From contig JAGYXB010001352.1 in the NCBI GenBank assembly GCA_022495005.1, positions 1,116,001 to 1,180,000 of the forward strand: DNA of 64,000 bases, given 5' to 3'. Position 1 is the stretch's first letter, and each line of letters starts with the position of its first letter. Shown here one piece after another: positions 1 through 64,000 of this stretch. This DNA comes from Rhyacophila brunnea (Eukaryota; Arthropoda; Insecta; Trichoptera; Rhyacophilidae). The notes beneath the pieces are model-generated. The model searched no databases. It saw only the letters and a list, made by a program, of their open reading frames with translations, and had not been told where the DNA came from. The position numbers and the translations under genes are program-made.

Positions 1-169
1 TACGTATTACTGTATTTTATTTCATAAATTTCCTCCACATTAGTATTTATGATAGAAGAATTATTGCTTCACGACACATTTTTCTCGTCAACTTATAATA
101 TTATTATTAAATATTGTAGGTGTCATATAACCAAGTTTGATTTCATATTACGTAGATATTACAGTAGTA

Positions 170-684
170 TAAATTTTATCAGTCATACTTATTTGTTTTC
201 ATTGAACTAAGAATTTAATTTGCAGATGGTGCTGGTTAGTTTTTAAAATTCAATTTAACTCTGCCAAAGCCGAATCATAACACTTTAGGTATGCTATGGG
301 CGATCCGACAAAAATTGTGCATACTTTTTCAGTCATACTTTTATTTGTTTTCGTTGAATTAAGAATACTGATTATAGATGGTGTTGGTTAGTTTTTTAAA
401 TTCATTAAGCCCTGCCCAACCAAACCATAATCGATAAAAAATATTCTTCTATCGATAAAATATCTAAAATTATGTATGCTTTAATGGAATAATTTTGGAT
501 ATTTTATAGATAAACGAATATTTTTTTTCTAGTATCTACTATGGGCTTAGATTTGACAGGGTTTAATTTAATTTTAAAAACTAACTTAGCCTTAGTGCAA
601 TGAAAAAATATACGTTTTACTGACAAAGTTTAGTGTGCACTTTTATGTCGGATCTTAACAGCCTACCTTCTTTCTTCTCCACTG
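170..684. mobile_element. Foldback hAT-type MITE, left end truncated
   Basis: The right end reads CTCCACTG at 677-684 and follows a subterminal stretch (GTCGGATCTTAACAGCC and so on) shared with the complete copy at 35,254-35,787. The interior holds the same repeated blocks (GATGGTGYTGGTTAG; a hairpin built on ATAAAATATCTAAAATTAT near 455-510), which gives the unit its foldback character. The left terminus with its CAGTGGCGAAGG end is missing, so no target duplication can be tested. Non-coding. Family assignment rests on the intact copy, whose 8-bp duplication is a hAT trait. Confidence 0.75.
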
Positions 685-1126
685 GTATCACCTTTCGTTT
701 AACTAACTATTAATAAGTATAGATCAATACTCCATGTGCGTATTTTATTAGTCAACATGTGCAAGGCCGACTATATTCAGACCATGGCACTGAATTGCGA
801 ATTACGGCGGTAGTGGTATTTTTTGATTATCTTATAATGCAATGCAATGTTTGCAATAAATAAATGAAGGAACCTTGTTGGAAATAGCTCGCTTAACCAT
901 ATGCGAATCATATCCGATGTGGTATATCAATGGTACCAATATGTAAATATATTATATCATACATAATATTTTTTTGTAATTAAATTAGTTTTTATATGTC
1001 CAAGATAAACAATAAAAATAATCCTTTAATATCGACTATTCTCTACTGACATAATATATAAAACCATGTCTTTTATTCAACAAATAATTCAATATTCATT
1101 ACGTAATGAATTTTCAAAAAAAAAAA
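685..1126. other. AT-rich interval, nothing recognised
   Basis: No open frame, tRNA-like sequence or recognised repeat. Confidence 0.5.
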
Positions 1127-1505
1127 ATTCTAGTGGGTATATGAGATGTTTTAAAATGATGTATGTTCAATATATGGAATGTTACATTCTTAAATCTTGT
1201 AAATTATTCGTTGATTAAAAGAAATTGTTCATTCAATTATTAGCAAGTGCAAGTACGTTGTAACTAAAATTTTCCAGACATCGGTTAGTAATTACGGCAC
1301 TTAATTTAAAATAAACAAAAAACGATAGCCAACATTAACGCAATTTGATAATCATTTCATGTAAAGAATTACTAGTTAAATTCGTCGTAATTAATAGTTA
1401 AGTACATTGGCGCGAATCCAGTGGTTAGGGCGTCGTATTTTAAAAAAGGAGATAAATTTCTAGTAGGTAGTATATATTTTTTAACAAATTATGTATACAC
1501 AATAG
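1127..1505 (+). mobile_element. tRNA-headed element with direct terminal repeats (family T)
   Basis: Two related stretches bound the unit in direct orientation: one starts at TTCTAGTGGGTATATGAG (1,128) and ends in GTATGTTCAATA, the other starts at TTCTAGTAGGTAG (1,458) and ends in ATGTATACACAATA. Between them lie a leader (AATTATTAGCAAGTGCAAG; CGGTTAGTAATTACGG; ACTAGTTAAATTCGTCG) and the remains of a tRNA-like head (TTGGCGCGAATCCAGTGG at 1,407). The copy at 45,640-45,990 keeps the head in full; here it has lost its box A half. An AATAAAAG-type signal lies in the related terminal repeats. Non-coding. It may be a SINE variant, a miniature terminal-repeat element or a tandem-dimer remnant. Confidence 0.6.
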
Positions 1506-2063
1506 TATTTATATAATATAATATAACGAATAAATATATAGGTGTTATAGTTTATTGCCATATTATTGCATCTAGATACGTATATCGTGTGAACAGGACT
1601 TCAGAGCAGCATCAGACCAAACTGGCAATTAAGTGGTGCGGTCGTACGCTAAAAACCGCTTTTAGTTTTGTACTCTGTACTTCTCAGTACTCTGTAGGGA
1701 ATCGTACAAACTGGTATGAGAGCAAAGCAATTGACCGGTATTCAATGTGGAGAAGTAGCCTTATACAAAATTGCAGATAAGAACAAAATTATTATGTTCT
1801 CCGCTAGTTTCGGATAATGTATATGAATTCTGATCTAGGAGTTAAGAATAGGAGGAAATGAGTAAGCCCTTTAAGTATAGCCATGTTCTGAATACAAACA
1901 AATAATATAGCTACTGCTTGAAAGCATTGTCTTCAATTACAATTCAAACTTGCATACACAATTTCACTACATATTAAGTGGATACGTTTGGCGTAGTGAA
2001 CGTAACATTGCTAACGAAATTATATGGAACAAATGGACCAGTAGGTGTAGAAAATTGTAGATT
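1506..2063. other. AT-rich interval without a supported gene
   Basis: A 63-codon frame at 1,589-1,780 shows no domain, signal peptide or splice context and is most likely chance. Confidence 0.45.
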
Positions 2064-2496
2064 CAGGCCCGGTCTTAAGGCGATTGCACCGATTGGGTTC
2101 ATTCGGGCCTCGCGTTCTGGGGGGCCTCGTTCGCTAAGTTAGTCACAATAAAAAAAAAAAATTAAATAATAAATGGATTTTAATTTCATTCAAATATTTG
2201 TGCAGTAGATTTATAGAGATATAATTATTGGGAAAAATTGAGATTAACATTACGTGAACCACCATTTGGCTGCGAATTTATAGTGCTGTAATTATAGCTG
2301 TAAGACGTCTGCAGCCATGATAAAATGGTACGACTATAATAAAACTATTCAGGACTATTAACAAAAACACATTCAAGATTAACTACTCATTAGTATAATG
2401 AAGATTCAGTACAAAATGCAGTAATAATACAGTTAGGGACCTCGCACAATCATCGTATAATCTATTCGAGCCTCGCACTTGCTAGGACTAGTCCTG
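2064..2496. mobile_element. Putative hAT-like MITE
   Basis: The left end (CAGGCCCGGTCTTAAG, 2,064) and the reverse complement of the right end (CAGGACTAGTCCTAGC, 2,496) match at about 11 of 16 positions and resemble CAGGGCCGG-type hAT ends. GC-rich GGGCCTCG motifs lie inside both ends of an AT-rich body. The 8-bp flanks do not match, so either the duplication has decayed or the ends are misplaced. Non-coding. Confidence 0.4.
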
Positions 2497-2738
2497 AGTT
2501 AATGTCTAGTAAATAACTATTATCGAAGATTAAGCTATGCATATGGAGCTCTATAGAGTGGAAATTATTATTGTTAGCCATTCGCCCAAGCCTTTGGATC
2601 CTTGCTCTGGATCAAACATACATTGTAACAAGCCATTTTACCAGGCGTGAGATCTAACATGCCGCCCATGCTTCTGAGATGTAAGCGTAATTCGTAACAC
2701 CTCAGAATCATATTGTCAAATAGAAAAAAATATCGATG

Positions 2739-3283
2739 CAGGGCGGGGCTCGTATCACACTTCACCGTGAAATGTTGTATCGGAAATATATGACCGTATA
2801 TGAAAGACCAAAGATACAAAGACCAAAGATAAAAACTAAAGTGATGAACTCATGTGTCCTACCATGCTTAACCTATGCCTGTCAGACCTGGAGATACTCT
2901 AGCATAGTAAAGAACAAAATCACCAGCTGCCAACGCGGTATGGAACGTAGTATGCTAAATATCAACAAAAGACAAAAAATAAGACACACAAAAATAAGAA
3001 ATATTTCAAAAGCCACAGACGCTAAATCCATGCTCAAAAACTTAAATGGAAATGGGCGGATCATGTAGCGCGACTACAAGATGAGAGATGGACAAAAATA
3101 TTTACTTCATGGAACGGCCCAAAAGGGAAACGCTCTAGAGGAAGACCCCATGCGAGATGGCAAGACGACATCATAAAAACAGCGGGCCCAAATTGGCTAC
3201 AAATAGCCAAAAACAGAGTCCAGAGGGACTCTTTGGAGGAGGCCTTCACCCGAAGAGGGGTTCTTACAAACCAAACAAACTAA
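2739..3283 (+). pseudogene. LINE reverse transcriptase C-terminal fragment (RTE-like), frameshifted
   Basis: Two frames joined near 3,035 give the region that follows the reverse transcriptase domain in many insect non-LTR retrotransposons. The first frame has VLPCLTYACQTWRYS and RGMERSMLNINKRQKIR. The second has LKWKWADHVARLQDERW, GKRSRGRPHARWQDDI and NWLQIAKNRVQRDSLEEAF, ending at TAA 3,281-3,283. This segment follows the polymerase fold in family proteins and carries the conserved GRP..RW..D motif. Nothing upstream of the thumb region remains, so the copy is strongly 5'-truncated and dead. An AT-rich 3' UTR ends near 3,540 with AAATAAAAAGGC and a T run, as in related elements. Confidence 0.8.
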
Positions 3284-3654
3284 TTACATACCTCTGTCTA
3301 ATTTATAAACATTATCTAAATATATACAAAATAAAAAATCTTAATATAGGTATATATTATTATACAAAAATAATAATAATTGATTTTATATAAACTAGAA
3401 AATAAGTAGATAATACAATCATAGATAGATATATATATCTACATAATAATATATTCATAAGTTATATATTATATATTCATTAGATATAGTCAATTAACTG
3501 TCATTTACTTTTGTTTGTAAGAAATAAAAAGGCTTTTTTTTATTATATGAAAGACCGTCCAACCTCTTTGGGTCGTATAGTATTGACATAAAATTCATGT
3601 CATCTATGTTCACAATAAAACAAGGTTCTTGTCGGTTTACGTTTACACTTTACA

Positions 3655-3900
3655 GGAAGCCAGCAGCAAACAAATTTTGAAAATAGCCGATATACTGGAT
3701 TATTTGTTAGGTTAGGTTTTCATTCTTGAATTTATAAATTTTGCCAAAATTAGCTATGAAAATTGAATTAATGTTTATATTGAATCAAATAAAATTGGAG
3801 ACCGTACCTATAGTATACGGGTCATCTCTTTCCGATGAGAAAGCATACGGCGAACTGTGCCACGGTGAAATGTTTTACGTACAATTTATATGTAACCGTC
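3655..3900. repeat. Dispersed repeat shared with 63,117-63,262 and, in part, 21,235-21,371
   Basis: The first half (GGAAGCCAGCAGCAAAC through AAATTAGCTATG) matches the reverse complement of the TTAA MITE at 21,235-21,371. The second half (ATTGGAGACCGTA, GGTCATCTCTTTCCGAT, CCACGGTGAAATGTTTTAC) matches 63,160-63,262. The copy therefore links two segments that occur separately elsewhere, so the parent element was longer than either. No coding frame. Confidence 0.65.
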
Positions 3901-4739
3901 TTTGCGTGGAAGACAGTTAGTTGCAACATTACGTCCGATTTTGATTAATGACAAAGTACCTATACCATAGTCGAGACGTTTTTAAATGTGCGACCACGGT
4001 GCTAAGATAGACTTGGTTTAAAGCACTGCAAACAGTATTAACAACAATACCGTATAGTATTATTTAGCGAAAGCAAAGTTAAACGAACAATAATTTATTA
4101 CTCTGAGAAAGTTGTACGCATTTCATGGATGCTTTATTGTTAAAAGTAAAAGTTACCAGCCTCAAAAGGCAACCGAGCAGCGTTTGCATAGAAAAACTGT
4201 TTGGTCTGGCCCTGATCATGGAAGTATACAATATAATGAACAAATTAACTTACTTAGATACTACATAAATACGAGAAAAAAAAACATTTCTTCAATCTTA
4301 TTGAATAAACAACAGCTAATTTTAACGTTGTTTTTAACGGTCTTGTTATTCAAGTAATGAGTAGATGGTATCAAATTGATTAGAATTCAGTGCAGCGAAT
4401 ACATCTGTGCGCGTTTTATTAAAAAAAATCAGTGATAGCAATGAGTATTTATTTTACTAGTTAGGTAAGCAGTACAGTTAAATGAAAGAATCAATATACA
4501 CTTAATACAAAAAAAAAGTAAATTAAAGGCATGAAATTAAAAAAATTATATAGGTAGGTATATTATGTTTAATATACCGATTTAAAATTAACAATTTTAT
4601 TATTGAAGATACCAGGTTTTTTCAATGATTACTTGGTGATAAAGTCATGATATCCGATTTCGCCTTTGTTCGTTTTCAATGTTTTAAGAACGAAAATTGA
4701 GGAAATAAATTATATTATTAACTAACTAAATATTTTACA
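3901..4739. other. AT-rich interval, nothing recognised
   Basis: An 81-codon frame at 4,112-4,357 has no recognisable domain. No repeat partner was seen in the window. Confidence 0.4.
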
Positions 4740-5130
4740 CAGAGTCGAGTCATGGACCCTGTAGACAAGAGAGCGGAAGGCAATTAATGCCTTTGAGATG
4801 TGGTGTTTGCGCCGAATGCTTCATATTTTTTTGGACAGAACACAAGACGAACCAGTCAATCATCCAGAGACTGCAGATTAAGGAACGGCTCTCGAAAAAA
4901 ACTTCGGAATGCGTCTTACGCATTCCGAAGTTTTTTGGACACATTGTCTGGCGCAGACCGGATAACCTGGAGAGACTGGTAGTTTTGGGTGGCATCTAGG
5001 GAAGGCGAAGCAGAGGAAGAGCGTCTGCGCGCTGGAGCGACCAAATGAAAGAGCTGAGAGAAGCGGAAGATCGAAAAGGATAGAAAGTCTTGTTCGCTCA
5101 AATGATGCCAAAATTAAAAAGTGATCACGA
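4740..5130 (+). pseudogene. RTE-like LINE C-terminal fragment with an internal perfect palindrome
   Basis: Translations in shifting frames give FEMWCLRRMLHI, then NQSIIQRLQIKERLS, then FFGHIVWRRPDNLERLV and SRGRASARWSDQMKEL. This is the segment downstream of the polymerase domain in RTE-like endonuclease-reverse transcriptases. At least two frameshifts and several stops break it. At 4,896-4,936 the coding sequence is replaced by a perfect inverted repeat, described separately. The 3' flank (TCTTGTTCGCTCAAA, GATCCTCAGCCAT) is shared with the fragment split by insertions at 50,725-51,425, so both come from one family. Confidence 0.75.
4896..4936. repeat. Perfect 19-bp inverted repeat with 3-nt loop
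   Basis: The arms at 4,896-4,914 and 4,918-4,936 are exact reverse complements around CTT; the core of each arm is CTTCGGAATGCGT. It lies inside a decayed LINE reading frame, where the family normally has coding sequence, so it is secondary. Confidence 0.9.
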
Positions 5131-6069
5131 TCCTCAGCCATGAATGTACGACCAAGATGAGAATTAAATGTTCGTTCTTTCTGATGTTAGAATTAAATAA
5201 GATAATGTCGTAATGTGAAATAAGCGCATATTTTATTATAATATACCTAAGTAAAAACTTGTTCATTTTGTACAAATTTACAAAGAATTATTTTTAATCT
5301 ATGATTTGGTAACAGGTAGATAGATACGATTTATGAGTCTCAAGTTACCATATTTAGAAGTTCACCTTTCTTTGCAGCGTTTAAAAAAAATATATAATAA
5401 TAAACGCTGTCCAACATCGATTACTTTCAAATTTAACTATTGCACACTTTCCCAAAATCATATTATTAATAATTATCGTGACCATGATTGGTTCATGATC
5501 TAGAGGTAGTTAATACTATTAACCTATATCAAATCATACGCACAATCAACACCAAATAAATAAATTATTGACAATGATTTCTGATATTAAAATAATAATA
5601 ATCATTATTGGCTCTCAATCACTGGCGGGTTTTTAACTCTTCCAGAAACCGTCAAGGACATTTAGAATTGCGAATATAACATCTTCTCGATGCAGAAATG
5701 CCAGTAAACAAATAGGAAAAGCGAATAACGTAATAAAATGTTGTTAATTATTGTCATTAAAATTTACAAATATCGTGACTAAAATTAGTAGTTCAATATA
5801 TTAAAAAAATGTCAGCTGATGAATATAACCGACTGTGAAATCAACCTTTTATTAAATTTGATTTAATTATATTCAACTAACAAACGGAGCTTGATTTGAT
5901 ATTTTATGAATATACACTCTGTAATAAAGAGGGCTAAGGAAAAGGAAAAGCTGCTTAAGTCGGCTGAACCAGCTGTTGGGTCCATCAGACCGTCCGACCT
6001 AGTCACCGCAAAGAAGTCACCTAACATATAAACCCTTTCGTAACAATATATATATATGTATTAAGTATA
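5131..6069. other. AT-rich interval, nothing recognised
   Basis: No open frame beyond chance length. A TA-rich microsatellite-like run lies near 6,045-6,060. Confidence 0.45.
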
Positions 6070-6077
6070 CTTACTAC

Positions 6078-6933
6078 TAAGGGCCGGATTTGTATGCAAC
6101 AAAAAACATGGTTATATGCATGCACGTATGCACTTAAAATCAATAAAATATGCACTAAAACCGAAGAAATATGCAGTTAAAAATTGTCATTTTTTGTGAG
6201 AAATAATTATAAATACCCACTTCACCAAATATTACCGACAAAAAATCGAATAACTAGTTAATAATTTTTCAACATAATACGATATCAGAACAAAAAACAA
6301 AAACAAAGAATATAAAGTTAATCAATTACAATTTTCAAAGTAGTTTTTTCACAAGTACCTACAAATAATTGAATAGTAAATGCAATGTAAACCAAACACA
6401 ACTTAAAAAACAAAAACGACACACTACTATTCCTAAATACTATTTTCTGTTTTTTGCCCGAAAAAAAAATACATTATTTTTTTCAATATTATGCTCAGGC
6501 ATTAAATTTTTCTGCATATGTATCTGTCAGTATTTTGTTTATATGCGGAAAACTACCTCTCAACGTCCACTTGGGCAAACTTTAAATAATAGTACCCGAG
6601 TTGACTTCACTTTTTCCACTGATAAATCCACAGCTCGGAGATGGCATTAAAAATGCAAGTGCAGCTAAACTATCTTCCTTCCTAACTTAGTTATATTTCG
6701 ATAAAATAATTTAAAAAAACTAAAATTATACATTCAAAAGCTCTAAAATAGGCATTTATTTATGAATATGCACTTATGTCTCAAATATGCTCTAACGTCT
6801 CAAATATGTATTTATATGCACAATAAAATTTTATTTTTGGATTCTGTGTCTTTCAAAACAGATTTCTGTGCAACTCTCATAACTGTGCATACACCCTAAC
6901 AAAACATGCACTAGCATATAAATCCGGGCCCTA
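6078..6933. mobile_element. hAT-like non-autonomous element with perfect 8-bp target duplication
   Basis: The ends are inverted: TAAGGGCCGGATTTGTATGC at the left and, as reverse complement of the right, TAGGGCCCGGATTTATATGC. CTTACTAC flanks the unit on both sides (6,070-6,077 and 6,934-6,941), and an 8-bp duplication is the hAT signature. Inside both ends many ATGCA/TATGCAC motifs repeat, as expected of transposase-binding subterminal repeats. A 93-codon frame at 6,369-6,650 has no transposase motif. The element is internally deleted or was never coding. Confidence 0.85.
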
Positions 6934-6941
6934 CTTACTAC

Positions 6942-7685
6942 ATATTATGCTTTGATTAGAAACGAAAATAGTAATTTATTTCACTTGTATTTTTATTTAT
7001 TGTGTAGCAGTATAGTAAAATATACTAACCAAATATACTTTATAATTAACTATCATCAACATATATTATATTACATCATTGTCAATTGGTCTAAATTAAA
7101 TACATGATACGATCAATCAAACTTGTATGTTTACCCGGTTTTATAATGGCATATTGAAAAGACATAACAAACGAAGTAAAAGCGGCATAAAAACTAGCGG
7201 GTCTAAAGCCTATATATTTTTCATTACACTTAAATTTTGTTTAAAATGTTAGATTTTACACTCTGAAAATTTCATGTCGCTCTGTGACAGTACGTATTTT
7301 ACTGTAGGCTATAATTAATTCGGTATTAGTAGCTAGGGCCTATGTATTATACAACAACATAGCCACTGACCGTGTCAAATGACCGATAATCACAAGCGAC
7401 CATTGTAAAATTAACAAACAATCGTTTTCCACGAGAGTTTTTTTACATACATAGAATTTTCCGCAAGTGGAAATATCATGATCTAAGAATTCTTTATTCC
7501 AAAGTTTTTCAAAATCTGCCAACGAAATCAGACATCAAAATAATTATAACACTATAAGCTTAAATTAGTATTGGTTCATAATAATTAAAATCTTACAATA
7601 AATTCAATACAAGTTACAAGTTAATTGCCAGAATTAAATTAAACATAATGTTGATTTTTTTGGGTTAATGTACATTGGTGTTATA
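6942..7685. other. AT-rich interval, nothing recognised
   Basis: Only short chance frames; no repeat partner seen. Confidence 0.45.
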
Positions 7686-8020
7686 CAGGGAACACGGGAT
7701 AAAATGGGAACTGAAATACCTAACGGGTATGGAGTAACAGGCAACCGATCTCGAGAGTGTGGAAGAATGTGGGATAAACTTAAACACGTGTCAAGAATAC
7801 GTCATTCTAAGCTTGTCCTTCGTTCTGACAACTGCTCTCGGCTTATGCACTGACGTTCATTCAATATCGGTATATTTGAAGGTTGCAACTCACACTATTG
7901 CACGTCTATAATGTGTGTTTCATTTTCGCAGGACACTCACACTTTCAAAACACTGCTTCAAAATGTAGTGTTATAAAAAAAATATACAATTATCGGTTTA
8001 TGTCTCTATCTCTACCATTG
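7686..8020 (+). mobile_element. Short hAT MITE (family M)
   Basis: It starts with CAGGGAACACGGGATAAAAT and runs co-linear with copies at 24,382-24,604 (minus), 39,413-39,719 and 50,934-51,361. Shared landmarks are ACCTAACGGGT, CACGTGTCAAGAATACG, GACAACTGCTCTCGG and CACACTATTGCACG. The right end is eroded and its position is approximate, so no target duplication was confirmed for this copy. Two sister copies carry clear ones. The 61-codon frame inside is not conserved among copies. Confidence 0.7.
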
Positions 8021-10239
8021 GCTGGTATTTTGAAGGAACTACTGTAACTAGAAATACAGTACTTGCCATAACTGTGTCTTAACTTAAATAAATATCAATA
8101 TAAAATGTATTTTTTATTAAACTATATTTTTATTTAATGAATAATACTCACAATTAAAAAAAATTAGCATTCTTTAATATATATAAAAATATCAACACAA
8201 ACAATACCACAGCCACAAAACGCAAATTGACATTATCAAAAAATAATTATCACTGTAGAGGTGCCGAGCATCACTCTATGCCAGCGTGTTTTCATTACTA
8301 TATTATGTCATGCCAGAAAGTAACCCCCAGGAAAGGTGTATGGAACACAGGTTTCAACAATATAACCAATAGTTTGAATTTATCCGCACTCACACACAAG
8401 AGAGAGGGATTTACTCATCCCTATGAATGCTATAGGCACGTCAATTATATATAGTTTTAGACCTGCAATGTATTCAGAACCTCATACAATGATTGAAAGA
8501 TAATAATATTGAATTCTAAAAAAATAAAAAATAGTTTTTCAGACATAAGATATGTTTAGGTTATAAGATCATTACTAAGACTATCCATTTATCAACATTA
8601 TCAAGATTCTTCCTGGTAAATGCTTTCTCAATTACCTACCGAAATATTTTCCTGAAAATTATTCGCTTGGGAACATAACGAATATTGTAAGTCTTTTAGG
8701 GATTTAAAAAAAATAAGTATCAACAATAATATTTTCAAGAATTTTACAAATCACATTTATGCAACAATACATTCTTACATATTTTTCTCGGTACAGATTA
8801 CAAGAAACGAAAATGTTAATATTGATAATAAATGTTATTCAAGAACGAATGCGTAACGTATGAACTATGGGACAATAGGTGGCGATAAGTGCCTACCGAC
8901 TACCTACATAAAGTTGAACAAGTACCTATCAATATTATAAAGTCTAAACAGTACCTATAATTTGTAGCGGATATTGACAAATCGAACAATACAATAATTG
9001 TAAATAAGAACCCACGAATATCGACTATTCTAATTCGAAAATCAAATTCAAATATGGAATCAGTACGAAATTGAAATTTCCCGCCTATTCCTTCTAATAT
9101 GCATGAAGTATGCACAATACCTATAATGAAAATGAGAATACGAAGGCAAGCACTGCCGCATCTAAGGCGGAGGAGTGGTGAGGGGAAAGGAGGGAAGAGG
9201 TTTAGTAAAGATACATCCCGTTAGTTTTACTACGCGAGCCTCGAGTTCGAATAATACGTGGGATGAATGTTTTCATTCATTTGAGGCGGGAAACTCACGA
9301 TGCGCGCCATTCTTGGTGTTCTAAATTCAATTTTGGATATTGTTATGATTTGTGTAAGTGTGCAATGACGAACTAAATAAAAAAAAATCAATATCACGAA
9401 AAAACCTAAAGAAAAGTCAACATTAATAGAAGTATGTAAGAATATCACCATATAAATATATATTTGTTTTAAATTACTAAGCCGATTCAAGAATATAAGG
9501 ATTGATCTATTGAAAATATTACCTTAGAGTATGTTGTTTCAGTATGCTATGTTAGCTTCCGCACAATTCTGTTTTATTTCATGACAATGTAGGAACCTCG
9601 CCCTTCTGCCATGGAAGATACAAATCGTCCATCAAAACACTGACATTGGTACATTTTCAATGGAGCCGGAACAAAACAAAAGAATGGTCATCCAATTGAA
9701 ACGCCAAAAATATGGACAACAATGGACAGTGAGGCTGTTACAAAATCAATGCTTTTATGAACGTGCGAAGCATACACATGTAATATGTTATCATTAGTTG
9801 ATATCATCATGTGGTTGTATGAAAATTCTAATTATTATTCAATTATTATAGTACAACTGCTAATTCTGCTGAAAAATACGCATATTGAAGAAGTACAAGA
9901 AGGACAATACGGGTGTCCTTTCTCGATGTGATCCTAAAAGAAAACAATCGAAGAACACAGTAAGTAGATCTACTATATGGAAAACCTTCTAGGACTAAAA
10001 TGTCCGTGACTGGTATTTTGAAGGTGTATGACATATACGGGTTCCGTGCAAAGTATCGAGGTCTTTGCCTGGTCGAATCCAAAAATCTGTACGTTTCACC
10101 ATCAGATGTTGTATCATAAATGGATGGCCGTATAGTATTGAGCTCAACTCGCATGTATAAATAAAATACTATACCAATTATATCGTATAATTTATATATT
10201 TTTTTATAATTTATATCGTATATTCAATCAATTATCATA
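8021..10239. other. AT-rich interval without supported gene
   Basis: Holds a purine-rich GC patch near 9,145-9,200 and a 102-codon minus-strand frame at 9,846-10,154 with no recognised domain. No repeat partner was seen. Confidence 0.4.
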
Positions 10240-12436
10240 ATTTTTCCAATAGTCGTCTTAGCGATAGCAATAATTTCAATTCTGTTGGCTCGGAAACTTT
10301 CTTTTTTAATAAATGGAATTTCTTCAAAGGTGACCTATTACAAATGTATTATGAAATGCAGAGTATTGATTGGAATGCTTTATATAGTACCGATGATATT
10401 AATAGTGCAATTGATGTTTTCTATGTAAATATTTATAGTGTATTTTCCAAGTCTTTTCCCATTAAGAAGTCTTCAGGTACTTCGCGCAGCTACCCTAAAT
10501 GGTTCACTCATAGCATTATTAAATCCATTGACTTAAAAGCCATCTGTCATAAACGATGGAAGCGCTCGAAGTGCCTGAATGATTATGGTGCTTTCTCCGA
10601 TATGCGCAGAAGAGTTCATCGCGCCATTGACGCTGCTCACAAAGCGTACATTGAGAAAATTTCCTTGAATTTAACCTCAGACCCGAAAACTTTTTAGACG
10701 TATGTTAGGAGCTTACGTAACTCTTCTGCACAGCTATCGTCTATGTCTTTTAGGGGTAGTGTATTGAATGGCTATAAATCCATCGCTGATGGTTTTGCTG
10801 AATATTTTAGGTCAGTTTATTCCACGATTCCACCAAAACTTCAACCTCAACCTGAATACTTTTCGTCTTCTTGGCCCATACTAAATATTGGTCCTCTTGA
10901 TGAGTCAGATATGAAATATGCTTTTTCTAGACTATATCCGAAATCCTCAGTAGGTCCAGATGGCATTCCTCCATGGCTATTAAAAGGATGCAAAAAACTT
11001 TTAAGCGATCCTTTGTTGTATATTTTCAATCTATGTTTAAGTAAATCTACCTTCCCTGAATGTTGGAGCTTAACTCGTATACGACCGGTGTATAAAATGG
11101 CTCGGTATCTGAAATAACTAACTTCCGACCAGTGGCTGTTCTCTCTGCACCGGTCAAACTATTTGAGTCCATTTTACATAAATATATAAATAAACATGTG
11201 GATGGTCAGTTGACTGACGCTCAACATGGTTTTCGATCTACTCGATCAACAGTTACCAACCTCATGGAGTACACTGAATACATATCTCGTTCACTAGACA
11301 ATCATTGTCAAGTTGATGCAATTTATACGGATATGTCAAAGGCTTTCGATCGAGTTGATCATGATATTCTTTAACTAAACTGAGTGCAGTAGGCGGATCT
11401 ATTAATTTTGTAAATTTTTTCAAATCTTATTTTTCGCATCGTTGTCAATATGTCGAGTACGCTGGGTGTGCATCTGAAGTCTTTCAAACTCTTTCAGGTG
11501 TTCCCCAAGGATCAAATCTTGGACCAATTATGTTCCTCATATTTATCAATGATATAGTTAAAGCCATGGATGGAGTAGAATTTTTACTTTTTGCGGATGA
11601 TTTGAAATTATATGCACCAATTCGGAATGAGTTGGACTGTTGCATGTTACAGAGAAATCTCTGTTCAATTGAAAGTTGGTCAAAAAAGAATAAATTAGAA
11701 TTTAATACTGACAAATGCTTTTGTATTACTTTTCTAGGTCAAGAACTCCGATTAAATACAATTATATTATGTCAAAAAATTCTTTAAAACATCAATCTGA
11801 GGCGAAAGATCTTGGGATAATTTTTGATTCTTCATTATCCTTTCACTCGCATATAACTTCCACGGCTCTACGTGCGAGTAAGCTTCTAGGATTCATCATG
11901 CGACAATCCAAACCATTCAAGAATCCTAATGTATTACGTACACTCTACGTCTCATTAGTGCGTAGCATCCTTGAATATGGGTCGATTATCTGGTGTCCTT
12001 ATGAGGTTTCCTGTAAGCTTATTTTAGAACGCGTCCAGAAGAAATTTCTTCGATGTCTTTATTTTAAAACATTTAACTATTTTCCTTTCGATAATTCGTC
12101 AGATGGTTATTTTCCAACTACCTTCTACAAGGCATGCTTACTTTTCACTCTCTTGACTCTCGTCGGTCTCTTCTGCTGTTGAAACACTTTTGCCTGTTAT
12201 CGCGAGGGATGGTTTCCAATCCCGGTGTCCTAATGAATTTGAATTTCCATGCGCCTGTCAATTACCTACGTGGTCGCAGTCATGATTTATTCTGGATTGG
12301 AACCGTTTCCTCGTGTCAAGCCCATCAGGCACGATTAGCGAGGGGTGCAAGACTAGTAAATGCGCTCCCTAAAGACATAGACATTTTCAATGATGTACTT
12401 TGCATTTTATTTTTGAAACTGTATTTTTCTGTATAA
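10240..12436 (+). pseudogene. LINE ORF2 reverse transcriptase, multiply broken
   Basis: The product would copy element RNA at nicked target DNA. Motifs in order are SSVGPDGIPPWLLK (about 10,950-10,990), NFRPVAVLSAPVKLFES, DAQHGFRSTRST and DMSKAFDRVDHD, then SGVPQGSNLGPIMF, the catalytic FADD box at 11,590-11,601, and the C-terminal RVQKKFLRCLYF. At least five lesions break it: a TAG at 10,695-10,697 and frame changes near 11,100, 11,372, 11,725 and 12,130. Each frame picks up where the last stops, so the parent gene is clear. The upstream part remains readable (NKWNFFKGDLLQ, 10,302-10,343). Jockey clade is the best fit; R1 or LOA relatives are possible. Confidence 0.88.
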
Positions 12437-12666
12437 AATTGTATATTTTCCGTTCTCAAAAATTATATTTTTCTGTATTAAATTATACTTAAGTATGTTT
12501 TGATTATATATTTTTTTTTTTGTTATTATTATTGTTATTATATATATATATTTCTTTTTCTATATTCTCTCCTCTCTTGTGAGGGTAATGTTTGACTTAT
12601 AATATAAATCCCATGTTGTGTACGTCTTGAATTTAGATTTGTTATGTCCACAATGTTTTGTATTCT

Positions 12667-12690
12667 TAAATAAATAAATAAATAAATAAA
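12667..12690 (+). repeat. (TAAA)n LINE 3' tail
   Basis: Six TAAA units close the LINE. Such short tails are usual at the 3' end of Jockey-type elements. Confidence 0.9.
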
Positions 12691-13533
12691 ATTCAGGTAT
12701 CAAGTCGTACTTATTGAATTTAATAAAATTAAAAGTCTGCAATGCTCCACGAATAACTCGTAATGTTTTGATCTCAATGATATACGGCCATCTCTTACCG
12801 GTAAGACAGCGCATCTTGTAATACGTACAATTTCTATTTAACCATGTAATGTACCTAACAAGGTAGGTACATACAATAGGAAGTTAATTATTAGTGTTAA
12901 TAACAAAAAATATAATAATCCAATAATCGTAATATTAAAAAAAACGCAATTTCTATCACGTCTCAATGGAGCTGAAAGCGTTTTTTATCGATAAAAACTT
13001 TTATAAAAAATGTAGAGTTAATTAAACAATTTTCAACAATTGTAAAAAACAAATTTTCACTTAGACAAAAAAATTAGTTATTTGGAAAGTGTTTTTCCAA
13101 CGTATCCACTTTAATATTGAAATATTTTACGATGTAAGGCTGGATTGAATGAAATAACTACAACAAAACATCCACACTCTGTCATCAATGTAAAACTTAT
13201 TTCAAATATAAATAACTCAATTTACTTCAAGTGAATTATGCCTAACAATATAAAACAATGTAAGATGGTACACCATTGCGTGGTAAAAGCTATTACGATA
13301 GTAACAACACGCATTCCCAGGATGGAAAACTCATTGCGCATTTCCAATGCATCACGCCCCTATTGGCAAGTGTTACAGGGGCAAAAGTGACAATATTTTA
13401 TTGCCAACCTGTTGTCGACACGATAGTATTTAAATTTAATTATCTAAGAATTCAATTATTTTTTTAACTGAATATAGATACTTACATAAAATCTATTAAT
13501 AAGTTCTAATGAATTAAAGTTTTGTACTATTCC
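12691..13533. other. AT-rich interval, nothing recognised
   Basis: A 63-codon frame at 13,276-13,467 shows no domain. Confidence 0.45.
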
Positions 13534-13603
13534 ATTGGAGTCATCTTTTGCGACCCGGGTTTCGCCTTTCGGCATCTTCAGACACTATGCACACTCACCA
13601 AGA
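13534..13603 (-). ncRNA. Hammerhead-ribozyme-like motif (candidate)
   Basis: On the minus strand the order is CTGAAGA (13,581-13,575), a T, GCC, the tetraloop GAAA, GGC, then GAAAC, the self-complementary CCCGGG and TC before a possible cleavage point near 13,552. This follows the hammerhead order: CUGANGA, stem II, GAAA, a very short stem III and NUH. Outer pairs TGT/GCA and GAGT/ACTC with an internal loop could form stem I. One extra nucleotide (T) lies between CTGAAGA and stem II, which may weaken or abolish activity. Penelope-like elements of animals are known to carry hammerheads with short stem III, but no Penelope coding was seen nearby. Confidence 0.4.
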
Positions 13604-15138
13604 GGCAAATATACAAAGACAACGAATACAATTAACTCTAACTTATAAAACAAATCAATACAATAAAGTAGGTAAAAACTTTATCACCTACCTATTAAAT
13701 CAATAAAAAATATATAACAAATCATGAATAGTTGAAGTGTTTGTAAAATATCCCTCTACTTTATCAATAATAATATTAATAATACACTCGATAAGCATAT
13801 ATAAATCGTCAGAACCTAATAATAGACCATTAGTAATTATAAACAATAAAAATACTACACTCAAGAGGTATAAAATTGTCCATTCTGGGACTTAAATCCA
13901 TTAGAATTTAAATTCAAATTTCATCAAGTACCTTCGGTCGATAGTATTAATATTATTATATAAGTATTATTTTTATTAAAATTGACACATTGAAAGGCCT
14001 CAGCTATATTTATAACCATATATAAATAAAAAATGCTATATAAAATCTTGGGCCAAGTAGAATTCGAACACATGTCTTTCCAATATTAATCTACAGACTC
14101 AAATGGCCAAATTATAAATTATTACTATTTGGCATTATTGGTAGTATTTAACCTAAAAAGATATAGGTATATAGAATATAATAATAATTAGAAGTGACTA
14201 TTCGGTAAAATATTGATTCGATATTGAGACATGGATATGGAGGAAGGCTGTTGTTTGAAGACTTCTCCTAAATGACAGTGTGAGACGATAGTTTGACATT
14301 TGCGGGCAAATTTTCGTCAGATTATTTACAAAATTAATAAAGAAACTTTTGTTTTTCGCTATAGTAATTTCTATAACTAAAACACTGCTTCGATCGACAT
14401 CTATTTTACATTCTTCGCCTACTGGAAAAACATAGTTCCTGGTAGGCGGCGATTCAAAATCTCAATACTGCGATGAGAGGCGTTCAGTAAGGTAGTTACA
14501 TACGTGACTTGCAGCATAAAACTAGTGTGAGTACTAACCAAAACATAGATTTCTTTAAAAACGTATGCCACTTTTAAACATGTGTGAACATGAATTGAGC
14601 TGTTAAAAATATAACACTGCGAGCATGCAAACAAATATGAGTAAGTTTATATGTGTTCTACCAACACAAATTATTAAAATTGACAGACAGCAGAGAAAAA
14701 GTCTAATGAAAGTGCTAGACTGATATCGATCGGTTATGTATATGCATTTTATATGTGGGTAATTTGGTTAAGTCCGTGTTAGAAGTTTATAAGGAAGCAG
14801 ATATTAAGAATATGTACTCGATGTGATAGTTGTCGTCAAATTGATTCAATGGCAATGTGCTGGAATGTCGCTTAGTGAACGGAGAACCAGCGTTGTTAAC
14901 AGCAGTTTTCTTGCCAAATCTAACATTTTTCAATAGGCTAACTTGCAAAATACGACTCAGGCATACTTTAACACCGTTAAATATAATATCTTACCAATAG
15001 ACTAAAAATGTAACATACAAAATTCAAGTGATGCTGTACGACTTATTTAGTTAATAAGAAACAATACATCATTAATCACTTTTTTTCCTCATGAAAACAA
15101 TATCCATAATAACTTGAAAAAATCTTCTCCCAACTAAC
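13604..15138. other. AT-rich interval with minor repeats
   Basis: Holds a repeat of about 45 bp at 13,909-13,952 (GTACCTTCGGTCGATAGTAT) that recurs at 46,576-46,617, and a weak tRNA-like stretch (minus strand, box-B-like GTTCGAATTC near 14,060). No gene seen. Confidence 0.45.
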
Positions 15139-15142
15139 TTAA

Positions 15143-15479
15143 AGCGATACTTCAGTAAAACGGCAAATAATTTTCAACTATAGGCGCGACGAAATTTTGG
15201 ACTCGCTGGCAGTCTGAGAGCGAACGTCAATTTGTTTCGTGATGGCGACGGGGGTATTAATTCTTAAATCGTGTAAAGATGACTAAAAACATTACCCATT
15301 TACTTTAAAAAGAAAACATGTAAATGAATATATTATTATTGCTACTAATAGATACAGAACGTTAAATGACGCATGTTGGATTTATATGACAAATTATATT
15401 TCGGTCGGCATGCGTCATTTGCACCCGCAATCCGCCTAGCCACGATCTTTTTAGACCATGCCTCAACTGAGGTATAGCC
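15143..15479. mobile_element. TTAA-flanked MITE, internally deleted copy
   Basis: TTAA lies at both borders (15,139-15,142 and 15,480-15,483). The left end is AGCGATACTTCAGT and the right end, reverse complemented, GGCTATACCTCAGTTGAG. The 58,561-59,268 copy matches closely at both ends (TATAGGCGCGACGAAATTTT; TTTAGACCAT) but carries about 350 bp more in the middle. A TTAA target is used by piggyBac and Kolobok transposases. Non-coding. Confidence 0.8.
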
Positions 15480-15499
15480 TTAATAAATATTTTCTTACC

Positions 15500-15811
15500 T
15501 TAGATATTTTTATGAATAGCAATTGGCAACAGTTTGGATAACCCTTGAACAAACTGAATCACTCTAGCGAATATGCACAGGGCTGTTGCATAGCGGCGAT
15601 TTTCTTTGACGCAAATGATGCAACGTCGGAATTCGTCGGAAAACTTAAAAGGGGTCTCCAAACAGTTCAAATCTATAAAACGATGCATACTTTTAACAAA
15701 TCGATAATTTAATGCCTTTAATGGTATCGATTTAGATTTCACAGAACAAGCGCTCAACCATCTTTCAACAGTGTTAAAATGAATGACGTCCTGTGCGAGT
15801 AGGCAGATCAT
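15500..15811 (-). CDS. Unidentified open frame, candidate terminal coding exon
   Basis: A 103-codon frame on the minus strand, open from 15,829 with ATG at 15,811. Its base composition is less AT-rich than its flanks, and the residue mix is balanced (many Arg, Lys, Phe, Cys; segments such as FNTVERWLSACSVKSK and FKFSDEFRRCIICVKENR). The stop TAA (15,500-15,502) is followed one base later by a good 5' splice site, AAG|GTAAGA, at 15,498. A possible acceptor (CTACTCGCACAG) lies inside the frame's start, so the true exon may begin near 15,790. I do not recognise the protein. It could be the last coding exon of a host gene whose other exons lie outside, or a chance frame. The neighbouring MITE ends only 17 bp away. 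Confidence 0.3.
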   Translation of the reverse strand: MICLLAQDVIHFNTVERWLSACSVKSKSIPLKALNYRFVKSMHRFIDLNCLETPFKFSDEFRRCIICVKENRRYATALCIFARVIQFVQGLSKLLPIAIHKNI

Positions 15812-15829
15812 GCGTTGCCAAGAGTCAGC

Positions 15830-16639
15830 AAATTAAGACCTAAATTGCAAATATTATATCTCAACAATTTTTTTAATAGATTTCATGGACGCGAAGTTGC
15901 TATTTTTTTAATTCGACGGTATGTCAGACCTATGCCACTAAACGTGCAACTTATTACTATATATAACTATAACTATATTATCTAGAAAATCTGCTTCAAA
16001 AATATTCATTTGCCAATTTGCTCCCGTAGTTCGTTGTTCCGGACAGCTAGTAATACTATTAAAATTACCTGTTGCTTAATATAATATGCTCGTACGTGAT
16101 GATTGAACGTACATATCCATCTAATTTTAAAACCACAACGTAATATAATAACAATAACTAATAGATAACAGTGAAAACAAGTGTCTTAAAATAACCAAGA
16201 TCTAAATTCAGCATTTTCTAATTTTCACCTATACAACAGGTGGGTACTAATTTGATTGTTGAGTATTTATAGAATTAGCGCAAATTACGTGTCGTGTAAG
16301 TAAAACACTTTAGAACATCGAAACACGAGCATCATATTTCTGTCGAGGTCAATCATTATTTTTAAAAAATCCATCATCATTCGACACGCTCGAACGGAGA
16401 CGCTGAGAAAAATTTCTAAAATAATATTGACACCGATATTAGCACGTCAGTCAGCGCTGTGAGAAAATCATATCTCTGCTAGTTTGGCAGAATGTCCCAA
16501 ATACTCAACTCAAACATAGGTACTCATTAGTAAAATCACATATTAATAATATTATTAAGATAACATCAATAAGTTAGATTGTCAGTAATGGAGAGACAAC
16601 ACTAACGATCACGCCCTATAGAATAAATAATAAGAGTAC
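15830..16639. other. AT-rich interval, nothing recognised
   Basis: No open frame and no repeat partner seen. Confidence 0.45.
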
Positions 16640-16647
16640 CTAGTTAC

Positions 16648-17750
16648 TAGGGAATCCAATCCCGGGATCCCGGACAATTATGAATCCGTGAATTAGTAAC
16701 AATGACATATTAAATGGACAACTCACTTCATACCCGGCGCGCACAAGAAATTGTGCATGAAAGTCATTCACAGATGTATAGGTAGATGTCACGTGACCAT
16801 ATGACGTTCCGTTTCCATTATGCGATACAAGCTTCGAGAATTTATAGTAATATCACCTTTATTGTAATAGCGTATTAGTGTCATGACTCATTGCGTTAGA
16901 AACAGATTCTCGGTTACTTACGACTTCTCGGAGATTAGACGCAAGTGAGCCCAGCCCATCACAGGCGACTGTCCAATGGTTTCTGTCATTCAGTTGCATC
17001 GAATAAACATTATCTTAAAATGGCATTTTATAAATAATAAATAATACTAACACATGAAAAGTGATATCCCATCTTTCTTGGAGTGTTTAGTAGATTTTTT
17101 TACAATTTTTAACTAGGCACATTGGCATTTTGTAACACAATAATAACGGTGGAGTCGAAACCCGGCAGTCAGAAATTTTGTATGGGCAGACCCAGCGGTG
17201 TCGCCAGACCGCTTGCAAGCAGAATGTTCATTTGAGCGTAGGACACCGATATTAAAATATGAATTTCGCCATCCGGCAGACCCAACACAACGTGAGTGTC
17301 ATTTTATTTTCTAGATGCTTCGTCCATATTAATGTCATTGATTAGTAAACATAATCCCGAAACCTTTGGGATTGATTTGTTTTATCAATCACAATCAATT
17401 AGTACGGGTACAAAATTATGTTAGTGAAGTGTATGTACCTGCACATGTCACATGTGGAATCGCCGGATGCTCACGGATAATAAATAACCATTTTCTGTTG
17501 TCACACGCAATCGTAAAAACAAAAAAATAATAAATTCGTTCATTTAACCAACTAGACGCACTTACCTTCGGGCACGCGAACGGTGTCTAACCGCCAGTGC
17601 CACGAACGTGCAGGCAGGCACTTGTTTCTACGCCGGATTTTATGAATGTTATCTTTTCTTAAATAAATAAAAAAAAAAAGTGTTCTACTCTAACTATCGA
17701 AAAAAACGCCAATCCCGGGATCAAATATTGGCTCGTGATTGGATTTCCAA
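16648..17750. mobile_element. hAT-ended unit with unusual, GC-richer contents
   Basis: The left end TAGGGAATCCAATCCCGGGA equals the end of the complete element at 49,311-50,058. The right end (CCAATCCCGGGATC ... GATTGGATTTCC) is a decayed copy of the other end. Flanks CTAGTTAC (16,640-16,647) and CCAGTTAC (17,751-17,758) match at 7 of 8 positions. Only the ends resemble the 49-kb element; the interior does not. It carries an E-box palindrome GTCACGTGAC (16,788-16,797), a CCAAT motif near 16,974 and, on the minus strand, two GTAAGT sites, one a full-consensus donor AAG|GTAAGT (17,568-17,560) after a GC-rich stretch. Capture of host sequence is an inference. Confidence 0.55.
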
Positions 17751-17758
17751 CCAGTTAC

Positions 17759-20326
17759 CTACTAACACCAACTGCTTGTGACGTAGGTATAAGATTGGAA
17801 AAATATCCGTTTTCGGTTATAAAACTCGATATCGTTCATTCCTCCCAAATGAAGAATGTATAAGATCCAGTATCCTCCTGCTTGCCTAATAAGTATGTAT
17901 CCTGACACAGCCCCCATCGTCTTCTACAAAAACATACCACCCATTTTCTATCACAATTGCTTCGTATTTGTTCGTTAACAGATGGCGGTTTGTTAGTATA
18001 TACTTTAATATCATCATGACTGATTAAATTAATTGGACAGCAGGAAAATCTGGAGTTGGGATCTCATTTCAATGGGGATGTGTGGTGAATCATAAGTCAT
18101 AACAGATAATTTTATATAAGTAGATAAGAACTCTAACATTACAACAAAAAGAAATCAAACTGTTTTTTTAAACCTAGTAGTATGGGTAAATAAATATCTC
18201 CCCTAGCGTACGAATAGTAAAATTTATGCCGTTAACATTTTTTTTTATTTTACTTCCGGGCGAGAGAGCTCTACCAGTAATATTTCGTAAGTAGGTGGCT
18301 AACTAAAAAAGTTCAGGCAGATAGCCGTGTGACTCGCCACTGTGCGATCGGGAAGGTGCCTGTTGGATAAATAAATCACAATCGTGATTCCGGAAACTCC
18401 CCATGTGTGGTTTTGGAGAAAAACTTTAAGAACCGATCATGAAACCATTATACAAGATAATATGGTGAACAAAGACATAAATGTCATTGATGGTGAACAA
18501 GTAAGTAAAAATAAATGGCAAAGCGTAGGAAAACTGCATAGACCTGAATTCCATAATATTCACGTATTGATGATTATTTTGAATTTTCGTGAAGGAAAAT
18601 GGAAATAGTCCGATGTCCTAAGTCGTCCTAGTATCATAGGGTGACATGGCTGCTTGGAGGAAAGCGTCTATTAGATAAAGAGAGAGGCCTATATCGAACA
18701 AAGCATGGATCAATTGAAACATTTATAAATCAAAATAAAGAGTTTTTCTAGAAATGTATTGTTACTTTTGTACAGTATTCACGCAAAATTGAACAATTGT
18801 TATCAAAGACAACTGTACAAAAGTCGTAAATAATGATGAAAAACAGACGATAATCAATTATCAAATTCGAACTTATCATTGAATAAACTGAATCCATCTC
18901 AATTCGAATCATAAATAACCGTTACAGACTCCATACATAAAACGATTACTGGTGGCCCAGAAAAGGTTCAAATTATGACCAATAAATTATCAAAAATCTA
19001 TTCGACACCAATCGCTAATAATACAATATTGTACACCTCTTTAATTCGCCGTATAAATCATGTAGGTAAACGTAGAGAGATCTAACTGAATAAAATAACT
19101 GTATATGATTGATGAAAACATATTATAAATATTTATTAATATTAAATTCGGTCATAATAATTTAATTACATTAGGACGTATACTAATAAGATAATCATTT
19201 ATTAGTCGTATGAGACGAGCAACCTGAAGTGTGTTCGTTAACAGATAATTGAAATATACACGAACAGCAGAACACATACAATTTCTTATATTTACGAGTA
19301 GGTAATAATTGACAAACAACTTACCTTTTCTATATATAGTTATTTAATATAAAAACAGTACATAGTCTTGATTTTAAAATATTTATATACAGGTTATTAA
19401 GTATAAAAAATCGTATATTATGCGCTTCTACGGGTGCATGATTCAATCACCTAAGTTTTCACGACATTCAAACTAGTATAAGATTGACTAAAAAATAATT
19501 AGTTAAATTAGTATAAATCTTCGATATAAATTGTCACGACAACCCAATAGAAACTCGTTCAAACGAATTTTCGTATGCCATGGGGTTGTGTGTTTGTGTT
19601 CGGATATGTGATCGCAGCGGTCAATTATGCGCACGGAAAATTACGAACGAAGTCACACGTATATAGCAAATTCATTGAATTAGGGAAAACTATGTGCAAG
19701 TAAAACTTATTATACACTCCTTTAATCGTTAACGATCAAATTTTCTAGCGATCGCTTGATCTTGCGAGTAATTTGTGCGCGGTGATCAATTCTCTGCAAA
19801 TCGTCGAGGTAGAAAACCTATTTGGGGAGCTGAGGGCCAGCTACAGCCAATTGTACAAAATAGTAGTTATTATCTTTACTTATTGATGTTATCAATGTCT
19901 TTCTTACTTTTTTTTTAAATAAATTAACTTGCAGAAATTTTGTGCAGATACATTTTAAGTGGTAAATTTCTTTAATCGTGTATATTTTAATTATTCCCAG
20001 TGGAAATAAATTATACCAATTAAATGAAACAAAATAGATCCTTAAGGACGCGGTTGAACTCATTTTCCGTAAAACGTTCTTGAATATTTGTTAACATGAA
20101 TATAAACGTCTCACTTTTGATTATAGTAGAGAAGCCCTAAATCGATATCTCAAAAAAGCTTTAAAAAATTGACAATGTGAGATATATGTAACTATCACGT
20201 ATGTAGCCATCCACATTTGCATCAACGTGCTTTACGAAATGCTTCAACAAAAGCAATATTATTTATGAAAAACATTTAATTTCTATCAAGAATAATATCT
20301 CCATCAAGCTTTTGGATTGTAATATT
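17759..20326. other. Mostly AT-rich interval with one hairpin
   Basis: Holds a 13-bp perfect inverted repeat at 18,764-18,824 and a 74-codon frame at 18,384-18,608 without known domain. GC-richer patches near 18,255-18,370 and 19,560-19,800 show no clear gene structure. Confidence 0.4.
18764..18824. repeat. 13-bp inverted repeat, 35-nt loop
   Basis: ACTTTTGTACAGT at 18,764-18,776 is exactly complementary to ACTGTACAAAAGT at 18,812-18,824. Function unknown; it may be the remnant of a small inverted-repeat element. Confidence 0.7.
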
Positions 20327-20641
20327 ATTGAACATTATATAATTTAGAAAAACACTAACTGAGAGAGTATATCACAACCAATAGAAAAACTTCTTTGAAA
20401 AAAGTAAGCCAACTGGTCGGGAATCGAACCCGGCATCTCCAACGTGTAAACGCCCCAAACTCGTCGCATTCAGCCATTATGCTACGGAAGATGCGACGTC
20501 TAGGAATTTTTCCAATATTTTTTAAGCAACTTCTTGTACTTGCTAATAATTTTTAATTAACTATTTCTTTTATTCAAACGAATAATTCACAAGATTTAAG
20601 AATATATCATTCTGATTATTGAACATTATATAATTTAGAAA
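20327..20641 (-). mobile_element. tRNA-headed element with direct terminal repeats (family T)
   Basis: A 24-bp direct repeat (ATTGAACATTATATAATTTA plus GAAA) bounds the unit at 20,327-20,350 and 20,618-20,641. On the minus strand it reads: terminal repeat with ATTCGTTTGAATAAAAGAAA, leader with AATTATTAGCAAGTACAAG, tRNA-like head with box A TAGCATAATGGC and box B GGTTCGATTCC, then a body with CTTACTTTTTTCAAAGAAG and ATACTCTCTCAGTTAG. The head could drive pol III transcription. It abuts an inverted sister copy at 20,642. Confidence 0.7.
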
Positions 20642-21022
20642 GTCTAGACGTCGGTTAGTAATCGTTGTAATAGTAAAATAACTACCTACTTTGATTTAAT
20701 AAACAAAAATCTATTGCCGAAGTAACATGATTTCGAAGAGCGCTGAGTGGTAGGTATTTAATAGCCAATAGCTTAAATATTTGTCGTCATTAGTATGTCT
20801 TCCGTAGCATAATGGCTGAATGCGACGAGTTTGGGGCGTTTACCCGTTGGAGATGCCGGGCTCGATTCCCGACCGGTTGGCTTACTTTTTTCAAAGAAGT
20901 TTTTTCTATTGGTTGTGATATACTCTCTCAGTTAGTGTTTTTCTAAATAATATAATGTTCAATAATCAGAATGATATATTCTTAAATCTTGTGAATTATT
21001 CGTTTGAATAAAAGAAATAGTT
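20642..21022 (+). mobile_element. tRNA-headed element (family T), inverted partner
   Basis: Plus-strand copy joined head-to-head to the previous one. The leader GTCTAGACGTCGGTTAGTAA is followed by the head at 20,797-20,885 (TAGCATAATGGC, box B GGCTCGATTCC) and by body and terminal repeat to TTTGAATAAAAGAAATAG at 21,022. Body and tail mirror the minus copy almost base for base, so the two could pair as a long stem. Its leader differs from the partner's but matches the copy at 1,127-1,505 (CGGTTAGTAAT), so the pair is not a simple local inversion. Confidence 0.7.
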
Positions 21023-21234
21023 AATGTAATATTATTGTTGTGTTGTTATTTCTGAGACATAAATTACAAATGGATACCTATAAAAACCTGAAAATATCAT
21101 AAATAATATGATTATATTAGTAGTAGATACTTAACTCGGATTAAAATAGGGTTGACAATAAAATTAATTTTTTGTAAAATGTAAAAAATAGAAATGAAAG
21201 TGTATTTAAAAAAAAACGGTACAACTCGTTTTAA

Positions 21235-21371
21235 GGGAAGCTACGCGGGAACCGCGCTAATTTTCATAGCCGATTTTCGCAAAATTCATGAATTCAAGAA
21301 TGAAAATCTAACTTAACCTAACTAATAATGTATATCGGCTATTTTCAAAATTTGTTTGCCGCTGGCTTCCC
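21235..21371. mobile_element. 137-bp TTAA-flanked MITE
   Basis: TTAA borders both ends (21,231-21,234 and 21,372-21,375). The inverted ends are GGGAAGCTACGCGG and, as reverse complement of the right, GGGAAGCCAGCGGC. Internal blocks ATAGCCGATTTTCG and ATCGGCTATTTTC are also inverted. A related copy, in reverse, makes up the first half of the repeat at 3,655. TTAA targets suggest piggyBac or Kolobok mobilisation. Confidence 0.75.
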
Positions 21372-21725
21372 TTAAACCAGTAAAAACCATAAAAACTTCA
21401 TTCAGGCTTGCAGAACTTGTAGCTAACTTAATCAGTAGACTAGTGGTCCTTTATTTAGCTTCATTTCCACACATTTATGCTCCATCTCTATGTAAGAAGG
21501 TTTTCTTTAAAATCATCGGTTTATAACGTACTTGTACTTGCTAATAATTTAACATTCTCAAATCTTTCAAAGGTATTCACACGAAATATAATTGGCTCAA
21601 TAATTTATCTAACTAGAGTTAACGGCCCACGTAAGCCAGTCAGGAAACACTGAGTTTATTAGAGTTAAACTATAATCTTGGACTTTGAATCGTTGGGAAT
21701 TAACACTTTGCCTATTATTTGTTAT

Positions 21726-22972
21726 TTTAAACATTTAATGACTGCATTAAAGTATTTTTTTTTTACATAAAATAGTACTTTAACCTTTCCGTTTCCATCA
21801 GCAGCCTTATCGAGAACAGATTTCAGTATAGGTGAAAAGTGTTGATTTTTGTGTTTATTAATTCTTAAATGTTATTTATGAAATCATTAGTAGTACTTAT
21901 TACGAGATAATTTTAAAATATTCACGATAAAAAATTATATTGATAATCTCTGTGATCCGAAATTTGACAAGAATTAGGCATTTTATTATTCAAAAAATCG
22001 GCAAGATTAACACATTTGAAGATGATTCTAAAGATATTATTATAAGCTATGTCTTTGACCATTCAAGTGTGATAAACATCTTATGAATAATGATTGCTTT
22101 ATAATAATTATTGACTAAGAATAAGGTAGTGTTTTTTTGAAATACGCCATTTCTTTTGTCATTCCCCAGTGGTTAAGCTACAACATACGGCCGTAGCCAT
22201 AAATTGACAAACTATAATTGAAGTAGGGAGTAAAATGATATTGACGCCGTGTTTGAACATGTACCGTTTAAAAAAAATTAAAAAAAATTCGGTTAGGTAC
22301 ATGTTCAAACACGCGCGTTAACATAATTTTACTCCCTACTTTAATTACAGTTTGTCAATTTATGGCTACGGCCGTATGTTGTAGCTTAACCACTAGGGAA
22401 TGACAAAAGAAATGGCGTATTTCAAAAAAACACTACCTTATTCTTAGGTCAATAATTATTATAAAGCAATCATTATTCTAGATGTTTATCACACTTGAAT
22501 GGTCAAAGACATAGCTTATAATTAGTATCTTTAGAATTATCTTCAAATGTGTTAATCTTGCCATTTTTTGAATAATAAAATGCCTAATTCTTGTCAAATT
22601 TGGGATCACAGAGATTATCAATATATTTTTTATCGTGAATATTTTACAAAAATTATCTCGAATAAATTATACTAATGGTTTTATAAATGCGTTTAAAAAT
22701 TAATAAACGTAAAAAATCTTAACACCACTGCACAGTTATGTACCGAAATATGACTATATTCTAAAACATTAGAGCGAGAGGTTTAAAAGAATACTATTTT
22801 ATGTAACAAAAATACTTTATGCAGTCATCAAATTTAAAATAACTATAAAGGATAATAAGGCTTCAAAATTATATAAATAGATTATCTACAACGTTTAAGG
22901 AGTGTCCAGGATCATGGTTTGAAAATACAATAAAAACTCAATTTTGACCTTCGACGAGCATCTCCCCCCTTA
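21726..22972. mobile_element. Long palindrome (foldback element), TTAA at the right border
   Basis: Two arms of about 550 bp mirror each other around 22,280, separated by a short A-rich centre. Landmarks found in both arms are GGCAAGATTAACACATTTGA, CATACGGCCGTAGCC and CACGCGCGTTAACAT. The right arm continues about 130 bp past the left and ends in TCCCCCC at a TTAA (22,969-22,972), the end also seen in the half-copy at 42,266. Arms differ by scattered substitutions, and the outer left part (21,760-21,900) is more diverged. No protein-coding frame. Best read as a TTAA-type foldback element whose inverted repeats make up nearly its whole length. Confidence 0.8.
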
Positions 22973-23804
22973 ATAAATATTTAACACTTAACTTTAAAGC
23001 TTACCGTATTTTAAAGTGTTTAAGTTTTCTAATGCCATGATTAATGAATTAATGAGAAGAGTGAAATTTAAACAGCAGCATCCAACAGCCACATGTCGTT
23101 TATTGTATTTGTGAATTAGCGAGAGTTAATGACTCCAACTTTTCTTTACTCCAACAGCTCGAAGAGTGGAGAAGAACACTAACTATTTCCTCCGCGACTT
23201 AATATACAAACCGACACGTCAATGTTCTGAAGATGCAGCCGCTGCTTTATATTATTATGTGACTTCGTGAGGCAGGGACTCTCATTCAAGTGCCGATGTT
23301 TTATCGACATATAGAGGTATAAATTAATAAACGCGAGAAAGCGACTACAATACTCAAATATTACTCAGTATTGAAATGTGTAATATAATTACTTATGAAC
23401 GGACGGGATTTAAGCCCAAAGCGTGTTTAGAATATATTGAAAGACATCAGTTTACAGCTGACAATATTAATGTTTTTTGCAGTATGTAGTTTCAAATAAC
23501 TCCATCCAACCTTTTTGATTCAATGTTTATGCAAATGTTTTCACTATTAAACGCTATTATTTTAATGGATAAATCGTATGACAATCAGAACTACATTGTC
23601 CATTAAAAGTGTTTCGGAACTGTTAGCGCTGCGAATCCATTTTATTATTACAACGTTTTTCTTAGCACGTATTCTTATTTTTCCGGTGGTTCTTTGTCCG
23701 GTACAAATCTTGCAATCGATTTTTAACTAACTTCCCGACTAACTAGACATTTGAAACTTTTATAATATATCAGAACACAATGCCAATGTATTTTTTAATA
23801 CTTT

Positions 23805-24060
23805 TAGCCATCTTTAAGTAGAATTGAATTCATTTTCAGTTAATTCTGTTTTGTATGAAAAGTCATTTCGACACCATTATTGGTTGCTAGGGGTCTGGGG
23901 TCCTAGCAACAAAAATATTAATATATACGTGCGTTACTATGGGAATCAATATGATATGTCAAGTACAAATTTTTTTGATCGTTTAAGCTAGTCAAGTCAA
24001 GTTTATATGGTTCAACAGAATTTAAAAACGTTGTGTATAAAAAGTTCTTTTTATATTGTA
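23805..24060 (+). repeat. Dispersed repeat R, with internal stem-loop
   Basis: Shared with 31,693-31,945 at high similarity (TTCGACACCATTATTGG, ATATACGTGCGTTACTATGG, TTTTTTTGATCGTTTAAGC), and its last third with 42,963-43,070. It contains GTTGCTAGG...CCTAGCAAC, a short stem-loop kept in both long copies. The 31-kb copy lacks about 27 bp near the 3' end. No coding frame; the GTCAAGTTTATATGGTTCAA region resembles a LINE 3' UTR, but the parent is not in the window. Confidence 0.7.
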
Positions 24061-24070
24061 ATTATTTTTA

Positions 24071-24290
24071 CTATGTCTGATCCTAATATGATCTTATGGG
24101 CCTCCACACAATGGAGGTTGTATTAACAAATTTTTCTTTTTACGATAAATGTATGTTAGCCACTTGCTCAACCTATTACGTCCATACTCTAGGCACAAAA
24201 TGAAAAATGTGTATTTGCCAAACCCTGGATTCGAACCTGGGCCCCAGTACATTATAAGCCGACGCGTAAGCCGCCCAGCCACCGTGGGCA
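24071..24290 (-). mobile_element. SINE A, tRNA-derived, full-length copy
   Basis: On the minus strand a tRNA-like head starts at 24,289 (CCCACGGTGGCTGGGCGGCT) and contains box B AGGTTCGAATCC. GTGGCYGNGCGGCTTAAGCG is typical of serine/leucine (class II) tRNAs. A conserved body follows (GAGCAAGTGGCTAAC), then a small hairpin CCTCCA...TGGAGG and the terminus GATCAGACATAG. Five copies lie in the window: here, 45,402, 52,734, 55,131 and 56,229. Mobilisation would need a partner LINE, not identified. Confidence 0.85.
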
Positions 24291-24328
24291 ATATATTTAT
24301 TTCATAAAGGTATATTTATATATATAAT

Positions 24329-24381
24329 ATAATTTATTATGTTCATTATAATATGTAAAATAAATAAATTTGATTTGATAC
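24329..24381 (+). mobile_element. LINE 3' end fragment
   Basis: About 50 bp (ATTATGTTCATTATAATATG, then TAAATAAATTTGATTTGA) match the 3' terminus of the antisense LINE at 54,130-55,057. It is the tail of a severely 5'-truncated copy. It abuts the hAT MITE at 24,382. Confidence 0.7.
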
Positions 24382-24604
24382 CACAGAACAGATTAAAAAA
24401 TATAATTCCGTGCAATAGTATGTGTGATACACAAATATTAAATGAGCGTCAATGCATAAACCGAGAGCAGGTGTCAGTATTCAATGTATGACATATTCTT
24501 GACACGTGTTTAAGTTTATCCCGTCTTCTTCCACACTCGAGATGGATTGCCTGCTTCTCCACACCCGTTAGGTATTTGAGTTATCATTATTTCTGAGTTC
24601 CCTG
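24382..24604 (-). mobile_element. Short hAT MITE (family M), minus strand
   Basis: The ends CACAGAACAGATT (24,382) and TTTCTGAGTTCCCTG (24,604) are those of the family. The inner part, from the right, keeps CACACCCGTTAGGTATTT and TTGACACGTGTTTAAG. It lacks about 85 bp found in the 39-kb copy. Flanks TTTGATAC and ATGTATAC share 5 of 8 bases, a possible decayed duplication. Confidence 0.75.
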
Positions 24605-27600
24605 ATGTATACCTATGTTTATCGATTATGACATCATTAAAAAGTAACAAAATCAAGTTTATATGAATGAAAATAATGATTGATAGCGTTTAGTCATCCC
24701 CATCGACTAAAACATTGCGTAAAATTAATTTAATGTTAATGTATGTCTATAGGGATGTTGAATAGACTATGTTCCACTTTCCGAGCAAAAAATAATAGCC
24801 AATGTATTTATGTAATTATGAAATAAACGTGTTCCCAATCGGACGCGGGGAACACATTTTGCGCCCCGTGAAATAATGAGTGTGCGAGAAAACCACTTAA
24901 GATATAACTCGTCCGTAAAGCGAGCACGTTTGTTAGTTAAAATTAATAATGTCAGTTTGCTCGCTTCAAAAGTGTGGATATGAAAGACAAACACGTGCAA
25001 GTTAGCCTAAATTACGAGATGAAAATCTTTCTTTACATTCGCGCCGCGGCAAAGTTTAACAATAATTATTATTAAGACGTCGGTTGACTTCAGAAGCGCG
25101 ACTTCAATCCATTAATCGTTACGTATATTTGTATTCAGTAAAAAAAGACGTATTGAACAAGGCCTAGTATTATTAAATGCGAGTGGGAAAACATTCGGCA
25201 TAGTACGTTTAATACCCCCAATATTAGTTAAAGCAAAAAATTCGCAAAAGCTACAACTTGAAACAAGTTTAGGTACAAGTCAAATCAAAAAATCTAAAAT
25301 TCTATAATCACTTTAATATTAGCTATTATTTTTTTTAAATCGACAAACAGTAAAGGAGAATGATGACGAAAACACACCGTATTGAAGACAACATCGATTA
25401 ATGCGATTGTATGAATAAATTTTCAAAGCTATTAGAGTGAGAAATGCAAATCGACCGTGAGAAGTACTGTGAGAATTGAGATTTGTAATCTAATTGAAGA
25501 TTAAAAAAAATACTATAACGGAAGTCTTCTTCTTTTGTAATGGCATCAATTTTTGAAAGCACTTATTTGTGAAACATAAAATTAGCATTTATATTGCCAG
25601 TTTAAAAAGATGTTAAAGCGATCACTGTCTTTTTTATATTATCATATCTATACATATAATATCTAAACTTTCATTAGTGATAACTGATTGAACAATCAAT
25701 AAAAAGTTCATTTTTCTACAGAAAACATAATTATATTATAGGTATATCTTATATAAAAAATCAAGTGAATTGTACGTAATTGAGTACCTAACAAAAACGA
25801 GGAGTCAATACAATAACAGCAGGACATAATTTTCTTTTTGTTAAGACCGCATTCATGCTGAAAATAGAAAAATCTAATTTTTCTATTTGCCAATTAAACC
25901 AAGTTAATAAGAATATAATTTTTAATACCATCAGAAACATACATATTATCATATTAGAAAAAACTAAGATACCGAAATAAGTGTCTTTTTTGCAGATTCC
26001 AATTCCTTGCAAAAATGACTTTCAACTTAAATCAAGATAATGACAATGTCGCAATCAACATAGTGATGTCATAACTAACAAGATTGATAGGGTTAGTCAA
26101 AATTTTAATTTTAAATGTCCTTGCACCTGTTAAACATTTAATTAAATTTTATTCAAGACAGTAACACACATAAACATGGTTTAATCGCACATTTGTATAT
26201 GTTTCTGAGGCCTTGGCATTTACCATAGGGCTAAATGGGCTATAATCCAGGACCCACAACTTAGTAGGAGCCTCGGGATTGGAAAAATACAATTTTAAAA
26301 CAACTATGACGAAGCAGCTGCTGCATACTGCATGAATGAATTTGTTGAGTCGAAAATCTTGACAAAATTAGGTGTACTTAACTACTTTCAATGAAATACG
26401 GTATTATTGAATGTTTACTATTACAAATTTGTATCTCAGAAACTACCGTAGAGTTCAGACATTTTGATACGTAAAAATTGTCGATTTTTCATGGATCGTA
26501 TAGTAAAAAAGCAAGAAGACTATTATAATTATTTAACATTTCGTAAAATGCGTTTTAATAATTTAATAAATTGTTTTTCTGATTCCCATTACGTATCGCT
26601 TCTTCAGGCTAAATACGGACCCTGCTTTCAAAAATATGTATTTTCAATAAAAACAATTATGTTCATTTCTGAATAATAAAAAAAAATACAAATATAAAAC
26701 ATTCGACTATTCTAAATAGTTAACACCTTAACACGTTTCTTTTATTTTTAATGCTCCAAAATATAACTCGAAACAATTCCTTAAATAATACGGTTATCTA
26801 AAATTATCGTTAACACACGGCACTGCATCTTACTTGATTCCAAATGCATACGATTAAAATCAAGCATGACGTATTAAAAATATTTTGCAGTGCTATCTAT
26901 ATTCAACGATATTTGATGTTAAAAAAACATCAAGTCCCCCATTTAACTTCCCGAGATAGTAAACTCACTGAATACGACACAATTAATATGTTAAGTGATT
27001 TGTGGATATAGCCCTGCTGTAGTCAATATTATCAAGTAGGTAGTGCAATACAAAGAGTTCGTATACTTATCTATCCAATAGTCGTTAAATATCTCTGTAA
27101 GAAACACACATTCAAAGTTTATATTTATTAGAATGCGCACTGACCAGTCAAATAATCGAAATAGTGAATGTTTCTGAGTAATTGAAAATGGAGGGCGGAA
27201 GGGGAGACCTGAACAATGGAACGTGACCGAAACTATTCCGTGAGAATCGCTACACTAAACTCAACAATTCAACCTTTTTTAACCTTTACACTTTACAACA
27301 GATTACACACGACTAAACTGAGTTATTATCTGAAGTAATCTTTCGTCAGAAAATTCTCTCCTGCCCCGAGGGCATATTATGTATATAATTATTATTATTC
27401 TATGTATCTAATTTACTAAACTATTCAAATTAGTATTACAGGTGTATGTCTCTACATAATTATATGCAAATACATAATGTACATAAGCAAATACGTCGAT
27501 ATAAACCTCTCTACTAGGCGAAGCACAAATAACAATAATATGAAAGCTAAAATAATATACTTATATTATATTGAGTATTGTTATTTTACTCTCAAAATGA

Positions 27601-28836
27601 GTCTAGCAAAGAACAGATTAATAAGATAGAAATGTGAAAGCCAGTCGCCATGGACCAACGTTTTTAAAGCAGGGTTAATTTTATTATTTTACGCCATAGA
27701 AGCCAAGGGACAAAAAGTGTGCCAACAGTCAACAAATGTTGAATGGGCGTTTCGTTTATGTGACAGACTTTAATGCACTGTATGATACAAATGAAACTAT
27801 TGAAAATAACTAACTTAACTTGTTTTTAAGTGTATCACATATTATTTGACCACGCTTGAGAATCGAGATCCGAATCCCTGGGTCAAACTAAAATAAATTC
27901 GTAAATAGAACAAAATAAGTCTGTCAGTGAAACATTACTTCGTTTAAATATAATATACTTATATATATTTTTTATAATCTACTGTTAATAATGGAACTCC
28001 CAATAAATATAATTTCATAATATGTTGCAGAATAAATTGTATCAAGACACACCCGATCACCCAAGAGGTTTCTCGTAACTCGTCAATACAATGAAAAAGG
28101 GAAATGAGGTGAGTGCGTTATGTAGAAAGAGACACAGTATCACTGGGGCTGTAACTGTGGAGGTACCTCGAGGCTGACAATGGAAGTGAAGTTGAAAAGA
28201 GGTTACTAAGGGTAATGGTTAAATTAGCAGTAATTCATTACGTATTCATAGCAAGTTCACACACGTGCCTTGACATTTGTTTATGATAAAAACCGTTAGT
28301 ATTAGAAGCTTAAGATAAGTTTGTTGTAATGCATTATTTAGATGAACAAATTGTACTAAATCGCAGATACTTAAGTATGTAATTCAAACGACACATCAAT
28401 TGCCCAGTGGTCCTTTTTTGCTTAAATTTCACGTATACTCCCTCAATAGATGGAGATTTTCAACATCTTTGGTATATAAAACATCACAAAATTTAACTCT
28501 AATCACTAAATACTTAAGATATGATAAAACAGGAATGGGGATATAACATAAAAGACGAAATTATTTTATTTCAGCCAGCCATAATTTTATTATGAATAAC
28601 AGCATCTGGGCATCTTTGTAAAATTTGCTTCATACTTATTATCTACCATTGTAATCCGTAAATGAAATAATTTCAACAAAATTACGATTAGATTCACTTT
28701 CTATTCATACAAATTATGACTATGGCCGTGTCTCCGTAACCAAAGAAATAGAGGAAGAGTCCAATTAGGGCATCGCGTGGGACTGACCACAATAATATTA
28801 ATATGTAAAACATGTAGATAGATAACTTACTTACAT
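24605..28836. other. Long AT-rich interval without recognised features
   Basis: Only short chance frames (for example 24,767-25,000, 25,788-26,012 and 26,464-26,676). A fragment near 26,210-26,285 with GGAGCCTCGGGATT may belong to the element type at 2,064. No gene, tRNA or repeat pair was found. Confidence 0.4.
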
Positions 28837-29574
28837 CAGTGGTGCCCTGAAAATGTTCCATCAACCGGTTCGCAAGCAAATATTGAAAACGTCTCCCCAC
28901 GTGATATTTTCTCTGATCGTAAAACATTATATTTTGTCAATTCTTTCAAGTCTGTCAAATTTTCAGAATTTTTGAGTTTCTTATTTCTCGAGAAATCGCA
29001 GCTAAAACTTGAATACTTAAACTTATAAACGGAATTTCTGACATTCGCAGTGAAAAAAATGAACAAGAAAAACTAAATAAAAGCTCTGGACTTTAATTTT
29101 CAAACGGAATTTCTTAAATTTGCAGGCATTTTTTTTTTTGAGCAGGTAATAAAAGGTAAAACGGACTGCAGTGACATTTCTCGAGAAATCAATAAGCCAA
29201 TTTCGAATTCTCGAGAAACAAAATAAACGAGAAATCAGTAATATATATAATTCACCTTTAAATGAACGTCATAATATTACACAATTTAGGGATTTTTTAA
29301 TAACTAAATACGCTCTGGCGCATGTGTCAAACGCATGTTTGACACTCTACCATATACACATATTATAGAATTAATAATTTATGGAAATTATAAAATTATG
29401 AAATTATTTCTTCGTAACATATAATGCAGTACAGCGAATGTATATTAAAAAAATCCTGACTTACCGAAAATATACTAGTAGCTAAATTGATCTGATAATA
29501 TTATTATCATTTGAATGCTAGAATATAGTAAATTGTCATAACCGGTTCGCACGAACAAACAGACGACACCACTG
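28837..29574. mobile_element. hAT-like element without matching flanks
   Basis: The left end CAGTGGTGCCCTGAAAATG and the right end, reverse complemented, CAGTGGTGTCGTCTGTTTG both continue to GAACCGGTT-like sequence, giving inverted ends of about 34 bp. Several CTCGAGAAA motifs lie inside. The 8-bp flanks (ACTTACAT; GCCTAAAA) do not match, so the unit may have decayed or be a recombinant of two copies. Frames inside (28,836-29,066) show no transposase motif. Confidence 0.55.
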
Positions 29575-30077
29575 GCCTAAAAATGATGAAAGTGGATGAT
29601 TTAATGGTTTTAATATAAGTAAGTATAAATGAATGAATGAATGAATGAACGTAAATAATACAATGTCGTAGGTTGATAATAGGTGCACGAAGATTGGTCT
29701 AACAATACGAGACAAAGGAGATGAAGTGTAAGTACACTGGGCGAGCGGTAGTCGGCTTCACTTGTATTAATTGAATATGATTTAGTGGCTTTGTATTAAT
29801 ACAGGTAGGTATGACTTTTTTTATTTTAACCACCTATAATGGATTTACGTGCGTTATGTTTTTTTTAAGAGCTTTTGATTTTAGTGAATCGAATCAACGA
29901 AATACGCAGTAATTTAGGGCATTGTCCGTAAAGTGTGAGAGTAATTTGAAAAGTTTGTTAAATTCCTATGAGATGGCGCTTTAATAAAATTCATAAAGTA
30001 AAATAACTATAATCAAACGATTTCTGTCAAAATTCGAATATAAAATTACTATAAAATTGTTATTTGCCTCTTTTTGC
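29575..30077. other. Intergenic interval with (GAAT)n microsatellite
   Basis: A GAAT repeat of about five units lies at 29,628-29,649. Otherwise unremarkable AT-rich DNA. Confidence 0.6.
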
Positions 30078-30207
30078 CAGCACCATACCAGCCACCATCT
30101 GTAAATTGTATTCTTAGTTCAATGAAAAATAATTCGTTTGACTGATAAAGTTTGGTATGCACTATTTATGTCAGACCTTAACAGCCTACCTCCACCCTTC
30201 GCCACTG
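30078..30207. mobile_element. Foldback hAT MITE, right-end fragment
   Basis: The segment from CAGCCACCATCTG to the end CCCTTCGCCACTG (30,207) matches the right end of the complete copy at 35,254-35,787 (CTTAACAGCCTACCTCCACC). The left part is lost. Confidence 0.75.
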
Positions 30208-30221
30208 ATGTGTATATATGA

Positions 30222-30593
30222 ATCGTCACCTCAATACTACTCGTACAACTAGATAACTTTGATTTGGTCATTGTTGGGAAAATGAAATTTAAACTTTATG
30301 TACTTGATTAACATAAATCTAGGCTATATTTATTATTTTAAATAAATGGAAAATTGTGCTTGTCTAACTGGGAACAATTAAATAATGTTCATCGGTATGA
30401 AAAGATATTGTAGATATATTATTTTATTTATTTAATGCATTTATGGTTTTAAAGTATTCTAATATTTTCAAACACAAAATTAATTAGTTTGATTATTTTG
30501 TAGAGAAGTAAATAATGTAGAATCATATTATTCAATAGCTATCTCAAAAACCGTGAAAATCAAGTTATCTAGTTGTAGTTTTGAGGTGACGAT
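30222..30593. mobile_element. 372-bp MITE with terminal inverted repeats of about 40 bp
   Basis: The left end ATCGTCACCTCAATACTACT and the reverse complement of the right end ATCGTCACCTCAAAACTACA continue to a shared CAACTAGATAACTT. Flanks are similar (ATGTGTATATATG; ATGTGTAATATATG), longer than usual for a simple duplication. The superfamily is not determined. It begins 15 bp after the hAT fragment end. Confidence 0.65.
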
Positions 30594-31692
30594 GTGTAAT
30601 ATATGTATAAATATACCCCGATGTTACTAAATTAATATACTGAACTGCTTAATGACTAAATCACGGAAATTGTGATAAGTATGTAGGTATGTAATTATAC
30701 GAATTACAAAAGGATAAAAAAAATAAAGAAAAACTTTAAAAGAAATCAAACCGATATAATTTACAAGGTAGGTAGATCGGTATTTTCTTTCGAATGCCCG
30801 ATAAGGAAGTGTAGACAGATAGATATTTGTGATCTGAATAAGATAATCAATACAATATAGATAGATGCCGATCAATGCGAAATGCGTGGGTGAAAGTGAT
30901 ATTGTTTTTTTTACCCATAGTGCATAATGTAATTTTTTGTCTATTGTTGCAACACCGTTACAGCGGGCAACATTCAATTCAGAGTACTTATATCTATCTA
31001 ATTTGGAGCAATTTAAACAATCATTTCATGGCTCATTTGAATTTTTTACGCAGTATAATGTTATGAAACATTTGCGATAGCTGTAGATTTTTTCCTTGCA
31101 TTATTATTTAGGTATTTGAGTTTTAAAAAGGTGTGTAATAACTATTTTTTTCAATACATTGAAATGTCTGTAGTGTCTTGAGTTAGTTTCTTGATAATAA
31201 AGTATTCGTAGACAATCTTTCTAGTTTCAGAATGGAAATTGATTTCGCGTCTTGATCAGTCGTCGCAATGTCAAGCATACTACTCATAAAGTACAATCTT
31301 CTAGTACTCGAAATCTAAACTTTACTGAATGGATAAACATTCCATCATTTGTTCCAAATTCCACCATTCAAAAAATAATAGACATAATAGAGATGCAAGT
31401 CATTTTCTGACAATTGATTTATTTTTTAGATTATTGTTTTGATATGGATATAAAATTAACGATAATAAACGGAAGAGTTACGTTATTTTACATCTACGAT
31501 AACTGCTTTATAAAGCTGGATAATATCTGTTATTATATTTTACAATTTTTCACACAGCAAACACCAAAGAGATAAAATTCAACACTAATTTGGATTATGA
31601 ATATTATGTTAAGTATTGACAAATACTTATTGTGTTTATTTGATCCATCTGTTTAATGTTATGTATTTCTTTAACGTATACAGACTCTCAAA
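30594..31692. other. AT-rich interval, nothing recognised
   Basis: A 116-codon minus-strand frame at 30,627-30,977 overlaps a plus-strand frame. Both are rich in hydrophobic codons forced by AT content, with no conserved pattern. Confidence 0.4.
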
Positions 31693-31945
31693 ATAGCCAC
31701 CTTTAAGTAGAATTGAATTCATTTTAATTAATTCTGTTTTTTATGAAAAGTTATTTCGACACCATTATTGGTTGCTAGGGGCTGGGGTCCTAGCAACTAA
31801 ATTATTAATATATACGTGCGTTACTATGGAAATCAATATGACATGTCAAGTACAATTTTTTTGATCGTTTAAGCTAGTCAAGTCAAGTTTATATGGTTCA
31901 ACAGAAAATTTAAAAACGTAATTATTTTCATAATATAACAGAGTG
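31693..31945 (+). repeat. Dispersed repeat R, second copy
   Basis: Co-linear with 23,805-24,060, including the GTTGCTAGG...CCTAGCAAC stem-loop. About 27 bp are missing after AATTTAAAAACG, before TAATTATTTT. Confidence 0.75.
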
Positions 31946-34900
31946 AGTACCTATAACTTTTTTTTTTAAAACTTTTATGAAAAAACGTCATATGAGGTAC
32001 CTACACATTTATGTTTTCGAGATACTTAAGATTTGTAACTGATTTAACACGTGACATAGGCCTACTTATCAAGTTCAAATCCTAAAAAAGGAAGTTTCCT
32101 TAATTCCGTGATTGGTATCGTGAATTCCAATCTCAAAATCTTGGGATAAAAAATTCTATCCCGGATTACAATCCTTACTACCGACTTTATAGTAATGAAA
32201 TGAAATATTTTAAACAAAGTTTGAAAACGTACTGAAAAGTTAATTAATCAACTACACATTTTTTTGTTCATTTATGATTAATAATGAAATTATAATGACG
32301 TTATCAGTTATTCTCAAAGTAGGGGAAGTCCTTACAAAGGAGACGAAATGGGAAAGGTCACCGTCCAGAGAAGATGCCTTTTAATTTCGTTAGCTGAATA
32401 AGTAAACCGGGCAGAGGCAGAGGGCGCTGGTTTGTTATAAAATTGCACCACTCCGTGAACTCTCTCGCAAGTGTGGGGGTGCTTGAAGAACAGACGTTAA
32501 GAACCATTAAGTAATGAAAATCTTAAAAAAGTGCGGTTATTAATTTGGACAAGAAAACTTGCCGAGAATATTGGGCAAATAAATTATGTCAACCACAACG
32601 CTTCGGTTATGTAAACAGCAGTTTAAATAACTACTAAATTAAACGAAATATAAACTGAAAAAAATAGCAAATATTCGGCGTATATTGACTGCCAGTCTTT
32701 GTTAGTACATTAATTACCACATTTAAATAGCATGTTAATTATATCGAATGTCGACCCAATCGTTACGCGCTAGGTGCGTTTTTAGTCCAATGTATTAATT
32801 AAAATTAAATCTGTGGTTTAATAAAAAATATTCTATTAGGTGGGTACCTATTTGGTGGTTAGATGTAAATTGTATACGCAGTTCACCGTATAGGTACATT
32901 ATCGCCGTGAGCTTTTGTCTTAGTAAAAGATGGCTGTATACCTAATAGTATTTGAGACTAAATTCTGCGATGTACGAGGAGCATTTGACTGAATGGTCAT
33001 TTAGTACACACGTGTATTTTTTTTTAGATAGGAAATTTGACATTAATATATTATTAACTACTTATAAGTAATTCGGAATTCTTCCGGTACATACTTACAT
33101 TTTCATTTTACTATATATAGGTGTATGATTATGACGTGGCATTCCTTCGGTACATACATCCTAGTTTATTCTAGTGCTGTGTTTTAAATTGTAATATGTC
33201 TGAATAAGCTATTATACAATTATGGTACATACAATATTAGTATTCACAATTCTGTGGGAAAATTCAGCTCTATATTAGCTGTATATTCTTATTATTTTAT
33301 ATTAAGCCCTTTCTCAACATTCAAATAATAATATTACGTAGGTATTTAAATTGATTTATGATAAATTTCCAGGACATGTTTTTATGACATAAGACGATAC
33401 GTAAAAAATAGCATCATTCTATGAATATATACACAGCAATATTAAAATTTTAGTTTCATCAAAATATGACATAACAATGTATTATTCCGTAATCATAGCA
33501 TCGTGTCATTCACTGAATTGTTATGAGCAGTTATTAATTCTTTTTTACTAATTAAAACCTGGCCAGGTGATCGTTTATCGCGTTAAACGTGTAAGAAAAG
33601 ATATTACATAAAAGCAGACGCAACGATAAAGCTTTGAAACTTTACCTTTTTAAAAAAAAATACAAATTGTGACGTAAAAATGTTAGGCGCCCATGCCACG
33701 TGATGACCCCAGCGCGGTAGTCGTCCGTCGGCACGTGTCGCCCGAAAGCTCTTGTACGTTACTTTTAATGGGAAGCTTTTCATAACGCCGCCGACTGCGC
33801 GCGACCGGACCCGAAAGGACACGACCGTGCGCCTGCAGTGTTATAAAATGATAATCCTGGAACCCGACAAATTAAATGACACGGGTTTTATTATAAGTGG
33901 CCTTATCCCGAATTTCATAAGCGTAACTCATTCACTTAGAATAATGAATAGGTAACGAAAATTTTTCAAGTTAAGGGGATTCGTAAAAGGTGTTTATTTA
34001 TATATTTTTTTTGCTAAAAAAAAATAACTTAACCTATAAATTAATTATATTCGACATAATATCAATTGTTTTAAATAATCTAATAAAATAAATATGAATA
34101 ACATTTTGAATAGGAAATTCGGAGGATCGCAGCAGTTAAAAATGTTAATTCATCCGCTCCATGCTCCGATTAAAACGTTCAAGTCGAATTACCAATGTAG
34201 AAAAAAATGCATGAAATAAACAGCTAAGTAATTTATTTAAAATATCAATCATCCGTCATAATTGATTATACTTAATAAAGAATAATATAATTGTAGAAAG
34301 TAAATCATATTTTATTATTTGCCTTTATATCGTTTAAATTTAATTATAGAACAGAAAATAGACGAAAATTTGTAGCAGTAAAAAATGTGTGTCTTGAGAA
34401 CTCCAGACGAAGCCCCATTGCTGCTTTGCTCTACTGTTTTCCTTCAACGCTCTGGGGAAAACTCGTACTTATTGATAAACTATTTTTTTTTTTTCAATGA
34501 ATAATTTCAAAGATTAAGATTCAAAAACTTTTATTGAACATACATAATTTGAGTCCTGGAACTCCTGGGTGTCATATTTTTTCAATTTTTTTCCCCCAAT
34601 AGTTACATATTTCTCAGTAGTGTTTTCAAATTATGTACGCTTATTAATATTTTTCTGTTTTTATTCCATTTTAGTTCTGTACCTAAAAGTCAAAATGTCT
34701 TAAGTCAGATTTTGCTGAAAATTATTTCGTTGGTACCTAAATTCATTCTAAGCCAATTCACATGTGAGTACATAATATATTCATAACAGAAACCTGGACA
34801 TTCAAAAACTATATACTCGTACTCTATTAATATTAAGGGTATGCAATATCTTAAATCGCGGTTTTCTATTTTTTTTTACTTGAGATACATTGTCTCTCGG

Positions 34901-35245
34901 GTACAGAGATTTATTTATCCATGTCATAGAAAATGGTGGACGTATGAAAGTAATAATTATGTAATGATGGAATATATTATTAATTTCTCACAATTGGCCG
35001 ACAGCAGTAAAAAGTTAAAAGAAAAAAAATATTTTCAAATATATTAATTTCAACATAATTTTATTGTCTTTTATCGTATGTTATTTTAATTTAATTTTTA
35101 ATATCTATCGTAGGATTCGTAGGTAGGTACTACCTTAATGCGTTATAAGAAACATTCACATACTTTAAAATCAAATCAAATATATATATATATACGATGT
35201 TTTATATAAACGATTATATAGACTGTCAACACACTCCATTATGCT
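31946..35245. other. AT-rich interval with a CpG-dense patch
   Basis: No gene structure could be supported. A short direct duplication (ATTCYTYCGGTACATAC) occurs near 33,076 and 33,142. The GC-richer stretch near 32,330-32,480 is featureless. The CpG patch at 33,685-33,840 is listed separately. Confidence 0.4.
33685..33840. promoter_or_regulatory. CpG-dense patch with two E-boxes (candidate regulatory)
   Basis: About 150 bp hold more than 20 CpG dinucleotides, far above the surrounding DNA, and two CACGTG E-boxes (33,697-33,702; 33,732-33,737). Short frames cross it on both strands (33,752-33,955 plus; 33,604-33,822 minus). It could be a promoter or first exon of an unseen gene, or a remnant of foreign composition. 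No TATA box or start could be assigned. Confidence 0.35.
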
Positions 35246-35253
35246 GTGTTCTT

Positions 35254-35787
35254 CAGTGGCGAAGGGCGGAGATATTATGCTGTTCAGATCCGACATAAAT
35301 AGTGCACACTATGTGCGACCTAAGTCTACAATTTAGAGATGGTGTTGGTTAGTTTTTTTTATAATTCAATTAAACACTGCGAAAACCAAGCCATGATAGA
35401 TAATAGTCAAAAAATAATCATCTATCTATAAAATATCTAAAATTATTACATTGAATCATACATAATTTTGGATATTTTATAGATACAGTAATATGTTTTA
35501 TCTACTATAGTTTGGCTTAGACAGGGTTTAAATGTATAATATGTATTTTTAATTCAACGAAAACAAATATGAATAAAAAAAATTGCACTATTTTGTCGAA
35601 TAGCTCATAACATACCAAAACTATTATGGCTTGGTTTAGGCGAGGTTTAATTGATTTTTAAAAACTAACCAACACCATCTGTTAATTGTAGTCTTAGTTC
35701 AATAAAAACAAATATGAATGATTGACAAAGTTTAATGTGCACTATTTATGTAGGATCTTAACAGTCTACCTCCACCCTTCGCCACTG
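35254..35787. mobile_element. Complete foldback hAT MITE with perfect 8-bp target duplication
   Basis: The ends are CAGTGGCGAAGGGCGGAG and, reverse complemented, CAGTGGCGAAGGGTGGAGGT. GTGTTCTT flanks both sides (35,246-35,253; 35,788-35,795). The two halves are inverted copies of each other for much of their length (TAAATAGTGCACA, GATGGTGTTGGTTAGTTTTT). In the centre, a hairpin pairs TATCTATAAAATATC at 35,421 with GATATTTTATAGATA at 35,472. Non-coding. Partial copies lie at 170-684, 30,078-30,207 and 59,561-59,690. Confidence 0.9.
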
Positions 35788-35795
35788 GTGTTCTT

Positions 35796-36619
35796 ACACA
35801 TCGATTTGTTGTTGTACAACTTTATGTCGAATGTTGAAAAATAAATTAATATGAATGTTCCCGTACTTCTATTTAAGTTAGACCGATTACCGTAATCAAT
35901 ACGGCGTCAAATGAAGGTGTGGCTTTATATTAACATAATTTCGTTCGACCAAAAGCTCTATTTCCCTTATTCAATTTCTTTCGCGAAAAAGAAAAACAAA
36001 TTTAGTAAAAACATTATAATGAATGAAGATAAATTGGCAATAAATTAGTACCTAAATAATACAGATTATATATGTAAATTTGGTAGATTGATATCATTTC
36101 ATCACACTTCAAGTTCTAGGGTAGGAGGCCATTAAGAAAAACGGTGTTTTTCCTTCTTTTTACACGCTCACTCATCTTCGGCAAGAGGCAAGATGGCGAA
36201 ATAATTTTATGAAGCGGAATTGAGTTCCGACAGTCAAAGAAAATTTATTCTTTGGGGATTAAGAGGCTTATAAAATGAAATGGAATTATTATTTACACTG
36301 AAATCAACAGAGGGGTGAAAAAAATAACTCGGAACCTTTTGAGTGTTTTTCGTTTTCTTCTCATAATTATAAGTTAAGTATGGAAATCATTGAAATTGCT
36401 CGCAAACCTCCACAATAGCTACGGAAATAAAATACAAATGAAAAACCAAAAAATGGGAGGACAAAACAATGTCGGGTTATTATTTCAATAACATACGATA
36501 TATATTACTAATTCAACTCAGTTTAATAATAAACAGGACCGATTTCGTTGGCTTCAGTAATACCACATATTGTAATTATTATTATTTTTTAAATTCAATA
36601 TTGAATATACACAAGGTTT
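35796..36619. other. AT-rich interval, nothing recognised
   Basis: No frame of note and no repeat partner seen. Confidence 0.45.
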
Positions 36620-36860
36620 TAAGATTTTTTTTATTATAGAAATACTTTACATATTTTTCAAAAACTTTACTAGAAAAAAAAATTGGATCGAGTGGGGCTA
36701 GAATTCACGTCTTTCGTTTTCCGGATGAGTGCTTTCGCATCTAAGCTATCGATCCGTCTGTGATGCATGCGAATGATTTCTTATAACTACGTTTTATCTT
36801 CTGAAAACATCGACTTCAAGTTATATATAGGCGATAATAATTTTTAAATGATTATCGTCA
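36620..36860 (-). mobile_element. tRNA-headed repeat, probable family T member
   Basis: The minus-strand head at 36,755-36,685 has a perfect 7-bp acceptor-like stem (GGATCGA with TCGATCC), a box A TAGCTTAGATGC, and a T-arm whose right half CCCAC pairs only partly with GTGAA. The anticodon arm does not fold, so it is not a working tRNA gene. The body continues with TTTCTAGTAAAG and AAAATATGTAAAG, resembling the terminal repeat of the 1,127-1,505 element. Confidence 0.5.
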
Positions 36861-38009
36861 CCTTTCTATAAATCTACTTAGGACATTATATTATTCTTAT
36901 GCCATGAAAAAATATTAATATTATGGTTTGAATTCGGGCCAAAACGTTCAAATTATATAGGTGTATTGCTATGAAAATAATAGCAACATTTTACCCGCAG
37001 TAGGTTATATATTGCTATGAAAATAATTGCAATAACTATCCACATTACTTTATAAAATGTAATTAATTTATAGGAATTAAATGCATTCATACCAAGCAGT
37101 CACAAGGTTGAATCCTTTTCATGAATAAATAGTATGTGATGTGAACACTGCTTCTAATTTAATGTAACCTGTACAATTTTAATTATCAGTGCTTCAATTA
37201 TGAGACGTATCTTGCGCCGTGGAATTGTCCAGCACGTGTTATTCAGAAAAGTGAGTATCGACCGAATTTCGCGTATATTTGATAATATTTCACCAATAAA
37301 TTAAAGTATATTTCTGTGTTACAATATTGTTTTAAAACGTAGGTCAGTTTTTGGTATAACTTGTCTTGATCAACAGTAAAATCTCCATATTATATCTGCC
37401 AGCTGATAAAATAAACACATTACCCATTTAATAAAACACAGTCCAGCTTGTCTGGTCTCAGTTATCTGCATACATAGTGACATATACAGTTTATTATTGG
37501 TAAGTACTTAATAATAAACAATATTATATTCTTTTAAAACGTATTCAATATACGAGTATAATACAGGTACCTATGTTTATTTATTACTTCTTATTTGCGG
37601 GGCACGCATGAGCTGTCGCTGGTACTACCATATAAAGACATGATACAAATGGCCCTACGACATAGACAAAATACCAATTACTGAGTTAACGCATCGCACA
37701 TAGTCCACGCGCCTGGCTATCTCGACGCACGCCTAATTAAGCCATTAAGCCTGGCCAAAGTACAATGAAAATTGACCAGCGTGCGACGACTAGCGAGGAA
37801 ACGAAGGGTGCCCGTATCACCCCCAGTGATGCAATCATAATGATAATATCTTGATTCACGACAAATCGTCTACAGTATCACATGATTACTACAATAATAT
37901 GTTTTACAGATTTCTGTAATACCTACATTTAGGTAGAAAATTTGATTGAATAGTCTAGTCACTGATGTCCCCCATATAGGCGCTCCTATATAGTTAATGT
38001 AAGAGTAAT
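36861..38009. other. AT-rich interval, nothing recognised
   Basis: A short direct duplication ATTGCTATGAAAATAAT occurs at about 36,964 and 37,012. A GC-richer stretch at 37,590-37,830 shows no gene structure. Confidence 0.45.
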
Positions 38010-38600
38010 CAAAGAGTAGTGCAATGTGGCATTGAAATGTGTGCGTTGGGCATAACGCGGAAAGACCACAAAAACATCCGCTGGATAAGGAAGCCGACAT
38101 TGAAGTTAATGTCCACACCAAACCACACCTGGTGTTAATCGGGCGTATCGCAGGACCCCTCGTTTGGATGTGAAGCATAATTTTTTTATGACTGGTAATG
38201 TCTCAAGAGCAGTTACCCAAGACTAAGGTTTCCATGCACTCAAATGTGCTTCGACTGAATTTACATGACTTTAATTTAAGGTACCCATGGGAGAGATGAG
38301 CACGTAGAGGCAATATTAAAAATTGTTGTAAGTAACAAATTAAAGCTAATACAAAACTGTCGAACATTCTAAGTGAAGAGATATTCACGTTGGCAGTACG
38401 ACGCCGCAAATTTTCTAGAGTAGGTACGTGAAGTGATAGAGGTCGCACGACCACTGGATAAGGGGCACTAAACGACCACATGGATGTCCTAAAATCCGCT
38501 GGATAGATTAACTTGAAATTTTCAGTGGATGTACGTGGCAGCGAATAACTAGAAGAGTGGAGGGAGCTAAGGGAGGCTTTCATTTAGAAGTGGATGAAGA
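38010..38600 (+). pseudogene. RTE-like LINE C-terminal fragment, decayed
   Basis: Plus-strand frames give MCALGITRKDHKNIRWIRK (38,036 onward), then a WAGHVAR-like remnant near 38,285, and after several stops LEEWRELREAFI just before 38,590. These follow in order the region downstream of the reverse transcriptase domain, as in the antisense copy at 40,985-41,325 (MERCMLGITRKDRRRNQWI). The 102- and 126-codon minus-strand frames here are shadows. Confidence 0.7.
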
Positions 38601-39412
38601 TACACCCCATCTATACCGAAAAAGTTGACAACCGCAATATATACCTATTAATTATAATTAATTTCGTCATAAATTATTCGAATAAATCAATAAACGAATG
38701 CTTTAACTGCAACCAGATAATTGCATGATATTTTTTTTAATTCATTCTTATTACTGCGGTTTAATCTATCATTGGAGCCATGTTAACTGAATCACGATTT
38801 TCTCGGCAGAAAAAATTAAATACTATTTATTTTCACCGCTTGCAACACTCTTTCATTTCATGGCTAGTAAGCGTAAACTTACTTACTGACAAGATTGAAT
38901 CAAAATGCTTTATCTATTCATCTTTATTCTATTTATACAAAACTGGCATTGTAGCAATGTTTTTATTATTGGCAGTTGCAAAAAATAAAGATTTTCTACC
39001 ATCACGACAACTCAATAAGTATGTAGGTACAATATGGTATGTCGTACTGGCTTTCACCTAGTGAAACTACAAACTAAATACTCATAAGGTACGTAATTTT
39101 GTCAAATCTTAATCAATAAACGCAAACAGACAATTGTAAGCTAAGAAAACCCTTGTAACTTGGATCTAATGCGTAAGAATATATTAAAATATAAATACAA
39201 GCTATGGAGGAACATAATACTGGTACACAGAAAGCTATCAAATACACCAAAGTTTAATTATTTTTATTTATATAGATAAAACAGTACAAATATCGCGAAT
39301 TATTAAACGTCAACCGCCAAAGATCAATACGCTGCTTAGAAACAAGGCCCCTTGGTACCTACAGTCCAATGGTCTAAAGCAGGGGTAATCAACTTGGTCC
39401 CTATCGCCCACC

Positions 39413-39719
39413 CAGGGAACTCAGAAATAATGGGAACTGAAATACAAAACGGGTAAGGCGATAGCAGGTAACCGACTCGAGTAAGGAAGAATCCGGGTTA
39501 AACTTACACACGTGTTAAGAGTACGTTTTACGTCGAATACTAAAAACTGCTCTCGGTTTATACATTTACGCTCATTTAATGTTGGTGTATTACACACACT
39601 ACTGCACGTGCATAATGCGTGCTTCATTTTCGTAGGACACTCACACATTCAAAAGCCTGCTTCACCATGCGGCGTATTGAATATTGCCTATCGGTATTCT
39701 ATTTATTATCTGTTCTGTG
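39413..39719 (+). mobile_element. Short hAT MITE (family M), complete, nested
   Basis: A 307-bp unit from CAGGGAACTCAGAAATAATG to ATTATCTGTTCTGTG. CGCCCACC duplicates on both sides (39,405-39,412; 39,720-39,727), inside the older hAT element. Its terminal inverted repeats are short and imperfect (CAGGGAACTCAGAAATAA against CACAGAACAGATAATAAA). The best reference copy of this family in the window. Confidence 0.92.
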
Positions 39720-39924
39720 CGCCCACCAGTGGGCGTTCCAGCTATCATGGTGGGCAGTAGAGGTTTTTAAAAACATTTTTATTAGGTATTTTTAAACATC
39801 TAAAAGAAGTCTCCATTCATCATTAACTATAATAATTCGATCCGTAAACAAGATCAAATCAAATTCAAAAAATGATAGAATGTTTCGATAGCTTTGCCAG
39901 GACAATAATGAAGATTTTATTAGG

Positions 39925-40105
39925 TTAATTTTGCGCACAGAAGTTCGGTGGCTGTCAGAGGGTACATATTTCGCTCGTTTTGTAGCATTATATGATAGTG
40001 TCATACAATTTTTGGAAAGTAATAAATAATAAGACCAATCTTTGTCAACAGTTAAAACCAGTAAACAATGATGCCTTTTATTTGGCAGATATTTTCAATT
40101 ACCTA
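39925..40105 (+). pseudogene. hAT transposase fragment (ZBED-type)
   Basis: The frame from 39,925 reads LILRTEVRWLSEGTYFARF and continues to LESNK before a stop at 40,027. A shifted frame adds LCQQLKPVNNDAFYLADIF. EVRWLS...FARF and the xxDxxFLAD-like segment are typical of the middle part of ZBED/hAT transposases, which cut and rejoin DNA at the element ends. The DNA-binding zinc finger and catalytic residues are absent, so it is inactive. Confidence 0.75.
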
Positions 40106-40257
40106 TAAAGTAAAGTTACTTCCCTACTTTATAAATCACCATTACTGTGGAACCGGTGAGCGGTTAGAAAATTTTACTACTAACAGAGATACAGAACTGG
40201 GCGGTAGGTATAAAAAGGTTGAATACCCCTGGTCTAAAGTCTAAAGTTATATATTAT

Positions 40258-40400
40258 CTATAGAGTGTATACGACGGAGCTACGGGGTGCTGGTTTAACC
40301 TGGAAGCGAGCGACAGGGATTATTGGAGGCGCCCCGTTGTGCCTATATGCTCCAACTAAGGGGCGGATATGGCCGAAGAAGAAGATATCATTGATTTATA
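40258..40400 (+). pseudogene. LINE C-terminal fragment
   Basis: The frame gives LEASDRDYWRRPVVPICSN and then AEEEDIID, the last residues of a non-LTR retrotransposon protein (pattern DR..WR). The copy at 43,905-44,190 shares the ending (INYWRRRVVSICSN). GC-rich flanking sequence to about 40,530 is unassigned. Confidence 0.6.
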
Positions 40401-40984
40401 TATTGTTTGGTAAATTTTTGTACAACTGCATATACGTAGCTAATCAATGGCCCCCCACAAGGGAGGGGGTGACATAGCTCTAGACTAGGAGCCCGGGCTA
40501 AGGTAGGGCCCGGCATGGCGGGTCGACCAGATAAATGAGATAAACACACATCTTGCATTAGGTCTAACAGTAAAAAAGTCGCTCGCGGTGCTATTTTACT
40601 CCGGGGTTATTACATATTACATTTAATATATGATTGTGCGATACAATTTTTGGTTGATGTGTGTTGATACTCGACAACTCTATAATTCGATGTGTTAAAA
40701 AATCGCTAAAGAATACAAAAATAATTTTATTTGACTCGAATACTATTTAGAAAACGCCATTGGAGAGCGTCGGACTGCCTTTAACCTTAGCGATAGGTAG
40801 GGGGCCCGCTTTAGGATGTGGGGGGCATGAACTAACTACTCGGGCAATGGTGATCTGAACAGGAAATTTTATATGAGACAATATTTAATACACATATGTT
40901 TTCAGTATTTCTTACGATATCAACAACTGATTAAAAAATGAAAAAAGTAATTATTTTCATGCAATTGTCCCGTACTATATTTTC

Positions 40985-41325
40985 AGCCGGGGTCGATCCA
41001 CTGCTAGATGAAGGCCTCAGCTCCCTCCACTCTTCTCGGTTCCTTGCTTTTCTCTGCCACGTACTTCCACCAAACCTGACAAGTTCGTCAATCCAGCGGG
41101 TTTTGGGGCGCCCCTGTGCCCCTCGGGTACCACTGAATGACTGCATTCGTCCAGCGGTTGTCCTTTCGCCGTGCGATATGTCAGGCCCACCGCCATTTCA
41201 TCAGTTTGGTGACCCCTATCACATCTCTCACTCTCGTTTGCTTTCTTATCCATTGGTTTCTTCTGCGGTCTTTACGCGTTATGCCCAACATGCACCTTTC
41301 CATGCCACGTTGCCACATTGTCCCG
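40985..41325 (-). pseudogene. RTE-like LINE C-terminal fragment
   Basis: Minus-strand frames give MERCMLGITRKDRRRNQWI, KWRWA.HIARRKDNRWT, GRPKTRWIDELVRFGG and WQRKARNREEWREL, then a one-base shift to EAFI.QWIDPG. Two frameshifts and two stops break it. The order is that of the region after the polymerase domain. The plus-strand frame of 138 codons is a shadow. Same subfamily as 38,010-38,600. Confidence 0.85.
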
Positions 41326-42260
41326 TATTAATAATACCAAAATACATCATGTGATATTTTTTTTTGAGAATTTGGAGGATTTAGAATATTTAAATGTAGG
41401 GTTGGTTCTAATCTATTGACAAACTGAATAACAGCCAGAGATATTATTCTACTTCTAGAGCAGGAATTGTGATTATCCATTTAAATCTTATAAGACGGGG
41501 CATTATAAAACATCTTTATTTCAAAGTATTAACATATTATATAATCATAATGAAGGACTTCTACGCACTATTAAAGACGGATGTGTCCAACTATATAACT
41601 CGTTGAATAAGAAGAAGCCAAAGGCGTGTAAGTATATTTATTGTATTATCTGAAAAAGATCTATGTACATTTACTATAATTATTCTTCCTAATGCCTTTT
41701 TTATAACCAATAGACCGTTCGACTACTAATGGTATATTTCCTGTTATTTTCAGTGATATCTTTCATAATATTTATAAAAATACACTGGCCGAAGAGTGTT
41801 GCCATTTATTCATAAGATAAAATATAATATTAAATATTCCCAGTATTGAAAGGTTATGGCCAGAAAAATTGATGAACGTCGTTGCATTATTTAATATGCA
41901 CGTAAAGTTTACAAACAATTGTTTTGGTGACCTTTAGTAATAATATTTCTAACACGAAAGAATGTTCGTTCATTTTAAGAACAGGTTTGCGGTATTAACT
42001 GTTTGAATAAGTATGCAATAATGTTTTGACCAATCACGACATAAGTTTACGATTCTCATGCATATGTTTGAAAATTAACTTGATAGGAAAAAAGCCACAC
42101 ACTGAAGTTTTTCAAAGATTTTATGTAAAAAAGTGTTGTTTAAAAAATAAAATTGCGTCCAGTTCAGACGCGCACAGAGGGTATGAAGGTTTTGTCTACA
42201 TATCACGAAAGTACATTATTCTTAAGTAAAGAAAACTTAAGAAAGTGTGTACCTTAAACT
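41326..42260. other. AT-rich interval, nothing recognised
   Basis: A 67-codon frame at 42,026-42,229 has no recognised domain. Confidence 0.45.
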
Positions 42261-42265
42261 ACTTA

Positions 42266-42960
42266 AGGGGGGACATGCTCAGCGTAGGTCAACATGGAGC
42301 TTTTGTTCTATTTTCAAAGCATGATCCTGGACATACCTTAAACGTTGTAGATAATCTATTTATAATTTTGAAGCCTTATTATCCTTCATATTTATTTTAA
42401 ACATTTGATGACTGCATAAAGTATTTTTATTACATAAAATAGTATTCTTTTAAACCTCTCGCTCTAATGTTTTAGAATATAGTCATATTTCAGTACATAA
42501 ATGTGCAGTGGTGTTAAGATTTTTTACATTTATTAATTTTTAAACGCATTTATAAAACCATCAGTATAATTTATATCGACATTATTATAGTGAAATATTT
42601 ACGATAAAAAATTATATTGATAATCTCCGTGATCCCAAATTTGACAAGAATTAGGCATTTTATTATTCAAAAAATGGGCAAGATTAACACATTTGAAGAT
42701 AATTCTAAAGATACTCATTATAAGCTATGTCTTTGACCATTCAATTGTGATAAATATCCTACGAATAATGATTGCTTTATAATAATTATTGACCTAAGAA
42801 TAAGGTAGTGTTTTTTTTTAAATACGCCATTTCTTTTGGCATTCCCCAGTGGTTAAGCTATAACATACGGCCGTAGCCATAAATTGACAAACTATGATTG
42901 AAGTAGAAGTAAAATGATGTTAACGCGCGTGTTTGAACATGTACCGTTTAAAAAAATCGG
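42266..42960. mobile_element. Half-copy of the 22-kb palindrome (single arm)
   Basis: It begins at a TTAA (42,263-42,266) followed by GGGGGGACATGC and runs co-linear with one full arm of the palindrome through CATACGGCCGTAGCC to GAACATGTACCGTTTAAAAA, where the palindrome's centre lies. It then stops and is joined to repeat R. The outer 130 bp show what the left arm at 21,726 has lost. Non-coding. Confidence 0.82.
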
Positions 42961-42962
42961 TT

Positions 42963-43070
42963 AGGTTAGGCTAGACAAGTCAAGTTTATTTATATGATTC
43001 AACAGAAAATTTAAAAACGTTGTATATAAAAAGTTCTTTTTATCTTGTAATTATTTAGTATTGATAAATA
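42963..43070 (+). repeat. Dispersed repeat R, 3' part
   Basis: From GCTAGACAAGTCAAGTTTAT to TTGTAATTATTTAG it matches the last third of 23,805-24,060 and retains the piece missing from the 31-kb copy. Confidence 0.7.
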
Positions 43071-43904
43071 ATTTTAACGTAGGTACCTAAATATTTCAAT
43101 CATTATGTTAACCCAGATATATTACAAGATGATTTTTATCAATTTTAACTAAACAAAAATAACGCAGCTACTTATTTCTAAAATAATCTGTACGTACAAT
43201 CAGTTTCAACTGGACAAGCAACTATCAGATCTGTACAAGATAAAAATCTTTCATTGTATATGACAGATAATAACAGTGTCCATAGACCAATCATCCTTGA
43301 ACCAGTTGCCGCCACAAGTGTTTAAAACGTTTCCTTGATAATTAATTCAAGACAAAATGCAAGCCCAAACCGAAATTTATACCTTGGCAAAAATATGTTA
43401 TATTGGAAAGGTCATGCTCAACCTTTCGCAGTGTCAACGATAAATTTACTTTAGCGTTACGGTTATAGTTTATTAAAACATTAAATTCAATAAACACATT
43501 TTTTTAAACAACTAGCAATTATCTTTATCGTGCCAACTTTTGGTCGTAAATAATTGACAAGGTTCTTTAATTTCTCAGCTATTTCGCCTGACGCGTCTAT
43601 GATTTACGTGGTCATTGTTCACGAAGTGTGTAAACATATTGAAAATTTCAGAAAACATACATGTTATTAAAAAAAAAACTATCTTGAACAATTTCACTAT
43701 TGTGAGTCATAAGTGGGCAAACAGCTCAAAAGCCAAAAGCACTAACCCCAACAGTAAATAATTCAATTCCCACTTAGTGAATCCTTTTTTCTAGATGATA
43801 TATAATTCTTAAATCGTCTATGTATATTTTATCCGTCGCAAAATAAATACACACAATTCACTATGACTTTAGAAAGTAATGAAGAGATAAGAGAGCTGAC
43901 CAAG
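43071..43904. other. AT-rich interval with a tRNA-like inverted end
   Basis: At 43,709-43,778, TAAGTGGG and CCCACTTA enclose about 55 bp with a GCT/AGC D-arm-like pair but no good anticodon arm. Otherwise nothing recognised. Confidence 0.4.
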
Positions 43905-44190
43905 CAGCTTGTCATCAACTTGATAGCGATGAGGCGACGTTGGACGTGGTGCGTGGTGAGGACTCGTTAAGAGAATTTCAACCTGGCTTGTCTGTTTTTC
44001 AAGCCAACTGTATTCCGGCGTCCTGGAAGACCTCTAAACACTATCCACAGATTGTATATACGACATAGCTATGGGATCATGGCATGAGTTGGAATGACGC
44101 AAGGTGACTGACAAGCGACATAAATTATTGAAGGCGCCGTGTAGTGTCCATATGCTCCAACTAATGCGTAGATAATATGGTGGAAGAATA
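43905..44190 (+). pseudogene. LINE C-terminal fragment, heavily decayed
   Basis: Frames give MRRRWTWCVVRTR, FRRPGRPLNT and, later, MSWNDAR and INYWRRRVVSICSN. This is the WRW...GH.LR / GRP..T / WR order seen after the reverse transcriptase domain of non-LTR elements. Several stops and shifts are present. The ending matches 40,258-40,400. Confidence 0.6.
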
Positions 44191-45401
44191 AGTATATTTT
44201 ATTTCATAATAATCTGCAGTACAAGCACATTTTCTGCAGTTAACTCCCTTAACTGCTACGTGTTTTGTTCTTATTAAAATAAGGCATGTTAATTCTGAGG
44301 TTTCTTCAATTAATTACATTTTTAAACCTTACACTGACGGTCTGACTAAGCTATGCGGTGTAATATTATAAAATATAAATGAACAGTAGACATAAAAAAA
44401 AATGCTAAAATAGTTACGATGGAGGGTTAAACGGCGATATGATACCTTTTTGCTTAGAAATTACATGCCATAGTGGCGAATTCAAGTGAAAAATATTTGT
44501 ATAAAATAAGAATTAAGCACTGTAATAAAGAGAGATAGAGTAATATTGTATTATTAAAATTGTTATTGATTCTAGAACCATTTCAGTATTAATTATTGAG
44601 TAATAATTATTATGGAGGATAATAAAATATATTCTTTGTCAATCAGTTTGCTGTTGACACAAAGGTTGGTTGTATAATTACGTACCTACTGTAGTTTGCG
44701 ATTTTACATCATTTTTAATATACATTTCTGATAATAATGATTCATTATTATACAACAGCTTCTTAATGACATTGTAATAGAATAATATACGCCGTTTTTA
44801 TCTCAGTCCTTACAGCGATGATAAACAAATCTCAGAGTACAGTATAAGCATGAAAAATGCAACAAATCAATCTGCATTTCCTTGTCTTGTAATTTACAAA
44901 ATAATAATAGAAATTATATAAAATTCTACAGGATAAAGGAATTGGTACCATTTGTTAAGGTTCTCGTTTATATAATATTACAAATCTATATCAAAGGGAA
45001 ATTTTCTTGAATATCTTATAGCTCATAATATATTACAAAATACGATATTTCAATGCATAAGTTAAAAAAAAAATTGCGTGTAACATTTTTATCGTAGAAA
45101 AAAACTTAATTAAGATTGTTAGAGTATGAGCATAGATTATAAAGCCATCAGACCATTTTGATATTGACACTACATAAGATAATAATTAATTGGCAATGGC
45201 CCGATTTTTCTAGTGATTGTTTTTAATTCCAAGGAAACGCTTGTTTAGTAAAAATAATTAAACTATGTTTCCTGTTATTATAAATTATTGTAGGTTTTCC
45301 GCCGTTATTATAAGATTTTAAATTATTTGATTCGGTAAATATTATAAAAGTACTTTAGATATTTCTCAAGTTTGTATTAATTAAGACTTATACATATCTT
45401 A
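44191..45401. other. AT-rich interval, nothing recognised
   Basis: No frame above 60 codons and no repeat partner seen. Confidence 0.5.
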
Positions 45402-45612
45402 CCCATGATGGCCGCAGGGCTTAAGCGTCGGCCTATAGCGTCGTGGGTCCCAGTTTCGAATCCTGGGTCTGGCAAGTGTACACATATTGTTTTTCAATTT
45501 ATCAATGAGTCAGAGTATGAACTCAAGTGGCTTACACCCATTTATCGTAAAAAACAAAATCTGTTAATATAAACCTCCATATTATAATCTTATTATGATC
45601 GGACATGATCGA
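45402..45612 (+). mobile_element. SINE A copy
   Basis: The head CCCATGATGGCCGCAGGGCT with GCTTAAGCGTCGGCCTATAG is followed by box B AGTTTCGAATCC. The body TATTGTTTTTCAATTTATC and AAGTGGCTTAC leads to the terminus GATCGGACATGATCG. The 3' hairpin (CCTCCATATTA) has lost its second half. A family T element begins about 28 bp downstream. Confidence 0.82.
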
Positions 45613-45639
45613 AAAAAAAATACTTATCTGTAGATAATA

Positions 45640-45990
45640 AATATTGACCATACATAATTTGAAAACATCTCACACCCACTACAAAAAAGCTTTAAAAAAT
45701 ACGGCACTCGACTTGAACTTCTAACCACTGGATTCGCGCCAGTGTGCTTTTCCAATTAAGCTAAGGGCGTCTTAATTAATTACGAAGAATTTAACTAGTA
45801 GTTCTTATATGAATTTCATATCAAATTGCGTTAATAATGTTATCGGTTTTTGTAAATTGAATCAAGGTAGGTATCAATTAAATACCATATATAACTAACC
45901 GACATCACGGATCACTCTAAATACGTACTTTCACTTGCTAATAATTTAATAAACAATTTCTTTTATTCAACAAATACTGCAAGTGTATAT
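45640..45990 (-). mobile_element. tRNA-headed element (family T)
   Basis: On the minus strand: a partial terminal repeat (TTGTTGAATAAAAGAAATTG), leader (AATTATTAGCAAGTGAAAG; ACTAGTTAAATTCTTCG), a tRNA-like head at 45,772-45,702, and the 3' terminal repeat (TAGTGGGTGTGAGATG). The head has box A TTAGCTTAATTGG and a perfect 5-bp anticodon-like stem ACTGG/CCAGT around CGCGAAT. The T-arm is eroded and U33 is replaced by G, so it is not a functional tRNA. Confidence 0.68.
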
Positions 45991-47269
45991 CCTTAGACCG
46001 CACACAGATTTCGAATAATATTCTTACATGGTACCTACTTTTTTTTATAATATTATTATTTTAAATATACTTAACAAATCCACAAATAAACTCACCTAAA
46101 TATATATATTTATATACACACGTATACATACCTAAATCTACATCCATATATTTTCATACATACATATAAATGTTGTAGAGTATACGCTGCATAACTTTGC
46201 ACTCCGGCAGGATGAAAATGGTGTAATATACTCAAAAAATATTTTCTTTACATATATTATCTATTTATTCATATATTACTGCATATATTAATACAAGTGA
46301 ATATCATTTGATCTAATTTTATGCGAGGTAATCAGGAAAAGAGGCGGGCGTATCAGTGTAGTAAAAAGTGCAAAAAAAGTGCTAAAGTAATAAAACGTAT
46401 ACTCTACCTATATCAATACCATTGACCATTATTAAGTCTCGCATGCAAACCATCATATAGGATATGGCAATGGGCTACTAGGAAAGCTAAGTTGATCATT
46501 CAAGATAGGTAGCTCTATTTATTTCTAATATTTCTTGGTAGAATTATTTATAATCACCCGCACGACTGTGAAGTAAAATTCAAATTCCATCATGTACCTT
46601 CGGTCGATAGTATTAATAATAATATACTCATTTAATGTTAGATTATCCAATATAATGTCATATTGATATGGTGGTTAGCTGAGCAAATATTATCATTGTT
46701 AAAGAACAGCCCATTACAGTAACCGAGGCAAACTTCCACTTGCAAAGTGTAATATGTCCCCGATTAATAAGGCACTTATCCACTTGTCCGATTGATCGGA
46801 ATCTCGGTCGCGCATTTGCTGACTGCACTTTGCATACGGACAGTAACAATATTAATAACAGAGTCGGGACGAAAGGAAAAGTTACGAGGCCATCAGTTAC
46901 TCAAAGCAATGCTGCCTGTAAATATTATCATGATATATGACAAATGGCTCCGCACTTGATGCGAAATTGATAGCTATGCCTCGGGCCACATTGTTTTCAT
47001 ACATGATTGTTTTCAATCAGGTTTAATAACATTTTGATATAGCGAATGTAAGCCGGATCGTACATATAAACTCGTCTCAGCTGCAGCACGTCGAATATGT
47101 CGATGTGATTTTGTTGGTTTACATTAAAAAATAAACCTGTAACTTAATGTATATCCACACACAGCTCGAATGCGACATTTTAGCTCGGATGAAAAACAGC
47201 TGGAGTCACAAACAAAAAAATTCACTCAACACGCACATGGGACGCAGTTTTTCATTCGTTTCAGCAAGC

Positions 47270-47281
47270 CACGTGACGTCA
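47270..47281. promoter_or_regulatory. Overlapping E-box and CRE
   Basis: CACGTGACGTCA joins an E-box (CACGTG, 47,270-47,275) and a full cAMP-response element (TGACGTCA, 47,274-47,281), sharing two bases. Both are palindromic factor sites, for bHLH-ZIP and CREB/ATF proteins. The surrounding 200 bp are less AT-rich than average. No transcription start can be assigned. Confidence 0.35.
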
Positions 47282-47550
47282 CTGTCCCGACATCTCATAG
47301 TTTGTGCGCACGGAAGACAGTTGAAATATTGAATCCGATTCGCCAGTCGAGAAGGTTTTCAATGTGCGACCGGGTTTATGAGCGCACGCTGTACATAGTC
47401 ACTTTATTTAATGTTTGAAGGTATTCAATTCCATTTCTAGCTGGGAATATACTGTATTCGATTTTTGAAATGAAATAATTAATATTTTAGATGTCTTTCC
47501 AGCCAAAGTACGGTATGTTTGTATAGTCTTGTTGAGAAAATAATGAAAAT

Positions 47551-47605
47551 TCTAACGTTTAGAGAGTCTAACGTTTAGAGAGGAAAATTCTAACAGGTTT
47601 AGAGG
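47551..47605. repeat. 16-bp tandem repeat, two and a half units
   Basis: TCTAACGTTTAGAGAG is repeated exactly at 47,551-47,566 and 47,567-47,582, with a degenerate third copy near 47,589-47,605. Confidence 0.8.
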
Positions 47606-49310
47606 CCCCCTTTGAAATTGTGAAGATACTTTTTGACGAAGCGACAGCCGCTTGGAAAACCGTTACTATTACTTGATTATCTCGCCTGGGTAATATACAC
47701 GGACAATAAAATTGCACACGAACATAAATTCACAAGCGTGTCACAAAAAAAAATTATTACCTACTCACAACGGCATTGCATTATAAAACTATAACATTTC
47801 ACCACTAATGACGTTCAATGATACAGACTTTAAGTGTGTCCTTTCGAATTTTGAATGATTCGAATTTACAGCAAACGAAAAACCGATCTACACGTCACAG
47901 AGCTGAAATGGGAAAAGGCGCGGGGCGTGGCGATGTACAGACGAAAATGACGCGAATTTTTACTTAACCTACGCTCCGATGCAAACCGAAGTAAGAAAGT
48001 AAGAAAACATCACGGAGAAAATGTTTACCGTGGGATTCAAACCCAGACGGGTCGACATGCAATTATTTATTTCAAGCACTATTGCTTTAATTTAATATAC
48101 TATCCAAATATATTGAATCTTCTTTGGGGCCTTCTTTGATTTTTCTGAAACATGTTTTAGTTTGAAGTAAGTGCCACTTTTGTATGTAAAAAAAAAATAT
48201 ATAGTTGTAGGGTTTCTATGAGAATTAGGAGCCCCGGTATTCCCATTTTGCTGTTACTGTCCATATAAGATTTCCTTCAACATATTATGTTGATAATAGC
48301 AATATATTATTCAGCATTTTGTGAGGGTATACATGATATATTCGAGGAATACCACGAGAAAAAAATTTGGAGCCATAAAAGAAAACGTCATCACATGAAT
48401 AAGGTATAACTCAGGTTCTATCATCTGTTTGCGTAGATAAGAAAATCAAATTTCGTTAACCCTTAATTGCATGGTGTTTTGCCTTATTCTTAATATTTTT
48501 TGTATGAATGACATTTTATTAAAAAAAAACAGCAGACAAAATTTATAATAATATTAAACATTAAATTTGGTCGAATAGAAAATTAATATACACATTAAAG
48601 AGTTGTCATCATGTATTAATGGTTAAAGTATGACGAAGGCGTATGGTGAGCAGGCCACGTCACAATAACGAAGAAAATGCAGCAATTAAAAATATAAATA
48701 ACAGCATAAAAATAAAGATTCAAGTTGAGACAGCTTGACAGAATACAAACTCTATACAACGTTTTCAAAAACATACTCTGGGTGCAATGTCAGATTGTAA
48801 AGCGATAGTAATTCTTTCATTACAGTATGGATGGATTTCCATTCACGTCAATCATAGTTCATTATTAATGTTTAAACTGTTTAAAGCATCAAACTAAGTT
48901 GATTATTGACACGAGTGTATGGCACGGAAAACACGGGAATACTTTCATCCGTGAAAATTCAACAGCGAAGTTTACCGTGGTATATTATTATTAATTTATA
49001 GACGGTATTGTTTGAGCTCTCTCGGCTCTTAAAGGTGCCCCTGATAAGTTGTAAACTTGCGCTTTTCACAGCAAGACAATCACGTTTGCCCAACAAAGCG
49101 TTTGCAATACAGGGCAAATAGAATGTTGCTGAATCAGACGAAACTTAAAACTATTGGTGTAGTTCATTGACTGCATACAGGGCCGAATTTACACTGATTA
49201 ATACCCCAAAACTAAGATTTATTAAAATTTATTAAAAAGTTTATTTTTGAAGTTATACTTCTTTAGGCGCGTTTGGAAAATCAGATCAGAGTGTATTTTT
49301 AGCGTGTGAC

Positions 49311-50058
49311 TAGGGAATCCAATCCCGAGCCAAAATTCTGATCCCGGGATTTCGGGATTACAATTTGACAATCCCGGGATCCCGGGACTGGTCCCGGGAT
49401 TGGGATTTTTTCCATTGTTAATATAAAATTTTTATATTTACAAATAACATTGATAAAATCGGTCAAAAATAAATCTAGTATAATTTATACTATTTAAGAC
49501 ATTTATTGTTAATATTGTATACGTTCAATCTTGGAAATACACAAGTTTAATGGAGTAAATAATATTGTAATATAAATAATAATGTGAATTTAATATGAGA
49601 TTGCTGTTTCTGATAGTAAAGACATAATGAATGGATTAGCGAGATTTAAAATAGTAAAGCAAATAATCATGGCGTACTTATGGCCTTTCCGCTTCATAAA
49701 TCTAATTAGTCAGCCAAATATGAAACTGCCGTAAAACGTATGATATCATGGTGGAATTACTTTGTTAAAAGTGCGAAGCATTGTTTTTTTACCAATCTTT
49801 CTCATTTTTAATAATCTATGTGAAAAAATAAAATGAATCGGCAACCTACACATCAAACTTCATTCAAACTCAGTTTATTTCTAATGTAGTTATTTTGTAT
49901 TAAAAGTATTTTTTCTGTTATATTTTCCATAAAAATTGATAAAAAAATCAATCCCGAAATCCCGGGATTATGTTTATCAATCCCGGGATTCATAGGTATC
50001 GAAAATAGCTCGGGATCCCGGGATCCCGGGATTCGGGATCCCGGGATTGGATTCCCTA
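49311..50058. mobile_element. hAT-type element with CCCGGG-packed ends
   Basis: The inverted ends are TAGGGAATCCAATCCCGAGC and, reverse complemented, TAGGGAATCCAATCCCGGGA. The perfect duplication CGTGTGAC flanks them (49,303-49,310; 50,059-50,066). Roughly the first 90 and last 120 bp hold about ten copies of CCCGGGAT, which can pair within and between ends and likely serve as transposase sites. The AT-rich middle has no coding frame. Related ends bound 16,648-17,750. Confidence 0.88.
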
Positions 50059-50069
50059 CGTGTGACTAC

Positions 50070-50190
50070 ATGTTACATACACATAATTTATTTTTTCACA
50101 CAAAAAAACACACTCGATTGGATTCGAACCGACGATTGCTCGGTTATCAGCCGAGCGCACAACCATTACGCCACAGAATGATACTACAAT
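50070..50190 (-). mobile_element. tRNA-like sequence, probable family T member
   Basis: Minus strand at 50,182-50,111: box A GTGGCGTAATGG, a perfect 5-bp anticodon stem CTCGG/CCGAG with 7-nt loop CTGATAA (anticodon GAT, U33 present), and box B CGGTTCGAATCC. The acceptor ends do not pair and the T-stem is imperfect, so a working tRNA gene is unlikely. The 3' sequence TAAATTATGTGTATGTAACA resembles the family T terminal repeat. Confidence 0.5.
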
Positions 50191-50933
50191 CGTGACGATT
50201 ATACAGTATAACATTATAGTTTAGAATTGTTCCGTTGCTAGGCAGCGAATTTATTATTGTCGGCCATTTGCAATTCCTTACGCAAACAAACTATTAAAAC
50301 AACGATAAATAATTATAAAATTTAGTAATATAAGTTAAAGTGTATAGAAATAAACCAACGGCGTTCCAATAAGCGGTCCTTTTTCTTGAGTATGTAATTT
50401 AACAAGATAATTAAGAGCTAGTCGAAGAATCTAGTTTATCACAAGTTTTGTTTTTGTTTTGTTACGCCAAATAAATATAACTTCTAACGCGCGTACATAA
50501 ATAAGTACACACACCGATTTTTTTTTCATATTATAAGACGTATATTTGCTTAAAGTAATTTTTATTACTCGTGTTCAAGTTGTAAAAAGAACAACTGAAT
50601 TGCAATATTGTTACTTAGTGTCGAAATAAACATGTTTGTACGAAAATGTAGTACCGGCAGTCGATTACCCCTCGATTTGAGATGGTGTCATTAAATTAAA
50701 TTTTACATCGTTTACAGAAAATACTGCAGATAAAGCAACGGCTCTCGACAATATATTGTCTGAGACGCGTTCTGCAGTTTTTCGGACATTTTATTATAAG
50801 GCGCGGATAGGGCAACCTGAGGAGACTGGTGGTTCAGAGTAAGAGCGTCGGCGCGCTGGAGCGACCAAGTAGCTGACTGAGGACAGCATTCACTCTGGCC
50901 TGAGAGAAGCAGAGAGTCAAGAGGGGTAGAAAG

Positions 50934-51361
50934 CAGGTAACACAGAAATAATGGGAACTACAATACCTAACGGGTGTGGAGAAGCAGGCAATCGATCTCA
51001 AGTAAGGAAGAATACGGGATAAACTTTTTATTGTGCCATCCCCTAGCGGAGGTCGGCGACCATCAAGGCGATCTTATCTTTGTCGTCTGCTACCCGTAAC
51101 AGTTCAGTGGAGCTCCACTCGTACCAATCACGGAGGCTCTTAAGCCACGAAATGCGTAAATTTAAACACGTGTCAAGAATACGCCGTACGTCGAATACTG
51201 ACAACTGCTCTCGGTTTATGCACTGACGCTCATGTAATATTGGTGTATTGAAGGTTGAAACACACACTATTTCACGTCTATAATGCATTCAAAACCATGC
51301 GTCAAAATGTACTGTATTGGGATATATCCTATCGGAATTCTATTTATTAATCTGTTATGTG
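50934..51361 (+). mobile_element. Short hAT MITE (family M) hosting a LINE fragment
   Basis: It starts at CAGGTAACACAGAAATAATG and ends at TTAATCTGTTATGTG. Flanks GTAGAAAG (50,926-50,933) and GTAGAAAC (51,362-51,369) match at 7 of 8. About 130 bp are extra compared with the 39-kb copy, and these are the LINE piece at 51,027-51,156. Confidence 0.88.
51027..51156 (-). pseudogene. LINE C-terminal fragment nested in a MITE
   Basis: The minus strand translates as RISWLKSLRDWYEWSSTELL and then DKIALMVADLR before a stop, the final residues of an RTE-like protein. Flanks TAAACTT and TAAATTT suggest a short target duplication. The fragments at 61,150-61,405 and 62,095-62,280 have the same ending. Confidence 0.8.
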
Positions 51362-51425
51362 GTAGAAACTCTTGTTCGCTCAAACATTGAAAGGTTGTCA
51401 TTATCCTCAGCCATAAGGAAACAAC

Positions 51426-52583
51426 CGAGAAGAATTGTACACTCATTCTCAGTATTATTTTATTTTACTCTTTAATTATTATTATTAATGTGTACCTATA
51501 TTTTAATTCTTGATGTAATCTAAGATTTTAATAAATTTATATCAAAACAGCAATAAAATGCTTTGATTACCATATATTATTACCATGATTGTTGGAAAAT
51601 CAATATCGCGTTGAACTGTACATTTTGATTAAAGGTATATTTCTACCTTGCAGTCACCGTGTATTATATACTGAGCACAGCGAAAGTTTTCGCAACCTGG
51701 AAAGTGGTTAGGTGAAGAATGACTGCGACCTATCGAAGTAGTATACTAGTTCAGGAACGCCCAAATGCACCAACGAACAACAATCTATTATATATCATTT
51801 ACTATAGCGTATAGACATAAGCCATGCAGCTTCCTTGACAGGCCGACGTATATTATTTATGCATTAGCAAGTGTGAGAAAATTAATTTAATATCATTCGA
51901 AAGATGTAGCTGTTTTCAACTAAGATGTGTTGATAATAATAAACTGTGTTTCGATATTAATACTATTAAAAGACGTGATGCAATTCGCACATTATAACAT
52001 ACAACTTTCAAATTTATTACGTATACATACAGTAACAATATAAATTGTAATCTATTTAATATTATTCTACATAGCATATAACTAGCAATAAATTTTGATT
52101 TGTGTATTTGAAATAAGATGTTATATAAATATATATTATTTGATCAAGCTTGACTATTGACTTGTCATTATCAAAAAAAAATGCATGACCTTTACAAAAT
52201 ATATTTTTTTAAATATTTATAATGAAAACATGTAACACTACTTTTGTGCTGAAAAAAAAATATTTATGGTTTTAACACGAGAAATTCTTTGACCAAAAAA
52301 GGTCAAATTTTTGTCAAATTATCAAAATGCCAATGCTTGACCATCTAAATGCCTTATTCCAAGTAAAGTCTTGTTTCTATATAATAAATACATACGTAGA
52401 GTTCATTGATGGCCATAATTATGATTACCTACGGATATTGTAACATTTTTTTAAAGTAATTAATATTGATAATTTCAGTCTAAACATGAAACACAAGATT
52501 AATGGGTACTGACCTACCCTACCAGCACATCTTTTCTATACAAAAGACACCTTTCGGCCGCTACTGCAGCTATCTAGGGTAAG
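51426..52583. other. AT-rich interval, nothing recognised
   Basis: No frame of note and no repeat partner seen. Confidence 0.45.
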
Positions 52584-52627
52584 TTATTGTAACAATTACA
52601 ATAAGTTAGTTGTAATTGTTGCAATAA
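52584..52627. repeat. 18-bp inverted repeat, 8-nt loop
   Basis: TTATTGTAACAATTACAA (52,584-52,601) and TTGTAATTGTTGCAATAA (52,610-52,627) pair with one mismatch. A further AACTTATTGTAACA occurs at 52,706-52,719 beside the SINE end, so the motif brackets about 120 bp. Confidence 0.75.
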
Positions 52628-52733
52628 GTGCTATATTTTAACAGCACCTCTCTTGGCTGTGATAAAATTTAGAGCGAGATAGCCGGTTTTGCCTGTTTAG
52701 ACGGCTAACTTATTGTAACATTTATAATTATTC

Positions 52734-52965
52734 GACCATGTCCGATCCTAATAGGATCGTATGGGCATCCACAGAGTAGAGGTTTGTATTAACAGATGTT
52801 GTTTTTTACGAGAAATAGATGTCAGCCACTTGTTCAACCTATTAGGTCCATACCCTGACTCACACACAAATTGAAAAACAATATGTGTACTTGCCAGGCC
52901 CAGGATTCGAACTTGAGACCCACGGCGTGATAGTCCAACGCTTAAGCCGCGCGGCCACCGTGGGT
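52734..52965 (-). mobile_element. SINE A copy, near full length
   Basis: Head CCCACGGTGGCCGCGCGGCT with GCTTAAGCGTTGGACTATCA and box B AAGTTCGAATCC; body GAACAAGTGGCTGAC. The terminal hairpin is imperfect (CCTCTA/TGGATG) and the terminus is GATCGGACATGGTCGAA. The head closely follows the serine tRNA pattern (GTGGCCGAGCGGTTAAGGCG) with the variable arm partly kept. Confidence 0.87.
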
Positions 52966-53904
52966 ACCTCAATACAAATATGTAATAAATACTATCACTT
53001 TATCACTTTAGCGGTCGATATTCGCCTCGTGTATAGAATAGACCCGCTCTGTTTCAGTTTAGCAATTTCATCCTCGTTTAAACCAGTAATATTCAGAGGA
53101 AATAATATTACGAAAAACAACGCCAACTTCGATTAGAAAATTTGCCACAAAAAGAAGAATAAAGGTCCACAAATAACTATTTTGATCACGACCAATGTTT
53201 TACTATGTACTAGTAACTAGTAGAATAAAAAAATCATCTAGTTTGATCAGTTATACATAACGTATCTTGAAAATTTCAAAAAGCGAAAACTGGGATTCGA
53301 AAGAAGATCATCATTTATGGAAGTGTGCAGTTTTAAATGCCTAGTTGTATTATTTATTTTTATACGCACATAATAATAACGAAAATAAGTACATGTGTTA
53401 AAAAATTTCCTTCTCAATTATTAATGTACTTACACATTTGATAACATTAGATTCATAAATAGTTGTGTTACTTTGTAAACATCTTGACTTTGACATTAAT
53501 AAAGTTAATATAATGCGATTAAATAAAATAATGACGTAAATGTGCTAAAAAAGCTCTCGGTGTGCCATTTGAAATAAAGTATCTTCGCTAAATGCAATAA
53601 TACGAGAAACTTTCCCATACCGAGCAGAAGTAAGTTGCATGCAACTAGCTAACTACTTTCACGACACATTCTGTCTGTGGGACAAATATTTCGAACGATA
53701 TTTCAGTTATTGGCAACCATTTGATGCCAATACCTAAACCTTCATTAATAAAAATGTATAACATACTATTCCGCTCGCAGGCGAACTTATGTTACATAAA
53801 TTCTTAAAATTTGTAGAGTATATTGAAAACATTTTTTGATTTTTGTATCATTGACAATGGTTCTTTTTATTGACATATTGTTAACGTTTTCAAATTCTAG
53901 AATA
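52966..53904. other. AT-rich interval, nothing recognised
   Basis: An 83-codon frame ending at 53,136 overlaps the SINE and is not supported. Confidence 0.45.
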
Positions 53905-54125
53905 TTAAATATTAATTGAATGAAATTCAACATACAGAATTTTGAAAACACAGAAAATATATTATAACCAATAGAAAAAATCTTTTTGAAAAAAGTAAGA
54001 CACCACCCAGGAATCGAACCTGCATCTATTGGGTTTCGCGCCCACGCACATAGATCACTATGCAAAAGGTACCATACTTAATTACAACAAATTTTAACTA
54101 ATGACTCTTATAATACTCAGATAAT
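53905..54125 (-). mobile_element. tRNA-headed element (family T)
   Basis: The minus-strand leader (CATTAGTTAAAATTTGTTG) is followed by the head at 54,066-54,000 with GTGGGCGCGAAACCCAA in the anticodon position and box B AGGTTCGATTCC. The body CTTACTTTTTTCAAAAAG, then TTTCTATTGGTTATAATA, matches the 20-kb pair. The tail TTTTCAAAATTCTGTATGTT resembles the terminal repeat. The anticodon loop CGCGAA is shared with the 45-kb copy though the heads differ otherwise. Confidence 0.65.
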
Positions 54126-54129
54126 CTTT

Positions 54130-55057
54130 TCAAATCAAATTTATTTATTTTACATATAATGAACATAACAAATTATAAATTCAAAGCGTTCACGACATGA
54201 CATAAAATAAGTGTTAATAATTAAAAAAAAATAAAAATACAGAGAAAAAGTAATAAAATAAGAAAATAAATTAAATAAGTAACAAAATAAAAGTAGATGG
54301 AAGCACACAGAGTGAACTTTGATAAACCCTATCTTAAAAACTTATAAAACAACGTCCACCTAAATTCACCCTCACGTAAGTGGAATATATCAATATCCGA
54401 AGCGATTTCATTAAGCATGGTTACTGCCCTCCCAATTGGCATTACTAATGGCAGGTTAGTTCTGCACCGTGGGAGAACAAACAACGCATGCCCTCGATTC
54501 CTAAGGTAATTATCAGAGACACACAAGCCAATACCACCAAGAATGGCAGAGTTCACATTTACGCCGCGTATAAGTCTGAAAAAATATGTAGCTAAATAAA
54601 GATCCCTTCTAAATTTTAAGCTACAGTATGTAAGCATCCCTAAGAGAAAATCAGTCGGATAGAGCCACGGATAATATCCATACAACCGAAAGTAAAGGAG
54701 TCGTAAAAATTTCTTTTGGACTCTCTCCACCATAAGGCCGTACTTCAACTGATGCGGGGCCCAAACGATAGACCCACTCTCAAGTCTGCTTCTAACTAAG
54801 GAGTTATAGAGAATTTTTAGTACCGTAACATCCGAAAAGACCCGGGAAGTACGCAAGACAAAGCCCAACATCTTTAGCGCCTTTTTACAAATGGTATCTA
54901 TATGACCACTAAACGTCAGTTTACCGTCAAATGTAATTCCAAGATCTCTTACAGATGCTATTCGCGAGAGAACTCTGCCATGCATCGAGTACTGGAAAAA
55001 CAATACTCGTGAGGCTTTAGTAAACGATAAAACATTGCATTTATCAATATTGAAGTC
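54130..55057 (-). mobile_element. 5'-truncated Jockey-like LINE, antisense
   Basis: Runs from 55,057, inside the reverse transcriptase C-terminal part, through the end of the coding frame (stop at 54,329) and an AT-rich 3' UTR to the tail TAAATAAATTTGATTTGA at about 54,130. The same tail is at 24,329-24,381. Related to, but not the same family as, the 10-kb LINE. Confidence 0.85.
54329..55057 (-). pseudogene. LINE reverse transcriptase C-terminal part, frame intact
   Basis: An open frame of 242 codons begins DFNIDKCNVLSFTK and includes SVRDLGITFDGKLTFSGHI, LYNSLVRSRLESGSIVW, RVQKKFLRLLYFRLYGY, FFRLIRGVNVNS and the final DIDIFHLREGEFRW. This is the thumb and C-terminal region of a Jockey-clade ORF2 protein. 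The catalytic FADD and everything upstream are missing by truncation, so there is no activity. Absence of stops over 700 bp makes it the youngest-looking coding piece in the window. Confidence 0.88.
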
Positions 55058-55130
55058 TTATAATAATGAAATTGATATTAATACAACAATATTAGATTAT
55101 GGGATTTCCATTAAACTATGATGTTATTAA

Positions 55131-55325
55131 TAACCGTGGGTCCCAGGTTCAAATCTTGGGTTTGGCTAATACACATTATTGTTTTTCAATATGTATTTGG
55201 AGTCAGAGTATGGAACTGAGTAAGTGGTTTACATCCGTTTCTCGTAAAAAGAAAAATCTGTCAATCCAAACATCCACTCTGTGGAGGCCCAGATGATCTT
55301 CTGAGGATAGGACATGGTCAGAAAT
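55131..55325 (+). mobile_element. SINE A copy, head truncated
   Basis: Starts within the head at AACCGTGGGTCCCAGGTTCA (box B retained, box A lost) and continues through GAGTAAGTGGTTTACATC. The hairpin is CCACTCTGTGG and the terminus GATAGGACATGGTCAG. A (TA)n run follows at 55,324-55,343. It lies close to the 5' border of the antisense LINE. Confidence 0.8.
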
Positions 55326-56228
55326 ATATATATATATATATTTCTAGAAAAACTTTAGGATGCTTCGAAAGCTATTTCAGTTTTTGCACCATTATCAAAG
55401 ATATTGTATTCTCGATTGATAGTTGTACATATAACCGGAATAGCTATCAGAACACACGGCTATAAAAATTCACAATAATTGACAAATCCGGTGAAACAAT
55501 AATTATTTTTCCATCAAGAATCTAAACAGATAATCAATTATTAACGTGAGCGGTATAATTTGTTCACATAGATATGAAAATTTTGAGAGATGAAGACACT
55601 CATTTTGGTTTTTTTAAATAATGCAGGAATGATTTGATTATAAGTTATTTTTTTCAACACGTCATAATGATAGCAGCAACATAAAAAATAGATAAATGAA
55701 ATCATAATATTGCTATTTGCCACTGATGCTTATCAATAATACGAGAATGTTTATGACAGTTCTGTAGAATGCAAAATTAGCCATAACATCCGTATTTACC
55801 TAAACAATTTTAAAAATACAAAAGCGCATAGATGTTTTGAATAAAAAATGTTTAGTATCACTATAAAATAAATATATATGTATTATTAGTAGAAATATAC
55901 ACTCGCTGCCAACTGCATGCGTCGCACTTGGTAAACTATTTCAATTGCCTCCGACAATTAAACGCTACTTATAAATAATTGATATTACTGTTTGACTGCT
56001 ATAGACCACTTTGAGGACATTATTAATTCATCCCAGCATCAGCAATATACATATAAAACACATTATATATTATAATTTGACATTATAAATGTGTATAGAT
56101 ATGACACATAATATAATATGAATATGTATGTAACATACATTATAATATTATGTATAATTAGACACGTACGTCAGAATCATAATCGACTGAAAGTTTGAGT
56201 GATCCCACCCGATCGACAAGGGTTGGAA

Positions 56229-56340
56229 ATAATGGGTTGAGCAAGTGGCTAACATCAATTTCTCGTATCAAAACAAAAATCTGTTAATACAACCTCCACT
56301 CTATGGAGGCCCATATAATCTTCTCATGATCATGGTATAA
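56229..56340 (+). mobile_element. SINE A copy, 3' half only
   Basis: From AATGGGTTGAGCAAGTGGCT to the terminus GATCATGGTAT. The hairpin CCTCCACTCTATGGAGG is intact. No tRNA head. Confidence 0.8.
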
Positions 56341-57742
56341 AAAATGATAGAGATAACTCGTTTTTCTGTTGATTATTTAATTTCCAAAAATACAACGTCA
56401 CGTAATACCGATTAATGTTATTATAAGAAACAGAATAAATATATATTTTTTTAAATATCCATATATTTTCATTCAAATCAGTTGCACTTTGACATTATTA
56501 TACAACCGATTATAACATCAAATTAATAAAACGACGTCTTTAAAATTAAAAAATATCGTATTTAAAATTACACAATATATTAAATTTCTTTGTAAATGAG
56601 CTCTTCCCGCTTTGATTTTATTTTAAATATTCTTACTGATCTCCCTTACCGACATAGTTCACTCATATCCACAGGGAGAAAGGAATTGTTTGTAGGTAGG
56701 TACTCACCTGAAATAAAAAAATAAAACAATATTAGATGACAGAATTATGAAAAAAAAATAATTCAGACGAGATTTCGAAATCTAAATACTATCCATTTTT
56801 ACTAAACGTACTAATATTGAAGACCAACCCTCTCCTACTGTTTTGTAAAAGTCAAAGCAACAATATGATCACGTGTTAAGTCACGTCTTTAGACAAAGTA
56901 CCACCCTTAAGCAAGCGTATTCATCCCCTTTCATTTTTAGTTTAAAATCATTTGCAAAATCGTTAGGTATACCTATTTTATTATCTATTTTCGGCTATCT
57001 TAAACGGACAAATTCAACGAAAATCTTTAAATTGACATACACACTGTCAGTTAAGAATTAGATCATTTCCACGGAACCTACTCTTATCAGTGGTAGCTGT
57101 ATGTATGTGGAGGTTTATGGCTCTGACAGGTTTGGTGGAACTCTTGTGAAAAGTTTGACTGTGCTGTAAACCACCATTACAATACGCACTACAATGGGTA
57201 AAACACCAAAACAATAGTCGTGCTGTCAGATATTTTATACTGTAACTATTTTTTAATCTAATATGTCAATACTTTCTAATAAAACAACCGCATCGTCTGC
57301 TTTATAGAAAACCCTCACAGCTCTCAAAAATTGTAAGTAATATTTGTACTCGTTCCTTCAAAGATAGGATTATATTTTGCATGAGATTTTTCGTTCGCAT
57401 AAATAATGTTATATCAGCAAAATCATTTTCAGGCAAATAATAAAAAAAATCTCTGAATATATAATACATTTTAAAAATATAAAATATATATTATATTAGA
57501 TGCTGATATTTGATACGTTTGATAATAAAACTACAAATTTGTATCACGCAAACTTTTGGCTGCGCATATTATTATTTTTTGGTTCGGCTGAAAGACAGTT
57601 TCTTTTGGTCCACCTAGCTTAAAACAACTGTTATCCTATTCGACAATAAACCTCACTGTTCTTTCAACCCCTTTGTATTTGTTATCACTCCGTTGACTAC
57701 AACAGACGATGTCCTCAGACAGCCAACCGAGCGGTAGGGAGC
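56341..57742. other. AT-rich interval, nothing recognised
   Basis: A 62-codon frame at 56,873-57,061 lacks any recognisable domain. Confidence 0.45.
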
Positions 57743-57750
57743 ACCTAAAG

Positions 57751-58245
57751 CAGTGGTTCTTATCCTGGGTTCGATCGAACCCCAGGGGTCCGGTGAGTCA
57801 GTCTCGGGGGTTCAGAAAGCTCTGGAGATTTTCATACCGTTTGTTAAAACATATCTTTGCTAGCAATCCTTTGCGAGGATGCCGGACATAAAAACGAAGA
57901 AAAGGAACAGACTTTGTTGCGAAAATTACATGAGAGTGGCACTTGCCAAGGTGAAGCCGCGCATTTCTGAACTGGTCTCTGAAAGGCAACAGCAGAAGTC
58001 AAACTGATTTGCAGTAAATATTCATTATTATGTTTTTGTTTTTGTGTGAAAATCATGTTTTAATGGTTTTGTTCTTTGAACACGGTGATGTTGATGTACG
58101 GTTCATTTCGTGCACCAGTAAAATATATACCTATAATTTGAATTTGAAAAAAATCATATTTTATTTTTCCAATTAAGAAGGGTTCGGTGAATGCGCATAT
58201 GAAACTGGTGGGGGTCAATACCTCCAACAAGGTTAAGAACCACTG
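57751..58245. mobile_element. hAT element (ZBED-like), internally deleted
   Basis: The inverted ends are CAGTGGTTCTTATCCTGGG and, reverse complemented, CAGTGGTTCTTAACCTTGT. The perfect duplication ACCTAAAG flanks them (57,743-57,750; 58,246-58,253). It keeps the transposase C-terminus at 57,879-58,007. Confidence 0.92.
57879..58007 (+). pseudogene. hAT transposase C-terminus
   Basis: The frame reads MPDIKTKKRNRLCCE and then RVALAKVKPRISELV, ending at TGA 58,005-58,007. KKRNRL followed by L..A(L/S)...KPRI is the conserved tail of ZBED/SCAN-type hAT transposases. An in-frame TAG lies at 57,861-57,863, and the rest of the protein is deleted. Confidence 0.78.
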
Positions 58246-58253
58246 ACCTAAAG

Positions 58254-58556
58254 CTTTCTGTGTGTGTGTTTTATCCAACGTCGAGGTATGTAACTAAAAT
58301 GTTATTTGCTAACGTGTTTCAGTATGTACAGAAAGTATCTAAGGCCTGAAGCCTGGCCGTGTCATCAGTTTTTGCTATAATAACCTATCCTTATCTCTTA
58401 TATGACTGCCTTATCGAAAGAAAATATATGGATACTTGGTGTCGGTATCTCACCGAAAGAAAATTAACGATGCCAAAATATGAATACTGTTTAAACTTTA
58501 CAACACACTATGTAGGTACCTAGTATTTTTTTTGAAAAACAATAACCATGATATTC
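58254..58556. other. AT-rich interval, nothing recognised
   Basis: No repeat partner or frame of note. Confidence 0.45.
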
Positions 58557-58560
58557 TTAA

Positions 58561-59268
58561 GACGATACATCAGTGAAACCGCAAATAATTTTCAACTATA
58601 GGCGCGACGAAATTTTGGACTCGCTGGCATTCGGAAAGAGAACGTCGAGCTGGGAACACGTCAATTTGTTTCGTGATGGTGACGGGGGTATTAATTCTTA
58701 AATCGTATAAAGATGACTAAAAACTTTACCCATTTACTTGAAAATGAAAACATGTCAATGAATACATTATTATTGTTATTAAAGTGCCCACCACCACCCG
58801 TCATATATGCACAGCCGTGGATATGCACGGCCGCTTTCTATGACGCTTTAAACGTGTCTGAAAGAAGTGATTTTAAGTGCTCATTCCGTCCCGAGACGGA
58901 GCCGCACGGGACTGATGCTGCAACCATGCACCGTAGTGCTTAAAGAAGAAAGTAAAGAAAGATTTTTTTTTTTGTTTTTTGGACTGGCTTTGCTGTCCGC
59001 TGACGTTAAGTGCTTTGTGTACCCGCATACTGAGTGTCACGAATTGAAATGGATGAGTCTACAGAAGAGTCGGGACTATCCCGCTCCCCATACGACGCTG
59101 CAAATTTCTCGAATGCCGCAAAGTTAAACAGAACATTAAATGGACGCATGTTGGATTTATATGACAAATTATATTTTGTTCAGCATGCGTCATTTGCACC
59201 CGCGACCCGCAATCCGCGCATCGCTTAGCCACGATCTTTTTAGACCATCCCTCAACTGAGGTATAGTC
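58561..59268. mobile_element. TTAA-flanked element, longer copy
   Basis: The left border TTAA (58,557-58,560) and right TTAT (59,269-59,272) enclose ends GACGATACATCAGTG and, reverse complemented, GACTATACCTCAGTTG. It matches 15,143-15,479 over both outer parts and carries about 350 extra bp (about 58,780-59,125), clearly GC-richer. The extra part holds two short plus-strand frames (58,713-58,943; 59,034-59,228), the second reading into the shared right end (GRMLDLYDKLYF). No transposase motif recognised. Confidence 0.8.
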
Positions 59269-59560
59269 TTATTACGAATATTGACAAGCGGGATGACAAT
59301 TTAACAGTTTAACAACTTAAGGCTTGAAACATTAATTATATACAAAAAGTCCTGAAACTAGCTTTTTTTTTAAATAGTTCGCGATACTCACTGATCACAC
59401 TGGAGAGGTTGTATGTTTTTAACACATCGACTCAAAAGAACTGTTACATAAATTAATAACTTATTAAAAACTGTGTATTTATTGACTAATGTAACACGAT
59501 ATTATTTATATTAGCAAACAATATTAACAAAATCTTTTCTAATTTAAATCTATTTGCTCA

Positions 59561-59690
59561 ATCTGGAAGGGCGGAGGTAGGCTGTGGAGATCCGACATAA
59601 ATAGTGCACACTAAAATTTATCAGCCATACTTATTAATTTTCATTGAACTAAGAATACAAATTTCAAAATGGTATTGGTTTACACTTATT
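59561..59690. mobile_element. Foldback hAT MITE, left-end fragment
   Basis: GGAAGGGCGGAGGTAGGCTG, then GATCCGACATAAATAGTGCA, match the left end of 35,254-35,787. The terminal CAGTGGC is degraded to ATCTG and the right side is lost. Confidence 0.7.
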
Positions 59691-61149
59691 TTAGAACATG
59701 CATTTGGATTGCGAGCTTTCACATTCGAATTTTGCACTGAGCTGCAGCATTATTACGTAATAACGGTTACAAAATATTCAATCAGTTGCGCAATGTATTT
59801 GAATTTATTGCACAATCTTTAGAAATAACGTTCCAACGACCAATAATATCGAACAATATTTGATGATGTTCAATTTAAATTTTATGCTGCACAATGTATG
59901 TATTTTTGTACAATAGCCGTTCCATTCATTCGCATGTTAACATTCGTCTACTTAATTTTGACACAAAATCAAAATACAGTATATCGTCACTGTTCTGGCA
60001 GAAGACACTTATTCGAAAAAATGACATGGAGTTAGTTATACCAAAATATTCCTTATTTCAAACTTAACCGTCTGGACACCTTCTTAATAAATAAACATTC
60101 TTTATTCTAAAGTCATCCTTTTACGATTACTTAATAAACTCACATGATAGACCATTTCAAAAATTTTACAAGCTTCAAAGTCAAATTACTCAAAACTAGT
60201 ATTCTCCAGTTAGTGTGTTCTGCCAGAACAGAGACGATATAATAATAACTAATAAGATAACAAATAGCATTATACAACGAACGACTGAAATTACACAGGT
60301 AGACGTAGACATTTGAACCAATTATACATTAAGTATCATGTGACATGATTACCTTTTCGCATCGCCAGGCTCCTGATTGTTCACATGCCTGACGACCTCA
60401 GGGGTCGCGGGGCCAGCTACAAATCCTTTCGTTTTCATCTCTCGTGCCCCCGAAAGCACTCTCAAATACACACAAAGCGGGCGAACTGATCAATTATGGA
60501 TCACAGGTAGGATTTGGTTTACACAGAGTTATATGAGCGCCAGAGAGGTGTGGGTTTTGAAGCGAATGCCGCAATACTTCCCGAGAGTGTATTTTGTAAC
60601 AGAGACCCGTTGCGTTTGCAGGTATTAACAATATTTTTGAGATAAGGGTTATTGTGATGTAGATTAAGAATTTCTTATTTACGAAAATTATATAGATTGG
60701 TTTAACTTGATGCTGGACAATTAAGTCAATTAATTAGTTGCAAGCCTACGATACAAGACGAGTCTGACAGAAGAAGATTGGGTTGGCTGAAATTAAAAAT
60801 GTTTCATGCAAAATATTCACCGCAGATGATTGATTTTATTTCCAAAAAAAATTCAATTACTTTATGTTTGCTGAATTATTAATAAATTAATAAAAAAAAT
60901 TGCTTGTATAACTTACTTAATCGGCAGTAAGTAAACTCAGATTATATATTAGTTATTTTTGGTGAAATAAAGTGGTCAATAAAAAATATTATTTCCATGT
61001 GAATATTATTTTTCTTTAATATCACAGTGAATAAGTGATAGTTTTTAAAAAATCGCGTTTCAATAAAATTGTCATACAAAAATTGTCTGGCTACGTATAC
61101 GTGTCTAAATGTTATACTTTTCGCGGTCTTATCTAAAGTGTTGAGTGAA
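59691..61149. other. AT-rich interval with a GC-richer patch at 60,365-60,625
   Basis: The patch carries an acceptor-like TTTCGCATCGCCAG (60,368), donor-like CACAG|GTAGGA (60,506) and TGCAG|GTATTA (60,621), and an 83-codon frame (60,377-60,628). No translation between these sites is recognisable, so no exon is called. Confidence 0.35.
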
Positions 61150-61405
61150 TATTTTTCTTATTGTACCACCCCCTAGCGGAGGTCAGGCTATCTTTGCCTT
61201 ATTATCTGCTACCCGGAGCTGCACTCGTACCAACCACAGAGGTTCTTAAGCCACGAAATATAGCGTCGTTTTATGCTAAGCTTAGCGTTGATTTTCCGCC
61301 GGATGATAAATTGAGGAATGCCGTATTTTTGTCCTCTTATTATGTGGCCGATGTAGATACTATAGTTTTCTGTTTTGATACTACGCAGAACGATGGTAAA
61401 TATAA
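61150..61405 (-). pseudogene. RTE-like LINE C-terminal fragment, minus strand
   Basis: The minus strand reads SIYIGHIIRGQKYGIPQFI, KRRYISWLKNLCGWYECSS and, after a stop, PDLR. This is the GHI.R ... SWLKN(L/I)R(D)W segment at the end of RTE-like proteins. The plus-strand 86-codon frame here is a shadow. A plus-strand relative lies 700 bp away. Confidence 0.8.
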
Positions 61406-62094
61406 ACGTCAGACATTATGATTAACTAAAGATGTTTATCTCACTGTGTTCGAGTAATTCAAACAAACCGAATATGTCACCGTTGTCAGTGTGTATACAC
61501 GTAATTATTCATAATTGAAAGTTAATACTCGTATATACTTATATATATTTTTTAAATGTAAAAAGTTATTTACGAGATTCTTTTCCTAAAACAAATAAGA
61601 GGACCAAAGTTCGTACACGGTCCGCAGTTTACATACGCCTGTCCAAATAGTTTAATATCTCCGTGCATAAATCAACGCAGGTATTCCTATCTCTCGTTAT
61701 CTCACCTGCAAGACGCAATATTTGTTCTCAGATAAATCCAGAAGAAGATTACTATAGTTCGGCGACGGTAGCGAGTCCGACCAAATACTCTATTATTATT
61801 GTAATGTCTTCATTACATCTCGATAATGTTAACTTATATTATGACGATATATTATTGTTGAACTATAGTAGGTATATCTATACAATTCTTCGTATTGATT
61901 CATTGTACTTATATGAATGTAACCTTGTAAAATTAGAATGGTACCTCAATTTATTGTGATATAATAGTAGGTATAAGAAAAAACGATGCTTCGATAAATT
62001 ATAGTATATTTTTTTACTCAATATGCAATTAAGTGTTATAAGTATAATATAGTAACATTATAGATCTGCTTACTATTAAAACTAAAAATCTACA
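61406..62094. other. AT-rich spacer between opposed LINE fragments
   Basis: A 98-codon frame at 61,663-61,959 shows no known domain. Confidence 0.4.
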
Positions 62095-62280
62095 TTATAA
62101 GAGGACAAAAATACGGTATTTCCCAGATAATTATCAAAGGAAAGATTAACGGGAAGAGAAAGACGCTGTATTTCCAAGGTTAAAAATCTCCGTGATTTCG
62201 TGACCACGTGCGTAAACCAGTTTAAAGTTAATTTGTTGCTACTGAGTATTCTATCAATCAGAATGGAGGTAAGCCACCAT
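62095..62280 (+). pseudogene. RTE-like LINE C-terminal fragment, plus strand
   Basis: The plus frame gives RGQKYGISQIIIKGKINGK and a shifted frame RRCISKVKNLRDFVTTCVNQ, then LLLLSILSIRME. The order matches 61,150-61,405 and 51,027-51,156. One frameshift and lost consensus residues mark decay. Confidence 0.72.
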
Positions 62281-62329
62281 GAGATAAATACAATATGCCT
62301 ATATATTAATAAAAAAAATACTTCAGGAA

Positions 62330-62545
62330 TTACTACATTGGAAGAGTATTGCATCAAAGAACGTCTCTCGGCTAACTGGAACAGACACATTCGCTAATTC
62401 TTCGGTAATATTGTTAGAAGAGATGGTAGCGTCGAAGGGAGAAGCCTTCCAGGTGGAGGAACATCATCAAGAACAGACTAAATTAATAATGACTAATGTA
62501 ACAAGTTAGTCTTTCGTAATGAGGCAAAAGATATGAAGAGAAATA
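62330..62545 (+). pseudogene. RTE-like LINE fragment, second piece
   Basis: The frame gives IKERLSANWNRHIR.FFGNIVRRDGSVEGRSL, split by one stop, corresponding to KERLS...FFGHIVRR in the 4,740 copy. It lies 50 bp after the previous fragment but belongs to the KERLS subfamily, so it is probably a separate insertion. Confidence 0.7.
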
Positions 62546-62916
62546 CCCACAGTGGGGTTAAGATTAACACAATTAATTGTCACCCTGATTAGTGGGCCAT
62601 GGATGTCAATTTACTAGATAGGTACTTATTTAGTTATTGATAAAAACGCATTCTAAATACATCAATACTCTCTTGCCGCACAAGCGTTATGTCAAGTCGT
62701 AAAATATTATTATTATACATACTTTTATCAATCATTGCAATAATTTACAATGTTCATAAAATATTTCTATAAAACACCAGTGTTCATCCTAATACCACCC
62801 CTCTCTCACAAAAACATTCCACTTCCGTGATTCCCCCATATTCGTCCGGAGCCAGATAATGGTTTGTTAATACTTAAATACTATCAACCATAATTGCATG
62901 GCGACAAGATTTACTG
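62546..62916. other. AT-rich interval, nothing recognised
   Basis: No frame or repeat seen. Confidence 0.45.
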
Positions 62917-63062
62917 ATTGATGTTCCATACTCAAGCATATACCACTAAAATATACTTATCTTTGAGATAAGTAGTTTTAATATTCATTGATGTTCCATA
63001 CTCAAGCATATACCTCTAAAATATACTTATCTTTCTATACAGATAGATAGTTTTAATATGCA
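62917..63062. repeat. 70-bp tandem duplication
   Basis: ATTGATGTTCCATACTCAAG begins both units (62,917 and 62,987). They share AAATATACTTATCTTT and TAGTTTTAATAT and differ only by a few bases and a short insertion in the second. A recent local duplication. Confidence 0.9.
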
Positions 63063-63116
63063 TTACTCTTATACACAGATATCACCTAAGACAATTATTG
63101 CTCGTATAACCAAAAA

Positions 63117-63262
63117 AAAAATTTGCCAAAATCAGCTATGAAAATTGAATTAATGTTCATATTGAATCTAATAAAATTGGAGACCGTATTGTATAAGGTC
63201 ATCTCTTTCCGATAGAAGGCTCACCGCGGACCGTTCCACGGTGAAATGTTTTACTTACAATT
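63117..63262. repeat. Dispersed repeat, partner of 3,745-3,900
   Basis: AAAATCAGCTATGAAAATTG, ATTGGAGACCGTA, GGTCATCTCTTTCCGAT and CCACGGTGAAATGTTTTAC follow the same order and spacing as near 3,750-3,885. The GGAAGCC segment of the 3.7-kb copy is absent here. Confidence 0.7.
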
Positions 63263-64000
63263 TAACAGTGATGGAATTATCAGCGGAATGCAACTTAAAA
63301 TGTAAAATCAAAAATAAAATATATTACGTAATTCTGATACTAGTGTGCACTTGAATATTGAGACACCGCTCCCTTAGAGCTGTATTGAAATGCTTTGTTT
63401 AGTTAACTGCAACCGGTAACAAAAATAATAATTATTACACTAAACTATAAATTTAATAACGCATTTAATTCGTTGGGGAAACGGAAAGCTCGAAGAAGAG
63501 TTTTCCCATCAAGACCTTATATATACCGATACATGTTTATAATAATAAAAACATCATATTGCGATGAAAGAAAACAATAATTAATTACTAAATTACCTAT
63601 CCATTATGCAATCATGGCACTGTGCCACAAAATCAATTTAAGAAAACGTCGAAGTTCACTACTAAAAAAAATTTATGAAAAATATTGTAAACTGAACTGT
63701 GTCTAATAATAATTTGTTATTTTGGTCCATACCGTTGGTTTAATATTTTGCATTATACATGATTGTAATCAAGAAAGTAATCACAATTCAACATTTGTAT
63801 TTCGACGTTAATAAACGTAATATAAACGTATAAATGTAACAAAATATTGAACAGTGTGTACAATATCAATAATACTTCTTCTTTGATGGCATTACAGCCG
63901 AAATCTAACCCTGACCTATCAATTTTCCATGCTTCCACGAGAGACGGTCCTCCACTTCCATCATTTTATCATCTACCAGTAACAGCTCTTTCTTCTCACT
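63263..64000. other. AT-rich interval to the window end
   Basis: A 61-codon minus-strand frame at 63,753-63,938 is unsupported. Nothing else recognised. Confidence 0.45.

Follow-up and report, generated by a model that had tools for sequence, protein, structure and literature searches.

The window, a stretch of 64,000 nucleotides of the Rhyacophila brunnea genome, carries at 20,331-21,024 a single insertion made up of an antisense block and a sense block arranged head to head. The two blocks are together flanked by a 13-bp target duplication (20,318-20,330 and 21,025-21,037), found on following up a suggestion in an earlier note that such duplications be sought beyond the terminal repeats. 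That note had described a unit at 20,327-20,641 bounded by a 24-bp perfect direct repeat. The perfect direct repeat is present within the insertion, with a length of 27 bp rather than 24 (20,324-20,350 and 20,615-20,641), but the unit does not stop at 20,641. The tRNA-like segment proposed to lie between the two repeat copies is indeed there, with an exact box B at 20,420-20,430. Both blocks are cut from a tandem array of a 435-bp monomer. The features of the insertion are as follows, with M positions counted from the head in one genomic copy (locus L028).

20,318-20,330: left copy of the 13-bp target-site duplication, TGTAATATTATTG, of which the last 7 bases are also a match to the element end.
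20,331-20,641, minus strand: antisense monomer block; outer end at site A (about M171); about 143 bp of the monomer is missing at about 20,492.
20,324-20,350, minus strand: first copy of the 27-bp repeat, the 3' part of the repeat that resembles a pseudo-LTR (pLTR).
20,615-20,641, minus strand: second copy of the 27-bp repeat.
20,406-20,491, minus strand: tRNA-like head of the antisense block, with the exact box B and with box A at 20,474-20,484 (read from the sequence).
20,642-21,024, plus strand: sense block with leader, head, T-runs, repeat and tail; outer end at site B (about M241).
20,797-20,881, plus strand: tRNA-like head of the sense block, with box A at 20,805-20,815 and a box B-like stretch with one change at 20,859-20,869 (read from the sequence).
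20,886-20,891, plus strand: T6 run after the sense-block head (read from the sequence).
21,025-21,037: right 13-bp target-site duplication, TGTAATATTATTG.

Near this insertion, a 32-bp stretch at 21,521-21,552 has 97% identity to the consensus of subfamily A (described below) just past site B. A 1.1-kb self-palindromic repeat lies at 21,721-22,843 (84.6% identity to its own reverse complement), and has a relative 20 kb away at 42,263-42,956.

The genome assembly searched comprises 1,086,822,381 bases. In L028 two heads lie 435 bp apart, and the monomer period is 433-435 bp. The M monomer consists of the tRNA-like head (M1 to about M87), T-runs, the repeat (to about M172), a tail that contains AATAAA (to about M240) and a leader that runs to the next head. 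Two further subfamilies were characterized: A, for which the best 40 of 4,485 candidates for the query window:1127-1440 were scored and a consensus was derived from 29 loci, and C, for which the best 40 of 3,465 candidates for the copy at 53.9 kb of the window were scored and 16 pieces were read. Monomer lengths are 435 bp for M, 387 bp for the A consensus and about 407 bp for the C consensus, which was pieced together. A hairpin beside site A is fully paired in 121 of 126 pattern matches, where the pattern itself requires four of the six pairs and the 126 matches include overlapping loci. The tail pattern has no exact match in viral_contigs. Separately, a SCARNA14 match at L040:1104-1238 scores just over the gathering score (41.6 versus 40 bits).

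Boxes A and B, judged against the generally known consensus patterns, are present without mismatch in M as well as in the consensuses of A and C; each of these heads is followed by two T-runs. ARAGORN assigns the head of the A consensus to tRNA-Ser(cga), with the same assignment for C, and the A consensus folds as a cloverleaf; in an ARAGORN run on the window, none of the heads of the family was recognized. The Rfam tRNA model, applied to individual heads, matches two of 20 A loci at E <= 1 (one above the gathering score) and nine of 16 C loci (one above), and gives no match in five M loci at E <= 10. By hand pairing, seven of seven acceptor pairs form in A and in C and five of seven in M. Between M and A, the identity is 0.90 in the tail (59 positions), 0.82 in box A, 0.82 in box B, 0.81 in the T-run block, 0.50 in leader2 and 0.26 in the anticodon domain; a 14-bp leader block, at 1.00, is the sole block above the tail. 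The heads look like a single diverging lineage in which the promoter boxes may have been kept while the tRNA fold decayed, most clearly in M. The proposal that the heads are exchangeable thus finds no support, as the aligned M, A and C heads have boxes A and B and neighbouring letters in common, an argument that appears weaker for M, the anticodon domain of which is 26% identical to that of A.

Four other copies were found in the window.

1,051-1,504, plus strand: diverged subfamily A copy with an antisense tail at 1,051-1,091 (end B) and a sense block at 1,111-1,504 (end A); no clear target duplication, the best shared flank being 8 bp.
45,638-45,982, minus strand: subfamily A copy, 5'-truncated in the tail, with a site A end; a target duplication was looked for and not found.
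53,925-54,110, minus strand: subfamily C copy, 5'-truncated in the leader, with a site A end; a target duplication was looked for and not found.
34,466-34,552, minus strand: decayed repeat and tail fragment, absent from the earlier note.

The first three confirm the related units that had been reported at these places. Two more copies had been listed as probable, at 36,620-36,860 and 50,070-50,190; neither could be recovered, as there is no match there to the M or A monomer at E <= 0.01. Separate tRNA-model matches are found at 36,684-36,755 and at 50,110-50,180; the latter is tRNA-Ile-like and is adjoined at 50,011-50,048 by short CGGGATCC-type tandem repeats. Four matches to the box B pattern GGTTCRANTCC lie in the window against a mean of 0.07 in shuffled sequences, with none of 100 shuffles reaching four, and two of the four matches (20,420 and 54,010) belong to the tRNA-headed family. 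Another repeat family, which looks like an ordinary SINE, lies at 45,390-45,616, with copies near 24,056-24,300, 52,722-52,966, 55,134-55,326 and 56,219-56,332; it has a tRNA-like B box (exact at 24,227-24,237). Broken frames at 10,191-12,436 and 54,329-55,057 resemble the remains of LINE reverse transcriptases by eye; a Pfam search of the three longest open reading frames of the window found nothing.

The arrangement of the main insertion was surveyed at 40 distinct loci (41 clusters), the best 40 of 1,820 candidates of one query, a selection that favours young copies of one subfamily. Before counting, BLAST pieces with an identity under 88% and clusters shorter than 150 bp were dropped, and the overlapping loci L014-L016, L022, L024 and L026-L030 were omitted in favour of other versions of the same places. 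Outward-facing twins with both ends typed are present at 28 of the 40 loci, the remaining 12 being single blocks or having an untyped end, and no inward-facing twins were seen among the 40. Site A falls at M159-175 and site B at M228-243, about 70 bp apart. One outer end lies at A and the other at B in 26 of the 28 typed twins (25 table rows and L023, which had been split by the script and was joined by hand), the exceptions being L068 (A/A) and L078 (B/B); were the pairing a coin toss, the probability of this result would be P = 1.5e-6. The strong pairing of A with B is suggestive of reciprocal use of two RNA start sites by the two target strands. For subfamily A, paired A/B ends were inspected without tabulation. 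Inner junctions look scattered, with enrichment assessed in one window. The copies do not exceed about 2.3 kb at the 40 loci, one of which (L070) runs into the end of a contig.

A flank of at least 9 bp is common to both sides in 24 of the 41 clusters, compared with 55 of 1,640 mismatched pairs, with a mode of 12-13 bp and a range of 9-16 bp; one of the 24, that of L073, is probably element sequence, and the other 17 clusters have no shared flank of 9 bp. This count supersedes that from a smaller set of 26 loci, 15 of which had at least 9 bp in common (mismatched pairs, 20 of 650). The flanks of L010, once joined, correspond to a paralogous stretch without interruption, L013:2713-2995, in which one copy of the duplication is present, and there is a weaker case of an uninterrupted paralogous site for L005. 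The target duplications look AT-rich by appearance.

These ends and flanks bear on several conventional explanations. One of these, a tRNA-derived SINE that is mobilized by a LINE and that forms tandem dimers and, through twin priming, inverted 5' parts, would account for the tRNA-like head with boxes A and B, the shared flanks of 9-16 bp and the frames in the window that resemble LINE remains by eye (Pfam being blank in the three longest). We nevertheless consider it improbable. The outer ends are both fixed and, in 26 of 28 typed twins, are of different kinds, whereas in ordinary twin priming the position of the inverted end is internal and varies. Apart from the A-rich end that belongs to the monomer itself, none of the 15 insertions inspected carries a poly(A) or simple-repeat tail. 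Nor is the head the starting point of sense copies: the 61 sense 5' ends of M are scattered across the monomer. The original remark that this is not an ordinary SINE was well founded; the sense 5' ends of neither M nor A are concentrated at the start of the head.

One of the two readings offered in the earlier note was a miniature terminal-repeat element. The terminal repeats are not LTR-like ends; they make up the repeated portion of a tandem monomer and resemble the pLTR of a Penelope-like retrotransposon (PLE), and the true outer ends are the two sites about 70 bp apart. Terminal direct repeats combined with a tRNA-like sequence would also suit a TRIM or Helenus-type small LTR retrotransposon with a pol III module. 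Helenus carries its tRNA-like sequence in the LTRs, and the animal families make 4-bp duplications (PMC10886601), whereas here the tRNA-like part lies between the repeats, the shared flank is about 12 bp, the ends are variable and inverted blocks are the rule. The length of the duplication and the structure of the ends already contradict this explanation, which we regard as extremely doubtful. The other reading in the note, pieces of a tandem array, is right in that short tandem arrays do play a part; copies that are dispersed and flanked by duplications are not what a plain satellite would give. The head-to-tail monomers with their 433-435-bp period are what fragments of such an array would contain, but copies that are dispersed and at most about 2.3 kb long in the examined loci, with shared flanks and fixed outer ends, leave this explanation with practically no chance of being correct.

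The internal composition of the copies points to the nature of the template. The longest block holds about three monomers (1,284 bp in L022, the same place as L078). Three-SNP haplotypes are mixed in ten of the 16 multi-copy loci, which indicates the transcript of an array rather than of one circular monomer and disfavours a rolling-circle origin of the arrays. Minor alleles of the head_TR segment are more frequent in inner than in outermost monomers (8/13 versus 11/54, p=0.006), as they are at two more columns (5/13 versus 4/54, p=0.011; 7/13 versus 11/54, p=0.032); these p values are nominal and are the lowest among 22 columns over three segments. Divergence of head_TR within loci is not lower than that between loci (0.0215 versus 0.0186; 1,800 of 2,000 permutations as low), and the corresponding values are 0.0050 versus 0.0086 for tail_lead (137 of 2,000) and 0.0139 versus 0.0157 for lead2 (525 of 2,000). 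The mixed haplotypes and the excess of inner minor alleles suggest that the template may have been a heterogeneous multimeric RNA.

Heterogeneity of this kind weighs against a metazoan retrozyme, in which hammerhead-bearing tandem monomers spread via RNA circles and one circular template would be expected. The size of the monomer and the short tandem arrays fit; retrozyme monomers measure 150-450 bp and PLEs are named as a strong candidate helper (PMC7229834). However, cmscan lists no hammerhead in five M loci (E <= 10) or in 20 A and 16 C loci (E <= 1), although minimal forms could be missed as Rfam hammerheads are listed in none of the PLE pieces described below either, and there is no CTGANGA...GAAA core in the M or A monomers. 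We regard a retrozyme as a very unlikely explanation. In flanking DNA (298,462 bases scanned, overlapping loci included) two CTGATGA...CGAAAC cores occur, at L090:488-526 and L070:2796; cmscan finds no hammerhead in L090. On the grounds given for each, we rejected the LTR/TRIM, SINE, satellite and retrozyme explanations.

We consider it highly probable that the elements are non-autonomous PLEs with a tRNA-derived module in the repeating monomer. Published PLEs are described as occurring in tandem or partial-tandem copies (PMC11167929), with an adjacent inverted pLTR, an optional tail on one inverted pLTR and target duplications that are 8-10 bp in the cases shown and absent in some (PMC3846280). 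In a purified anole PLE, reverse transcription starts at two adjacent internal sites that bound the tail, and the enzyme cuts and extends both strands at AT-rich DNA with a preference for ATT (PMC11167929). The tRNA-headed elements share with PLEs the direct and inverted repeat blocks with 3' ends outward (28 of 40 loci), the optional tail on one outer end (26 of 28 typed twins) and a target duplication of about 8-13 bp (at least 9 bp common to both sides in 24 of 41 clusters).

A positive control for this anatomy is an autonomous PLE in the same genome, at C1200, which is built in the same way as the tRNA-headed elements. It has an 808-residue open reading frame with an RVT_1 match (3.1e-16) and a GIY-YIG match of 1.2e-3 that is below the curated cut-off. 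An inverted block with a tail accompanies a sense block that ends at the pLTR without a tail, and its flanks have the 12-bp ATACTGATATAA in common (read by eye from the sequence). For a PLE protein of this genome, the named relatives that match best among 120 of 250 matches listed are from Lepidoptera (Euphydryas, Parnassius and Phthorimaea), and no relatives were found in the PDB. Endonuclease-like places were scored for the best 150 of 1,017 candidates. A genome-wide Pfam search for GIY-YIG returned one gene, which we take to be the SLX1 homologue. Six PLE pieces were collected (L082, L084, L107, L108, L109 and L110); L082 and L084 are one family, L108 and L109 look alike, and the genome is suggested to hold several PLE families. 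Beside the start of the PLE reading frame in L107 there is a near-perfect hairpin of about 106 bp (L107:139-244) with Rfam miRNA matches below gathering.

The twins, the paired A/B ends, the target duplications, the apparently multimeric and heterogeneous content and an autonomous PLE of the same anatomy can be read directly from the genome. Mobilization in trans by a PLE is something that we infer from this anatomy, because no autonomous PLE sharing the repeat or the tail was found: in a non-exhaustive survey, comparison of the six PLE pieces with M, A and C gave no convincing match, the best nominal matches being short with E values of at least 0.027. In the mechanism that we propose, a multimeric array transcript would be bound by a PLE reverse transcriptase/endonuclease supplied in trans, which would make cuts staggered by about 12 nt in AT-rich target DNA. 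The free 3' ends would then each prime reverse transcription at an internal RNA site, of which there are two, separated by about 70 nt, with one target strand using site A and the other strand site B, and the two cDNAs of variable length would be joined head to head.

Any function of the head is put forward here as a possibility, whether it would recruit pol III/TFIIIC or would act as a structure or processing site and so define where the RNA begins. Because T-runs immediately follow the head, pol III transcripts would be expected to terminate short of the reverse-transcription sites, and the head is therefore probably not the driver of the template RNA; the arrangement would argue against pol III transcription of that RNA from the head. 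A tentative and rather unlikely proposal is that the tRNA-like module, as a folded structure or an RNase Z processing site, fixes the 5' terminus of the RNA that is retrotransposed and thereby limits insertions to one unit; hammerhead ribozymes are proposed to do this in retrozymes. Counting from the first base past the T-runs, 23 of 37 sense 5' ends of A lie between -25 and +15, with 3.8 expected, a count that is biased as the query began there. With a query starting elsewhere, four of six A ends lie within -30 to +15, a slightly wider window read by eye. Some A loci are tandem, for example L046. For M, which shows multimers and the head of which has lost part of the tRNA fold, nine of 61 ends lie in the post-T-run window (5.6 expected, P=0.10), and for C the figure is one of 20, which is uninformative as the pieces mostly end before that place. 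The counts of 37, 61 and 20 ends leave out pieces that are shorter than 100 bp, lie at the edge of a locus or have a same-strand piece next to them. In this small test, the pattern is consistent with a head at which, in A, reverse transcriptase halts or a cut in the RNA is marked, an effect no longer present in M.

The elements resemble PLEs such as Penelope/Poseidon and Pen_Av in their tandem and inverted blocks, their paired ends that differ by a tail and the similar size of their target duplications. They differ in that monomers of 387-435 bp are too short for a PLE protein of about 800 residues, the monomer contains a tRNA-like module with boxes A and B and T-runs, and the tail is about 70 bp compared with 30-40 in PLEs. 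With metazoan non-LTR retrozymes they share non-coding monomers of a few hundred base pairs, short tandem arrays and a proposed PLE helper, but no hammerhead was detected here and a tRNA-like module and a heterogeneous template set them apart. Helenus (TRIMp3) is likewise a non-autonomous element with a captured tRNA-like pol III promoter, but follows an LTR-type mechanism with a PBS, a PPT, duplications of 4-5 bp and the tRNA-like part in the LTR. Boxes A and B and small size are common to tRNA-derived SINEs, in contrast to which the module here is internal rather than 5' and the ends are of PLE type.

No tRNA-headed PLE was found in a literature search at the level of titles and opening abstract lines among openly accessible papers. 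If confirmed, the elements would bring together two known kinds of mobile DNA in a new way, a tRNA-like segment being combined with Penelope-type copying. Modules derived from tRNA are known in SINEs, which are LINE-driven, and in Helenus, which is LTR-driven; a PLE-type version would extend the capture of a pol III-type module to a third class of eukaryotic retroelement, and young copies such as those of subfamily M would provide a natural record of how PLEs choose their ends.
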